Of a DNA stretch of 64,000 bases, positions 1 through 64,000 are shown in pieces. The stretch covers positions 48,686,489 to 48,750,488 of the forward strand of contig NC_091300.1 in NCBI RefSeq assembly GCF_038502225.1, written 5' to 3'. Each line of letters starts with the position of its first letter. Positions within the stretch are counted from its first letter, which is position 1. Source of the stretch: Cherax quadricarinatus (Eukaryota > Arthropoda > Malacostraca > Decapoda > Parastacidae). The translations under genes and the position numbers were made by a program. Under the pieces are notes generated by a model that saw only the letters and a program-made list of their open reading frames with translations, did not search any database and was not told the DNA's origin.

Positions 1-688
1 CATCCACTAGTCGAAGTAGGTCTTCGTCCAAAGGTTGAACAAGTGTTGAAGAATTCTTTGTAACAAGACCCCATGATGCTGCAGTGTCTGACAGTTGTGA
101 TGAATGGTTTGAAAAACCGACAAGTTGAAGATTGAGACACTTATGCAGCATATGGGAATCTTTATTCAGGAAACGTTTCGCCACACAGTGGCTTCATCAG
201 TCCAATACAAAGAGGAAGGCGTAAGGAGAGGAGGAGAATGAGGTAATCAGTCCCTCAACCTGGAGTCGATGTGTTCAGTCCATCAATCTTGTAGAATGTA
301 CAGCATAGGGCCGTAGACGTGGCTTATATACTGTAGTGAGGTGACGTGAAGCAGATGGAGGCGGGGTCATAGTGGTACCATCCACTAGTCGAAGTAGGTC
401 TTCGTCCAAAGGTTGAACAAGTGTTGAAGAATTCTTTGTAACAAGACCCCATGATGCTGCCGTGTCTGACAGTTGTGATGAATGGTTTGAAAAACCGACA
501 AGTTGAAGATTGAGACACTTATGCAGCATATGGGAATCTTTATTCAGGAAACGTTTCGCCACACAGTGGCTTCATCAGTCCAATACAAAGAGGAAGGCGT
601 AAGGAGAGGAGGAGAATGAGGTAATCAGTCCCTCAACCTGGAGTCGATGTGTTCAGTCCATCAATCTTGTAGAATGTACAGCATAGGA
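1..688 (-). repeat. 378-bp hammerhead satellite, minus half-array (left part)
   Basis: Nearly identical copies of a 378-bp unit in minus orientation; the array continues at 2773 after an insertion. Hammerhead-like motifs lie at 160-212 and 538-590. The last unit is interrupted at 688 by the ORF1-only element. Short frames in each unit repeat identically from unit to unit and are not genes. Copies differ by only a few bases, so amplification looks recent. Confidence 0.95.
160..212 (-). ncRNA. Type I hammerhead ribozyme-like motif (satellite copy)
   Basis: Minus-strand copy of the motif described at 3740-3792, with the same CTGATGA box, stem II and GAAA. Further minus copies lie at 538-590, 3011-3063, 3389-3441, 8830-8882 and 11380-11432. 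Confidence 0.7.
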
Positions 689-2772
689 ACGAACGAACGA
701 ACGAAAGTTCAGGTAAGATCCCAAATGGGATGAGAGGGGAAGGCGGGACAGACGAAGAATAGTGCTGGAGAGGAGTGTTCTTAGTAGTAGAAATAGAGCC
801 AGGGCTTAACCCAGCAGCTAAGTCGATCGTGGGACAGACATTGAGAACACACATAGCAGGCTCTTCTGTTGGGACTCCGGTGGGTGAGTGGGGAAGTGTG
901 GACAGACGATGAACAGTCGTGAGAGGAAGGTCTTGAGTTGTAGAATAAAGAGCCAGGGCTAAACCCAGCTGCGTGGCACTGCGAGGCAGTGTAGAGAGGG
1001 CATGTTGAGGACATAGAGGAGAGAGCAGACTGCAGACAGTGCTCGCTGACTGATATGCTTCAGGCTGAGGTGAAGAGCTGGTTTGGACGTCAGGTGTTGG
1101 GAAGGGTGTTGTGTGTTTGGCTACACTTCGCTGGTGATGGAACCACTCTTGAGTCTTTTGAAGTCTCTCTTGGACATGTGGAATAGTTGCATTCTGAGGT
1201 TGGAGCAGTTCAGATTCGTCACGAGGTAAGATAGTGCGTTTTCAAAAGGAATTTGGTGAGGTTTGGTGCAGGTGTACTTAACAGCTCCTTCTTTCATTAA
1301 GTGGAGCATATCAGCTGCGCTCATTTCGGTTGGGAGGTTGGGGGTGGTGTAGAAGGTTAGAGACCCATTAAAGGCTTGGCTTAGGTAACGGTTGCGTGTG
1401 GTTTCTTCTTCGACTACTACTTCGTCGTTGTCCGAGGGTTGTTCATAATGTTCTGGTACTATTTCGTCTTCTGTGACTGTGTTGAGAGGAGGCAGGGAGT
1501 GTTGGTCGGTTGTGATTTGTTGGGCTGGTGGTGGGTGGTGAGAGGTGGCAGTAGACGGTGGTGTTGGTTCTGGAGTAGAGTCTTGGTCAGAGATACAAGT
1601 AGGACCAGGTGAGGTGAAGTTAACAATATCTGGAATTAGCTTGAGGAGGTCTTGTGATGGTGGCGAGTCTGGAAAGTTGAAGTTTGGCATGTTGTTTAGG
1701 CGAAACAGTTCATTGATTGTCGTGTTGAATGAGCCAGGGTTTGCAGCATTATTAAGGTGTGCATACATCATACAGTATAGCACCTTGGATGGAACAGCGT
1801 CAGGAAGAGCAAGGAGGGACTGGCTGGGTGGAGATGATTGTTGTGTAGCTTGAAGGAGTTCGGTGGTATCTGATTGAATTTTTGCAATGGCGGCGTATGT
1901 TGGCGATTTAGGGTTGTTCTTCTTGGTTTCTTCAATGATTTTCTTAGACAGGACTTCTTTACGTAGAGGGCATTTTGCTGCAAGGGTGTGGTGAGTACCC
2001 TTGCAGTTGAGGCAGGTAGGAGAGGTAGTGGTAGTAGAACATTCCTTGAAGTCATGGCCGTCTTTACCGCAGTTTGTGCAGTACTTTTTCCCTTTCAGAG
2101 GACAGTCAGGCGTTGAGTGGTGATAGGAGTAGCAGGTCCAGCATGGCGAGATGTGGGCGAAACGTTCGGGTTCTATGTGACTTGGATGGATATGATAGTA
2201 GGAGATAGCTAGGCCGTCAGACAGTGCTCTAGTAGCCATCTCGATGTTGGAGAAGGTTAGCTTGATCATTGTAGAGGCGTTGGGGATTTTGGTGATATGT
2301 TCAATCGACGCCCAGGTATTTTGTTCCTCGATAGAGGTCTTGAGATCCTCAGTTGATAAAGAAGTGACGAGTTTGTCCAGCCGTTTGACGAAAACGGAAC
2401 GTTTCGCCAGCAAAAAAGGTGAAGGGGAGATGGTGAACTGTCGGTCTCTGAGGGTTTTCATAGAAGTGTCGGCGATCAGCTTTGTGGCTTCATAATCGTC
2501 GGTACAGACGACGATGAATGAGTCTTTCGTCGAGTTGATGGCTGTAAATTTAACCTGTAGGCAAGTCTTTACAACGGCAGCAAGGGCAAGTTTAGTAGAG
2601 TCATTTATTACTCCACTGTTGGGTTTGATCCTTACACGGTTTGCAAGCATCATGAAGGAGTAAGTCAGGCGCTGGTACGATGACTATAGGTTCCCCTCCC
2701 CGACGGGGATCGAAGGAACACTTCTTGAGGTGAGGAGCGACTGTGTCTTACGATGATGTGTTTGGAGTGACC
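689..2772 (-). mobile_element. ORF1-only non-LTR retrotransposon derivative (HAL1-like) inserted in the satellite
   Basis: A 2084-bp insertion interrupts a satellite unit and is flanked by a perfect 10-bp direct repeat, ACAGCATAGG, at 679-688 and 2773-2782, read as the target-site duplication. In minus orientation it has a short 5' leader, one 510-codon ORF1, a GC-mixed 3' region holding an imperfect duplication of roughly 170 bp (about 725-960), and a tetranucleotide CGTT tail at 689-706. There is no endonuclease or reverse transcriptase, yet the ends look complete, so it was probably mobilised in trans. The parallel with mammalian HAL1 (ORF1-only L1 derivatives) is by analogy only. Confidence 0.8.
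1121..2653 (-). CDS. LINE ORF1 / gag-like nucleic-acid-binding protein, 510 aa
   Basis: Intact 510-codon frame starting at two adjacent Met codons. Residues 171-184 and 192-205 form CCHC zinc knuckles (CWTC...H...C and CTNC...H...C), and residues 214-228 a third Cys/His cluster (CLNC...H...C), as in ORF1 proteins of jockey-superfamily LINEs. The region before them (about 85-165) may be a degenerate RRM-like fold; after residue 260 the protein is low-complexity, rich in Pro, Ser and Thr, with an acidic stretch near 400. The expected role is binding LINE RNA in a ribonucleoprotein particle. It is the only protein of its element and has no frameshift, which suggests a recent insertion. Confidence 0.85.
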   Translation of the reverse strand: MMLANRVRIKPNSGVINDSTKLALAAVVKTCLQVKFTAINSTKDSFIVVCTDDYEATKLIADTSMKTLRDRQFTISPSPFLLAKRSVFVKRLDKLVTSLSTEDLKTSIEEQNTWASIEHITKIPNASTMIKLTFSNIEMATRALSDGLAISYYHIHPSHIEPERFAHISPCWTCYSYHHSTPDCPLKGKKYCTNCGKDGHDFKECSTTTTSPTCLNCKGTHHTLAAKCPLRKEVLSKKIIEETKKNNPKSPTYAAIAKIQSDTTELLQATQQSSPPSQSLLALPDAVPSKVLYCMMYAHLNNAANPGSFNTTINELFRLNNMPNFNFPDSPPSQDLLKLIPDIVNFTSPGPTCISDQDSTPEPTPPSTATSHHPPPAQQITTDQHSLPPLNTVTEDEIVPEHYEQPSDNDEVVVEEETTRNRYLSQAFNGSLTFYTTPNLPTEMSAADMLHLMKEGAVKYTCTKPHQIPFENALSYLVTNLNCSNLRMQLFHMSKRDFKRLKSGSITSEV

Positions 2773-3636
2773 ACAGCATAGGGCCGTAGACGTGGCTTAT
2801 ATACTGTAGTGAGGTGACGTGAAGCAGGTGGAGGCGGGGTCATAGTGGTACCATCCACTAGTCGAAGTAGGTCTTCGTCCAAAGGTTGAACAAGTGTTGA
2901 AGAATTCTTTGTAACAAGACCCCATGATGCTGCCGTGTCTGACAGTTGTGATGAATGGTTTGAAAAACCGACAAGTTGAAGATTGAGACACTTATGCAGC
3001 ATATGGGAATCTTTATTCAGGAAACGTTTCGCCACACAGTGGCTTCATCAGTCCAATACAAAGAGGAAGGCGTAAGGAGAGGAGGAGAATGAGGTAATCA
3101 GTCCCTCAACCTGGAGTCGATGTGTTCAGTCCATCAATCTTGTAGAATGTACAGCATAGGGCCGTAGACGTGGCTTATATACTGTAGTGAGGTGACGTGA
3201 AGCAGATGGAGGCGGGGTCATAGTGGTACCATCCACTAGTCGAAGTAGGTCTTCGTCCAAAGGTTGAACAAGTGTTGAAGAATTCTTTGTAACAAGACCC
3301 CATGATGCTGCCGTGTCTGACAGTTGTGATGAATGGTTTGAAAAACCGACAAGTTGAAGATTGAGACACTTATGCAGCATATGGGAATCTTTATTCAGGA
3401 AACGTTTCGCCACACAGTGGCTTCATCAGTCCAATACAAAGAGGAAGGCGTAAGGAGAGGAGGAGAATGAGGTAATCAGTCCCTCAACCTGGAGTCGATG
3501 TGTTCAGTCCATCAGTCTTGTAGAATGTACAGCATAGGGCCGTAGACGTGGCTTATATACTGTAGTGAGGTGACGTGAAGCAGATGGAGGCGGGGTCATA
3601 GTGGTACCATCCACTAGTCGAAGTAAGTCTTCGACT
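2773..3636 (-). repeat. 378-bp hammerhead satellite, minus half-array (right part)
   Basis: Continuation of the minus-oriented array after the insertion: two full units with hammerhead motifs at 3011-3063 and 3389-3441, then a partial unit ending at the orientation switch near 3637. Most units here carry a GG variant in the segment read as gtaggtcttcg; the partial unit at the junction carries the variant typical of the plus array. Confidence 0.95.
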
Positions 3637-3739
3637 TACGGCCCTATGCTGTACATTCTACAAGATTGATGGACTGAACACATCGACTCCAGGTTGAGGG
3701 ACTGATTACCTCATTCTCCTCCTCTCCTTACGCCTTCCT

Positions 3740-3792
3740 CTTTGTATTGGACTGATGAAGCCACTGTGTGGCGAAACGTTTCCTGAATAAAG
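3740..3792 (+). ncRNA. Type I hammerhead ribozyme-like motif (representative plus copy)
   Basis: Read by eye: stem I 5' side ends GGA (3749-3751), conserved box CTGATGA at 3752-3758, one extra A, stem II GCCAC/GTGGC with a TGT loop (3760-3772), GAAA at 3773-3776, then a minimal stem III formed by palindromic ACGT, and stem I 3' side starting TCC at 3781. The predicted cleavage lies after T3780. Outer stem I pairs CTTT (3740-3743) with AAAG (3789-3792). Very short stem III is typical of hammerheads in Penelope-like elements. Copies recur every 378 bp to 7142, and at 9040 and about 11523. The extra A before stem II is non-canonical; activity is untested. Confidence 0.72.
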
Positions 3793-3999
3793 ATTCCCAT
3801 ATGCTGCATAAGTGTCTCAATCTTCAACTTGTCGGTTTTTCAAACCATTCATCACAACTGTCAGACACGGCAGCATCATGGGGTCTTGTTACAAAGAATT
3901 CTTCAACACTTGTTCAACCTTTGGACGAAGACTTACTTCGACTAGTGGATGGTACCACTATGACCCCGCCTCCATCTGCTTCACGTCACCTCACTACAG

Positions 4000-4007
4000 T
4001 ATATAAG
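4000..4007 (+). promoter_or_regulatory. TATA box in the 378-bp unit (representative)
   Basis: TATATAAG occurs once per unit at the same phase, in a GC-richer context and about 120 nt upstream of the next hammerhead motif. It could drive Pol II transcription of the array in the ribozyme-sense direction. No initiator was proved. Confidence 0.45.
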
Positions 4008-7000
4008 CCACGTCTACGGCCCTATGCTGTACATTCTACAAGATTGATGGACTGAACACATCGACTCCAGGTTGAGGGACTGATTACCTCATTCTCCCCC
4101 TCTCCTTACGCCTTCCTCTTTGTATTGGACTGATGAAGCCACTGTGTGGCGAAACGTTTCCTGAATAAAGATTCCCATATGCTGCATAAGTGTCTCAATC
4201 TTCAACTTGTCGGTTTTTCAAACCATTCATCACAACTGTCAGACACGGCAGCATCATGGGGTCTTGTTACAAAGAATTCTTCAACACTTGTTCAACCTTT
4301 GGACGAAGACTTACTTCGACTAGTGGATGGTACCACTATGACCCCGCCTCCATCTGCTTCACGTCACCTCACTACAGTATATAAGCCACGTCTACGGCCC
4401 TATGCTGTACATTCTACAAGATTGATGGACTGAACACATCGACTCCAGGTTGAGGGACTGATTACCTCATTCTCCTCCTCTCCTTACGCCTTCCTCTTTG
4501 TATTGGACTGATGAAGCCACTGTGTGGCGAAACGTTTCCTGAATAAAGATTCCCATATGCTGCATAAGTGTCTCAATCTTCAACTTGTCGGTTTTTCAAA
4601 CCATTCATCACAACTGTCAGACACGGCAGCATCATGGGGTCTTGTTACAAAGAATTCTTCAACACTTGTTCAACCTTTGGACGAAGACTTACTTCGACTA
4701 GTGGATGGTACCACTATGACCCCGCCTCCATCTGCTTCACGTCACCTCACTACAGTATATAAGCCACGTCTACGGCCCTATGCTGTACATTCTACAAGAT
4801 TGATGGACTGAACACATCGACTCCAGGTTGAGGGACTGATTACCTCATTCTCCTCCTCTCCTTACGCCTTCCTCTTTGTATTGGACTGATGAAGCCACTG
4901 TGTGGCGAAACGTTTCCTGAATAAAGATTCCCATATGCTGCATAAGTGTCTCAATCTTCAACTTGTCGGTTTTTCAAACCATTCATCACAACTGTCAGAC
5001 ACGGCAGCATCATGGGGTCTTGTTACAAAGAATTCTTCAACACTTGTTCAACCTTTGGACGAAGACTTACTTCGACTAGTGGATGGTACCACTATGACCC
5101 CGCCTCCATCTGCTTCACGTCACCTCACTACAGTATATAAGCCACGTCTACGGCCCTATGCTGTACATTCTACAAGATTGATGGACTGAACACATCGACT
5201 CCAGGTTGAGGGACTGATTACCTCATTCTCCTCCTCTCCTTACGCCTTCCTCTTTGTATTGGACTGATGAAGCCACTGTGTGGCGAAACGTTTCCTGAAT
5301 AAAGATTCCCATATGCTGCATAAGTGTCTCAATCTTCAACTTGTCGGTTTTTCAAACCATTCATCACAACTGTCAGACACGGCAGCATCATGGGGTCTTG
5401 TTACAAAGAATTCTTCAACACTTGTTCAACCTTTGGACGAAGACTTACTTCGACTAGTGGATGGTACCACTATGACCCCGCCTCCATCTGCTTCACGTCA
5501 CCTCACTACAGTATATAAGCCACGTCTACGGCCCTATGCTGTACATTCTACAAGATTGATGGACTGAACACATCGACTCCAGGTTGAGGGACTGATTACC
5601 TCATTCTCCTCCTCTCCTTACGCCTTCCTCTTTGTATTGGACTGATGAAGCCACTGTGTGGCGAAACGTTTCCTGAATAAAGATTCCCATATGCTGCATA
5701 AGTGTCTCAATCTTCAACTTGTCGGTTTTTCAAACCATTCATCACAACTGTCAGACACGGCAGCATCATGGGGTCTTGTTACAAAGAATTCTTCAACACT
5801 TGTTCAACCTTTGGACGAAGACTTACTTCGACTAGTGGATGGTACCACTATGACCCCGCCTCCATCTGCTTCACGTCACCTCACTACAGTATATAAGCCA
5901 CGTCTACGGCCCTATGCTGTACATTCTACAAGATTGATGGACTGAACACATCGACTCCAGGTTGAGGGACTGATTACCTCATTCTCCTCCTCTCCTTACG
6001 CCTTCCTCTTTGTATTGGACTGATGAAGCCACTGTGTGGCGAAACGTTTCCTGAATAAAGATTCCCATATGCTGCATAAGTGTCTCAATCTTCAACTTGT
6101 CGGTTTTTCAAACCATTCATCACAACTGTCAGACACGGCAGCATCATGGGGTCTTGTTACAAAGAATTCTTCAACACTTGTTCAACCTTTGGACGAAGAC
6201 TTACTTCGACTAGTGGATGGTACCACTATGACCCCGCCTCCATCTGCTTCACGTCACCTCACTACAGTATATAAGCCACGTCTACGGCCCTATGCTGTAC
6301 ATTCTACAAGATTGATGGACTGAACACATCGACTCCAGGTTGAGGGACTGATTACCTCATTCTCCTCCTCTCCTTACGCCTTCCTCTTTGTATTGGACTG
6401 ATGAAGCCACTGTGTGGCGAAACGTTTCCTGAATAAAGATTCCCATATGCTGCATAAGTGTCTCAATCTTCAACTTGTCGGTTTTTCAAACCATTCATCA
6501 CAACTGTCAGACACGGCAGCATCATGGGGTCTTGTTACAAAGAATTCTTCAACACTTGTTCAACCTTTGGACGAAGACTTTCTTCGACTAGTGGATGATA
6601 CCACTATGACCCCGCCTCCATCTGCTTCACGTCACCTCACTACAGTATATAAGCCACGTCTACGGCCCTATGCTGTACATTCTACAAGATTGATGGACTG
6701 AACACATCGACTCCAGGTTGAGGGACTGATTACCTCATTCTCCTCCTCTCCTTACGCCTTCCTCTTTGTATTGGACTGATGAAGTCACTGTGTGGCGAAA
6801 CGTTTCCTGAATAAAGATTCCCATATGCTGCATAAGTGTCTCAATCTTCAACTTGTCGGTTTTTCAAACCATTCATCACAACTGTCAGACACGGCAGCAT
6901 CATGGGGTCTTGTTACAAAGAATTCTTCAACACTTGTTCAACCTTTGGACGAAGACTTACTTCGACTAGTGGATGGTACCACTATGACCCCGCCTCCATC

Positions 7001-7253
7001 TGCTTCACGTCACCTCACTACAGTATATAAGCCACGTCTACGGCCCTATGCTGTACATTCTACAAGATTGATGGACTGAACACATCGACTCCAGGTTGAG
7101 GGACTGATTACCTCATTCTCCTCCTCTCCTTACGCCTTCCTCTTTGTATTGGACTGATGAAGCCACTGTGTGGCGAAACGTTTCCTGAATAAAGATTCCC
7201 ATATGCTGCATAAGTGTCTCAATCTTCAACTTGTCGGTTTTTCAAACCATTCA

Positions 7254-8594
7254 TCACACACGCCTCTCCAGAGAGTGGAGATTTAAGGCTTTAAGTCTAT
7301 CTTCATACGGGAGGTTCCTTACACAGTAAATCATTTTAGTCATTCTTCTCTGTATGTTCTCTAATGAGTCTATGTCCATCCTGTAGTAAGGGGACCAAAA
7401 CTGAGCAGCATAATCTAAATGAGGCCTCACTAGTGATGTATAGAGCTGTAAAATAACTTTTGGACTTCTGTTACTTATACTTCTTGAGATAAATCCAAGT
7501 AATCTGTTGGCCTTGTTGCGCACACTGAGGCACTGCTGTCTTGGCTTTAGATTTCTGCTTACCATGACTCCCAAGTCTTTTTCACATTCTGTATGACCAA
7601 GCTCTACTTCACCTAGATTATAGCTTCGAGGGTTATTTTCATTACCAAGGGCAAGTACCTTACACTTATCCACATTAAACCTCATCTGCCATTTCTCAGA
7701 CCAAGACATTAATTTGTTCAAATCGTCCTGGAGTTCATTGATATCCTCCTCAGAGTGAATTATACGGCCTATCTTTGTATCATCAGCAAACTTACTCATG
7801 TCACTAGTAATCCCTTCATCAAGGTCATTAATGTAAATTATGAACAAGAGAGGGCCTAAAACTGATCCTTGTGGAACGCCACTAGTGACTAGTCCCCATT
7901 CAGATTTCACTCCATTAATGGTAACTCTCTGCTTTCTATTGGTAAGCCATGCCTCAATCCATGCTAGAACTTTACCTCCTATACCGTGAGCTGCCACTTT
8001 TCTTAAGAGTCTCTTGTGAGGTACTCTGTCGAAGGCTTTACTAAAATCCAAATAAACAATATCATATTCCTTATCACTGTCAACTGCCTCAAATGTTCTA
8101 TTGAAGAACGTCAGTAAGTTTGTCAGGCAGGAACGACCTCTCGTGAATCCATGCTGAGATTCATTTATCAAGTTATGCTCTTCAAGGTGACTTCTGATAA
8201 TGTCAGCTATAATTGATTCTAATAACTTGCCCACTATAGATGTCAGGCTTATTGGACGGTAATTTGAAGGAGTGGACTTATCCCCTGATTTGAATATAGG
8301 AACCACATTAGCCATCTTCCACATCTCTGGCACAACACTGGTAAGGATGGACGCATTGAATACACTCGTTAATGGCTGACTAAGCTCCAACTTGCATTCC
8401 TTAAGTACCCTTGAAAACAACTCATCGGGTCCCGGGGACTTATTTTGTTTCAGTTTGTCTATCTGTTTAATAACCATGTCCCTCGTGACAGTAATATTAG
8501 TTAACTTAAATTCATCAGGAACTAAATAATTGTTAAAAGGAACTAAATAATTGTTAATTGTTCTTATGTTCTTATTTAGATTGGGTGAGTACAT
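7254..8594 (-). CDS. CR1/Jockey-like LINE reverse transcriptase, 5'-truncated, 446 codons open
   Basis: Reverse transcriptase of a non-LTR retrotransposon. The frame begins close to the RT domain (NKSPGPDEL near residue 53) and contains YRPISLTS, the palm motif YLDFSKAFDRVPH, the SGVPQGSVLGPLLF block and the catalytic FADDTK motif, then a thumb-like region ending LHSLERRV. No endonuclease domain is present and the C-terminus stops at the satellite junction, so both ends are truncated although the frame is open. The F in FADD is usual for this clade. It lies between a plus satellite end (7257) and a minus one (8765), so it may have landed inside, or been captured between, inverted units. Confidence 0.85.
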   Translation of the reverse strand: MYSPNLNKNIRTINNYLVPFNNYLVPDEFKLTNITVTRDMVIKQIDKLKQNKSPGPDELFSRVLKECKLELSQPLTSVFNASILTSVVPEMWKMANVVPIFKSGDKSTPSNYRPISLTSIVGKLLESIIADIIRSHLEEHNLINESQHGFTRGRSCLTNLLTFFNRTFEAVDSDKEYDIVYLDFSKAFDRVPHKRLLRKVAAHGIGGKVLAWIEAWLTNRKQRVTINGVKSEWGLVTSGVPQGSVLGPLLFIIYINDLDEGITSDMSKFADDTKIGRIIHSEEDINELQDDLNKLMSWSEKWQMRFNVDKCKVLALGNENNPRSYNLGEVELGHTECEKDLGVMVSRNLKPRQQCLSVRNKANRLLGFISRSISNRSPKVILQLYTSLVRPHLDYAAQFWSPYYRMDIDSLENIQRRMTKMIYCVRNLPYEDRLKALNLHSLERRV

Positions 8595-8764
8595 GAGTGG
8601 GAGGGGTTGGATTTGAGTGGGACTTGCACATCAGAGCTTATTTCTTGGGTAGCATTGAAAATTGGGTTGGGCAAATGTTTTGTTAGTGGGATGAATTGTA
8701 AAGGACCTGCCTAGTATGGGCCAACAGGCCTGCTGCAGTGTTCCTCCTTTCTTATGTTCTTATG
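8590..8764 (-). repeat. Interspersed repeat segment upstream of the LINE RT
   Basis: Minus-strand sequence running from a CATAAGAA octamer repeat (8740-8764) through a segment containing GCAGCAGGCCTGTTGGCCC, which I recognise as a frequent decapod interspersed repeat. Another CATAAGAA-type octamer run occurs at 9127-9145. It may be the LINE's 5' part or a separate SINE; the two cannot be told apart here. Confidence 0.4.
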
Positions 8765-9126
8765 TTGTGATGAATGGTTTGAAAAACCGACAAGTTGAAG
8801 ATTGAGACACTTATGCAGCATATGGGAATCTTTATTCAGGAAACGTTTCGCCACACAGTGGCTTCATCAGTCCAATACAAAGAGGGAGGCGTAAGGAGAG
8901 GAGGAGTATGAGGTAATCAGTCTCTCAGCCTGGAGTCGATGTGTTCAGTCCATCAATCTACAAGATTGATGGACTGAACACATCGACTCCAGGCTGAGGG
9001 ACTGATTACCTCACACTCCTCCTCTCCTTACGCCTTCCTCTTTGTATTGGACTGATGAAGCCACTGTGTGGCGAAACGTTTCCTGAATAAAGATTCCCAT
9101 ATGCTGCATAAGTGTCTCAATCTTCA
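8765..9126. repeat. Fold-back pair of hammerhead units
   Basis: A minus copy of part of the 378-bp unit (8765-8955) meets a plus copy (8958-9126) head to head, so the arms after about 8796 can pair across a centre near 8957. Each arm has its own hammerhead-like motif (8830-8882 minus, 9040-9092 plus). Arms differ at a few sites. Confidence 0.85.
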
Positions 9127-9499
9127 TGTTCTTATGTTCTTATGTACTAGGATGTATCCGGCGCACAGAGAACTAGCATGACAGCTATTGGATCATCACT
9201 GGCGCCTAGAAAAAATTAATTTTACTCTTAAAGAGGCTTAAATCTCATAAATATATATCAGTTTTACAGGAAACTATATAACAAAAGCACGAAAGGTACT
9301 TTTGGAACCTACGTCTTTTAATCTAAGACGTATGAAAGGAATAAATTAAGTAAATCTAATTAGACGAATCATCCTTTCAATATATAACATTATCACCACC
9401 TGATACATACTGTCAACAAGCAGTACTGGAGTCACTGATCACACAAGTGAGGCACGCATGAACATCAGGAAAACCACTCAAAGAAACAGTGATGTTAGT

Positions 9500-9790
9500 G
9501 TGTCCTACTTTGGTCCTTGTTGATGTTGTAATATTCTTTATGTGGGACAAACATCATGGCACATTATTACAAGGAATCGGGAACACATATTTGGTATGCA
9601 CATAATGCAATTGTAAGCCACCCCGACTTACTCTCCCATGTAACCACTGGGAACAGCGCCAAGGTAATAATCAAAGAAACAGATACAAAGGAAAATGCTT
9701 AAGAGAGAGCGGTAAGCTTTATTTTGAACATTATAGAACAAATTAAACAGACTCGACCTGTATTATACTACAACTTAGCAGAGCCAAACT
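9500..9790 (+). pseudogene. Penelope-like element GIY-YIG endonuclease relic
   Basis: Translation by eye gives, in one frame, a Cys-rich start followed by NILYVGQTSW and TRNREHIFG, the arrangement of the GIY-YIG endonuclease of Penelope-like retroelements (C..C...YVGQT...R...EH). After a frame change, SHPDLLSHVT and a KETDTKENA segment fit the C-terminal half of that domain, ending near 9790. At least two stops and one frameshift break it. The reverse transcriptase was not recognised upstream. Its nearness to hammerhead units suggests a common PLE origin. Confidence 0.55.
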
Positions 9791-10019
9791 AATTACCATC
9801 ATGAAATAAGGTGCTAGTCCTTCTTTACCTTATCTTAAATACCCTCGTTTCCCCTCCACTATAAAATCCGCCTCCTATCCTCGTCTCTCCCAATGCGATG
9901 TAATCTGTATAATTTCGTATTTTTGTGTTTCAGCTAGAAGTTAACCGGGAGAGAAGGAAAACATAATAAAAAACTACCGACAAGCGAAATTGCAAAAAGG
10001 AAATTATGCAAGACTTTGA

Positions 10020-10274
10020 GAATGTCTGAAAGTAGCACATACAGGAAATCAGAGGGAAGGAAAGAAGAATGATAGAGTACTTATCTGAAAATTGGATGAA
10101 GAGGCAAGAGAAAAACTATAGGGCGCCCATGGTTCACCCAGAGATGCAGAGAACTAAAAACAAGAGGCGCAAGAATTCGGGAAAAAAATATAAAAAATAA
10201 AAGGACAGCAGAAGAGCTAGAAGCGAAAGTACACTTGTGAGGAGAAAGACCAGGCGATAATTTTGTAAACGATA

Positions 10275-10338
<64 letters not shown>

Positions 10339-10985
10339 GTCGTTGTTGTTGTTATCTGGGGAAGCGCTAAACCCACAGGGATCATATAGCAAAGAACCAT
10401 AGAGAAGAAAAAAATAAAGTCTGACCCGAGACTGCTACTCAACCACATCAGAAGATATGAAAACAAAGCCAGATAATAAAGCTGAAGAGGGGAAAAATCA
10501 CAAGAAATAACATAGACGTTTATTTACTGCACAATATGCAACATGTCATTCCCACCACTGAGTATGCGGCACAGTAATGTAACATTTACCTGATAATGCA
10601 TATCAAGAAGATATAAAAAACTCAGCGATTCGCAAAGAAACTAGTTCCAGAAGTAATGGAAATGAACTACAAGAATAGGCTAAACGAACTAAACCCGATG
10701 GCTAATATTAGCGTATACGAAGATCACGTAAGACACGAACACAACGAACAAGCTACTTACAAAACTTGTGAGGGGTGAGCAAAATTGGAAGTTTAAGAAA
10801 CGAATAGCAACAGGGATTTATGAAATACTGAATCACGAAGGTTAGCAGGTGAAATAAACTGGATGAAGAAATGGAGTAGGCAGACTTTTTACACAAATAT
10901 AAGAATTTTTCTATAAAATAGGATCCGCGAGGACAGGAGTGATCCCAGCTACAAACAGTTTAAACGAAGCAACGAGTACATGAGC
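10020..10985 (+). pseudogene. Ancient CR1-like LINE ORF2 relic split by a SINE
   Basis: Segments at 10100-10240 and 10420-10475 read as APWFTQRCRELKT and SDPRLLLNHIRR, matching the linker between endonuclease and reverse transcriptase in the intact LINE at 60795-63809. A block at 10635-10695 (KLVPEVMEMNYKNRLNELN) and one near 10945-10985 resemble the C-terminal part of the same protein. The RT core is missing and stops are frequent. The (TTA)n-tailed SINE at 10277-10395 lies within it. Confidence 0.5.
10277..10395 (-). mobile_element. SINE-like fragment with (TTA)n tail
   Basis: A pure TTA tract (10277-10337) is followed by GTT triplets and a segment reading, on the minus strand, as ending GGGTTTAGCGCTTCCCC before the AAT tail. 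I recognise this as a common crustacean SINE 3' region ending in an AAT microsatellite. No A or B box is visible in the remaining part. Confidence 0.45.
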
Positions 10986-11039
10986 TCTACTCTGTACAAA
11001 CAAAATTTTAAGTACAAAATATGTATTTCGACTCAATGT

Positions 11040-11290
11040 ACTGTATATAAACCCCCATGGTATAATTACACACCTCTCGGTGTATATACACTAAGAAATA
11101 CTAACCTCGTGAATATGATAGGAGAAATAGACATTTTCATGATTTTCCAATTAGATATTCTCACCTCTCCGGGTATATACACTGAGAAATACACTCTGAA
11201 GGTATATATTCGGTGAAAAATACATACCTCGAGATTTATTTGCACAGATATGCAGTTTTTGGTGTATATACACTGTGAATTGTGTACATT
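11040..11290. repeat. AT-rich degenerate repeats with TATATACACT dyads
   Basis: Three to four degenerate repeats, spaced roughly 50-60 bp, each built on GTATATACACT-GAGAAATAC or its near complement. No coding capacity is evident. 9127-9500 and 9791-10020 show nothing else I can name. Confidence 0.4.
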
Positions 11291-11344
11291 TCAATGAATA
11301 TTCTGTTTCCCATGCGACTGTTTTTTTTTCTCCTTCATGATTTA

Positions 11345-11640
11345 ATGAAGATTGAGACACTTATGCAGCATATGGGAATCTTTATTCAGGAAACGTTTCG
11401 CCACACAGTGGCTTCATCAGTCCAATACAAAGAGGAAGGCGTAAGGAGAGGAGGAGTATGAGGTAATCAGTCCCTCAGCCTGGAGTCGATGTGTTCAGTT
11501 CATCAATCTTGTAGAATGTACATTGTATTGGACTGATGAAGCCACTGTGTGGCGAAACGTTTCCTGAATAAAGATTCCCATATGCTGCATAAGTGTCTCA
11601 ATCTTCAACTTGTTGGTTTTTCAAACCATTTATCACACAT
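11345..11640. repeat. Second fold-back of the hammerhead unit
   Basis: A minus copy (11345-11521, hammerhead 11380-11432) abuts a plus copy (11523-11640) whose ribozyme-like motif lacks the outer CTTT of stem I. The right arm ends at the same point of the unit (ATCACA) as the main array and the copy at 8765. Confidence 0.8.
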
Positions 11641-11654
11641 GATTTAATACACAA

Positions 11655-11800
11655 ATAACCCGCACATAAAAGAGAGAAGCTTACGACGACGTTTCGGTCC
11701 GACTTGGACCATTGACAAAGTCACAGTTGTCAATGGTCCAAGTCGGACCGAAACGTCGTCGTAAGGTTCTCTCTTTTATGTGCGGGTTATTTGTGTATCG
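11655..11800. repeat. Fold-back with GGTCC-loop-GGACC-GAAACG hairpin
   Basis: Near-perfect inverted repeat centred near 11728. Each arm holds a 5-bp hairpin GGTCC/GGACC followed by GAAACGTCGTCG, as in the 3' half of a hammerhead, but the box 5' of the hairpin is not CTGATGA. A single plus copy of the same family occurs at 44836-44900. Probably another PLE terminal repeat family. 11801-12200 shows nothing recognisable. Confidence 0.7.
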
Positions 11801-12204
11801 TTCCAGTCACGGTATTGTGCCTTTTTTTTGTTATTTATGATTTAATACTTTTGTGTCAAGGGTTAATATGTCTTCTCTCACGTGATGATGACTGTCTTAC
11901 ACGCACTCACACGGGCTAATATTTCTGGCTCCCACGATTCATATCTGTTCACACGATCAATTTTTTTCTTGTGTTTTTCCGCTTATAATTGCGGTGAACA
12001 TTTAACAACGTTCTTTTATTCTCTTGTATTACATATTATCGTCTGTTCCTCACATCAGTATTATATCATAAAAATATCGCAGGTTCTTAACGATATTTGA
12101 GATTTCGTATTTCTATCGGAATTTTCATGAGAGACAATAACAGAATTATTATTCCAAATTATTTTGATAAAAAAAATCCGAAGCGGCCATCAAGAGACTT
12201 GATG

Positions 12205-14770
12205 GTCGCTTGTTATCATCTACCCCGCTTCATGACTACCGTTATCATCTACCCCGCTTCATGACTACCGTTATCATCAACCCCGCTTCATGACTACCGT
12301 TATCATCAACCCCGCTTCATGACTACCGTTATCATCAACCCCGCTTCATGACTACCGTTATCATCAACCCCGCTTCATGACTACCGTTATCATCTACCCC
12401 GCTTCATACCTACCGTTATCATCAACCCCGCTTCATGACTACCGTTATCATCAACCCCGCTTCATGACTACCGTTATCATCAACCCCGCTTCATGACTAC
12501 CGTTATCATCTACCCCGCTTCATGACTACCGTTATCATCAACCCCGCTTCATGACTACCGTTATCATCAACCCCGCTTCATGACTACCGTTATCATCAAC
12601 CCCGCTTCATGACTACCGTTATCATCAGCCCCGCTTCATGACTACCGTTATCATCAGCCCCGCTTCATGACTACCGTTATCATCAACCCCGCTTCATACC
12701 TACCGTTATCATCAACCCCGCTTCATGACTACCGTTATCATCAACCCCGCTTCATGACTACCGTTATCATCAACCCCGCTTCATACCTACCGTTATCATC
12801 AACCCCGCTTCATGACTACCGTTATCATCAACCCCGCTTCATGACTACCGTTATCATCAACCCCGCTTCATACCTACCGTTATCATCAACCCCGCTTCAT
12901 GACTACCGTTATCATCAACCCCGCTTCATGACTACCGTTATCATCAACCCCGCTTCATACCTACCGTTATCATCAACCCCGCTTCATGACTACTGTTATC
13001 ATCTCTCCCGCTTCATACCTACCGTTATCATCAACCCCGCTTCATGACTACCGTTATCATCAACCCCGCTTCATACCTACCGTTATCATCAACCCCGCTT
13101 CATGACTACCGTTATCATCAACCCCGCTTCATGACTACCGTTATCATCAACCCCGCTTCATACCTACCGTTATCATCAACCCCGCTTCATGACTACCGTT
13201 ATCATCAACCCCGCTTCATGACTACCGTTATCATCAACCCCGCTTCATACCTACCGTTATCATCAACCCCGCTTCATGACTACGGTTATCATCTCTTCCG
13301 CTTCATACCTACCGTTATCATCAACCCCGCTTCATGACTACCGTTATCATCAACCCCGCTTCATGACTACCGTTATCATCAACCCCGCTTCATGACTACT
13401 GTTATCATCTACCCCGCTTCATACCTACCGTTATCATCAACCCCGCTTCATGACTACTGTTATCATCTACCCCGCTTCATACCTACCGTTATCATCAACC
13501 CCGCTTCATGACTACCGTTATCATCAACCCCGCTTCATGACTACCGTCATCATCCACGTCGCTTCATGAATACCGTTATCATCCACGTCGCTTCATGACT
13601 ACCGTTATCATCAACCCCGCTTCATGACTACCGTCATCATCCACGTCGCTTCATGACTACCGTTATCATCCACGCTGCTTCATGACTACCGTTATCATCC
13701 ACCCCGCTTCATGACTACCGTTATTATCCACGTCGCTTCATGACTACCGTTATCATCCACCCCGCTTCATGACTACCGTTATCATCCACGCTGCTTCATT
13801 ACTACCGTTATCATCCACGCTGCTTCATTACTACCGTTATCATCCACGCTGCTTCATTACTACCGTTATCATCCACGCTGCTTCATTACTACCGTTATCA
13901 TCTACCCCGCTTCATGTCTACCGTTATTATCCACTCCGCTTCATGTCTACCGTTATTATCCACTCCGCTTCATGACTACCGTTATCATCCACCCCGCTTC
14001 ATGACTACCGTTATCATCAACATCGTTTCATGACTACAATTATGATCCGCGCCGCTTCATGACTACCGTTACCATCCACCCAGTTTCATGACTACCGTTA
14101 TCATCCACGCTGCTCTATGACTACCATAGTCATCAACCCTGCTTCATGACTACCGTTACCATCCACGCTGCTTCATGACTACCGTTACCATCCACGCTGC
14201 TTCATGACTACCGTTATCATCCACCCAGTTTCATGACTATCGTTATCATGCGCGCTGCTTCATGACTTCCGTTATTATCTACGCTACTTCATGACTTCCG
14301 TTATCATCTATGCTGCCTCATGACTTCCGCTATCATCCACCCGCTTTATGATTATCGTTATCATCAACCCCGCTTCATGACTTCCATTATTATCCCCGCT
14401 GTTTCATGACTACCGTTATCATCTACGCTGCTTCATGGCTATCGTTATCATCCACGCTGCTTCTTGACTACCGTTATCATCTATGCTGTTTCATGACTAC
14501 CGTCCGTTATCATCCACGCCTCTTCATGTCTACTTTAATCATCTACGCTGTTTCATGACGACCGTTATCATCCTCCCCGCTTCATGACTTCCGTTATCAT
14601 CGACGCTGCTTCATGACTACCGTTATCATTCACGCTGGTTCATGACTACTGTTATCATCCACGCTGCTTTATGACTGCCGTTATCATCCACCCCACTTCA
14701 TGACTACCGTTATCATCCACCTCGCTTCATGACCACCGTTATCATCCACGCTGCTTCATGACTACCGTTT
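12205..14770 (+). repeat. 29-bp minisatellite (about 88 copies)
   Basis: Tandem 29-bp unit built on GCTTCATGACTACCGTTATC. Copies at 12236-13540 are nearly identical; those after about 13540 diverge progressively. In 12660-13340 a GACTACC/TACCTACC alternation gives a three-unit (87-bp) higher-order repeat. Long open frames here arise because three units restore frame; they are not genes. Confidence 0.97.
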
Positions 14771-15429
14771 TCATCCACGGTGATCGGTGACTCGTCCTTG
14801 GTGCTCCATGACTCGTCTTTGGTGCTCCATGACTCGTCCTTGGTGCTCCGTGACTCGTCCTTGGTGTTCCGTAACTCGTCCTGGTGCTCCGTGACTCGTC
14901 CTTGGTGCTCCGTGACTCGTCCTTGGTGCTCCGTGACTCGTCCTGGTGCTCCGTGACTCGTCCTTGGTGCTCCGTGACTCGTCCTGGTGCTCCGTGACTC
15001 GTCCTTGGTGCTCCGTGACTCGTCCTTGGTGCTCCGTGACTCGTCCTTGGTGCTCCGTGACTAGTCCTTGGTGCTCCGTGACTCGTCCTTGGTGCTCCGT
15101 GACTCGTCCTGGCGCTCCGTGACTCGTCCTTGGTGCTCCGTGACTCGTCCTGGTGCTCCGTGACTCGTCTTTGGTGCTCCGTGACTCGTCCTTGGTGCTC
15201 CGTGACTCGTCCTTGGTGCTCCGTGACTCGTCCTTGGTGCTCCGTAACTCGTCCTGGTGCTCCGTGACTCGTCCTTGGTGCTCCGTAACTCGTCCTTGGT
15301 GTTCCGTAACTCGTCCTGGTGCTCCGTGACTCGTCCTTGGTGCTCCGTGACTCGTCCTTGGTGCTCCGTGACTCGTCCTGGTGCTCCGTGACTCGTCCTT
15401 GGTGCTCCGTAACTCGTCCTGGTGCTCCC
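14771..15429 (+). repeat. 20/21-bp minisatellite abutting the 29-bp array
   Basis: About 31 copies of GTGACTCGTCCTTGGTGCTCC, alternating with a version one base shorter (CCTGG for CCTTGG). Open frames on the minus strand are repeat artefacts. The array begins directly where the 29-bp array ends. Confidence 0.95.
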
Positions 15430-15630
15430 ATTTTTGTCTGCTCTGTTTGTTGTTGCAGTTTTCATAGGATGCATCAGTCACTTCAACTGAACATCCATTT
15501 TCACTTGGTGTATTTCGGTCTCAACGTGATTCCCGTTTTGCCTAACCCGTTTCGTGACTACGGCTTTTTCCATGCTGATTCGTGTCTACTGCTTTATGTA
15601 ATAATGTTGGTAGAATTACGGACAATATGT

Positions 15631-15822
15631 AAAGTAAAAGGACACAAGAGCAACTAATGTGATATTTTATTGTGGCAACGTTTCGCTCTCCAGGAGCTTT
15701 GTCAAGCCGATACAAACAGTGTGTCCATATACTGTTTGTATCGGCTTGACAAAGCTCCTGGAGAGCGAAACGTTGCCACAATAAAATATCACATTAGTTG
15801 CTCTTGTGTCCTTTTACCTTAC
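15631..15822. repeat. Fold-back with AGCTC-CTG-GAGAGC-GAAACG motif
   Basis: Long inverted repeat centred near 15727: each arm runs from AAAGGACACAAGAGCAACTA through AATAAAA to a hairpin AGCTC/GAGAGC followed by GAAACGTTGCC. The box before the hairpin reads TTGACAA rather than CTGATGA, lacking the key G of a hammerhead. Likely a decayed or variant PLE terminal repeat. 15823-16160 shows nothing recognisable. Confidence 0.75.
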
Positions 15823-16479
15823 TGCTTTATCCCGGCTCCTGTACGTCAGTGCAAACGAAAATATTAAAACCAGAGAGTGGCCTGATCCTCTGCTGCATTA
15901 AAATATTAGCGTTATACACATTAAAATAATCTGATTTGCTATTCACTAGTTATTTCACAGACTGAATGTATCTCAATATCTTATTTTAATTAAAATGGAA
16001 AATTAGGATATACACAGCCCTAAACTAATTCAAAGAATTCACCAAGAAATACCAACTTTGAAGACAAACTAAAAATAAATTATTTTTTTTATATCAGAGG
16101 GACCAATATCCTAAAATACATAAGCACATTAAGTTTCAAGTCGCTTAGAATTTCTTTATTAACTTATCAGAGTGGTTGAGTGATCAACCCACTGATCACT
16201 CAACCAAGTGCTACTTCTGCCTGGTGGATCCTTCATAACGCCGAACTGGGAAAAATGCACCTGCTATTTCTTATCCAGACCTTCCCTCCTCTATTGCACC
16301 AGTACCACACAGTGCTGATCTTCCTGTACCTACACCTCCAGAAAGAAGTCAACCGTCAGAAGAAGAAAGCAGCAAATCAGAAAATGAAGAGCACAGTGAA
16401 CATGACTATGATCTCACAGCTGCAGCTGTTGGGAGGAATATTTAGTACCCAAACCAGACAGACCTCAATGACCCTATCA

Positions 16480-17553
16480 GAGATCATGGTTTGACAAAGT
16501 CAAATGCTGAGCTTTTGATTTCAAGGCTCAATGAGTGGACTTGGTGGATGAAAGTGTGCAAGTAACAAGCCAAAGAAAACATCACCAACATTTCTCAAGT
16601 TTCTTCACTGATGAAGACAGGTTGTGCTACTTTAATGGTGTATCAGGCCTGTTAGATGCAATTGGAATTTGCATGCAATCCAGATGAGTGGACACTCTTC
16701 ATTGACAGCTCCTCCAGAAGCCTAAAAGCTTTACTTCTGCACAATGGGAACACGTATCCATCTCTTCCTTTAGCTCATTCAGTGCATTTCAAGGACTACA
16801 ACAGTGTCAAACTTCTACTGGAAGTTTTGAACTATGAAAAGTATGGCTGGGAGGTCACTGGAGACTTCAAAATGGTGTCATTTTTTGATGGGACTCCGAG
16901 GAGGTTTTACCAAGTTTCCCTGTTATCTCTGTGATTGGGATAGTAAAGACAGAGCAGCACATTACCAGAGGAAGCACTGGCCTCAAAGGACTCAGTTCTC
17001 AGTAGGAAGACATAATATCAAACATAAACTATTGGTGGATCCTCAAAAGGTTCTGTTCCCTCCATTACACATTAAGCTAGGGCTAATGAAACAGTTTGTT
17101 ACAGCTCTTGACAAAGAGTCTGCTGCCTTCAAGTATCTTCAAGACTTCTTTCCCAAGCTATCTGAGGCAAAGGTGAAGGCTAGCATCTTCACTGGACCAC
17201 ACAGAGAAAGAAAGGAAGCCTGGGAGTGTTTTGTTGGTGTAGCACAGGGCTTTCTAGGCAACAATAAGGCTGACAATTATGTGGAACTTGTTCAGACCTT
17301 GGTAAAAAGCTACGGTCAGATGTGCTGTGGGATATCCCTTAAGGTTCATATCCTTGATGCTCAGCTTGACAATTTCAAGGAGAATATGGGAGCATACTCA
17401 GAGGAGCAAGGGGAGCACTTCCATCAAGATATAATGGACTTTGAACACAGCTATCAGGGATCTTATAATGAAAACATGATGGAAGACTACATTTGGGAGC
17501 TTAAACGGGAATATTTTAAACTCGAATATCTAGAAAAAATTGCTCATTTTTAA
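16480..17553 (+). pseudogene. Arthropod multi-copy protein of unknown function, frameshifted
   Basis: I recognise the protein as a family found in many copies in arthropod genomes (blocks such as YGWEVTGDFKM, GGFTKFPCYLCDWDSKD, LLVDPQKVLFPPLHIKLGL, KYLQDFFPKLSEAKVKA, AYSEEQGEHFHQDIMDFE), but I know of no assigned function; its copy number suggests a transposon passenger or domesticated gene. The C-terminal 239 codons (16834-17553) are open. Upstream, the frame shifts at a six-T run (16881-16886) and again near 16660 and 16550. Conserved Cys/His in CYLCDWD...H...H suggest metal binding. 16180-16480 may hold further degraded N-terminal sequence. Confidence 0.6.
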
Positions 17554-17618
17554 CTTTGTTAATATATTTCAGAAAGTTTAAAATAAAATTTATGTAAATT
17601 TTATTTATTTTATTATAT

Positions 17619-17623
<5 letters not shown>

Positions 17624-17710
<87 letters not shown>
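17624..17710. repeat. (AT)n microsatellite
   Basis: Pure AT dinucleotide tract directly preceding the truncated start of the LINE fragment at 17711. Confidence 0.98.
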
Positions 17711-17712
<2 letters not shown>

Positions 17713-18400
17713 CAGATGAGGTGAATCATAGAATTGATGAGGGGAAAAGGGTGAGTGGTGCACTTAGGAGTCTGTGGAGACAAAGAACTTTGTCCTTGGA
17801 GGCAAAGAGGGGAATGTATGAGAGTATAGTTTTACCAACGCTCTTATATGGGTGTGAAGCATGGGTGATGAATGTTGCAGCGAGGAGAAGGCTGGAGGCA
17901 GTGGAGATGTCATGTCTGAGGGCAATGTGTGGTGTGAATATAATGCAGAGAATTCGTAGTTTGGAAGTTAGAAGGAGGTGCGGGATTACCAAAACTGTTG
18001 TCCAGAGGGCTGAGGAAGAGTTGTTGAGGTGGTTCGGACATGTAGAGAGAATGGAGCGAAACAGAATGACTTCAAGAGTGTATCAGTCTGTAGTGGAAGG
18101 AAGGCGGGGTAGGGGTCGGCTTAGGAAAGGTTGGAGAGAGGGGGTAAAGGAGGTTTTGTGTGCGAGGGGCTTGGACTTCCAGCAGGCATGCGTGAGCGTG
18201 TTTGATAGGAGTGAATGGAGACAAATGGTTTTTAATACTTGACGTGCTGTTGGAGTGTGAGCAAAGTAACATTTATGAAGGGGTTCAGGGAAACCGGCAG
18301 GCTGGACTTGAGTCCTGGAGATGAAGGAGGGGTGTTAAAGTACAGTGCCTGCACTCGGTGTGACAGCCGAGGGGGTGTCACTATCACTGTTGCAGTTTTT
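17711..18400 (+). mobile_element. RTE-like LINE 3' fragment (plus copy)
   Basis: Open frame of 177 codons (17709-18242) encoding the C-terminal end of a LINE ORF2 after the RT domain: SLWRQRTLSLEAKRGMYES, LLYGCEAWVMN, a Cys-containing LRAMCGV block and LLRWFGHVERM. A 3' UTR follows to about 18400. It is 5'-truncated at the AT tract. This C-terminal type belongs to the endonuclease-RT elements often annotated as craniofacial development protein 2-like. It is the inverted partner of the copy at 18400-21290. Confidence 0.8.
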
Positions 18401-19064
18401 AAACTGCAACAAACACCCCTCCTGTAGTGTCCAGGACTCAAGTCCGGCCTGCCGGCTGAACCCTTTGCTCTCCAACAGCACGTCAAGACAGTGCTCACGA
18501 GCTGAATGATGGTGAAAGACTGATACACTCTTGAAGTCATTCTGTTTCGCTCCATTCTCTCTACATTCCGAACCACCTCAACAACCCTTCCTCAGCCCTC
18601 TGGACAACAGTTTTGGTAATCCCGCACCTCCTCCTAACTTCCAAACTACGAATTCTCTGCATTATATTCACACCACACATTGCCCTCAGACACGACATCT
18701 TTGGTAAAACTATACTCTCATACATTCCCCTCTTTGCCTCCAAGGACAAAGTTCTTTGTCTCCACAGACTCCTAAGTGCACCACTCACTCTTTTTCCCTC
18801 ATCAATTCTATGATTCACCTCATCTTTCATAGACCCATCCGCTGACACGTCCACTCCCAAATATCTGAATACGTTCACCTCCTCCATACTCTCTCCCTCC
18901 AATCTGATATTCAATCTTTCATCACCTAATCTTTTTGTTATCCTCATAACCTTACTCTTTCCTGTATTCACCTTTAATTTTCTTCTTTTGCACACCCTAC
19001 CAAATTCATCCACCAATCTCTGCACTTCCTTCAGAATCTCCCAAGAGCACAGTGTCATCAGCAA
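17711..19064. repeat. LINE palindrome (inverted 3' ends)
   Basis: The plus fragment and the 3' part of the minus element are tail-to-tail inverted copies whose 3' UTRs meet at a self-complementary centre, TTGCAGTTTTTAAACTGCAA near 18389-18408. The minus arm has two deletions relative to the plus arm. Confidence 0.8.
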
Positions 19065-21288
19065 AGAGCAGCTGTGACAACTCCCACTTTGTGTGTGATT
19101 CTTTATCTTTTAACTCCACGCCTCTTGCCAAGACCCTCGCATTTACTTCTCTTACAACCCCATCTATAAATATATTAAACAACCACGGTGACATCACACA
19201 TCCTTGTCTAAGGCCTACTTTTACTGGGAAATAATTTCCCTCTTTCCTACATACTCTAACTTGAGCCTCACTATCCTCGTAAAAACTCTTCACTGCTTTC
19301 AGTAACCTACCTCCTACACCATACACTTGCAACATCTGCCACATTGCCCCCCTATCCACCCTGTCATACGCCTTTTCCAAATCCATAAATGCCACAAAGA
19401 CCTCTTTAGCCTTATCTAAATACTGTTCACTTATATGTTTCACTGTAAACACCTGGTCCACACACCCCCTACCTTTCCTAAAGCCTCCTTGTTCATCTGC
19501 TATCCTATTCTCCGTCTTACTCTTAATTCTTTCAATTATAACTCTACCATACACTTTACCAGGTACACTCAACAGACTTATCCCCCTATAATTTTTGCAC
19601 TCTCTTTTATCCCCTTTGCCTTTATACAAAGGAACTATGCATGCTCTCTGCCAATCCCTAGGTACCTTACCCTCTTCCATACATTTATTAAATAATTGCA
19701 CCAACCACTCCAAAACTATATCCCCACCTGCTTTTAACATTTCTATCTTTATCCCATCAATCCCGGCTGCCTTACCCCCTTTCATTTTACCTACTGCCTC
19801 ACGAACTTCCCCCACACTCACAACTGGCTCTTCCTCACTCCTACAAGATGTTATTCCTCCTTGCCCTCTCCCTTACTACTCTCTTTACATCATCATTCCA
19901 CCAATCGCTCCTCTTCCCTCCTGCACCCACTTTCCTGTAACCACAAACTTCTGCTGAACACTCTAACACTACATTTTTAAACCTACCCCATACCTCTTCG
20001 ACCCCATTGCCTATGCTCTCATTAGCCCATCTATCCTCCAATAGCTGTTTATATCTTACCCTAACTGCCTCCTCTTTTAGTTTATAAACCTTCACCTCTC
20101 TCTTCCCTGATGCTTCTATTCTCCTTGTATCCCATCTACCTTTTACTCTCAGTGTAGCTACAACTAGAAAGTGATCTGATATATCTGTGGCCCCTCTATA
20201 AACATGTACATCCTGAAGTCTACTCAACAGTCTTTTATCTACCAATACATAATCCAACAAACTACTGTCATTTCGCCCTACATCATATCGTGTATACTTA
20301 TTTATCCTCTTTTTCTTAAAATATGTATTACCTATAACTAAACCCCTTTCTATACAAAGTTCAATCAAAGGGCTCCCATTATCATTTACACCTGGCACCC
20401 CAAACTTACCTACCACACCCTCTCTAAAAGTTTCTCCTACTTTAGCATTCAAGTCCCCTACCACAATTACTCTCTCACTTGGTTCAAAGGCTCCTATACA
20501 TTCACTTAACATCTCCCAAAATCTCTCTCTCTCCTCTGCATTCCTCTCTTCTCCAGGTGCATACACGCTTATTATGACCCACTTCTCGCATCCAACCTTT
20601 ACTTTAATCCACATAATTCTTGAATTTACACATTCATATTCTCTTTTCTCCTTCCATAACTGATCATTTAACATTACTGCTACCCCTTCCTTTGCTCTAA
20701 CTCTCTCAGATACTCCAGATTTAATCCCATTTATTTCCCCCCACTGAAACTCTCCTACCCCCTTCAGCTTTGTTTCGCTTAGGGCCAGGACATCCAACTT
20801 CTTTTCATTCATAACATCAGCAATCATCTGTTTCTTGTCATCCGCACTACATCCACGCACATTTAAGCAACCCAGTTTTATAAAGTTTTTCTTCTTCTCT
20901 TTTTTAGTAATTGTATACAGGAGAAGGGGTTACTAGAACATTGCTCCCGGCATTTTAGTCGCCTCATACGACACGCATGGCTTACGGAGGAAAGATTCTT
21001 TTCCACTTCCCCATGGACAATAGAAGAAATAAAAAAGAACAAGAGCTATTTAGAAAAAGGAGAAAAACCTAGATGTATGTATATATATATATGCATGTGC
21101 GTGTCTGTGAAGTGTGACCAAAGTGTAAGTAGGAGTAGCAAGATATCCCTGTTATCTTAGCGTGTTTATGAGACAGAAAAAGAAAACCAGCAATCCTACC
21201 ATCATGCAAAACAGTTACAGGTTTTTGTTTCACAGTCATCTGGCAGGACGGTAGTACTTCCCTGGGTGGTTGCTGTCTACCAACCTAC

Positions 21289-21290
<2 letters not shown>
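18400..21290 (-). mobile_element. RTE-like LINE, near full length but broken
   Basis: Minus-strand element: 5' leader (about 20900-21290), APE-type endonuclease, reverse transcriptase, C-terminal domain and 3' UTR meeting the inverted plus copy near 18400. It has internal deletions between EN and RT, in the LLYGCEAW region (about 18710) and at the C-terminal end (about 18530). Confidence 0.8.
18561..20890 (-). pseudogene. LINE ORF2: endonuclease/reverse transcriptase pseudogene
   Basis: Endonuclease frame 20860-19841 (open upstream without ATG): LNVRGCSADDK, LALSETKLKG, SVYAPGEERN, VVGDLNAKVG, DYVLVDKR and SDHFLV, the APE-type motifs that nick target DNA. RT frame 19821-19006: GGKAAGIDGI, YRGISLLSVPGK, palm AFMDLEKAYDRVD, GLRQGCVMSPWLF and catalytic LFADDTVLL. 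A third frame, 19064-18561, carries KSKVMRI, YLGVDVSADG and the C-terminal block. Breaks: a deletion with stop near 19841, a frameshift near 19040 at the end of the RT core, and a deletion of some 20 codons near 18710. Catalytic residues survive but no continuous protein is encoded. Confidence 0.85.
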
Positions 21291-21292
<2 letters not shown>

Positions 21293-21334
<42 letters not shown>

Positions 21335-21381
21335 TATAAATATATATATATATATAAATATATAAATATATATATATATAT

Positions 21382-21417
<36 letters not shown>

Positions 21418-21442
21418 TATATATATTTATATATATATATAT

Positions 21443-21540
<98 letters not shown>

Positions 21541-21550
21541 TTATATATAT
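21293..21550. repeat. AT-rich microsatellite (TA and AAATATAT)
   Basis: Compound AT dinucleotide tract interspersed with AAATATAT units just upstream of the minus LINE leader. Confidence 0.95.
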
Positions 21551-21727
21551 AGGTGTCTATTAGTTAGAGCCTCTAGGAAGAATATTAAGCATAGAAAGTA
21601 CAAGCTAACAAGGGGGGTTGCTGTCACTAGCATGCTAGTGGCCTTCTTCGTAATTAATATCTTATGATATGTATACCACACCTTGTAAGCTTTACAAGGA
21701 AATAAGCATTTTGATTTGATTTGATTT
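21551..21727 (+). mobile_element. LINE/SINE 3' end with (GATTT)n tail
   Basis: Short segment ending in GATTTGATTTGATTT, a pentanucleotide tail typical of a non-LTR element 3' end. The body has no coding sequence. Confidence 0.4.
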
Positions 21728-21882
21728 TTGTAGTGCTAGGTCCGGAGCACTCCACCACTTGTAACACGAATATCGAGCGCTCACACACATACACTCACAT
21801 ACTTCCACCCACTACTTTTCGCAGGAGCTAAGACTCGACTCCTGCAACCACAAATAGGTGAGTACACACACACACACACACA
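21728..21882 (+). mobile_element. 3' end of a CR1-like LINE copy with (AC)n
   Basis: Contains CTGCAACCACAAATAGGTGA followed by (AC)n at 21860-21881, the same 3' terminus that closes the copies at 24300-24360, 29280-29345, 30110, 51655 and 60731. The protein-coding part of this copy is absent. Confidence 0.6.
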
Positions 21883-24360
21883 CTAGCCGAGGTGGCCAGG
21901 AGAGCACACATGGGGGGAGCAAAGTTACTAGTTATGGGTGATTTCAATCACAAGGAGATTGACTGGGAAAACCTAGAGCCCCATGGGGGTCCCAAAACAT
22001 GGAGAGCCAAGATGATGGATGTGATACTGGAAAACCTCATGCATCAACATGTTAGAGACACTACAAGAGAGAGAGGAGAGGATGAACCAGCAAGACTAGA
22101 CCTTGTATTCAACTTGAGTAGTTCGGACATCAAGGATATCATGCATGAAAGGCCCCTGGGAGCTAGTGATCATGTGGTTCTGTGCTTCGACTACATAGTT
22201 GAGCTCCAAGTGGAGAGAGTAGCAGGAATAGGGTGGGAAAAACCAAACTACAAAAGGGGAAACTACTCAGGCATGAGGAACTTCCTTCAAGACATTCAGT
22301 GGGAGAGGGAACTGACAGGAAAACCAGTACAAGAAATGGACTATGTGGCAACAAAATGCAAGGAGGCAGAAGAGAGGTTTGTTCCCAAGGGAAACAGAAA
22401 TAATGGGAAGAACAGAACGAGTCCTTGGTTCACCCAAAGGTGTAGGGAGGCAAAAACTAGAGAATGGAAAATGTACAGAAGACAGAGAACTCAGGAAAAT
22501 AAAGAGATTAGCCGAAGAGCCAGAAACGAATATGCACAGATAAGAAGGGAGGCTCAGCGACAATATGAAAATGACATAGCATCGAAAGTCAAGACTGACC
22601 CGAAGCTGTTGTACAGCCACATCAGGAGGAAAACAACAGTCAAGGACCAGGTAATCAGACTGAGGAAGGGTGATGGGGAATTCACAAGAAACGACCGAGA
22701 GGTATGTCGGGAGCTCAACACAAGATTTAAAGAAGTATTTACAGTGGAAACCAGTAGGACTCCAGGAAATCAGAACAGGGGTATACACTAGCAAGTGCTG
22801 GGTGAGGTACATATAACCAAGGAGGAGGTGAAGAAGCTGCTATGCGAACTCTCCGTGGGTCCTTAAAGAGGGAGCAGAGATATTGTGTGCCATTAACAAA
22901 GATCTTCAATACATCATTTGAAACTGGGCAACTCCCTGAGGTATGGAAGACGGCAAATGTAGTCCCAATTTTCAAAAAGGGAGACAGACATGAGGCACTA
23001 AACTACAGACCTGTATCACTAACGTGTGTAGTATGCAAGGTCATGGAGAAGATCATCAGGAGGAGAGTGGTGGAGTACATGGAAAGAAACAAGTGTATAA
23101 TTGACAACCAGCACGGTTTCAGGGAAGGAAAATTCTGTGTCACAAACCTACTAGAGTTTTATGATAAGGTGACAGAAGTAAGACAAGAGAGAGAGGGGAG
23201 GATCGACTGCATTTTTTTGGACTGCGAGAAGGCCTTCGACACAGTTCCTCACAAGAGGTTACTGCAAAAGCTAGAGGATCAGGCACACATAACAGGAAAG
23301 GCACTGCAATGGATCAGAGAATACCTGACAGGAAGGCAACAACGAGTCATGGTACGTGACGAGGTGTCAGAGTGGGCGCCTGTGACAAGCGGGGTTCCAC
23401 AGGCGTCAGTCCTAGGACCTGTGCTGTTCTTGGTTTATGTGAACGACATAACGGAAGAGATAGACTCAGAAGTGTCCTTGTTGCAGATGATGTGAAGTTA
23501 ATGAGAAGAATCAAATCGGATGAGGATCAGGCAGGACTACAAAGAGACCTGGACAGGCTACAAGCCTGGTCCAGCAACTGGCTCCTTGAGTTTAACCCTG
23601 CCAAATGCAAAGTCATGAAGATTGGGGAAGGGTAAAGAAGACCGCAGACACAATGTAGTTTAGATGGCCAAAGACTGCAAACCTCACTCAAGGAAAAAGA
23701 TCTGGGGGTGAGTATAACACCGAGCATATCTCCTGAGGCGCACATCAATCAGATAACTGCTGCAGCATACGGGCGCCTGGCAAACCTATGGATAGCGTTC
23801 CGATACCTCAGTAAGGATTCGTTCAAGACTCTGTATACCATTTACGTCAGGCCCATACTGGAGTATGCAGCACCAGTTTGGAATCCACACCTAGTCAAGC
23901 ACGTCAAGAAATTAGAGAAAGTGCAAAGGTTTCCTACAAGATTAGTCCCAGAGCTACGGGGATTGTCCTACGAAGAAAGGTTGAGGGAAATCGGCCTGAC
24001 GACACTGGAGGACAGGAGGGTCAGGGAAGACATTATAACGACATATAAAATACTGCGCGGAATAGACAAGGTGGACAAAGACGGGATGTTCCAGAGAAGG
24101 GACACAGACACAAGAGGTCACAATTGGAAGTTGAAGACTCAGATAAATCAAAGGGATGTTAGGAAGTATTTCTTCAGTCATAGAGTAGTCAAGCCGTGGA
24201 ATAGCCTAGAAAGTGACGTAGTGGAGGCGGGAACCATACATAGTTTTAAGGCGAGGTATGATAAAGATCATGGGGCAGGGAGAGAGAGGACCTAGTAGCA
24301 ATAAGCGAAGAGGCTATGACTCGACCCCTGCAACCACAAATAGGTGAGTACACACACACA
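21883..24360 (+). pseudogene. CR1-like LINE ORF2, 5'-truncated copy A
   Basis: Nearly identical to the intact ORF2 at 60795-63809. It starts inside the endonuclease (AEVARRAHMGG) directly at the (AC)n tract and retains GDFNHKEIDWEN, SPWFTQRC, the RT palm IFLDCEKAFDTVPH and the C-terminal half. Breaks: Gln to TAG at 22789-22791; a deletion of about 37 nt near 22850; loss of one T just before the GCAGATGAT of FADD near 23481, shifting frame at the catalytic motif; and a TAA at 23634. Its 3' end is AGGTGAGTAC plus (AC)n at 24340-24360. Confidence 0.9.
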
Positions 24361-24379
24361 TGCAGATCCACCCACAAAC

Positions 24380-24860
24380 GCCCTCTCTCTCTCCTGCCTC
24401 CTCCTCTTCCTCCTCTTTTTTCCTCTATCCCTCCTCTCCCTCTTTCCCTCCTCCTATTTCTCTCCCTTTCTCTCTCCCCCTTTCTGTAAACACTCATCAC
24501 AAACGACCACACAAGAATACTCAAGTTTTTCATTCTGTGGCGACAAAAAAAAATGGGTTGCCAAAGAGCAGGTCAGAAAACGAGAGGACCGGGGGGATGA
24601 GTCTGGGAAAGAAGATTGGGTGGCAGAGCTCATGAAAGTGGAACAAGGGTGAGGAAGGAAGCTAGAAGAGCTTAAAAAAAAATTGGAGAGGATAGCTGCA
24701 ATGAGCAGGAAATGGAAGCTACAAGCCACAACAGCAGAAGCTAAGATACAGAGCTTAGAAATATGAAACAGGCTAAAGAACCAAAAAGGAGTATGGGCAA
24801 GACATCAGGAACTGCTACTTCAGTCACAAACGAGGGACTGTAGGAAACAAAAGAGTTAAA
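24380..24860 (+). pseudogene. LINE ORF1 5' stub with coiled-coil
   Basis: A CT-rich leader (24380-24490) precedes a frame reading CGDKKKWVAKEQVRKRED, then GKEDWVAELMKVEQ, a stop at 24650, and after it KLEELKKKLERIAAMSRKW. Heptad-like charged sequence suggests a coiled coil, as at the start of LINE ORF1 proteins. Probably the 5' end of a copy related to the neighbouring CR1-like LINE. 24861-25090 shows nothing recognisable. Confidence 0.45.
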
Positions 24861-25095
24861 CTGTACGATAGTGTTACAACTTTTTTACAACATAATATTC
24901 CTGTACCTTAATCAGGTGAATTTTTGCCTAAAAGCAAAGAAATAGCATCTCATTTCGATATCGTTTTAGTAAATGTCACCCCTAAATGAATAAAAAATCG
25001 AGTAATGAAAACAACTTGAATGCACATTGCATGTAATATTAATAACATATAAAACGGCTTAAAGCATCACTGTTATCATGTTTGTACATATATTA

Positions 25096-25498
25096 CTACT
25101 TATTGCCTAGAATAAACCGAAGTTGCAGTTTGTTTTTGTTTCTGCAGACAGTATACAGTTTCAATATACCACTTCCTGGTATATTGAGTGTCGACATCTC
25201 CTGCTTCCAGTGATTTTTCGATGAGTTCAGCGATTTTTTGTAAGGTTTTAATATTTCTGACAAATTCTTGAAGTCATTTTCATAGTACATGTGATCAGTA
25301 AACCAATATTCTACCCAGGTGTATGAAATGAATCTGCAAATCTTCTCCAAAGTCTTCCATCTTGTAGGTATAAGAATGAATGCAAGAATAGCTAGAATGG
25401 CTCTTGAATTCCACTTCGCATTGCTGATGTTTGGAATTTTCATAGGAAAGTGTCTTTTTTTCTTCAAAGAATGTAAACACTCGTGTTAGGTGGTACAA
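25096..25498 (-). pseudogene. Unidentified arthropod repeat protein fragment
   Basis: A 123-codon frame (with an overlapping N-terminal frame to 25498) contains NISNAKWNSRAILAILAF and WVEYWFTDHMYYENDF. The pattern of a basic AKW.SRAI block followed by an aromatic W...WF block resembles a multi-copy hypothetical protein family of arthropods that I cannot name. Upstream minus-strand sequence to about 25800 has stops throughout. It could be chance; low confidence. 25800-26390 shows nothing further. Confidence 0.25.
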
Positions 25499-26391
25499 AA
25501 ACTTCGTATCATCTCTCCATCCTGATTTATGGAGGATTTCTTCTGTTCCATTAACAAACTATGCCTTTAATTCTTTATAATTCTTCACCAGTTGGGATAC
25601 AAATGGATACTCGATGTTTGGAGAACTGGTTTTAGCACCAAGATTTTCATCCATTCATCATAAGTCTTTATCACCTTGTCATGTTTGCTCTTATTACTTA
25701 ATCTGACACATGTGGAAAATTCAATTTATTCCTCCATAATTTTGTAACTTCGTCGGAAATTTTCACTATTTGCTCCTTTCTTCCTTTGAGTTCTACTCCA
25801 AGAAACTGGTACCGTCCAAGGATTTGGATTTGGAAAGGTATTTTCCATTTTTTTCTAGTGAAGATTCTTCTAACAGCACAATTCCTCTTCTCCTATGTGA
25901 CTTCTGGAATCCCACCAAATTATTGGTCCAGATATCTTTGTTCTTCTTTATGGTAGTATCACTTTTCTTGTGTGGCATTATAATTAATTCTGAATTTCTG
26001 AGACACATACTACGGCAAGAAGTTGATTTGTTTGTTCATAAAGCTTTTTATATATACCAGGATTTGGATTGTTCTGCAAACTTCTATACAGTTTAAGAAA
26101 TTTCTTAACAGTTCTAGAAACTGGAAGAGTTTACAATGACATGAAAGTCAAATATTGACAATAAAACCTGCACAGTTAGGCTATACTTGTAAATATGTTG
26201 TCAGACAAGTGGTGCTCACTGATACACTCCTCTGTGAAGTACAATGAGAAAATGATAATAGCAGACGCCAATATATAGAGTTGCCAATTAGCAATTTTCT
26301 GAGTTGCTACTTATGATTAGTAAGGTAAATATGTTGTGATTAATATTTTTCATTAATCTGAGTTGCCAGTTAGTATTTTCCTGAGTTGCTA

Positions 26392-26713
26392 CAGTGGAAC
26401 CTCAGTACTCGAACAGCTCCGTACTCGAACAATTCGGTACTCGAATGCTTTGTTCGGCAAAAAATCGCTCGGTAACCGAACGTTTGCTAGGTACTCCATC
26501 AAACAAACTCGAACTGCCAGAACATGTGCGTCAGTCTCTCCACAGCTGTTGCTCAGTCCAATACTCCACTGTAAATTATTTTGTGTTTCATCGCATTTTT
26601 TTTTTTTTTTTTTTTGTATTACGAATTTGTATATAAAAGTCACCATGGGACCTATGAAGATTAGTGATAACAGTCAACCAAAAAGAAAATTGGTTAGAGT
26701 GTGTTTGCCCTGA
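26392..26713 (+). mobile_element. Tigger/pogo-like DNA transposon 5' stub
   Basis: Starts CAGTGGAACCTCAGTACTCG after a TA dinucleotide (26390-26391), the form of a Tc1/mariner-superfamily Tigger terminus, with repeats of TACTCGAA following. At 26645 an ATG opens 22 codons (MGPMKISDNSQPKRKLVR...) resembling the very start of Tigger transposases, then TGA at 26711. The remaining transposase and right end are not recognised. 26714-27275 shows nothing recognisable. Confidence 0.55.
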
Positions 26714-27275
26714 TATAAACACTGCCTCCACCTATTCATATAATATGCCTTTTATTAATTTCAGAGTCTTTATTGTGCTTCTAGGATATCTGTCATGTTT
26801 CAAGTTACAATAAATGTGACAAGATAGATAATCTATATTACTAATATTAGCGTAATTACACAACATTGTATTTGCGCCACTGCTATTATCTGGCTATCAA
26901 GACGACTCATCAGATACTGAATGCTCCTTGTACTGGTCTCTCCTTCTCTCTCATATAACTCCTCCCACTTCGGGCCCCTCTTACATTATGCTTGCTTTCT
27001 GTTTTGAATTGTTATTCACACAAATAATAGAAGATTTACTGTTATTCAGACTACTGCATTATTGAAAAAATTATATAAATAATATCAGCGCATTTGTGAA
27101 AGCATATTTGACCCACCAGATGACGTGTATTGGACGCGTGACGTGATTTGTTTACTCTTGAACATCAGCAAAAATAAAACATTTCCGCTACTTTGAGCTC
27201 AATTTCAAAGTACTTTTAGTGTGTAAACCATTCAAAATCATCTCGGTTTCTGTAATATATCTTTCATTCCATCAG

Positions 27276-29408
<2,133 letters not shown>

Positions 29409-29521
29409 AGGAAATATGTTCCTTGATAATGTGAGTAGTCACGAACGCGCTTGGAATTTCATTATTCTTTCACAATGGTTGTTTTGCATATTATGAAATC
29501 ACCTGTTTACTGTGATCTTAT

Positions 29522-30110
<589 letters not shown>

Positions 30111-31645
30111 GTACTCACCTAATTGTAGTTGCAGGGGTCGAGACTCAGCTCCTGGCCCCGCCTCTTCACTGAACGCTACTAGCTCCTCTCTCTCCTTGCT
30201 CCAAGAGCTTTATCATACCTCGTCTTAAAGCTATGTATAGTTCCTGCCTCCACTACATCGCTCGCCAGACTGTTCCACTCCCTGACCACACTATGACTGA
30301 AGAAATGCTTCCCAACATCCCTGTGGCTCATCTGAGTCTTCAGCTTCCAAGAGTGACCTCTTGTTTCTGTGTCCCCTCTCTGGAACATCTTGTCTCTGTC
30401 CACCTTGTCTATTCTAAGCAGTATTTTGTATGACGTTATCATGTCTCTCCTATCTCTCTTGACCTCCAGTGTCGTCAGGCCGATTTCCCTCAACCTCTCT
30501 TCATAGGACATTCCCCTTAGCTCTGGAACTAACCTTGTCGCAAACCTTTGCACTTTCTCTAATTTCTTAACGTGCGGGTTCAAAACTGGTGCTGCATACT
30601 CCAGTATGGGCCTGACGTACATGGTGTACAGTGTCTTGAAAGATTCCTTACTTAGGTATCGGAATGCTAATCTCAGTTCCCCATATGCTGCAGCAGTTAT
30701 CTGGTTGATGTGTGCTTCCGGAGACGTGTTCAGTGTTATATTCACGCCAATATCTTTCTCCTTGAGCGAGGTTTGCAGTCGTTGGCCACTTAGCCTGTAC
30801 TCTGTCTGCGATCTTCTTTGCCTTTCTCCGATCTTCATGACTTTGCACTTGGCAGGGTTGAATTCGAGAAGCCAGTTGCTGGACCATGTGTCCAGTCTGT
30901 CCAGGTCACTTTGAAGACCTGCCTGATCCTCATCTGATTTAATTCTCATTAACTTCACATCATCTGTGAACAGGGACACCTCTGAGTCTATCCCTTCCAT
31001 CATGTCATTCACATATACCAAAAATAGCACTGGTCCTAGGACCTACCCCTGTGAGACCCCACTCGTCACAGGTGCTCACTCTGATACCTCATCACGTACC
31101 ATGACTCGTTGTTGCCTCCCTGTCAGGTATTCTCTGATCCACTGAAGTGCCCTTCCCGTTATATGCGCCTGATCCTCTAGTTTCTGCACTAATCTCTTGT
31201 GAGGAACTGTGTCGAAGGCCTTCTTGCAGCCCAAGAAGATGCAATCAACCCACCCCTCTCTCTCGTCTCTTCTGTTACTTTATCATAAAACTCCAGAAGG
31301 TTTGTGACGTAGGATTTACCTTCAATGAAAACGTTCTGGTTGTCATTTATACTTTTGTTCTGTTCCAGGTGCTCCACCACTCTCCTCCTGATAATCTTCT
31401 CCATGACTTTGCATACTGTACACGTCAGAGACAATGGTCTGTAGTTCAGTGCTTCTTTTCTGTCTCCTTTTTTAAAAATGGGAACTACATTTGCGGTCTT
31501 CCATACCTCAGGTAGTTGCCCAGTTTCAAGGGATGTGTTGAAAATTGTGGTTAATGGGACACACAGCATTTCTGCTCCCTCTCTAAGGACCCACAGGGAG
31601 ATGTTGTCCGGTCTCATTGCCTTTGAGGTATCAAGGTCACTTAGC
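30111..31645 (-). pseudogene. CR1-like LINE ORF2, 5'-truncated copy C
   Basis: Minus copy from the CA-tail terminus (GTACTCACCTA at 30110-30120) up to a 5' truncation at (TG)n near 31645. It covers the RT and C-terminal domains: NYRPLSLTC, a palm region broken by a frameshift near 31240, an in-frame stop near 31047 within the SGVxQG block, and FTDDVKL instead of FADD near 30960. The stretch 31030-30179 remains open for 283 codons. Confidence 0.88.
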
Positions 31646-31647
31646 AG

Positions 31648-31707
<60 letters not shown>
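31644..31707. repeat. (TG)n microsatellite at LINE 5' truncation
   Basis: TG dinucleotides directly adjoining the truncated start of LINE copy C. Confidence 0.97.
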
Positions 31708-31709
<2 letters not shown>

Positions 31710-31904
31710 AACACAGAAATAAGTGGAAGTATATACAGAGAAAAATCGCAGTCACCAGGATTCGAAACCATGTCAAGGGAGTCTGGTGTGCATTAATGAA
31801 TATATGACTTATGAGGTTGGAACGTACATGAGAATGAAAGAGCTTGAAACCATGCTGGTGTGCCCAGGCTAGCATGAAACATTGTTCGTAAACCAGGCAG
31901 CCTA

Positions 31905-31995
31905 GCTTTTGAGGCAGCATCTGTAGCCGAGTGGTTTAGAGCGTCACTTGTTGAACCCTGCCTTTCCTAGACGTTCAAATCCAGAGTGCTGACAG
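31905..31995 (+). mobile_element. tRNA-derived SINE head
   Basis: A-box-like TAGCCGAGTGGTTTAGAGCG at 31924-31943 and B-box-like CGTTCAAATCC at 31972-31982, spaced as in a tRNA-Leu/Ser-type internal promoter. Flanking arms do not form a complete acceptor stem, so a SINE head is more likely than a tRNA gene. 31710-31900 may be associated sequence. Confidence 0.55.
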
Positions 31996-32099
31996 GAAAT
32001 TTCCTGTTAACAAGCTGTGACATCCTGTATACAACTAATGTGTCGTCATGCATTCACTATTATTTAAATTATGAGCCTATGGTTAAAAGGACTTATTTC

Positions 32100-32720
32100 C
32101 TTACAATGTGTTAAAAGCATTGCATATTGTTGAAGCTAAGAATTTAGATGAGAAAATTAATAAGATATTCAACATAACCACTAAATTGACATATCCTAGG
32201 GATTTTGTTGAGAAGTTATTGTCAACTAGTTAGGCTCTCTAAAAGACCGAACCTAAGTAAGTGTCGTCCATGAAAAATGTACTGGTTTTATCATACAATG
32301 TGAATTTGGCCGGCCTGTGTAATGTATTAAAAAAAGGTTTAGTAAAAATATTGTCAACAAGAACAATGGAACAGTCAAACAGATGATAAGAATGCAGCAT
32401 CCAGCATAGTTGGTATTGTTTACAAGGTCCCTTGCACGCTATGTCCTCTTTCATATGTTGAATAAATAGGTAAACCTCTAGAAATCACATAAGCTCAACT
32501 TCAGGACTTGCAATCATCCACCAGTGTGGGCAGCTGCTCAGGTCATTGTACCTAATAGTTCTGTCATGGAAAGAAGCAAAATCGAATCCTATATCATAAA
32601 GCATAATAGAAATACCTTGAGCAATTCAAGTCATGGATTGTGCAAACTCTACTAATCTTAGGCAAGGATGCTATAAAAACTCGCCAGATTGCTCATTATG
32701 CAACTGATTCTTGTGAGCAT
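32100..32720 (+). pseudogene. Penelope-like element RT-EN linker and GIY-YIG relic
   Basis: Readable blocks in order: TKLTYPRDFVEKLL, MKNVLVLSYNVNLAGLCNVL, then KKGLVKILSTRT, and GIVYKVPCTLCPLSYVE followed after a stop by IGKPLEI. This order (YP..F, a SYN..L segment, then IVY.VPC..C...YVG.T) is that of the end of the PLE reverse transcriptase and its GIY-YIG endonuclease, which cuts target DNA. The conserved G of YVG is lost and several stops and shifts are present. Confidence 0.7.
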
Positions 32721-33514
32721 TTGGTGGTGGTAGACCTTCGTTCTCCCCATCTGTCCAGCACGTTTCGCCCGTCGGAGATCCCCCCGTCTGTGTCGCCGTA
32801 CACTGAGAATTCCAGAAGGTTTAGCATCCCCAATGAGTGGTTGTTCATGAATTTACCAATGTTGGCAAATTGTAATACTGTAATAAGGTAACAAACAGTA
32901 ATAAACCTATTTAAATACAGCTGCATATAAGTATGGTCACAAGTTTAGAGGATTGTAACTACCATACATAACAACATAAGTGTGAAGTACCTAGGATAAT
33001 CTGTCCTACACCTTTCACCTGACTGAGATTGCATCCCGCCACCTGTGTCGCCGGACACGGGGAATTCCGGAAAGTATAGCATCTCCCGAGAGTTGGTGGA
33101 AGTGAGAATGTCTCTGTCGTTTCTCAATTTTTCTGGTACCGTTTTGAGGGTATACTGTAACAGGTATCTAGTAGTATCAAGACTTTTCAGGTTTTGCTTA
33201 CGGGTATGGCTACAAAAGTGTAGTTCATTGCAACATATATGTGACTGCAACTGTCATACATACATGCCAGTTTCCTAGGATATCCCAAGAAAATGAGGCA
33301 GAATAATATGTTACCTCTAGAGTCCTTCTGATAAGAAACATTGGAACTATCAAACAAGTGTGGAAGTTACCTGGAGGTTACCAGTTACTTTAGGATAACT
33401 CAAGAAAGTTAATGTAGTGACTTCTCATAAGTGGGGTGCTAGTGATAGCAGACATTCAGGCTTTTAAGAATATCTCGAAATATACAGGTTCAGGTGACTG
33501 CAACTATCACATTT
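32721..33514. other. Unassigned sequence with two similar 60-bp blocks
   Basis: Blocks near 32788-32840 and 33042-33100 share the pattern TGTGTCGCCG.ACAC.G.GAATTCC.G followed by TAGCATC. Degenerate segments containing CTGCAACTATCAC or its variants recur up to the LTR element. No coding sequence recognised. Confidence 0.35.
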
Positions 33515-33519
33515 AGTAC

Positions 33520-34444
33520 TGTGAAGACTAACTCAGCCCTGTAACAACTTCAGGCAGTATTACCAAGGCTGGCTCCTCCTCAGGAAAATTAATGAATAGA
33601 AAAAGAAATAATAATTCACAAAGATAAACACTTTATTATTTAGTAATGCAAAGATAAAACATTGAAAAAATTAATGTGCATCCTATTTGACAGAAAAATG
33701 AAAAATGAAATGGAAAAATTACATTTGAATTCAACGCTAATATGTACAGTTATACTGGGGTGTCTGGTTGAGGTTGACACCGTCTAGTAGAAATTGTAGC
33801 CGTTGCTGATGATGTGGGGGGGGGGGTCACAAGTGTTGGTGACAACCCAACGACTAGTTCTTCACAGAGTCTATAGCCTTGAATAGTCAGTCCAGATGAC
33901 AGGAACTCAGGTTCTTTACCACTGTAAAGATGAGGGGTAGTGTCCTGTACAATTAATCAGGTAGGTAGATTATGAATGACGTCTCATGGGCTGTTTCAGT
34001 CCGTCTCCTTCAACACTTCTCGTTGGTTGACAGGTGACCCGATCTGTCATTCCAAGCTGGAAAGAGAGACAGGTTACCCACTGCTTAAGAAATCACTTTC
34101 CATGATAAGTGCGAGATGCTTAAAAAAGGTGGTGATTATCGAAAAGTCTTATGTGGAGCTTAAAACTGAAAGGACTAAGATTATTATTGGTCAAAAGTGA
34201 AGCTTTCAACCATTATCCACTAGAATAGGAGCAGAGGCTTTTACTTACAGTTGTGGTGGGAGCTGTGAGTCGAGTGATTACTGTTTGGCCGGAGCCCCAC
34301 ACGTCACCTTTCGGAGTGGGGAGAAAGGGGAGGGGAGGGGAGAGCGGGAGCGAGACTGACCCTACCTTAACAAGCAGCCGGCATTCAAACTATCGTTACC
34401 ATATACTCGCTTGCTACTCCTATCTGTTGAACTTTTCCCTCACA
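33520..34444 (-). repeat. LTR 1 (outer 3' LTR)
   Basis: 925 bp, TG...CA ends, with a run of G near 33818-33829. It closely resembles LTR 3 (924 bp), so these two are the likely original pair. A purine-rich tract (minus strand ATGGGGGAG, 34445-34453) adjoins it as the polypurine tract. Confidence 0.88.
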
Positions 34445-34563
34445 CTCCCCCATACCAAGACTTATAGTCAAGGAGTATAAGAAGAATAGGCGAGGAGAAA
34501 GTTCTAACACATGAAAGTCGCGTAAGACATCAAATCTTCTACTGACTGTCACGACTTAACCAG

Positions 34564-35507
34564 TCAGAGAAACTTAAAAGCTTGGAGTGCCAATGTCCAC
34601 ATCAAGAGGCGGCTGTTTGTTCCCTTAAAAGTTTCTAGGTATGTCAAAGGTTTGTGATCAATCTCTAAAATGAATTCTTTTCCCAGTAAATAAAATTTAA
34701 GTTTGGAGATACCCCACACAAGGACCAAACATTCCTTTTGTATGGTGGAGTATCTCGTTTCTGCATAAAGGAGTTTCCGGCTTAGGAAGCGTACAGGGAA
34801 GGGAGTACCATCATGGTATTGTAGTAACACCGCACCTAAGCCGGTACTGGTATCAGTTCTTAAACAAAATGTTTTGTTAATATCTGGGATCTTAAGTATA
34901 GGGTCTTTTGAGAAGATATTCTTAATCTCATTAAACTTTTCTCGAGCTACGTCGGAAAGTTCCAGAGGTTCCTTCACAGATAAGATGCCTGTAAGATCAG
35001 TAAGGTTCGGGATAAACCGTGCATAAAAGTTTACAGAACCAAGAATGCTACGCATGAGCTTCTTGGTTTTGGGGAATTTAAACTCTAATAAAGCTTCGAT
35101 CTTACTGGGGAGAGGCTGCAAAGAGTTATTAGAAAGGATCAGCCCGAGATATCTAATCTTGTTATACCCAAGGAAGCATTTCTTTGGCTTGGCAGTGAGG
35201 CCATGTGAGCGTTACCTACGTAAAACTGATGTTAATGTTTGGATATGCTTGCTCCACGTCGATGTCATTACGTAAATGTTATCAAAATAAACTGAAACAT
35301 TTGGCATATTACACAAGACCTTTCTCATCAGTCTCACGTAGGTAGCACAGGCAGTTACCAAACCGAAGGGCATAGTTCTATACTGCATCAGTCCTTGGTG
35401 GATAGGAAAAGCGGTGTACTGCTTAGAAGAAGGGCCTAACATTACTTGATGATATGCCTGTGCAATATCAATCTCCGAAAAGAAGGAAGAGTCATAAAAT
35501 TTGTGTA
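34564..35507 (-). pseudogene. Second, partial RT/RNase H fragment
   Basis: Diverged duplicate of the pol C-terminal part: YTAFPIHQGLMQYRTMPFGL, VYFDNIYVMTSTW, KTKKLMRSILGSVNFYARF, RNase H blocks with LRTDTSTGLGAVL, YSTIQKECLVLVW and LEIDHKPLTYL. Frames break near 35212 and 34990 (loss of about 11 codons after LTGIL). It starts abruptly inside RT at 35507, directly against LTR 2, without a primer site or gag. Confidence 0.88.
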
Positions 35508-36525
35508 TGTGAAGGCTTACTCAGCCCTGTAACAACTTCAGTCAGTATTACCAAGGCTGGCTCCTCCTCAGGAAAATTAATGAATAGAAAAAGAAATAAT
35601 AACAGACAATGATAAACACTTCATTATTTAGAAATGGAAAATGTAAAACAATAAAACTTGAATGGGCATCCTAATTGAAAGAAAAATGAAAAATGAAATG
35701 AAAAAAAATTACATTTCAACTCAATGCTAATATAGGTATATCGTGGTAATGGGGTGTCAGGTGTTGGTGACACTGCGTGTTGTTGAAATCGTAGCCGTTG
35801 CTGATGTGGGGGGGGAGGGGGGTAGCAGGTGTTAGTGACCACCACCGGCTCTTTCTTCACAGAGTGTAGCCATGTATAATTACTTCAGATGACAGGAAAA
35901 AAGGTTCGTTACCACTGCTATGATGAGGGGTTAGGTCCTGTGTTGGCTTACATAACAGGTAAATAGATTAAACATGGGACGTCTCAGGACGTTAGTCCGT
36001 CTCCTTCTATTCTTCTCGTTGGTTGGCAGGTGACCTTCTCTGTCATTCCAAGCTGTAAAGAGAGACAGATTACCCACTGCTTAGGAAATCACTCTCCATG
36101 ATAAGTACAATACCTAAAAGATGTCGCGATTATTAAAACATTTAACCGATCAAGACTGAAAGGACTAAGTTAATTTTTAATCAAAAGTGAAGCTTTCAAC
36201 CAATAAGTCCACTAAAATATGATCAGGCGTGTACTTACAGTAGCGCTGGGAGCTGTGAGTCGAGTGATTTACTGTTTGACCGGAGCCCACACGTCACCTT
36301 TCGGGGGGGGGGGGGAAGAGGGAGGGGAAGGGATAGCGGGAGCGAGACTGACCCTACCTTAACAAGCAGCCGGCATCAAACTATCACTTTTGGGGAGGGA
36401 GAAAAAAAAGGGGGGGGGGGAATAGCAGGAGCTGGACTTACCCTACCTTAACAAGTAGCCGGCAATGAAACTATTGTTACTATTCACTCAATCGCTACAC
36501 CTATCTATTGAACTTTTCCCTCACA
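35508..36525 (-). repeat. LTR 2 (internal LTR)
   Basis: 1018 bp with the same termini but clearly diverged from LTRs 1 and 3. Its extra length is explained by a local imperfect duplication of about 100 bp (around 36300-36470) including two G-runs and the CCCTACCTTAACAAG segment. A polypurine tract follows at 36526-36532 (minus). Confidence 0.88.
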
Positions 36526-36655
36526 CTCCCCCTTACCAAGATTTATAGTCAAGGAGTATAAGAAGAATAGGCGAGGAAAAAGTTCTAACATGTGGAAGCA
36601 GCGTAAGGCACCAAATCTTCTACTGACTGTCATGACTTAACCAGTTGGAGAAATA

Positions 36656-39330
36656 ATTTTATGAACCATTGATATACACAATATGGAACTTAAAAGCCTG
36701 GAGTGCCAATGTCCACCTCAAGAGGCGACTGTTGGTTCCCTTAAAAGTTTCTAGGTATATCAAAGGTTTGTGGTCCGTTTCTAAAATGAATTCTTTTCCC
36801 AGCAAATAAAATTTAAGCTTGGAGATACCCCACACAAGGGCCAAACATTCCTTTTCTATGGTGGAGTATCTCGTTTCTGCGGGAAGGAGTTTCCGGCTTA
36901 GGAGGCATTCAGGGAAGGGAGTACCATCATGGTATTGTAGTAACACCGCACCTAAGCCACTATTGGAGGCATCAGTTCTTAAAGAAAACGTTTTATTAAT
37001 ATCTGGAATCTTAAGTATAGGGTCTTTCGAAAAGATACTTTTAATCTCATTAAACTTTTCGCGAGCCACGTCGGAAAGTTCAAGAGGTTCCTTCACAGAC
37101 TTTTTAAAGAAGTCATATAAGATGCCTGTAAGATCAGTAAGGTTCGGGATAAACCGTGCATAAAAATTTACAGAACCAAGAAAGCTACGCATGAGTTTCT
37201 TGGTTTTGGGGAATTTTAATTCTAATAAAGCTTTGATCTTACTGGGGAGAGGCTGCAGAGAGTTATTAGAAAGTATCAGTCCAAGATATCTAATCTTGTT
37301 ATACCCAAGGAAGCATTTCTTCGGCTTGGCAGTGAGGCCATGTGAGCGTAACCTACGCAAATCTGATGTTAATGTTTGGATATGTTCGCCCCACGTGGAT
37401 GTCATTACGTAAATGTTATCAAAATAAACTGAAACATTTGGCATATTACCCAAGACCTTTCTCATCAGTCTCACGTAGGTAGCACAGGCAGTTACCAAAC
37501 CGAAGGGCATAGTTCTATACTGCATCAGTCCTTAGTGGGTAGGAAAAGCGGTGTACTGCTTAGAAGAAGGCTCTAACATTACTTGATGATATGCCTGCGC
37601 AATATAAATCTCTGAAAAGAAGGAAGCGTCATAAAATTTGTGTAGATCGCAATCTGTTAAGAGCATAGGTTCAGCATCCCAAGGAGTTATAGCATTAAGG
37701 CCTCTGAAGTCAATAGCAAGTCTACATGAATTATCCTCCTTCTTAACCATGACTACTGGTGAGCAATATGCAGATACTGAAGATTCAATGATCTTTAGTT
37801 TTAATAATTTGTCTACCTCTCGGTCAAATGCATCCCTAAGGTGAACTGGAACTGGGTATAATTTCCGTTTGATCGGATTATCCGTCAATAAGTCAATCTT
37901 ATGGACTACCGTGAAGGTAACACCTGGAATATCAGTAAAGACGTCTGAAAAGTTACTCACACATTGAAGTAGTTCATGTCTCTTATGGTCATCCAAAGAT
38001 TCATTAACATTAATGTTGGTTGCGCCCGAGTGGTCAAGAGTCACCAAGTCATGTAGTTCTTCATCATAGTCTAAGTTAGAGGTGTCAATTACGCACACCT
38101 TACATTCTTCAGTTGTCTTATCAAGTTCGTGTGGAAAAACTAAGTCGAAGTTATTAAGGCAGTTAACCGAATTTCTTCGGTAATATTTCTTAAGGATGTT
38201 GATATGATAAAGCTTAGGTTTCCCCTTGACTTCTATGTGGTAGTCAACTTTCCCACAAATTTTTAATACTTTATATGGACCTTTCCATGCTACTAATAAT
38301 TTATTTGACTTGATCGGCAAAAGTACCAGAACTTCATCCCCTACTTTAAAACTTCTCCTCTGACTTTTGGAATCAAAATAGATTTTGTACTTGTCCATTG
38401 ACAAGCTTAGGTTTCTCGAAACTATGTCAGAGGTCTCCTCAAGTTTGGATCTAAGGTCAAGGAGAAACTGGTAAGAAGACTGAACCTCAGCATTTACCTC
38501 CTCATTAGTCCATAAGTCATGAAGGATGGACAATGGACCTCTGGCCTGTCTACCATAGAGAAGTTCAAAAGGTGAAAACCCCAAAGAGTCACTGGGAACT
38601 TCCCTCATGGCAAACAAAGCACAGGGTAGGTAACGATGCCACTCCTTAGGTTTAAGGGAGCAAAGTTTCCTTAAAATGGACTTGAGAATCGAATGCTGGC
38701 GCTCAACCCTCCCATTACACCTGGGATGATAGGGTGTGGTGAAGAGAGGCTTCACTCCCAGAAGTTGGTATAGATGTTGCCTTAGGTCAGATGTGAATTG
38801 TGTCCCACGGTCAGACAAAATTTCTCTAGGGATGCCCACTCTGGAGAAGATGGACAAAAGGGCTTCAGCCACCTCTGTAGTAGTTATGGTCTGTAAGGGA
38901 ATGGCTTCAGGGAAACTCGAAGCATAATCAACTAATGTTAATATATATATATGTCTCCCAGATGAAAGTGGAGATAAAGGACCAACGATGTCAATAGCTA
39001 CTCTTTCAAACGGTACCGTAAAGATAGGCATTTTGACCATAGGTACTCGCCTGGTACCTCGGGAGGATGACAGTTGGCAAACTTTACACGATCTACAATA
39101 GGTAGTGATATCTGAGGACATTTTTGGCCAAAAATAGGTTTCCCTAATTTTATTTAAGGTTTTACGATGCGAGAAATGTCCGGCCATTTAAAGAACAGTC
39201 TCTCTGCATTGACTTGGAACAACTAAGATGGAATAGTCTATCTCATCTGAATTTAATTTGAATGCTGATTTATACAAGATACCTTTTATATATTCAAATT
39301 TATATGAAAACTTTTCCTTTGGATAACTTG
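36656..39330 (-). pseudogene. Pol: integrase - reverse transcriptase - RNase H
   Basis: One reading frame from 39187 to 36659 broken by a single TAA at 37529-37531 (the partial duplicate has Gln there). Order: zinc-binding remnant (TYCRSCKVCQ), integrase core with AIDIVGPL, LSDRGTQFTS and NGRVERQ (D, D, E present), the integrase C-terminal DEVLVLLP and KLYHINILKKYY blocks, then RT (VPVHLRDAFDREVDKLL, RLAIDFRGLN, MPFGLVTACATY, VYFDNIYVM) and RNase H (LRTDASNSG, STIEKECLALVW, LETDHKPLIYL). The usual YxDD of RT reads YFDN. In-frame TAA at 39188-39190 separates the integrase N-terminus. Integrase before RT matches the Gmr1-like group of Ty3/gypsy elements. Confidence 0.9.
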
Positions 39331-39357
39331 ATTTTGTCTAGCAGCATTATGGCAATT

Positions 39358-41150
39358 CTAAAGAGAAGGGCAATTACGTTGTAAACTGACAAAGGAGGCC
39401 TTCGATGTATCTAAAGGCTTAAAGTCAGGGAAAATCAAAGGATGGACAGTAAGAGAAGCCTGGGCTTTGGTCTGAGCCCTAGTCAAGACATTTATAGTAT
39501 CAGAGGTGATATCCTCACTTTCATCTAACAAGTGAACCGGTGATTCTACTATCTCGCTTTCGAGAGTAGTATCACTGGTTTCTAACCCCACATGAATATC
39601 CCGAGACATTGCCTCATCTGAACTTTCGAGGGGCTTCTCTGACTCTACAGGAAGAGAAGCTGAAAAACTGATGTCCATCTTTGGTGATGAAAGGTCAACT
39701 TCAGAAGGAAGAATGGCACCTTTTACATTACCTATTAGTACGGAGCAAGAAGTGATGGGAGCTAGTACGGCTTCAGACCAACCTGTGAACCATTTAGACC
39801 CAATGCAACAACGGATGGTAGGAAAAGTGTCTGTACGGCCCAAGTAGTCTGAAAGTATAGCAGAGGAATGAGTTTCTTTAAGGTTAGGGAACAGCTTATC
39901 AGAAATGACTATACATGTGCATCCAGTGTCTCGTAAAATGGTAGATACATTAAGTCCATTAACTGTTCCTGAACAGAAGGGGGCCTGGTCATTACAGTCT
40001 TTAAAACATCTTCCAACTTTTTGGACCCTCTTAGACGGATAATCGGGATGTTTATGTCCCTTAAGACCACATAAATGACAAACTGGAATAAAAGAAGTTA
40101 GTTTGCTTTCTATTAGAGGCTTTGTTTTCTTTTGATCTGGTGAACCCTTGCCCTTAGGGTTCGATCCCTTTTGGTCTTTATAGGAATTGTGAGCCTCAGC
40201 ATACAAGTCAACGGCCTCAGCAATTTTATCAGCTTTAATCAGGTTACGTTCTCTAATGAATGTTTGTATCTGGTTAGGAAGAGCTGTCAAGAACTGGTCA
40301 GCAACCATGAAGTCTCTAAGACATTTATAACTGTGATCAATTCCTGAAATCTCTATCCAAAAGTCGAACAAACGAAAGAGTGTTACCTGTAACTGCTGAA
40401 AGTTCTGGCCAAGCTGTAAGGTGGCATACCTGAAATCTTTCCTATTAGAATCTGTAGTTTTTTGATATGCTTTAAGGTTTGCCTTCTTCAGTAGGTTATA
40501 ATTACATATATCCTGCGACAAAGTTGCATAGATATTCAAAGCTGTACCAGAAAATAACATACATAACCTGGTAGCCCAGGTGTCAGCAGGCCATTCACAG
40601 AGGGTAGCGGTATTTTCAAACCTGATAATGTATGAAGTAATGTCTTCACCCTCTGTGAAGGGAGGTAAATTAGGTGTTGGAATATGTGCACTAGCTGCAT
40701 GATGTTCAATTACTCCTTCCTCTAATTGTTGTTGTGTAAAAGTTAACTTTTTATTCTCTAATTCAAGGCGAGATTTTTCGAGCTCGCGATCTTTTTCTCT
40801 CTCTCTTAACTCATGTTCTCTAGCTCTTTCCTCATGTTTTCTAGCTCTTTACTCAACTTCTCTATCCTTTGCTCTTTCCTCAAGTTCTCTTAATTTAACT
40901 TGTTCCTCACGTCTATCACGCTCCTTTTTGTCTTCTCTCTTTCTGTCTATCTTGGTTTTCTCTTTCAATTTGATCTCTCCTTTTTCTCCTCTCTTTCAAT
41001 TCGATCTCTCTCCTTTTTGTCCTCTCTCTCAAGGTTCTCTCTCTCCTTTTCAATTCTTTCCTGGATCTTAGCACTAATGAAAGCTTCTAAATTCTTCCCC
41101 GTTATTCCTAACTTACTCCCAGTGTTCATCCAAAACTGGTATTCCTCCAT
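39358..41150 (-). pseudogene. Gag and protease of the LTR element
   Basis: Starts MEEYQFWMNTGSKLGITG at 41150, followed by a Lys/Glu/Arg-rich coiled coil, then frames broken by stops between about 40960 and 40820. From 40700 down: FTEGEDITSYIIRFENTA, a SCAN-like capsid region (LRDFMVADQFLTALPNQI) and a knuckle CHLCGLKGHKHPDY whose last Cys is replaced by Tyr. A retropepsin-like LRDTGCTCIVISDKLFP follows, with DTG catalytic triad. 40560-39358 is open for 400 codons. Function: particle formation and polyprotein cleavage in the intact ancestor. Confidence 0.85.
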
Positions 41151-41702
41151 ACTTGCAAGAATAACTTAAACTACCAGAGGAAAATGAAACGGATATATCA
41201 AAGAAAATGGAGGGTTCAATTCCTGTTCCGCTCAAACTGTAAATAAATCGGAGGGTTCGATCCCTGCTTCGATTAAACAGTATGTGTGAATGAAAACGGA
41301 GGGTTCTATGTCGGCTCCGAGCAACAAGTAAGTAGACTGGGGTCCCTTGACGATCCAATCTTCTCACCAACAAATCAAGAGTGTCCTACAACAGTTCCCT
41401 TGATATAATAGAGAGCTCAATGAAACAACTTGTCACTGGAAAATCTCGGGTCTGTAGAGTCTATTCCTCCAAATCGTTTCAAGCTCAAAAAATAAAGGTG
41501 ACAGAATTAACTAGTATATCCTGCCTTGACTTGACTTACAATAAATTGAGACTATAACAATCACCAAATCTTTTAAATACCTGTACTGTAGTCCTACCAC
41601 AGAGAATGATTACTCAGGGCTTGTGGTAACCGTCTTTGATATGCGGCATTGAACTTCCAATGGTAGATTCGAGATGGAGTTGAATCTTGATTCAGTCGAG
41701 TT

Positions 41703-41721
41703 GATCCTGGCAAGGTCGCCA
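41703..41721 (-). other. Primer-binding site
   Basis: Minus strand TGGCGACCTTGCCAGGATC, two bases inside LTR 3. The TGG start fits pairing with a tRNA 3' CCA. The tRNA was not identified. Confidence 0.6.
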
Positions 41722-41723
41722 CT

Positions 41724-42647
41724 TGTGAAGGCTTACTCAGCCCTGTAACAACTTCAGACAGTATTACCAAGGCTGGCTCCTCCTCAGGAAAATTAATGAA
41801 TAGAAAAAGAAATAATTCACGAAGATAAATACTTTATTATTTAGTAATGCAAAGATAAAACATTGAAAAAATTAATGTTTATCCTATTTGACAGAAAAAT
41901 GAAAAATGAAATGGAAAAACGACATTTGAATTCAACGCTAATATATACAGTTATACTGGGGTGTCTGGTTGAGGTTGACACCGTCTTGTAGAAATTGTAG
42001 CCGTTGCTGATGATGTGGGGGGGGGGGAGGGTCACAGGTGTTGGTGACAACCCTATGACTAGTTCTTCACAGAGTCTATAGCCTTGAATAGTCAGTCCAG
42101 ATGACAGGAACTCAGTTTCTTTACCACTGTAAAGATGAGGGGAAGTGTCCTGTACAATTAATCAGGTAGGTAGATTATGAATGACGTCTCATGGGCTGTT
42201 TCAGTCCGTCTCCTTCAACACTTCTCGTTGGTTGACAGGTGACCCGATCTGTCATTCCAAGCTGGAAAGAGAGACAGGTTACCCACTGCTTAAGAAATCA
42301 CTCTCCATGATAAGTGCAAGATACTTAAAAAAGGTGGTGATTATCGATAAGTCTTATGTGGAGCTTAAAACTGTAAGGACTAAGTTTATTATTGGTCAAA
42401 AGTGAAGCTTTCAACCAATATCCACTAGAATAGGAGCAGAGGCTTTTACTTACAGTTGTGGTGGGAGCTGTGAGTCGAGTGATTACTGTTTGGCCAGAGC
42501 CCCACACGTCACCTTTCGGGGTGGGGAGAAAGGGGGGGAGGGGATAGCGGGAGCGAGACTGACCCTACCTTAACAAGCAGCCGGCAATCAAACTATCATT
42601 ACCATATCCTCGCTCGCTACTCCTATCTGTTGAACTTTTCCCTCACA
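41724..42647 (-). repeat. LTR 3 (outer 5' LTR)
   Basis: 924 bp, same ends as the other LTRs and nearly matching LTR 1, with a G-run near 42016. Followed by AGTAC, the right copy of the target duplication. Confidence 0.88.
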
Positions 42648-42879
42648 AGTACCATACATGTGATGGCAACTGTCATACACAGAAACATCTGTGAGCTGCA
42701 AAGTATAATGTAATGAGTGAGTAAATATGTAAGGGATCTTCGTAAGGAATCTTCTGATACTTTCTGGAACATTCTGTGACATTCGGTAGTATAAAGTGAC
42801 AACGAGCACATCTGACTTGTTTATTAATTAATATCAAGTTTAGCGTGATTTCATAACGACACTAAATTAGTTAATAGTG

Positions 42880-44575
42880 ATTAGATGAGGTTTTGGCCTG
42901 AATGTCACTTTTCTATATTATTCTGTAACTCGCTTTCTGTAAACCTGAGGTTCCCCCTTACCTAATCCCAAAATGAGGGGTGAGGGGGCGGTGAAGGTGA
43001 CTATAAGGCGGCCATAATCTACAGAGGTATGGGCACACACCGGTATGCTCCCACCTTGTCTCTGGGAGAATTTCCTCTCAATGTGTCTGTTGCTGATCTT
43101 GCAACATTGCATCATTGTTCGCATCGCTATTGGGCCGTGCGGATACGCTGCACAGTAGCTCCTGATTCAACTGACTTCTGCGCAATTTTCACAGACCACT
43201 GCAAGTCACAAGATGGCGGACCGACAAGGCAGGAGAGTTAACACGGTCTGTGTTGCATTCACACAAGGCTCCCTCAGTGTTTCTACAATACATACATTGA
43301 TGCCATGCATTATACGCGACGTCTACGGCATCCCCAATGAAGAATTATATGGCGTAGCTTTGAATGGGATGTCAAGGATATTTATAAAATTCGTGAATGC
43401 CGGCTTCTACAACAAGATTGTGGAAACTTTTCAAGAAAGGAGAATGGTAGTGAATTCGGCTGTGGAAGTGTGTCTACATGACGTGTCGACGTATGTCACC
43501 TGGGTCAAGGTGAGAAATGTGCCTTTCGAGGCGGAGGAGTACGATCTGCGGGATGCTTTCGGCAGATACGGAACGGTACATGCAGCGACCAAGGGAGTGT
43601 GGAGAGAGGGCCCATACGAGGGGTTCCCGGAGGGCTCGTTCACCATCAAGATGACGCTCCGCCAGTCGATTCCCTCTTATGTACGTCTGGAGAAATATAG
43701 GACCAGGAGTTTGTTCATTACACGGGCCAAAGGAAGACTTGCAGACTATGCAACTCTTTTGAGCATATTGCTGCCCAGTGCCCCCGTCGACTGGTTGGCC
43801 ACTCCCGGGACCAGTCACCTGTGGGCCTACGGGCTGAGGCTTTCGTGACTGAGCCTGGTACCTCAGCTGGGCAAGTTCCCAAGCTTTGGAGTGATGAGAT
43901 GCAACAGGAGGACACGCAGTCTACGATGTGTGCCACCCTGTCTGTGGATGCATCGACCGTGCCCACGCTTACAGTGGATCCTGTGGGGCCTGAGGTTTTG
44001 CTACAGGATAAGTTGCTGGAAGACGTGTTGCAGGACCTTCTAGATGGAACAGAATATCGGCCTGTTGTTTCGACGGCGTGTCGTGAGTTAACGACTGAGG
44101 AATCCCCTAACATGGAAATACAGGACAAAACCACGTTCGTACGGACGCATGAGGTGGTGGTGGAGGTTCACCAGGAGGCTTCATCCAGTGAGGAGATGCA
44201 TGTGGATGGCAGCTCCCGCAAACGTGCGGCGGGAGCGTCGGATATGGACGATGTCTTGACACCAGGACAGCGCCCAGGGAGGAAATCGTGGGCGAAAGTG
44301 GCTGAGCCGCCTATCACAGAAGGGATAGTTTCAAGGTCCCAGCATAAGGGTAGTGTGCCGGGGGAGGGGGGGGTCTCGAGAAGCCGAATAACAAAGACGG
44401 GCAGTCTAATGTGCGAGTGGGAACAGGAAAGACCCAAAAACATAGAGGCAAACCACCTTTTTTGTAAATTCAAGTGTGTTACTGTCAATGCCAATGGCTT
44501 AAGAACTGAAGTTACAAAAGTGTGGATGGAGTGGTTTTTGCGTCGTTACGATGTGGATTATTTATTTCATTACTT
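42880..44575 (+). mobile_element. LINE: 5' region, ORF1 and start of endonuclease
   Basis: A leader precedes ATG at 43213. ORF1 runs in two frames, and the downstream frame carries on into the first codons of an APE endonuclease (CVTVNANGLRT near 44475) before the element is cut at about 44575. So it retains the 5' part and lacks RT, the reverse of the usual 5' truncation. Confidence 0.7.
43213..44575 (+). pseudogene. LINE ORF1 (frameshifted) fused to endonuclease N-terminus
   Basis: The first frame (43213-43735) encodes an RRM-like region: VCLHDVSTYVTWVKVRNVPF and EYDLRDAFGRYGTV. A frameshift near 43700-43740 moves into a second frame where a CCHC knuckle, CRLCNSFEHIAAQC, is encoded from 43740. 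This frame continues as an acidic, Ser/Thr-rich tail and ends in CVTVNANGLRT and VDYLF, the endonuclease start. The first-frame remainder to 43848 is not genuine protein. Expected role: RNA binding and target cutting in the ancestor. Confidence 0.7.
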
Positions 44576-44683
44576 CCCCTCCCCCCCCCACCTCTGTGTA
44601 CTTGCTCTCCTTCCGTTGGGCACCTAGCTCCCTTGCAGTGCTCCCCTTTCTTTGTATTTGACTGGCTCCTCCTCCTTAATTCC

Positions 44684-44701
44684 CCACTACTACTACTACT
44701 G

Positions 44702-44753
<52 letters not shown>

Positions 44754-44780
44754 ATTTACTACTACTACTACCACTACCTC
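44684..44780 (+). repeat. (TAC)n microsatellite
   Basis: Trinucleotide ACT/TAC tract with one TGC and one ATT interruption. Confidence 0.97.
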
Positions 44781-44784
44781 TTCC

Positions 44785-44900
44785 TGCCTATATATACCCG
44801 TCCTGCTCTACTTATCGCTAGTGTGACTTTGTAAATGGTCCAAGTCGGACCGAAACGTCGTCGTAAACTCCTCTCTTCTATGTGCGGGTTATTTGTGTAA
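44785..44900 (+). repeat. TATA box plus GAAACG hairpin repeat
   Basis: TATATATA at 44789-44796 lies about 40 nt before AATGGTCCAAGTCGGACCGA, the hairpin/GAAACG motif also found as a fold-back at 11655-11800. The combination repeats the layout of the 378-bp unit (promoter then ribozyme-like motif). Confidence 0.5.
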
Positions 44901-44984
44901 TGACATCTTATTATGACGTAAAGCAATCCTCACACCAGACCTTCTCCTAGTATTCAGTGATTGAGTTAAGGCGTTTAAAGTTAC

Positions 44985-45560
44985 GCTTGAGTTGGTCGGG
45001 CTCAAGTAGCTATGATCTAATATATCACGGTCACTGACTTAAGACTACGTCCACATATCAAATGAGATGAACTCAATACTTCTTGGTTGCCTAAATCATC
45101 GCTGACTTACGTCAGAGGTTGACTATTAATCCTGTTCTTAACTTCAGTCACTACTGTCCTGAACTCTTCTACGTCAGTCTGTTTACGATGGAGTCTTCTT
45201 CAGACATCACTTTACGACGCCGATAAGCCTCTTGTGAAACCTTCCATGCCATGAAGTTTTTGGAAGTACGAATTTCCAGCGACAACATCGCCGCTGTCTG
45301 AAATCAGTAGCCTGCGACATGACCTCCTAGCTGCAAATCGCCAGAAGAATTTATTGAAGATTTCGGCAGTCACGTAAGTGGCGACCTCTAAATGTGTTGC
45401 CCTCTTGGAAGTACAAGTGAATGAACACAAATAAACTTTAAGAGTGAGGATGACTGGCTCTATATAATCCACCTCTGTGACTTCAAAGGAGGCGACTCTC
45501 TGCACCCTGGTGGCAGGGTAAGGCGGTGGGCACGACATCGGCAGGGACGCCTGTCAACAA
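44985..45560 (-). pseudogene. BEL/Pao integrase relic
   Basis: The open part (45538-45212) reads PPPYPATRVQ, ASFEVTEVDYIEP, KVYLCSFTCTSKRATHLEV, FFWRFAARRSC and LLISDSGD, the core order of Pao-family integrases including VDY and the D of the second catalytic position (usually DNA, here DSG). Past a stop, minus sequence to about 44985 gives VEEFRTVVTEVKNRIN, QPLT and SSSHLICGR, matching the C-terminal part. RT and the LTRs are absent; the 27-bp array begins just upstream. Confidence 0.75.
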
Positions 45561-45633
45561 GGCAGCAGGGTACACAGCCCCACAACTGTTTCTTCCATGG
45601 CTGTGGAGTCCAAGGCAGAGTCGAAAACAGTTC

Positions 45634-47409
45634 TTGAGTTACTGGAGTTGGAAGCAATTCTTGTGTTACTGTAGACGGAAGCAATTCTTGAGTTACTGGA
45701 GACGGAAGCAATTCTTGTGTTACTGGAGACGAAAGCAATTCTTGTGTTACTGGAGACGGAAGCAATTCTTGAGTTACTGGAGACAGAAGCAATTCTTGTG
45801 TTACTGGAGACGAAAGCAATTCTTGTGTTACTGGAGACGGAAGCAATTCTTGAGTTACTGGAGACGAAAGCAATTCTTGTGTTACTGGAGACGGAAGCAA
45901 TTCTTGTGTTACTGTAGACGGAAGCAATTCTTGTGTTACTGTAGACGGAAGCAATTCTTGAGTTACTGGAGACGGAAGCAATTCTTGTGTTACTGGAGAC
46001 GAAAGCAATTCTTGTGTTACTGGAGACGGAAGCAATTCTTGAGTTACTGGAGACGGAAGTAATTCTTGTGTTACTGGAGACGAAAGCAATTCTTGTGCTA
46101 CTGGAGACGAAAGCAATTCTTGAGTTACTGGAGACGAAAGCAATTCTTGTGTTACTGGAGACGGATGCAATTCTTGTGTTACTGTAGACGGAAGCAATTC
46201 TTGTGTTACTGTAGACGGAAGCAATTCTTGAGTTACTGGAGACGGAAGTAATTCTTGTGTTACTGGAGACGAAAGCAATTCTTGTGTTACTGGAGACGAA
46301 AGCAATTCTTGTGTTACTGGAGACGGAAGCAATTCTTGTGTTACTGGAGACGGGAGCAATTCTTGTGTTGCTGGAGACGGGAGCAATTCTTGTGTTACTG
46401 GAGACGGGAGCAATTCTTGAGTTACTGGAGACGGAAGCAATTCTTGTGTTACTGGAGACGAAAGCAATTCTTGTGTTACTGGAGACGGAAGCAATTCTTG
46501 AGTTACTGGAGACAGAAGCAATTCTTGTGTTACTGGAGACGAAAGCAATTCTTGTGTTACTGGAGACGGAAGCAATTCTTGAGTTACTGGAGACGAAAGC
46601 AATTCTTGTGTTACTGGAGACGGAAGCAATTCTTGTGTTACTGTAGACGGAAGCAATTCTTGTGTTACTGTAGACGGAAGCAATTCTTGAGTTACTGGAG
46701 ACGGAAGTAATTCTTGTGTTACTGGAGACGAAAGCAATTCTTGTGTTACTGGAGACGAAAGCAATTCTTGTGTTACTGGAGACGGAAGCAATTCTTGTGT
46801 TACTGGAGACGGGAGCAATTCTTGTGTTGCTGGAGACGGGAGCAATTCTTGTGTTACTGGAGACGGGAGCAATTCTTGAGTTACTGGAGACGGAAGCAAT
46901 TCTTGTGTTACTGGAGACGGGAGCAATTCTTGTGTTACTGGAGATGGGAGCAATTCTTGTGTTACTGGAGACGGGAGCAATTCTTGTGTTACTGGAGACG
47001 GGAGCAATTTTTGTGTTACTGGAGACGGGAGCAATTCTTGTGTTACTGGAGACGGGAGCAATTCTTGTGTTACTGGAGACGGAAGCAATTCTTGTGTTAC
47101 TGGAGACGGGAGCAATTCTTGTGTTACTGGAGACGGGAGCAATTCTTGTGTTACTGGAGATGGGAGCAATTCTTGTGTTACTGGAGACGGAAGCAATTCT
47201 TGTGTTACTGGAGACGGGAGCAATTCTTGTGTTACTGGAGACGGGAGCAATTCTTGTGTTACTGGAGACGGGAGCAATTCTTGTGTTACTGGAGACGGGA
47301 GCAATTCTTGTGTTACTGGAGACGGGAGCAATTCTTGTGTTACTGGAGACGGAAGCAATTCTTGTGTTACTGGAGACGGGAGCAATTCTTGTGTTACTGG
47401 AGACGGGAG
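45634..47409 (+). repeat. 27-bp minisatellite (about 66 copies)
   Basis: Unit GGAGACGGAAGCAATTCTTG plus TGTTACT. Since 27 is a multiple of 3 and the unit has no stop in several frames, long open frames (up to 661 codons) exist on both strands; none has domain content. A 17-unit (459-bp) higher-order repeat is visible: 46255-46700 and 46714 onward start with the same variant series. Copies after about 46900 become uniform (GGGAGC variant). Confidence 0.97.
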
Positions 47410-47731
47410 TGTAGACAGCCTGTACTGTCTGCACAGACAGCCCATGCTGTCTGCCAGCTTAGTTCATATTTCGCGCTATGCTGGTGCTGCCACCTAGGCC
47501 TTGCCACTTCAGTATGCCCAGACTTGCCTCGCTCTCACTCACACAGCGGCCTGGCATCAAGACACAAGGCCTCCCAGCTCTCTCTCGTGGGCATGGCCCT
47601 CCCGGGCCATGGGCACAAACACACAAGCCTGTGTAACCCACCACGACATTAACAATAAACAAAGAAGCCTCCGAAGACGTATATCATTTAACCACCTGCT
47701 TGCAACACCTACCAAAACAAACATCGTTATA
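47410..47731 (+). repeat. Left LTR of the non-coding element
   Basis: Starts TGTAGACAGCC and ends CATCGTTATA. A hairpin-forming CTGTCTGCACAGACAG lies near its start and AATAAA near 47652. It differs from the right LTR at only a few bases, implying recent insertion. Confidence 0.88.
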
Positions 47732-48277
47732 AATGGTGACAGCGGTGCTTGCAGCAGTTGTGTTTGCCTGGAGAGAGGGAGGAAGAGGTATGAAGTCATC
47801 TTCACTTCATCACCCTACACAAGAGGCATCCGTCTCTCAAAGAGTTATCCTGATGTCGTGTCTGCACGTTTGAGCATCCAGACACAGGTACAAGCAGGAT
47901 CCAGCCGCAATTTGCCGAAATTCTCCGAGAATTGTAATGGCGTCCCAGTGACCCTAAGCTGTTTCTCAAGTCACGTGTTCAGCGTCACTTGTATGTTGCT
48001 GTTGTTGTTCAGCTCAGCACAGCTGTTTCAGCAAGCCAGAGGTGAGTTTTGTGGTGATTTCTGCGTCCAGTGTGTTTCCCCTGTGTTTGTGGGTGGGAGG
48101 AGGAACCGCCAGATGCCCGCCCTGCCATACACTCACGCACGCTCCTCGCCACCACACTACCATACATACACCACTGCCCACTCCCTCTGCTGTGTTTTCT
48201 GCTGTTTTTCGTATGAATTCATTGCCAGAACTGTGTATCCGAGTGCCCGAGGCCACTCGAAGCTGCGTGGATCAGCA

Positions 48278-48357
48278 TGCCACGTAGATCACGACACCAC
48301 GTGGATCGACACCACGTTGGGTGTGGCCGATGTCACGTAGACCTACAAAGCCACGTG
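48278..48357 (+). promoter_or_regulatory. Cluster of CACGT motifs
   Basis: Six CCACGT/TCACGT motifs within 80 bp, two of them full CACGTG E-boxes, just upstream of the CRE array. Confidence 0.35.
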
Positions 48358-48408
48358 AGTTACCAGATGTCCCAGGCCTCATGCTGTGGTCTGCTGCCCG
48401 CATCACAT

Positions 48409-48601
48409 TGACGTCACCCACGATGCTGCCCGACTTCATGACGTCACCTCGAGATGTCTGCTGACGTCACCTCGAGATGTCTGCTGACGTCACCTCGAGA
48501 TGTCTGCTGACGTCACCTCGAGATGACTGCTGACGTCACCTCGAGATGTCTGCTGACGTCACCTCGAGATGTCTGCTGACGTCACAGTGCTGCTGACGTC
48601 A
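48409..48601 (+). promoter_or_regulatory. Array of nine perfect CRE palindromes
   Basis: TGACGTCA at 48409, 48439, 48462, 48485, 48508, 48531, 48554, 48577 and 48594. Seven are spaced exactly 23 bp in a repeat with CCTCGAGATGTCTGC between them. TGACGTCA is the full cAMP-response element bound by CREB/ATF bZIP factors. Position inside an LTR element suggests enhancer function, by inference. Confidence 0.6.
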
Positions 48602-49719
48602 CCTCGCGACATCACGCCTGACATCACATGATGTCAACATCGAGTGTTCTAGTAATTATTTTAGTATTGTCGAGAAGATTGAGAGAAAATATATGTCGTG
48701 TGTTAATTAATTCCTCTCAGTCAGTGTTCTCACATGTTAGTGTACCGTATGTACAGCGGTGTGTTTTTAAAGTTTCCGTGTGTCCAGTGAGGTCTGAGCC
48801 TGACCTGAGTGGCACCACTGTGCTAAGTCACCCGTGTGACCAGTGTGTTTGACAGCTGATTACTCAGCCCTGAGCGTATGAGCCCTCTTGTACAGAAAGC
48901 TTTTATGCTCGTCGCTCGTGATGTTCTGCAGAATCGTACCTGCTACGATTCCCATCGAGATTTGTTTCACTTCACCTCCAGACCGTCAGAGTGCAGTTAT
49001 ATGTAGAGAAACAAGTCTGGGGACGCTTAGACTAACCTCTGCTATAACTCCAACTGTCGAGAGAATGACACGCTGTGTGAGCCTCGTGTCACAAGCTTCA
49101 GTGAGCAGCCTGCACAAAGATGATGTCACTTTGACTGCTAGCTCGCTCACTGCAGTCTGGTGTATGATGTTACGACTCCCAGATGTTTCGCCCAGTCGTC
49201 TCTGCCACGACTCGCTCCACAACTCGCTCCACGCTCGCCGGCAGTGACAGCCCAGCGACAGTACCAGTCGAGAAGTGTCCTCCTGAGTCGCTTGCCAGAA
49301 GTCCTGCCCAGTTGCCCAGTTTTGTCGACGCCTCACTCGAGGGCACCAGCATGTCGTGCCCCAGGTTGAGTGAAACCTGCAGCGACTCCTACGATGACTG
49401 CTTCACCGTTCCAGAGGAGACCGTAACCTGTTACGTCACAGCTCAGCTGCAGCGATGTCTCCCGTGTTGCAGTATCTGTCCAGACGCAGGAAGGCGTGCA
49501 GTGATGCCCTTCGACGCTCACTGCCTATGACCACGATGTTTAGTACACCCCACATGTTTTTTCTTCCCTCCCTGTAGGAAGTTTTTTTTCCATGTCCATA
49601 TGTATATATATGTTTTTATTTTGTGTTCTGTGCCCTGTTCCTACGAGAGAGAGAGACCGAGTTTCTTTTACTACCAGTATTGTCGCGTCGGGACGACGCG
49701 CGGTAGGTGGCCGAGCGTA

Positions 49720-50040
49720 TGTAGACAGCCTGTACTGTCTGCACAGACAGCCCATGCTGTCTGCCAGCTTAGTTCATATTTCGCGCTATGCTGGTGCTGC
49801 CACCTAGGCCTTGCCACTTCAGTATGCCCAGACTTGCCTCGCTCTCACTCACACAGCGGCCTGGCATCAAGACACAAGGCCTCCCAGCTCTCTCTCGTGG
49901 GCATGGCCCTCCCGGGCCATGGGCACAAACACACAAGCCTGTGTAACCCACAACGACTTAACAATAAACAAAGAAGCCTCCGAAGACGTATATCATTTAA
50001 CCACCCGCTTGCAACACCTACCAAAACAAACATCGTTATA
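49720..50040 (+). repeat. Right LTR of the non-coding element
   Basis: 321 bp, nearly identical to the left LTR, ending TTATA before the GGAG target duplicate. A clear polypurine tract just upstream is not evident. Confidence 0.88.
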
Positions 50041-50059
50041 GGAGCAATTCGTAGATATC

Positions 50060-50568
50060 TCCGACTCTCAATAAATTTAAATTGTATAGAATATAAATTA
50101 AACAATATTTTGATCTGAAAAAAAGAAGAGTTATGTACCTAGCTGAGTTCATTTCTTTTAAAATGGTCATTTATTAGGTTGTTTTAGGTGTTAAGTTGCT
50201 TTATATTTTTTTTGTAGTTTCTTTCTTTTACGTCCTATTACTTTATACTTTATAGTTTTATATAAAAAATATAGCCTCACTGTTTTCATTTTTCAAATTT
50301 TGTCCTTTGTTTAATTTTAAGGTTAATGAACATTTGTAATTTCTTTAATAAATAAAATAAAAAAAAGAATGGCATAGCTATAACATTTAGAGCTAAGATT
50401 TAACTGGTTACTGAGCTTATATGTTGCATGCTTGCAATCCATATAACAAATATATAATTAGTTTATTTATAATTTGTTCCCTATATCGATATATAATTAA
50501 AGGAGTCGGAGTCGGAAGTGACATAAATAAAAGAGTCGAAGGTTTTGAGTGCCGACTCCACAGCCCTG
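50060..50568 (-). mobile_element. hAT-like transposon end
   Basis: Minus strand starts CAGGGCTGTGGAGTCGG at 50568-50552, the terminal sequence of a hAT-type family known to me from arthropods, followed by further CGACTCC repeats. The opposite end may be near 50060 (CTCCGACTCTCAATAAATTT) but no matching terminal repeat was established. No transposase. 50570-51280 shows nothing recognisable. Confidence 0.4.
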
Positions 50569-51594
50569 GCTTCCTCAAACTCTGAGCTGCCGTACCCAAC
50601 AGAACCGACGAATTTGACAGTGTCCTGTACTCCACCGTGCAGCACGTGTTGGTGGGCCTTATCAGTTATTAACCTATTCAGTCAATAATTCTTGTCACCA
50701 GTATAGGACGTATAGTACTTTCTAACATGAAGGAATTTTCAAACTTTCCTCTGCACCTCATAATATCATCAGAGTCCAAGTAGAGTCATAGAGTCCGGAC
50801 TAAGTTCTTTGTAGACTTGCTCCTAGTCTTCAGAAAATTATAGTCAACTGAAAATGCTTCTCTTTGTACTTGTTTTACCTAATATTTCACAGAATCTATA
50901 TGTTAATACCAAGTTCAAGGGCCCGTTAAGGGCCATTGACCCTTTTCAGAGAGAACTGGACCAGTACTGATAGCTGTTTCGCTCCCTCACTTGATATTGG
51001 AAGTCTTAGCATAAACTTTGTCAGGTTTATAACCAGACCACAGGAAACTTCAAAGCTGCTCAGAGGTCGAGGAAGGGTCAATATGATAGGTCAGCTGCGC
51101 CATGTTCCTTCACGAGGATCCTCCTGGTCCTCTTCCAGCAATCAGTGCTGGGTAATACTCTTCTGGCTAACCTTACGGATCCTTATAATATGAAGGTGAA
51201 GGTGAATCAACATACATATGAAGTGTATGTCTGGGACATACACATAAATCAACTTAAAGCATACAATGCTACAACAAGTGTATCTGTTATGTATAGGGAT
51301 GAGACGATACCAAGATTTTGGCCTATACCAATCACAATTTTCGGCCGATACCAATACTTTTCATATATTTTTTTGTTTTTAAAATTATGATGACTATGAT
51401 CAATATGTAAGGGAATACTTTTTGCATAATGGGTGTTAAATAAAACAGGAATTTTAAATACTAAATAACTTATTTTCTCTGAGATGATAATGTTATTGCT
51501 CATTACTTGGTCTATTGTGTTAGTTACTGGTTATCAAAGGCACTTATCGATAGTGTGTGTCTGTGTACTCCCCTATGAGCGTCCGTCTTTGTGG

Positions 51595-51597
<3 letters not shown>

Positions 51598-51648
<51 letters not shown>
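51598..51648. repeat. (GT)n microsatellite
   Basis: GT dinucleotides at the 3' end of LINE copy D. Confidence 0.97.
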
Positions 51649-53027
<1,379 letters not shown>

Positions 53028-53339
53028 TGTGTGTTTGCGTATTTTTCACAATCGTGAGATAAAACGTTGATATTGATATTTTTAAGCACATTCGTACATT
53101 AATATTTTAAAAAGTATCGGTTGGTATCGGCTGTCTTTTAACTGATACCGATACCATAGAATGGCAATTCCCAATGATACCAACACTTTGGCACATTCCA
53201 AAATATTGAACCCTGTGAACCTTGAGTTTAATTAATTGATTGATACGTTCTGTGGAGTTGGCATCTCTTTGAATAACTAAGAGATGTAATACAGGCCGCT
53301 TTATGTCTGATCTCTCTAATGACAAGGCCAACCAGGGTT

Positions 53340-55380
53340 TGTTGTTTCTTGATATGTTACAGACTGAGGTTCATTTCCTGCTCGAAAAAGATCTCATAGA
53401 AGCTTATTCATGAGCTTTACCTTGTATTCTTGTCCCTAAGACAGATGGAACGGGTGTGCACTGATTACTGTAGGGTAAATATTGTAGATGGAACTGAATA
53501 TCCTATACCTAGGATAAATGATATCACTGACCGAATGTGTCTAAGCTGGATATGTTAAGGGCTACTACCAAGTACCTTTGACAGAGCAAAACGGATCTTT
53601 GATTTTACAATAAGGGGAGATTATTCATTTATTAATAAACAGCATCAGGATGTGGAATGCACCTGCCACCTTTCATCACCTTATCTCTGATATAACAAAT
53701 GGTTTGCAGGGCGATGAAGCATTACTAGATGTCATTATTTCCTGGCACTGACACATTGAACTGCTGGAGGCCTTATTGTTATGATATGATAATTTCACCC
53801 ACTTGATGGTCAAGCAGGCAAAGAGTGACTTTGGACAAGCCAGTGTTATTTTCTTAGGCCATGCCATTGCTCGAGGTGAAATTTCATCTATCATGGCCAA
53901 AGTGTAGGCATGGGCGAATTTTAACATGCAATTTTCTCCAAGTTACTCCCATGTAGGGACTTTTCTGTAGAACACAACATACGCTATGCAACTGTACTGG
54001 AAACAAGGTTACTTAGCTGCACCCAGAAGACTCCTCTGACATGAAAAAGCTGTTCTACAATCCTGGAGCTGTTGAGAAATAAGGGTAAGTATATGACTGT
54101 CCCAAAGGAGCATATAGCAATATACATTCAGTAACTGAATACTGAACAGTTCCTTACTTTTCTGGGCTTGATGGCCTGCGGGTAACCGGATGTATGATAA
54201 ATCTGACTAGTCATACATTAGCTTTCAACTATGCAGTCAACTGAAGTAAACTGTGCCTAAACAGACTTACCTGGGTATTTGTATCGGACCCTTAAGTGTC
54301 ACCCGGATATCCGCTGTCTTGATTGAAGAATTTGTGTCTTATGGTGCACTGTTTGTTTGACGAATGTTTGCAACACTGCACACCACACTGTCTTTCAAGC
54401 TTGTTCTTTGTTTACAGTAATGTCACTACAGGAAGCTGCGCACACTTTTATGTAATCTACCGCGAATCAAGATTGTCTGAGAGGTCGAGAACGCACTGTT
54501 AGTTTCTTTTTTAAGGTCAGTGCATGCTTAACACACTCCTTGTACCAGTTCTTAACGCTTCATTCTCGGCTGCCCTCGACGTCTCTAGCTCCACAAAGGA
54601 TATGCTGATTCCAACAGTTTTCCCTTCCTTGTCAAACTTCAACAAAAAGCAATACAAAACGTTTGATTTCTTGTTGTCTGGACATAGATGTCAGTGTATA
54701 ATAGCAGTAACTTGTAAATCAATGGGTGCAGGGTTTTCCTTAATTTTCCTTCTACATTAAGAGATTAATTGTCTCTCATTAACCCACATTAGTTGAAACA
54801 CTGGTCAGCCGTGACGTGTCGTGCTTGACGCCCGTGTACAAACATGTGTTACAAATTAAACTTGTTGATCAGACGCTAGGTGACATCTGCCCTTTCTGAG
54901 AGGGTAGTCCCTCAGGGGTGAAAGGGGCTGAAAAGGGCTGAAGGGGGCCGATACCCCCCTCCCGGAGAAAACTTCTCCACATCCTATGTGGTTCCTCCCT
55001 TCACTTCACCTACCAGTCCAAAACAGAAGTTTGAATGGGATGAAGTTTGCCAGAGAACTTTTGAGCATTCGAAACATTAACTCTCCATGGCTCTGATAAT
55101 ACAGAGCCCTGATTTCAATGCTCCATCTATTGTGCAAGTGGATACAAGTGATTTGGGTATTGGGTGTGGTGTTGCTTCAAAAAATCAAATAGATGTTGCT
55201 CCCTGTGTGTTTCTACTTCGCAAAACTGAAGAAGCATCAGAAAATTCACAACACATCGTGAAAGAAGCACTCATCCTTGAACATTCTGAGGTGTACTGGG
55301 GATGTTGCTTCATAAGATCATGGTCTACTCGGACCAGAGGCCTAATACTTTCATAGACTGTAAAATAAAAATGTAAGTCT
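53340..55380 (+). pseudogene. Ty3/gypsy RT and RNase H relic
   Basis: Readable RT blocks: EVHFLLEKDLIEAYS and ILVPKTDGTG (53365-53455), then QAKSDFGQASVIFLGHAIA and EISSIMAKV (53815-53910). After about 1 kb of unrecognised or inserted sequence, QKFEWDEVCQRTFEHSKH (55025-55080) and MALIIQSPDFNAPSIVQVDT with SENSQHIVKEALILEHSEVY (55087-55300) give the RT/RNase H connection and RNase H start. D and E positions are partly kept; the YxDD region is not found. Many stops. A different, older lineage from the element at 33-42 kb. Confidence 0.7.
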
Positions 55381-55596
55381 TATGCGCCGGGCTCTGCGCG
55401 TCCAACCATTTAAAACTGATATTCAACACAAAGAGGCACAACAAAATATTACAGACACTTTCCAGGTTCCAAACAAATGACGATTATTTTTAATTTTCTT
55501 GTGTAACATCATATAGCATTATCAGTATAGTATTATTTTTTATATAATATTTACTGCTTTTTCACTTTGTAGTATAATGGCCATAAAAACTTTGTG

Positions 55597-58500
55597 TGTA
55601 ACTTACTGCACTACTAGCCGAGTAACTTACTGCACTACTAGCCGAGTAACTTTCTGCACTACTAGCCGAGTAACTTACTGCACTACTAGCCGAGTAACTT
55701 ACTGCACTACTAGCCGAGTAACTTTCTGCACTACTAGCCGAGTAACTTTTTGCACTACTAGCCGAGTAACTTACTGCACTACTAGCCGAGTAACTTACTG
55801 CACTACTAGCCGAGTAACTTACTGCACTACTAGCCGAGTAACTTACTGCCCTACTAGCCGAGTAACTTTCTGCACTACTAGCCGAGTAGCTTACTGCAAT
55901 ACTAGCCGAGTAACTTTCTGCACTACTAGCCGAGTAACTTTCTGCACTACTAGCCGAGTAACTTACTGCACTACTAGCCGAGTAACTTTCTGCACTACTA
56001 GCCGAGTAATTTACTGCACTACTAGCCGAGTAACTTTCTGCACTACTAGCCGAGTAACTTACTGCACTACTAGCCGAGTAACTTTCTGCACTACTAGCCG
56101 AGTAACTTACTGCACTACTAGCCGAGTAACTTACTGCACTACTAGCCGAGTAACTTTCTGCACTACTAGCCGAGTAACTTTCTGCACTACTAGCCGAGTA
56201 ACTTTCTACACTACTAGGCGAGTAACTTTCTGCACTACTAGCCGAGTAACTTACTGCACTACTAGCCGAGTAACTTTCTGCACTACTAGCCGAGTAAATT
56301 TCTGCACTACTAGCCGAGTAACTTTCTGCACTACTAGCCGAGTAACTTACTGCACTACTAGCCGAGTAACTTCCTGCACTACTAGCCGAGTAAATTTCTG
56401 CACTACTAGCCGAGTAACTTTCTGCACTACTAGCCGAGTAAATTACTGCACTACTAGCCGAGTAACTTTCTGCACTACTAGCCGAGTAACTTTCTGCACT
56501 ACTAGCCGAGTAACTTACTGCACTACTAGCCGAGTAACTTTCTGCACTACTAGCCGAGTAACTTTCTGCACTACTAGCCGAGTAACTTTCTGCACTACTA
56601 GCCGAGTAACTTTCTGCACTACTAGCCGAGTAACTTACTGCACTACTAGCCGAGTAACTTCCTGCACTACTAGCCGAGTAATTTTCTGCACTACTAGCCG
56701 AGTAACTTTCTGCACTACTAGCCGAGTAACTTACTGCACTACTAGCCGAGTAACTTTCTGCACTACTAGCCGAGTAACTTACTGCACTACTAGCCGAGTA
56801 ACTTTCTGCACTACTAGCCGAGTAACTTTCTGCACTACTAGCCGAGTAACTTACTGCACTACTAGCCGAGTAACTTTCTGCACTACTAGCCGAGTAACTT
56901 TCTGCACTACTAGCCGAGTAACTTACTGCACTACTAGCCGAGTAAATTTCTGCACTACTAGCCGAGTAACTTTCTGCACTACTAGCCGAGTAACTTTCTG
57001 CACTACTAGCCGAGTAACTTTCTGCACTACTAGTCGAGTAATTTTCTGCACTACTAGCCGAGCAACTTACTGCACTACTAGCCGAGTAACTTTCTGCACT
57101 ACTAGCCGAGTAACTTTCTGCACTACTAGCCGAGTAACTTACTGCACTACTAGCCGAGTAACTTTCTGCACTACTAGCCGAGTAACTTTCTGCACTACTA
57201 GCCGAGTAACTTACTGCACTACTAGCCGAGTAACTTACTGCACTACTAGCCGAGTAACTTACTGCACTACTAGCCGAGTAACTTACTGCCCTACTAGCCG
57301 AGTAACTTACTGCACTACTAGCCGAGTAGCTTACTGCAATACTGGCCGAGTAACTTTCTGCACTACTAGGCGAGTAACTTTCTGCACTACTAGCCGAGTA
57401 ACTTACTGCACTACTAGCAGAGTAACTTTCTGCACTACTAGCCGAGTAACTTACTGCACTACTAGCCGAGTAACTTTCTGCACTACTAGCCGAGTAACTT
57501 TCTGCACTACTAGCCGAGTAACTTTCTGCACTGCTAGCCGAGTAACTTTCTGCACTACTAGCCGAGTAACTTACTGCACTACTAGCCGAGTAACTTACTG
57601 CACTACTAGCCGAGTAACTTTCTGCACTACTAGCCGAGTAACTTTCTGCACTACTAGCCGAGTAACTTTCTGCACTACTAGCCGAGTAACTTTCTGCACT
57701 ACTAGCCGAGTAACTTACTGCACTACTAGCCGAGTAACTTTCTGCACTACTAGCCGAGTAACTTTCTGCACTACTAGCCGAGTAACTTTCTGCACTACTA
57801 GCCGAGTAACTTACTGCACTACTAGCCGAGTAACTTTCTGCACTACTAGCCGAGTAACTTTCTGCACTACTAGCCGAGTAACTTTCTGCACTACTAGCCG
57901 AGTAACTTACTGCACTACTAGCCGAGTAACTTTCTGCACTACTAGCCGAGTAACTTTCTGCACTACTAGCCGAGTAACTTTCTGCACTACTAGCCGAGTA
58001 ACTTTCTGCACTACTAGCCGAGTAACTTTCTGCACTACTAGCCGAGTAACTTTCTGCACTACTAGCCGAGTAACTTACTGCACTACTAGCCGAGTAACTT
58101 TCTGCACTACAAGCCCAGTAACTTTCTGCACTACTAGCCGAGTAACTTTCTGCACTACTAGCCGAGTAACTTTCTGCACTACTAGCCGAGTAACTTTCTG
58201 CACTACTAGCCGAGTAACTTACTGCACTACTAGCCGAATAACTTACTGCACTACTAGCCGAGTAACTTACTGCACTACTAGCCGAGTAACTTTCTGCACT
58301 ACTAGCCGAGTAACTTTCTGCACTACTAGCCGAGTAACTTACAGCACTACTAGCCGAATAACTTACTGCACTACTAGCCGAGTAACTTTCTGCACTACTA
58401 ACCGAGTAACTTACTGCACTACTAGCCGAGTAACTTTCTGCACTACTAGCCGAGTAACTTTCTGCACTACTAGCCGGGTAACTTACTGCACTACTAGCCG

Positions 58501-59090
58501 AGTAACTTTCTGCACTACTAGCCGAGTAACTTACTGCACTACTAGCCGAGTAACTTACTGCACTACTAGCCAAGTAACTTACTGCACTACTAGCCGAGTA
58601 ACTTTCTGCACTACTATCCGAGTAACTTACTGCACTACTAGCCGAGTAACTTTCTGCACTAATAGCCGAGTAACTTTCTGCACTACTAGCAGAGTAACTT
58701 ACTGCACTACTAGCCGAGTAACTTTCTGCACTACTAGCCGAGTAACTTACTGCACTACTAGCCGAGTAACTTACTGCACTACTAGCCAAGTAACTTACTG
58801 CACTACTAGCCGAGTAACTTACTGCACTACTAGCCAAGTAACTTACTGCACTACTAGCCGAGTAACTTACTGCACTACTAGCCGAGTAACTTTCTGCACT
58901 ACTAGCCGGGTAACTTACTGCACTACTAGCCGAGTAACTTACTGCACTACTAGCCGAGTAACTTACTGCACTACTAGCCGAGTAACTTACTGCACTACTC
59001 GCCAAGTAACTTACTGCACTACTAGCCGAGTAACTTACTGCACTACTAGCCAAGTAACTTTCTGCACTACTAGCCGAGTAACAACGCTGA
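55597..59090. repeat. 24-bp minisatellite (about 145 copies), open on both strands
   Basis: Unit GTAACTTWCTGCACTACTAG plus CCGA, where W is A or T in nearly equal use. Plus translation repeats VTYCTTSR/VTFCTTSR over 1180 codons (55577-59119); minus repeats SASSAVSY/SASSAESY over 1163 codons. The only frequent variation changes the amino acid on both strands, and no signal peptide, intron or other domain is seen, so a gene is unlikely. A marked variant series recurs 1440 bp (60 units) apart. Confidence 0.96.
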
Positions 59091-59377
59091 ACGTTTCACA
59101 TCTTGTATTTTTAAAGTGATAATAACTACAATGCTTCTTGCACTTGACAATTACTCTACGAACCTTCAAGTATTAATAACTGACCGGGGTGTGAAATTTG
59201 AAGACAAGTGGATTACCTGTTCTGAAGTTATACACGAAAAACTTAGATGACATTTATGAGTTCACTCAACTCACGAAATTTTAAAACGCTGTAGAAATAT
59301 GAGAATTATTTTTCATTTTTAATTTCTTTCTGCAGTGTCATTCATTTTAAAATTCTTTAAAAATCTTCCTTTAAAAT

Positions 59378-60140
59378 GGACTAGACTACGACTACCGCTA
59401 CTACCACCACTGCTAAAACTAGACTACGACTACCGCTACTACCACCATTGTTAAAACTAGACTACGACTACCGCTACTACCAACACTGCTACAACTAGAC
59501 TACGACTAACGCTACTACCACCACTGCTACAAATAGACTACGACTAACGCTACTACCACCACTGCTACAACTAGACTACGACTACCACTACTACCACCAC
59601 TGCTACAACTAGACTACGACTTTCACTACTACCACCACTGCTACAAATAGACTACGACTACCGCTACTACCACCACTGCTACAACTAGACTACGACTAAC
59701 GCTACTACCACCACTGCTAAAACTAGACTACGACTAACGCTACTACCACTACTGCTACAACTAGACTACGACTAACGCTACTACCACCACTGCTACAACT
59801 AGACTACGACTACCGCTACTACCACTACTGCTACAACTAGACTACGACTAACGCTACTACCACCACTGCTACAACTAGACTACGACTACCGCTACTACCA
59901 CCACTGCTACAACTAGACTACGACTAACGCTACTACCACCACTGCTACAACTAGACTACGACTAACGCTACTACCACTACTGCTACAACTAGACTACGAC
60001 TAACGCTACTACCACCACTGCTACAACTAGACTACGACTAACGCTACTACCACCACTGCTACAACTAGACTACGACTACCGTTACTACCACCACTGCTAC
60101 AACTAGACTACGACTACCGCTACTACCACCACTGCTACAA
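59378..60140 (+). repeat. 38-bp minisatellite (about 20 copies)
   Basis: Unit starting CTAGACTACGACTACCGCTA, itself made of degenerate NAC/CTN triplets, with an ACC/AAC variant. It is followed by TGC/ACT triplet-rich sequence to 60225. 59091-59377 shows nothing recognisable. Confidence 0.95.
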
Positions 60141-60283
60141 CTCCTCCTGCTGCTGCCACTACCACTACTACTACTGCGACATTACTTTTATCGTTATTAC
60201 TACAACTATAGCTGCTGCTACTACTAACTTAAATAAATTAAAATTCTCATGACTCCTTAATGACACAAGTTAAAACGTTGACA

Positions 60284-60511
60284 TGAGTGTGTGTGAGTGC
60301 GCGCGTACGTGTGTGTGTGTGTTAGTGTGTGTGTGTGTGTGTTAGTGTGTGTGTGTGTGTGTGTTAGTGTGTGTGTGTGTTAGTGTGTGTGTGTGTTAGT
60401 GTGTGTGTGTGTTAGTGTGTGTGTGTGTGTTAGTGTGTGTGTGTGTTAGTGTGTGTGTGTGTTAGTGTGTGTGTGTGTTAGTGTGTGTGTGTGTTAGTGT
60501 GTGCGTGTGTG

Positions 60512-60597
<86 letters not shown>

Positions 60598-60628
60598 CGT
60601 GTGTGCTGAGGTGTGTGCGTGTGCGTGC

Positions 60629-60718
<90 letters not shown>

Positions 60719-60730
60719 GTGTGTGTGTAC
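60284..60730. repeat. (GT)n microsatellite with GTTA interruptions
   Basis: GT tract with regular GTTA interruptions in 60320-60510 (12-20 bp spacing), then pure GT, lying at the 3' end of the intact LINE. Confidence 0.97.
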
Positions 60731-60794
60731 TCACCTATTTGTGGTTGCAGGGGTCGAGTCATAGCTCCTGGCCCCGCCTCTTCGCTGATTGCTA

Positions 60795-63700
60795 CTAGGT
60801 CCTCTCTCTCCCTGCCCCATGAGCTTTATCATACCTCGCCTTAAAACTATGTATGGTTCCCGCCTCCACTACGTCACTTTCTAGGCTATTCCACGGTCTG
60901 ACTACTCTATGATTGAAGAAATACTTCCTAACATCCCTTTGATTCATCTGAGTCTTCAACTTCCAATTGTGACCTCTTGTGTCTGTGTCCCCTCTCTGGA
61001 ACATCCCGTCTTTGTCCACCTTGTCTATTCCGCGCAGTATTTTATATGTCGTTATCATGTCTCCCCTGACCCTCCTGTCCTCCAGTGTCGTCAGGCCGAT
61101 TTCCCTCAACCTTTCTTCGTAGGACAATCCCCGTAGCTCTGGGACTAGCCTTGTTGCAAACCTTTGCACTTTCTCTAATTTCTTGACGTGCTTGACTAGG
61201 TGTGGATTCCAAACTGGTGCTGCATACTCCAGTATGGGCCTGACGTAAATGGTATACAGAGTCTTGAACGAATCCTTACTGAGGTATCGGAACGCTATCC
61301 GTAGGTTTGCCAGGCGCCCGTATGCTGCAGCAGTTATCTGATTGATGTGCGCCTCAGGAGATATGCTCGGTGTTATACTCACCCCCAGATCTTTTTCCTT
61401 GAGTGAGGTTTGCAGTCTTTGGCCATCTAAACTATATTGTGTCTGCGGTCTTCTTTGCCCTTCCCCAATCTTCATGACTTTGCATTTGGCAGTGTTAAAC
61501 TCAAGGAGCCAGTTGCTGGACCAGGCTTGTAGCCTGTCCAGGTCTCTTTGTAGTCCTGCCTGATCCTCATCCGATTTGATTCTTCTCATTAACTTCACAT
61601 CATCTGCAAACAAGGACACTTCTGAGTCTATCCCTTCCGTTATGTCGTTCACATATACCAAGAACAGCACAGGTCCTAGGACTGACCCCTGTGGAACCCC
61701 GCTTGTCACAAGCGCCCACTCTGACACCTCGTCACGTACCATGACTCGTTGTTGCCTCCCTGTCAGGTATTCTCTGATCCATTGCAGTGCCTTTCCTGTT
61801 ATGTGTGCCTGATCCTCTAGCTTTTGCAGTAACCTCTTGTGAGGAACTGTGTCGAAGGCCTTCTTGCAGTCCAAAAAAATGCAGTCGATCCACCCCTCTC
61901 TCTCTTGTCTTACTTCTGTCACCTTGTCATAAAACTCTAGTAGGTTTGTGACACAGGATTTTCCTTCCCTGAAACCGTGCTGGTTGTCAATTATACACTT
62001 GTTTCTTTCCAGGTGCTCCACCACTCTCCTCCTGATGATCTTCTCCATGACCTTGCATACTATACACGTTAGTGATACAGGTCTGTAGTTTAGTGCCTCA
62101 TGTCTGTCTCCCTTTTTAAAAATTGGGACTACATTTGCCATCTTCCATACCTCAGGGAGTTGCCCAGTTTCAAATGATGTGTTGAAGATCTTTGTTAATG
62201 GCACACACAATATCTCTGCTCCCTCTTTAAGGACCCACGGAGAGATGTTGTCTGGTCCCACCGCCTTTGAGGTGTCAAGTTCGCATAGCAGCTTCTTCAC
62301 TTCCTCCTTGGTTATATGTACCTCATCCAGCACTTGCTGGTGTACCCCCCTGTTCTGATTTCCTGGAGTCCTACTGGTTTCCACTGTAAATACTTCTTTA
62401 AATCTCGTGTTGAGCTCCTGACATACCTCTCGGTCGTTTCTTGTGAATTCCCCATCACCCTTCCTCAGTCTGATTACCTGGTCCTTGACTGTTGTTTTCC
62501 TCCTGATGTGGCTGTACAACAGCTTCGGGTCAGTCTTGACTTTCGATGCTATGTCATTTTCGTATTGTCGCTGAGCCTCCCTTCTTATCTGTGCATATTC
62601 GTTTCTGGCTCTTCGGCTAATCTCTTTATTTTCCTGAGTTCTCTGTCTTCTGTACCTTTTCCATTCTCTAGTACACCTAGTTTTTGCCTCCCTACACCTT
62701 TGGGTGAACCAAGGACTCGTTCTGTTCTTCCCATTATTTCTGTTTCCCTTGGGAACAAACTTCTCCTCTGCCTCCTTGCATTTTGTTGCCACATAGTCCA
62801 TCATTTCTTGTACTGGTTTTCCTGTCAGTTCCCTCTCCCACTGAATGTTTTGAAGGAAGTTCCTCATGCCTGAGTAGTTCCCCCTTTTGTAGTTTGGTTT
62901 TTCCCACCCTATTCCTGCTACTCTCTCCACTTGGAGCTCAACTATGTAGTCGAAGCACAGAACCACATGATCACTAGCTCCCAGGGGCCTTTCATACAAG
63001 ATATCCTCGATGTCTGAACTACTCAAGGTGAATACAAGGTCCAGTCTTGCTGGTTCATCTTCTCCTCTCTCTCTGGTAGTGTCTCTAACATGTTGATGCA
63101 TGAGGTTTTCCAGTACTACATCCATCATCTTGGCTCTCCATGTTTCGGGACCCCCATGGGGCTCCAGGTTTTCCCAGTCAATCTCCTTGTGATTGAAATC
63201 ACCCATAACTAGTAACTTTGCTCCCCCCATGTGTGCTCTCCTGGCCACCTCGGCTAGTGTGTCGACCATGGCTCTGTTGCTCTCATCGTATTCTTCTCTT
63301 GGTCTCCTGCAGTTCTGTGGTGGGTTGTACATTACTGCAATTATCACCTTATGTCCCTCAGACTGGATTGTTCCTACTAAGTAGTCCCTTTCACCCGTGC
63401 CATCCATTCCTTCCATTTTCTCAAAACCCCACTGGTTTTTAATGAGCAGTGCAACTCCTCCTCCCCCTCTCCTCCCTCTGTCTTTCCTGAGGATTTGATA
63501 TCCGGGTGGAAAGATTGAATCTGTTATTATTCTGGTGAGTTTTGTTTCTGTGAGTGCTATTATGTCTGGGGATGTCTCCTTGATTCTTTCGTGCCACTCC
63601 TCATACTTATTTGTTATTCCATCTGCATTTGTATACCACACCTTCAACTTCTTTTCTAAGACTGTGGTCTGGGAGGTGTATTGGGGTTGGGGAAGTGGGA

Positions 63701-63809
63701 GACCTGATAAGGAACTATGGGTGGTTGCTGTGGGGGTGGAGTTTGTAATGTAGTGGGTGGGGGCATTGGATGTGGCATGGGTGTTTTGGTTTAGAGTGTT
63801 TGGCTGCAC
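60795..63809 (-). CDS. LINE ORF2: APE endonuclease / reverse transcriptase, intact
   Basis: 1004 codons without a stop. Residues about 55-280 form the APE-type endonuclease that nicks target DNA: YTNADGITNKY, ALTETKL, AVMYNPPQ, MGDFNHKEIDW and GASDHVV. Residues about 500-800 are the reverse transcriptase: GPDNISPWVL, NYRPVSLTC, IFLDCKKAFDTVPH, SGVPQGSVLGPVLF, and catalytic LFADDVKLM. The C-terminal third holds AAPVWNPHL and RGLSYEERL. All named catalytic residues are present, so it could be active. The chosen start is a GTG; the frame is open upstream to the window edge and the first in-frame ATG lies well inside the endonuclease, so the real start is unclear. Confidence 0.93.
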   Translation of the reverse strand: MQPNTLNQNTHATSNAPTHYITNSTPTATTHSSLSGLPLPQPQYTSQTTVLEKKLKVWYTNADGITNKYEEWHERIKETSPDIIALTETKLTRIITDSIFPPGYQILRKDRGRRGGGGVALLIKNQWGFEKMEGMDGTGERDYLVGTIQSEGHKVIIAVMYNPPQNCRRPREEYDESNRAMVDTLAEVARRAHMGGAKLLVMGDFNHKEIDWENLEPHGGPETWRAKMMDVVLENLMHQHVRDTTRERGEDEPARLDLVFTLSSSDIEDILYERPLGASDHVVLCFDYIVELQVERVAGIGWEKPNYKRGNYSGMRNFLQNIQWERELTGKPVQEMMDYVATKCKEAEEKFVPKGNRNNGKNRTSPWFTQRCREAKTRCTREWKRYRRQRTQENKEISRRARNEYAQIRREAQRQYENDIASKVKTDPKLLYSHIRRKTTVKDQVIRLRKGDGEFTRNDREVCQELNTRFKEVFTVETSRTPGNQNRGVHQQVLDEVHITKEEVKKLLCELDTSKAVGPDNISPWVLKEGAEILCVPLTKIFNTSFETGQLPEVWKMANVVPIFKKGDRHEALNYRPVSLTCIVCKVMEKIIRRRVVEHLERNKCIIDNQHGFREGKSCVTNLLEFYDKVTEVRQEREGWIDCIFLDCKKAFDTVPHKRLLQKLEDQAHITGKALQWIREYLTGRQQRVMVRDEVSEWALVTSGVPQGSVLGPVLFLVYVNDITEGIDSEVSLFADDVKLMRRIKSDEDQAGLQRDLDRLQAWSSNWLLEFNTAKCKVMKIGEGQRRPQTQYSLDGQRLQTSLKEKDLGVSITPSISPEAHINQITAAAYGRLANLRIAFRYLSKDSFKTLYTIYVRPILEYAAPVWNPHLVKHVKKLEKVQRFATRLVPELRGLSYEERLREIGLTTLEDRRVRGDMITTYKILRGIDKVDKDGMFQRGDTDTRGHNWKLKTQMNQRDVRKYFFNHRVVRPWNSLESDVVEAGTIHSFKARYDKAHGAGRERT

Positions 63810-64000
63810 TGGGGTTGACCTGGTTGGGAGGCTTCTATAGGAAGCTGTGAGGGAGGTTGTATTTGATCTTCTTCCTGTGTCTGGGATCTCCTGTCTGTCT
63901 TCTCCATCCCCTCTCTTTCCTCCTTTCGCCTTTGTACCATCTTTCTCAGTTGCTGCCTTTCTTCTTGTGTTCTGTCGCGGTCGAGATACACCTTCCTGTA
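63791..64000 (-). CDS. LINE ORF1, C-terminal end (partial)
   Basis: At least 66 codons ending QPQCSQTL at 63791, starting beyond the window. LDRDRTQEERQQLRKMVQRR resembles the charged C-terminal region of ORF1 proteins from related decapod LINEs. It overlaps the ORF2 frame; both frames are open from the window edge to 63791. Confidence 0.6.
   Translation of the reverse strand, partial: YRKVYLDRDRTQEERQQLRKMVQRRKEEREGMEKTDRRSQTQEEDQIQPPSQLPIEASQPGQPQCSQTL

Follow-up and report, generated by a model that had tools for sequence, protein, structure and literature searches.

A 378-bp repeat with a hammerhead-like motif in the crayfish Cherax quadricarinatus is very probably a non-autonomous derivative of Penelope-like elements

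Results

Array layout and elements of the unit

The window, a stretch of 64,000 nucleotides from Cherax quadricarinatus, opens with a 378-bp repeat that Tandem Repeats Finder placed at 2773–3633 and 3637–7258 with 99% matches, and minus-strand units were also placed at 1–687 by blastn alignment to the unit (99%). The original prediction had described positions 1–7257 as one tandem block of near-identical units. The repeat itself was confirmed, as was the near-identity of its units, with four sites in total departing from the consensus across nine full plus-strand units; the single block did not hold, since the array consists of two oppositely oriented arms that meet head to head at 3634–3636. 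The minus-strand stretches at 1–687 and 2773–3633 (2.3 units in the latter, by Tandem Repeats Finder and alignment) form a single left arm with a LINE-like insertion between them. This arm runs on leftward ~5.6 kb beyond the edge of the window, to L013:3912, is interrupted by a second LINE-like insertion and ends at ~u184 (u, position in the unit), where the predicted u189 was missed and no duplication was visible. The right arm, at 3637–7258 on the plus strand, holds 9.6 units of 378 bp, and its 3′ end at u219 is the tailed end. At the 5′–5′ junction (3617–3643) lies a short palindrome, GTAAGTC-TTC-GACTTAC. The unit has a G+C content of 45.5% and a longest open frame of 98 aa, without an RT/GIY-YIG ORF, and, the LINE-like insert aside, the ORF list shows no such frame in the array.

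In the window, 18 copies of the core CTGATGA..GAAAC were counted, 14 in 1–7258 (4 minus, 10 plus) and four outside, at 8845–8870 (−), 9052–9077 (+), 11395–11420 (−) and 11533–11558 (+), which reproduces the original count of the motif with its box, stem II and GAAA. A representative plus-strand copy at 3749–3783 reads as a minimal type I hammerhead motif, with stem I formed by GGA 3749–3751 and TCC 3781–3783, the box CTGATGA at 3752–3758, stem II at 3760–3764/3768–3772 and GAAACGTT at 3773–3780; stem III is a palindrome, ACGT only. Our reading agrees with the original one on the predicted cut after T3780, and the extra A noted between box and stem II is real (3759 in this copy) and is carried by all 18. 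TATATAAG, a candidate signal read from the sequence (4000–4007, u363–370, plus strand in this unit), is found 13 times in the window, all within the array, where it recurs in phase; the TATA box repeats in phase with the units, as had been claimed. TGAATAAAG is found 18 times, one beside each motif, and AATAAA at 3786–3791 (u149–154, +) lies just downstream of inner stem I. Further downstream is an optional 3′ tail segment of 30 nt (3827–3856, u190–219, +) with the hairpin GGTTT-TTC-AAACC at 3834–3846, and insertion ends fall immediately before or after this segment.

Conservation of the motif and its copy number

A covariance search with Rfam hammerhead models had been proposed as a check, and the lack of any score had been named as one of three findings that would count against the hammerhead. 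No hammerhead model matched at the gathering score, these models lacking a positive control of their power for PLE-type hammerheads (PLE, Penelope-like element); at E up to 10, 1.5 kb of the array returned four CRISPR-DR8 matches only, and the scan of six further loci was likewise without a hammerhead match. Many microRNA-family models matched below their gathering scores, and these matches, which look like long palindromes fitting hairpin models, were discounted.

Covariation was assessed in 46 distinct variants fitting the core, against 5000 shuffles that ignore relatedness. Pairs I.3 (G-C 30, C-G 5, T-A 2), II.4 (A-T 39, T-A 7) and II.5 (C-G 37, A-T 7, G-C 1) exceeded all shuffles, a signal carried mainly by two or three subfamilies. 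The conserved core CUGANGA ... GAAA is present with H17, which is T throughout, the free box position N7 is T in 38 variants, A in 7 and G in 1, and the base after the box is A in 46/46. In a further selected set, stem II pair 4 was Watson-Crick in 63/77 (shuffle mean 29.9, maximum 44), pair 5 with 34 merely equalled the shuffle maximum, and pairs 2 (42; mean 35.8, maximum 47) and 3 (54; mean 47.7, maximum 56) did not rise above all shuffles; 33 of 78 members have one contiguous pair only. Compensatory changes and an inserted stem II pair were seen among the variants. An outer stem I helix, CUUUGU/AUAAAG, is present in the main subfamily but lost in several others and was not counted. By this covariation, the motif appears to be a minimal type I hammerhead whose structure is constrained.

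The exact 31-nt motif has 46,664 copies in the 3.95-Gb genome while its reversed control has none, so the motif is not a product of chance; with up to three mismatches the number rises to 79,333. The neighbouring exact 33-mer u157–189 has 13,005 copies; across the repeat family, the hammerhead motif is shared more widely than this neighbour. Genome counts were used here because region-by-region conservation rates are biased, the loci having been picked for the exact motif. In viral contigs an exact 27-mer had no matches, and four matches to a degenerate pattern were judged to be chance.

Coding relatives in the same genome

At one locus, L103, an open frame of 793 aa matches RVT_1 and GIY-YIG, and head-to-head copies are present as well. 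The terminal repeat of L103 is homologous to the unit (71–77% over parts of u124–236, best E ~1e-8) and bears a 31-nt tail. Terminal repeats adjacent to an ORF were readable in 25 of 31 loci, 32 repeats in all; every one has CTTGARAAAGC and none has CTGANGA. An autonomous PLE with the same terminal repeat and an intact box was not found among the 150 of 14,992 GIY-YIG candidates that were scored, and among 40 candidates from a search of proteins for a full-length PLE with the reading frame of the unit, none reached E 0.01.

The lack of the box in all 32 repeats of this sampled GIY-YIG family indicates that the motif is dispensable there. Together with the Rfam models staying without a match at the thresholds used, and with an anole PLE whose hammerhead showed no activity in vitro when protein was left out and whose mutants still inserted (PMC11167929), this would suit an ordinary satellite in which the hammerhead-like motif persists as an inactive, passive remnant from the terminal repeat of a dead PLE. 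We find this rather improbable: the exact motif far outnumbers the neighbouring 33-mer, the stems show compensatory changes and an inserted pair, and where the core is otherwise intact, other bases occur at N7, which is the only position of the box left free.

Insertion architecture

Orientation was sampled on contig C1, over the first 100 of its listed motif places. Among these places, neighbouring motif pairs within 1 kb (n=37) were minus-plus in 26 cases, plus-plus in 7, minus-minus in 4 and never plus-minus. Arms of any identity with neighbours within 100 bp (n=60) were minus-plus in 46, minus-minus in 7, plus-minus in 5 and plus-plus in 2, the five plus-minus neighbours meaning that tail-to-tail pairs exist among old copies. 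Single arms account for 37 of 81 insertion groups. The 3′ ends of the 34 arms that reach 95% identity, from 59 C1 loci, fall at u189–194 in 15 and at u218–221 in 16, the remaining three being u185, u226 and u376. One tailed and one untailed end were present in 11 of the 12 young head-to-head groups (at least 95% identity), the exception, L025, having two tails; both dispersed insertions of the window follow the same rule, giving 13/14 overall. Target-site duplications in 16 young groups were of 12–14 bp in nine (one of which, L064, sits in an AT run), 8 bp in one, 7 bp in one and none in five, and random-offset controls (n=320) gave none in 281, 6 bp in 30, 7 bp in 7, 8 bp in 1 and 12 bp in 1.

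The first dispersed head-to-head insertion of the window, at 8764–9126, is composed of a minus arm (8764–8959, end u221) and a plus arm (8954–9126, end u189) and sits in a simple TTCTTATG repeat, which makes its duplication ambiguous. The second, at 11346–11637, has a minus arm (11346–11522, end u189) and a plus arm (11523–11637, end u219) and is flanked by CATGATTTAAT at 11336–11346 and 11638–11648. In addition, a protein annotated in C. quadricarinatus, P0001, runs through a minus arm from u189, a junction in stem II and a plus arm to u219, a layout that can be read as a match to the head-to-head insertions; a part of P0001 used as query had one candidate, P0001 itself.

Head-to-head inverted repeats, an optional tail of ~30 nt, target duplications and homology to a coding PLE are all present, PLE hallmarks by which the repeat is more than a plain satellite. 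The architecture, the tails, the duplications and the terminal repeat of L103 bear out the Penelope link that the original prediction had listed among its possibilities.

The head-to-head pairs themselves may have formed when a single cDNA folded back on itself, and not by priming on both target strands. Self-priming has been proposed for PLEs (PMC3846280), the array has a palindrome at its junction, the junction in P0001 lies in stem II, and the facing 5′ ends are within 2 nt of each other in 4 of the 12 young groups (L021, L025, L063, L069). In the other eight groups they are at least 9 nt apart, with unequal ends as in L022 (u14/u32), L047 (u54/u369), L048 (u14/u111) and L057 (u198/u23), and a single foldback event would not easily give one tailed and one untailed end. 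We hold such an origin to be rather improbable.

5′ ends and the copied RNA

Among 39 arm 5′ ends, 12 lie at u12–28, as expected if promoter-started transcripts are left uncleaved, and none at u141–147. Genome-wide, breaks at the cut site u144 number 19 against 71 at u148, a single control position with a pattern four letters shorter. Neither result supports a hammerhead-cut RNA of 378 nt as the molecule that is copied. The inserted templates look uncleaved, and the role of the hammerhead, if any, is probably in RNA processing outside the copied molecule.

The same 5′ ends and breaks weigh against a metazoan non-LTR retrozyme, whose units would be transcribed, cut by the hammerhead to unit length and circularised, the circles then being reverse transcribed into arrays. 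The repeat does have the makeup of one, a tandem non-coding repeat of ~170–400 bp with a type I hammerhead, and resembles animal retrozymes in unit length, tandem arrays, G+C and hammerhead type (PMC7229834). Moreover, exact multi-unit arms would fit rolling-circle copying, a circle would hide its own 5′ end in such arms, and the unit, when folded as a circle, is somewhat stabler than shuffles (z −2.2; 3/200 at or below). Stem III is merely ACGT, as described for PLEs, although a weak stem III is also reported for axolotl retrozymes, and missing loop contacts for published retrozymes (PMC7229834). On balance a retrozyme is unlikely, less probable than either a relic or foldback.

Discussion

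The repeat very probably derives from PLEs as a non-autonomous member that moves in trans and has been amplified into arrays. The unit would correspond to the terminal repeat of a PLE, with promoter, minimal hammerhead, the beginning of a lost ORF and the 30-nt tail hairpin but with no coding body. Pol II would start near u12–28 from the in-phase TATA and read one or several units; a PLE RT/GIY-YIG protein encoded elsewhere, by which we infer the repeat to be mobilised, would bind the tail hairpin region, nick both target strands and prime on both. Cleavage and extension on both strands have been shown in vitro for an anole PLE (PMC11167929). Reverse transcription would begin at ~u189 or ~u219, which flank the tail hairpin, and proceed toward the RNA 5′ end, and the two cDNAs would meet head to head, giving an inverted pair with usually one tailed and one untailed end and a 12–14-bp duplication; this architecture is what we observe, and the order of the steps is our reconstruction. 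Multi-unit templates, or later recombination, may then have given arrays such as that at 1–7258.

Published PLEs have a pLTR with a TATA box, an adjacent inverted pLTR, duplications of 8–10 bp, head-to-head palindromes and an optional 31-bp tail on one inverted pLTR (PMC3846280), the tail corresponding to the interval that separates two RT start sites (PMC11167929). The start sites of the anole PLE were alike on both strands in vitro (PMC11167929), which does not explain why an insertion has a single tail.

Perhaps the hammerhead has changed owner, with the sampled, abundant coding PLE family having lost the box and a protein-less parasite keeping it. We put this forward tentatively, as slightly less probable even than the retrozyme. 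If true, the hammerhead would work for the RNA of the parasite, and PLE insertion as such would not need it; short RNAs might, for example, be loaded onto the PLE protein, with the hammerhead as a protein-assisted ribozyme. The extra A is almost invariant across the tens of thousands of copies of the repeat.

Whoever owns the ribozyme, the contrast between a sampled coding family that lost the box and a non-coding one that retains it bears on the role of PLE hammerheads. Moreover, an ORF-less hammerhead repeat bears specific PLE insertion scars in such numbers that the rules of insertion can be put to the test, namely two discrete start sites, a single tail in each insertion, duplications of 12–14 bp and promoter-start 5′ ends.

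Comparison with known systems

Penelope/Poseidon-type PLEs, such as those of Adineta vaga (PMC3846280) and anole Poseidon PAc (PMC11167929), share with the crayfish repeat a TATA-bearing terminal repeat, head-to-head inverted repeats, an optional tail of 30–40 nt between two RT start sites, a short duplication and a minimal type I hammerhead. Unlike them, the crayfish unit is 378 bp only, has no RT/GIY-YIG ORF and lies in tandem arrays, and its duplications are mostly of 12–14 bp as against 8–10 bp in the A. vaga Penelope families (PMC3846280).

With metazoan non-LTR retrozymes (PMC7229834) it shares short non-coding units in tandem, each carrying one type I hammerhead, a G+C content below 50% and target duplications longer than 4 bp. 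It differs from them in its PLE-type minimal motif with the extra A and in its promoter-start 5′ ends, and one-tailed inverted pairs are not among the retrozyme features described in the available part of that paper. The extra A has a natural precedent in A10, between A9 and 10.1, of the plus-strand hammerhead in chrysanthemum chlorotic mottle viroid (PMC3705267), an unrelated replicon.

Schistosoma W-elements (PMC8490949) and the newt and axolotl repeats (PMC7229834) are also satellite-like and hammerhead-encoding, some of them dispersed, and one W-element is said to have a possible target duplication (PMC8490949); one-tailed inverted pairs are not reported for either group in the available parts of these two sources. 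PLEs have been named likely candidates for moving the short ribozyme-bearing tandem repeats of animals (PMC7761336).

The 378-bp repeat and its hammerhead-like motif

The original prediction of 378-bp units at the left end of the window was borne out, with TRF arrays at 2773–3633 and 3637–7258 and more units on the minus strand at 1–687. The same is true for its count of a putative minimal type I hammerhead, of which the window has 18 copies, 14 of them in the array and the other 4 beyond it. The motif reads CTGATGA-A-GCCAC-TGT-GTGGC-GAAACGTT-TCC, where the A that follows the CTGATGA box stands as an extra base before stem II. Across nine full plus-strand units, 4 deviations from their consensus were counted, and the motif copy at 6776 carries a C-to-T change at which a G-U pair is kept. 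Head-to-head inverted pairs were identified in the array itself (junction 3634–3636), at 8764–9126 and at 11346–11637. On another contig of the same genome (C1), at least 23 exact 33-mers follow each other in 378-bp steps on one strand (24552540–24560888), a run longer than either array arm of the window.

In the 3.95-Gb assembly, the exact 31-nt motif is present in 46,664 copies (79,333 when up to 3 mismatches are allowed) and the exact adjoining 33-mer u157–189 (unit positions, u, count from window 3638) in 13,005; thus, the motif is the more widely shared of the two stretches counted. Genome-wide, the box is followed by a base that is not A in 1,814 motifs (reversed control 23); among the 80 with letters shown, 11 were standard motifs apart from a substituted base and 2 had no extra base. 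In chrysanthemum chlorotic mottle viroid, the plus hammerhead carries an extra A at the same place, which moderately reduces the trans-cleaving rate (PMC3705267).

Hammerhead identity

The Rfam search proposed for the putative hammerhead gave 0 hits in the whole window at gathering scores. Only 4 CRISPR-DR8 matches were obtained from 1.5 kb of the array at E up to 10, and another six loci, scanned at E up to 5, gave no hammerhead; the scans had no positive control for PLE-type (Penelope-like element) motifs. A structural test is more informative here. A descriptor demanding only the box (N7 free), the spacing and GAAACGTH was applied to 92 sources (334,607 bases), most of them picked for carrying the exact motif, and gave 161 hits in 46 distinct variants, with 0 in five mononucleotide-shuffled replicates. 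All 46 variants have A directly after the box and T at H17; N7 is T in 38, A in 7 and G in 1. Outside the descriptor, copies with one altered core base comprise 3 of 32 kinds, with one occurrence each. Stem I pair 3 (G-C 30, C-G 5, T-A 2, G-T 5, non-pairs 4), stem II pair 4 (A-T 39, T-A 7) and stem II pair 5 (C-G 37, A-T 7, G-C 1, T-G 1) each gave a count reached by 0 of 5000 shuffles, in a test that ignores relatedness and with changes coming mainly from two or three subfamilies. One subfamily has an entire extra stem II pair (GCCTAC/GTAGGC). The remaining inner pairs are nearly invariant and therefore uninformative for covariation. A second set was drawn from 443 genome matches chosen because their second pair differs (reversed control 0), with 78 distinct among the 100 listed; pair 4 was Watson-Crick in 63/77 (shuffle mean 29.9, maximum 44), pair 5 in 34/73, which equals the shuffle maximum, and pairs 2 and 3 lay within the shuffle range.

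Insertion architecture

The first 100 motif places listed on C1 were sampled, with 59 of 62 clusters fetched (two regions overlap) in addition to the window's left flank. Neighbouring motif pairs within 1 kb on C1 (n=37) were minus-plus in 26 cases, plus-plus in 7, minus-minus in 4 and plus-minus in 0. The fetched loci yielded 136 mapped arms (one-strand stretches of unit sequence), and neighbouring arms within 100 bp, of any identity, were likewise mostly paired minus-plus (46 pairs; minus-minus 7, plus-minus 5, plus-plus 2), with single arms making up 37 of 81 insertion groups. At 95% identity or more, 34 arms remained, and their 3′ ends fell at u189–194 in 15, at u218–221 in 16 and elsewhere in 3, that is, mostly without or with the tail, an optional 30-nt segment (u190–219) carrying a hairpin. 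Groups at this identity were head to head in 12 of 16 cases, and 11 of these 12 had one untailed and one tailed end; including the two dispersed insertions of the window, the rule holds in 13 of 14 (coin-toss probability of that or better 0.0009). Duplications in the 16 groups were of 12–14 bp in 9 (one within an AT run), 8 bp in 1, 7 bp in 1 and absent in 5; of 320 controls, 281 had none and 1 reached 12 bp.

A search of 5.8 billion proteins with a 98-aa open frame of the unit gave only 4 candidates with common words and length, of which 1 passed, the annotated 134-aa protein P0001 of the crayfish Cherax quadricarinatus (E 1.4e-10, 57% identity, 62% of query). This match points to a decapod host, probably a crayfish. 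By our reading, its sequence would correspond to a minus arm from u189, a junction within stem II and a plus arm to u219.

Predicted cleavage and the copies

Among arms that reach 90% identity, 39 5′ ends were placed; 12 of them fall within u12–28 and 0 within u141–147, and the densest 15-nt window begins at u14. This region is about where the TATA box at u363 would be expected to begin transcription. Genome-wide, 19 breaks coincide exactly with the predicted cut (u144), compared with 71 at u148, the sole control position, whose pattern was 4 letters shorter. Arm 5′ ends and break counts show no sign of cleaved RNA as template; circular templates may be involved. This agrees with the hammerhead mutants of PAc, the anole Poseidon PLE, whose in vitro insertion was equal to wild type (PMC11167929).

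Neighbouring elements

Two diverged LINE-like elements (window 688–2772 and left flank L013:4469–6387; 70.7% over 1.1 kb) lie at an identical unit position and orientation. Both have only a gag-like ORF, with CCHC motifs by our own reading, and Pfam gave no hit for that of the window element, which is flanked by ACAGCATAGG at 678–687 and 2773–2782. LINE-like 3′ ends of several types are joined to the same repeat site 123 times genome-wide (reversed control 0); one 3′-end type alone has 1,457 copies overall, at any site. Either a site preference near the predicted transcription start or amplification of a chimeric unit could account for this sharing. On the minus strand at 7254–8630, a reverse transcriptase frame of LINE type (RVT_1, E 1.6e-36) ends at most 5 bases from the array's right end, with no obvious continuation, by eye, in the array's left flank.

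At about 11650–11848, a further palindromic insertion, PLE-like but belonging to a different family, adjoins a 378-family insertion; it has a GGTCC/GGACC stem II and CGAAACGTCG, without a CTGANGA box. ATGATTTAAT is found on both sides of each of these two insertions (about 11337, 11639 and 11837), as if one target had been used by both. Large minisatellites (29, 21, 27, 24 and 38 bp) occupy 12212–15428, 45631–47406 and 55598–60142, and the very long open frames in some of them were taken as spurious.

Relation to Penelope-like elements

GIY-YIG is abundant in the genome, with 14,992 first-look candidates, of which 150 were scored. In a sample of the 30 best-scoring loci and the coding PLE locus L103, 28 of 31 loci carried ORF-end motifs (37 in total), and a readable GAAACG repeat stood behind the motif in 32 cases from 25 loci. 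CTGANGA was found in 0 of these 32 repeats, and CTTGARAAAGC replaces the box in all of them. The sampled coding family has lost the box kept by the non-coding family; other coding families may differ.

In a partial coverage of the literature on retrozymes, decapod repeats and the hammerheads of PLEs (PMC10454600 included; Cervera and de la Pena 2014 and Lunse 2017 through other papers only), we found no hammerhead repeat that lacks an ORF and bears the scars of PLE insertion, and an earlier report may exist.

The insertion scars of the unit are the published hallmarks of PLEs. In PAc, two RT start sites delimit the tail; both strands are cut and extended by the protein, with start sites alike on either strand (PMC11167929). 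L103 has two head-to-head PLE copies with open frames of 793 and 787 aa, the former with RVT_1 (E 2.5e-10) and GIY-YIG (E 6.9e-8). One of its ends is untailed and the other has a 31-nt tail, whose hairpin GGTAT-TTT-ATACC parallels GGTTT-TTC-AAACC of the unit, and its terminal repeat matches parts of u124–236 at 71–77%. From the PLE hallmarks and this terminal-repeat homology, the 378-bp unit is therefore best interpreted as a PLE derivative that lacks the ORF.
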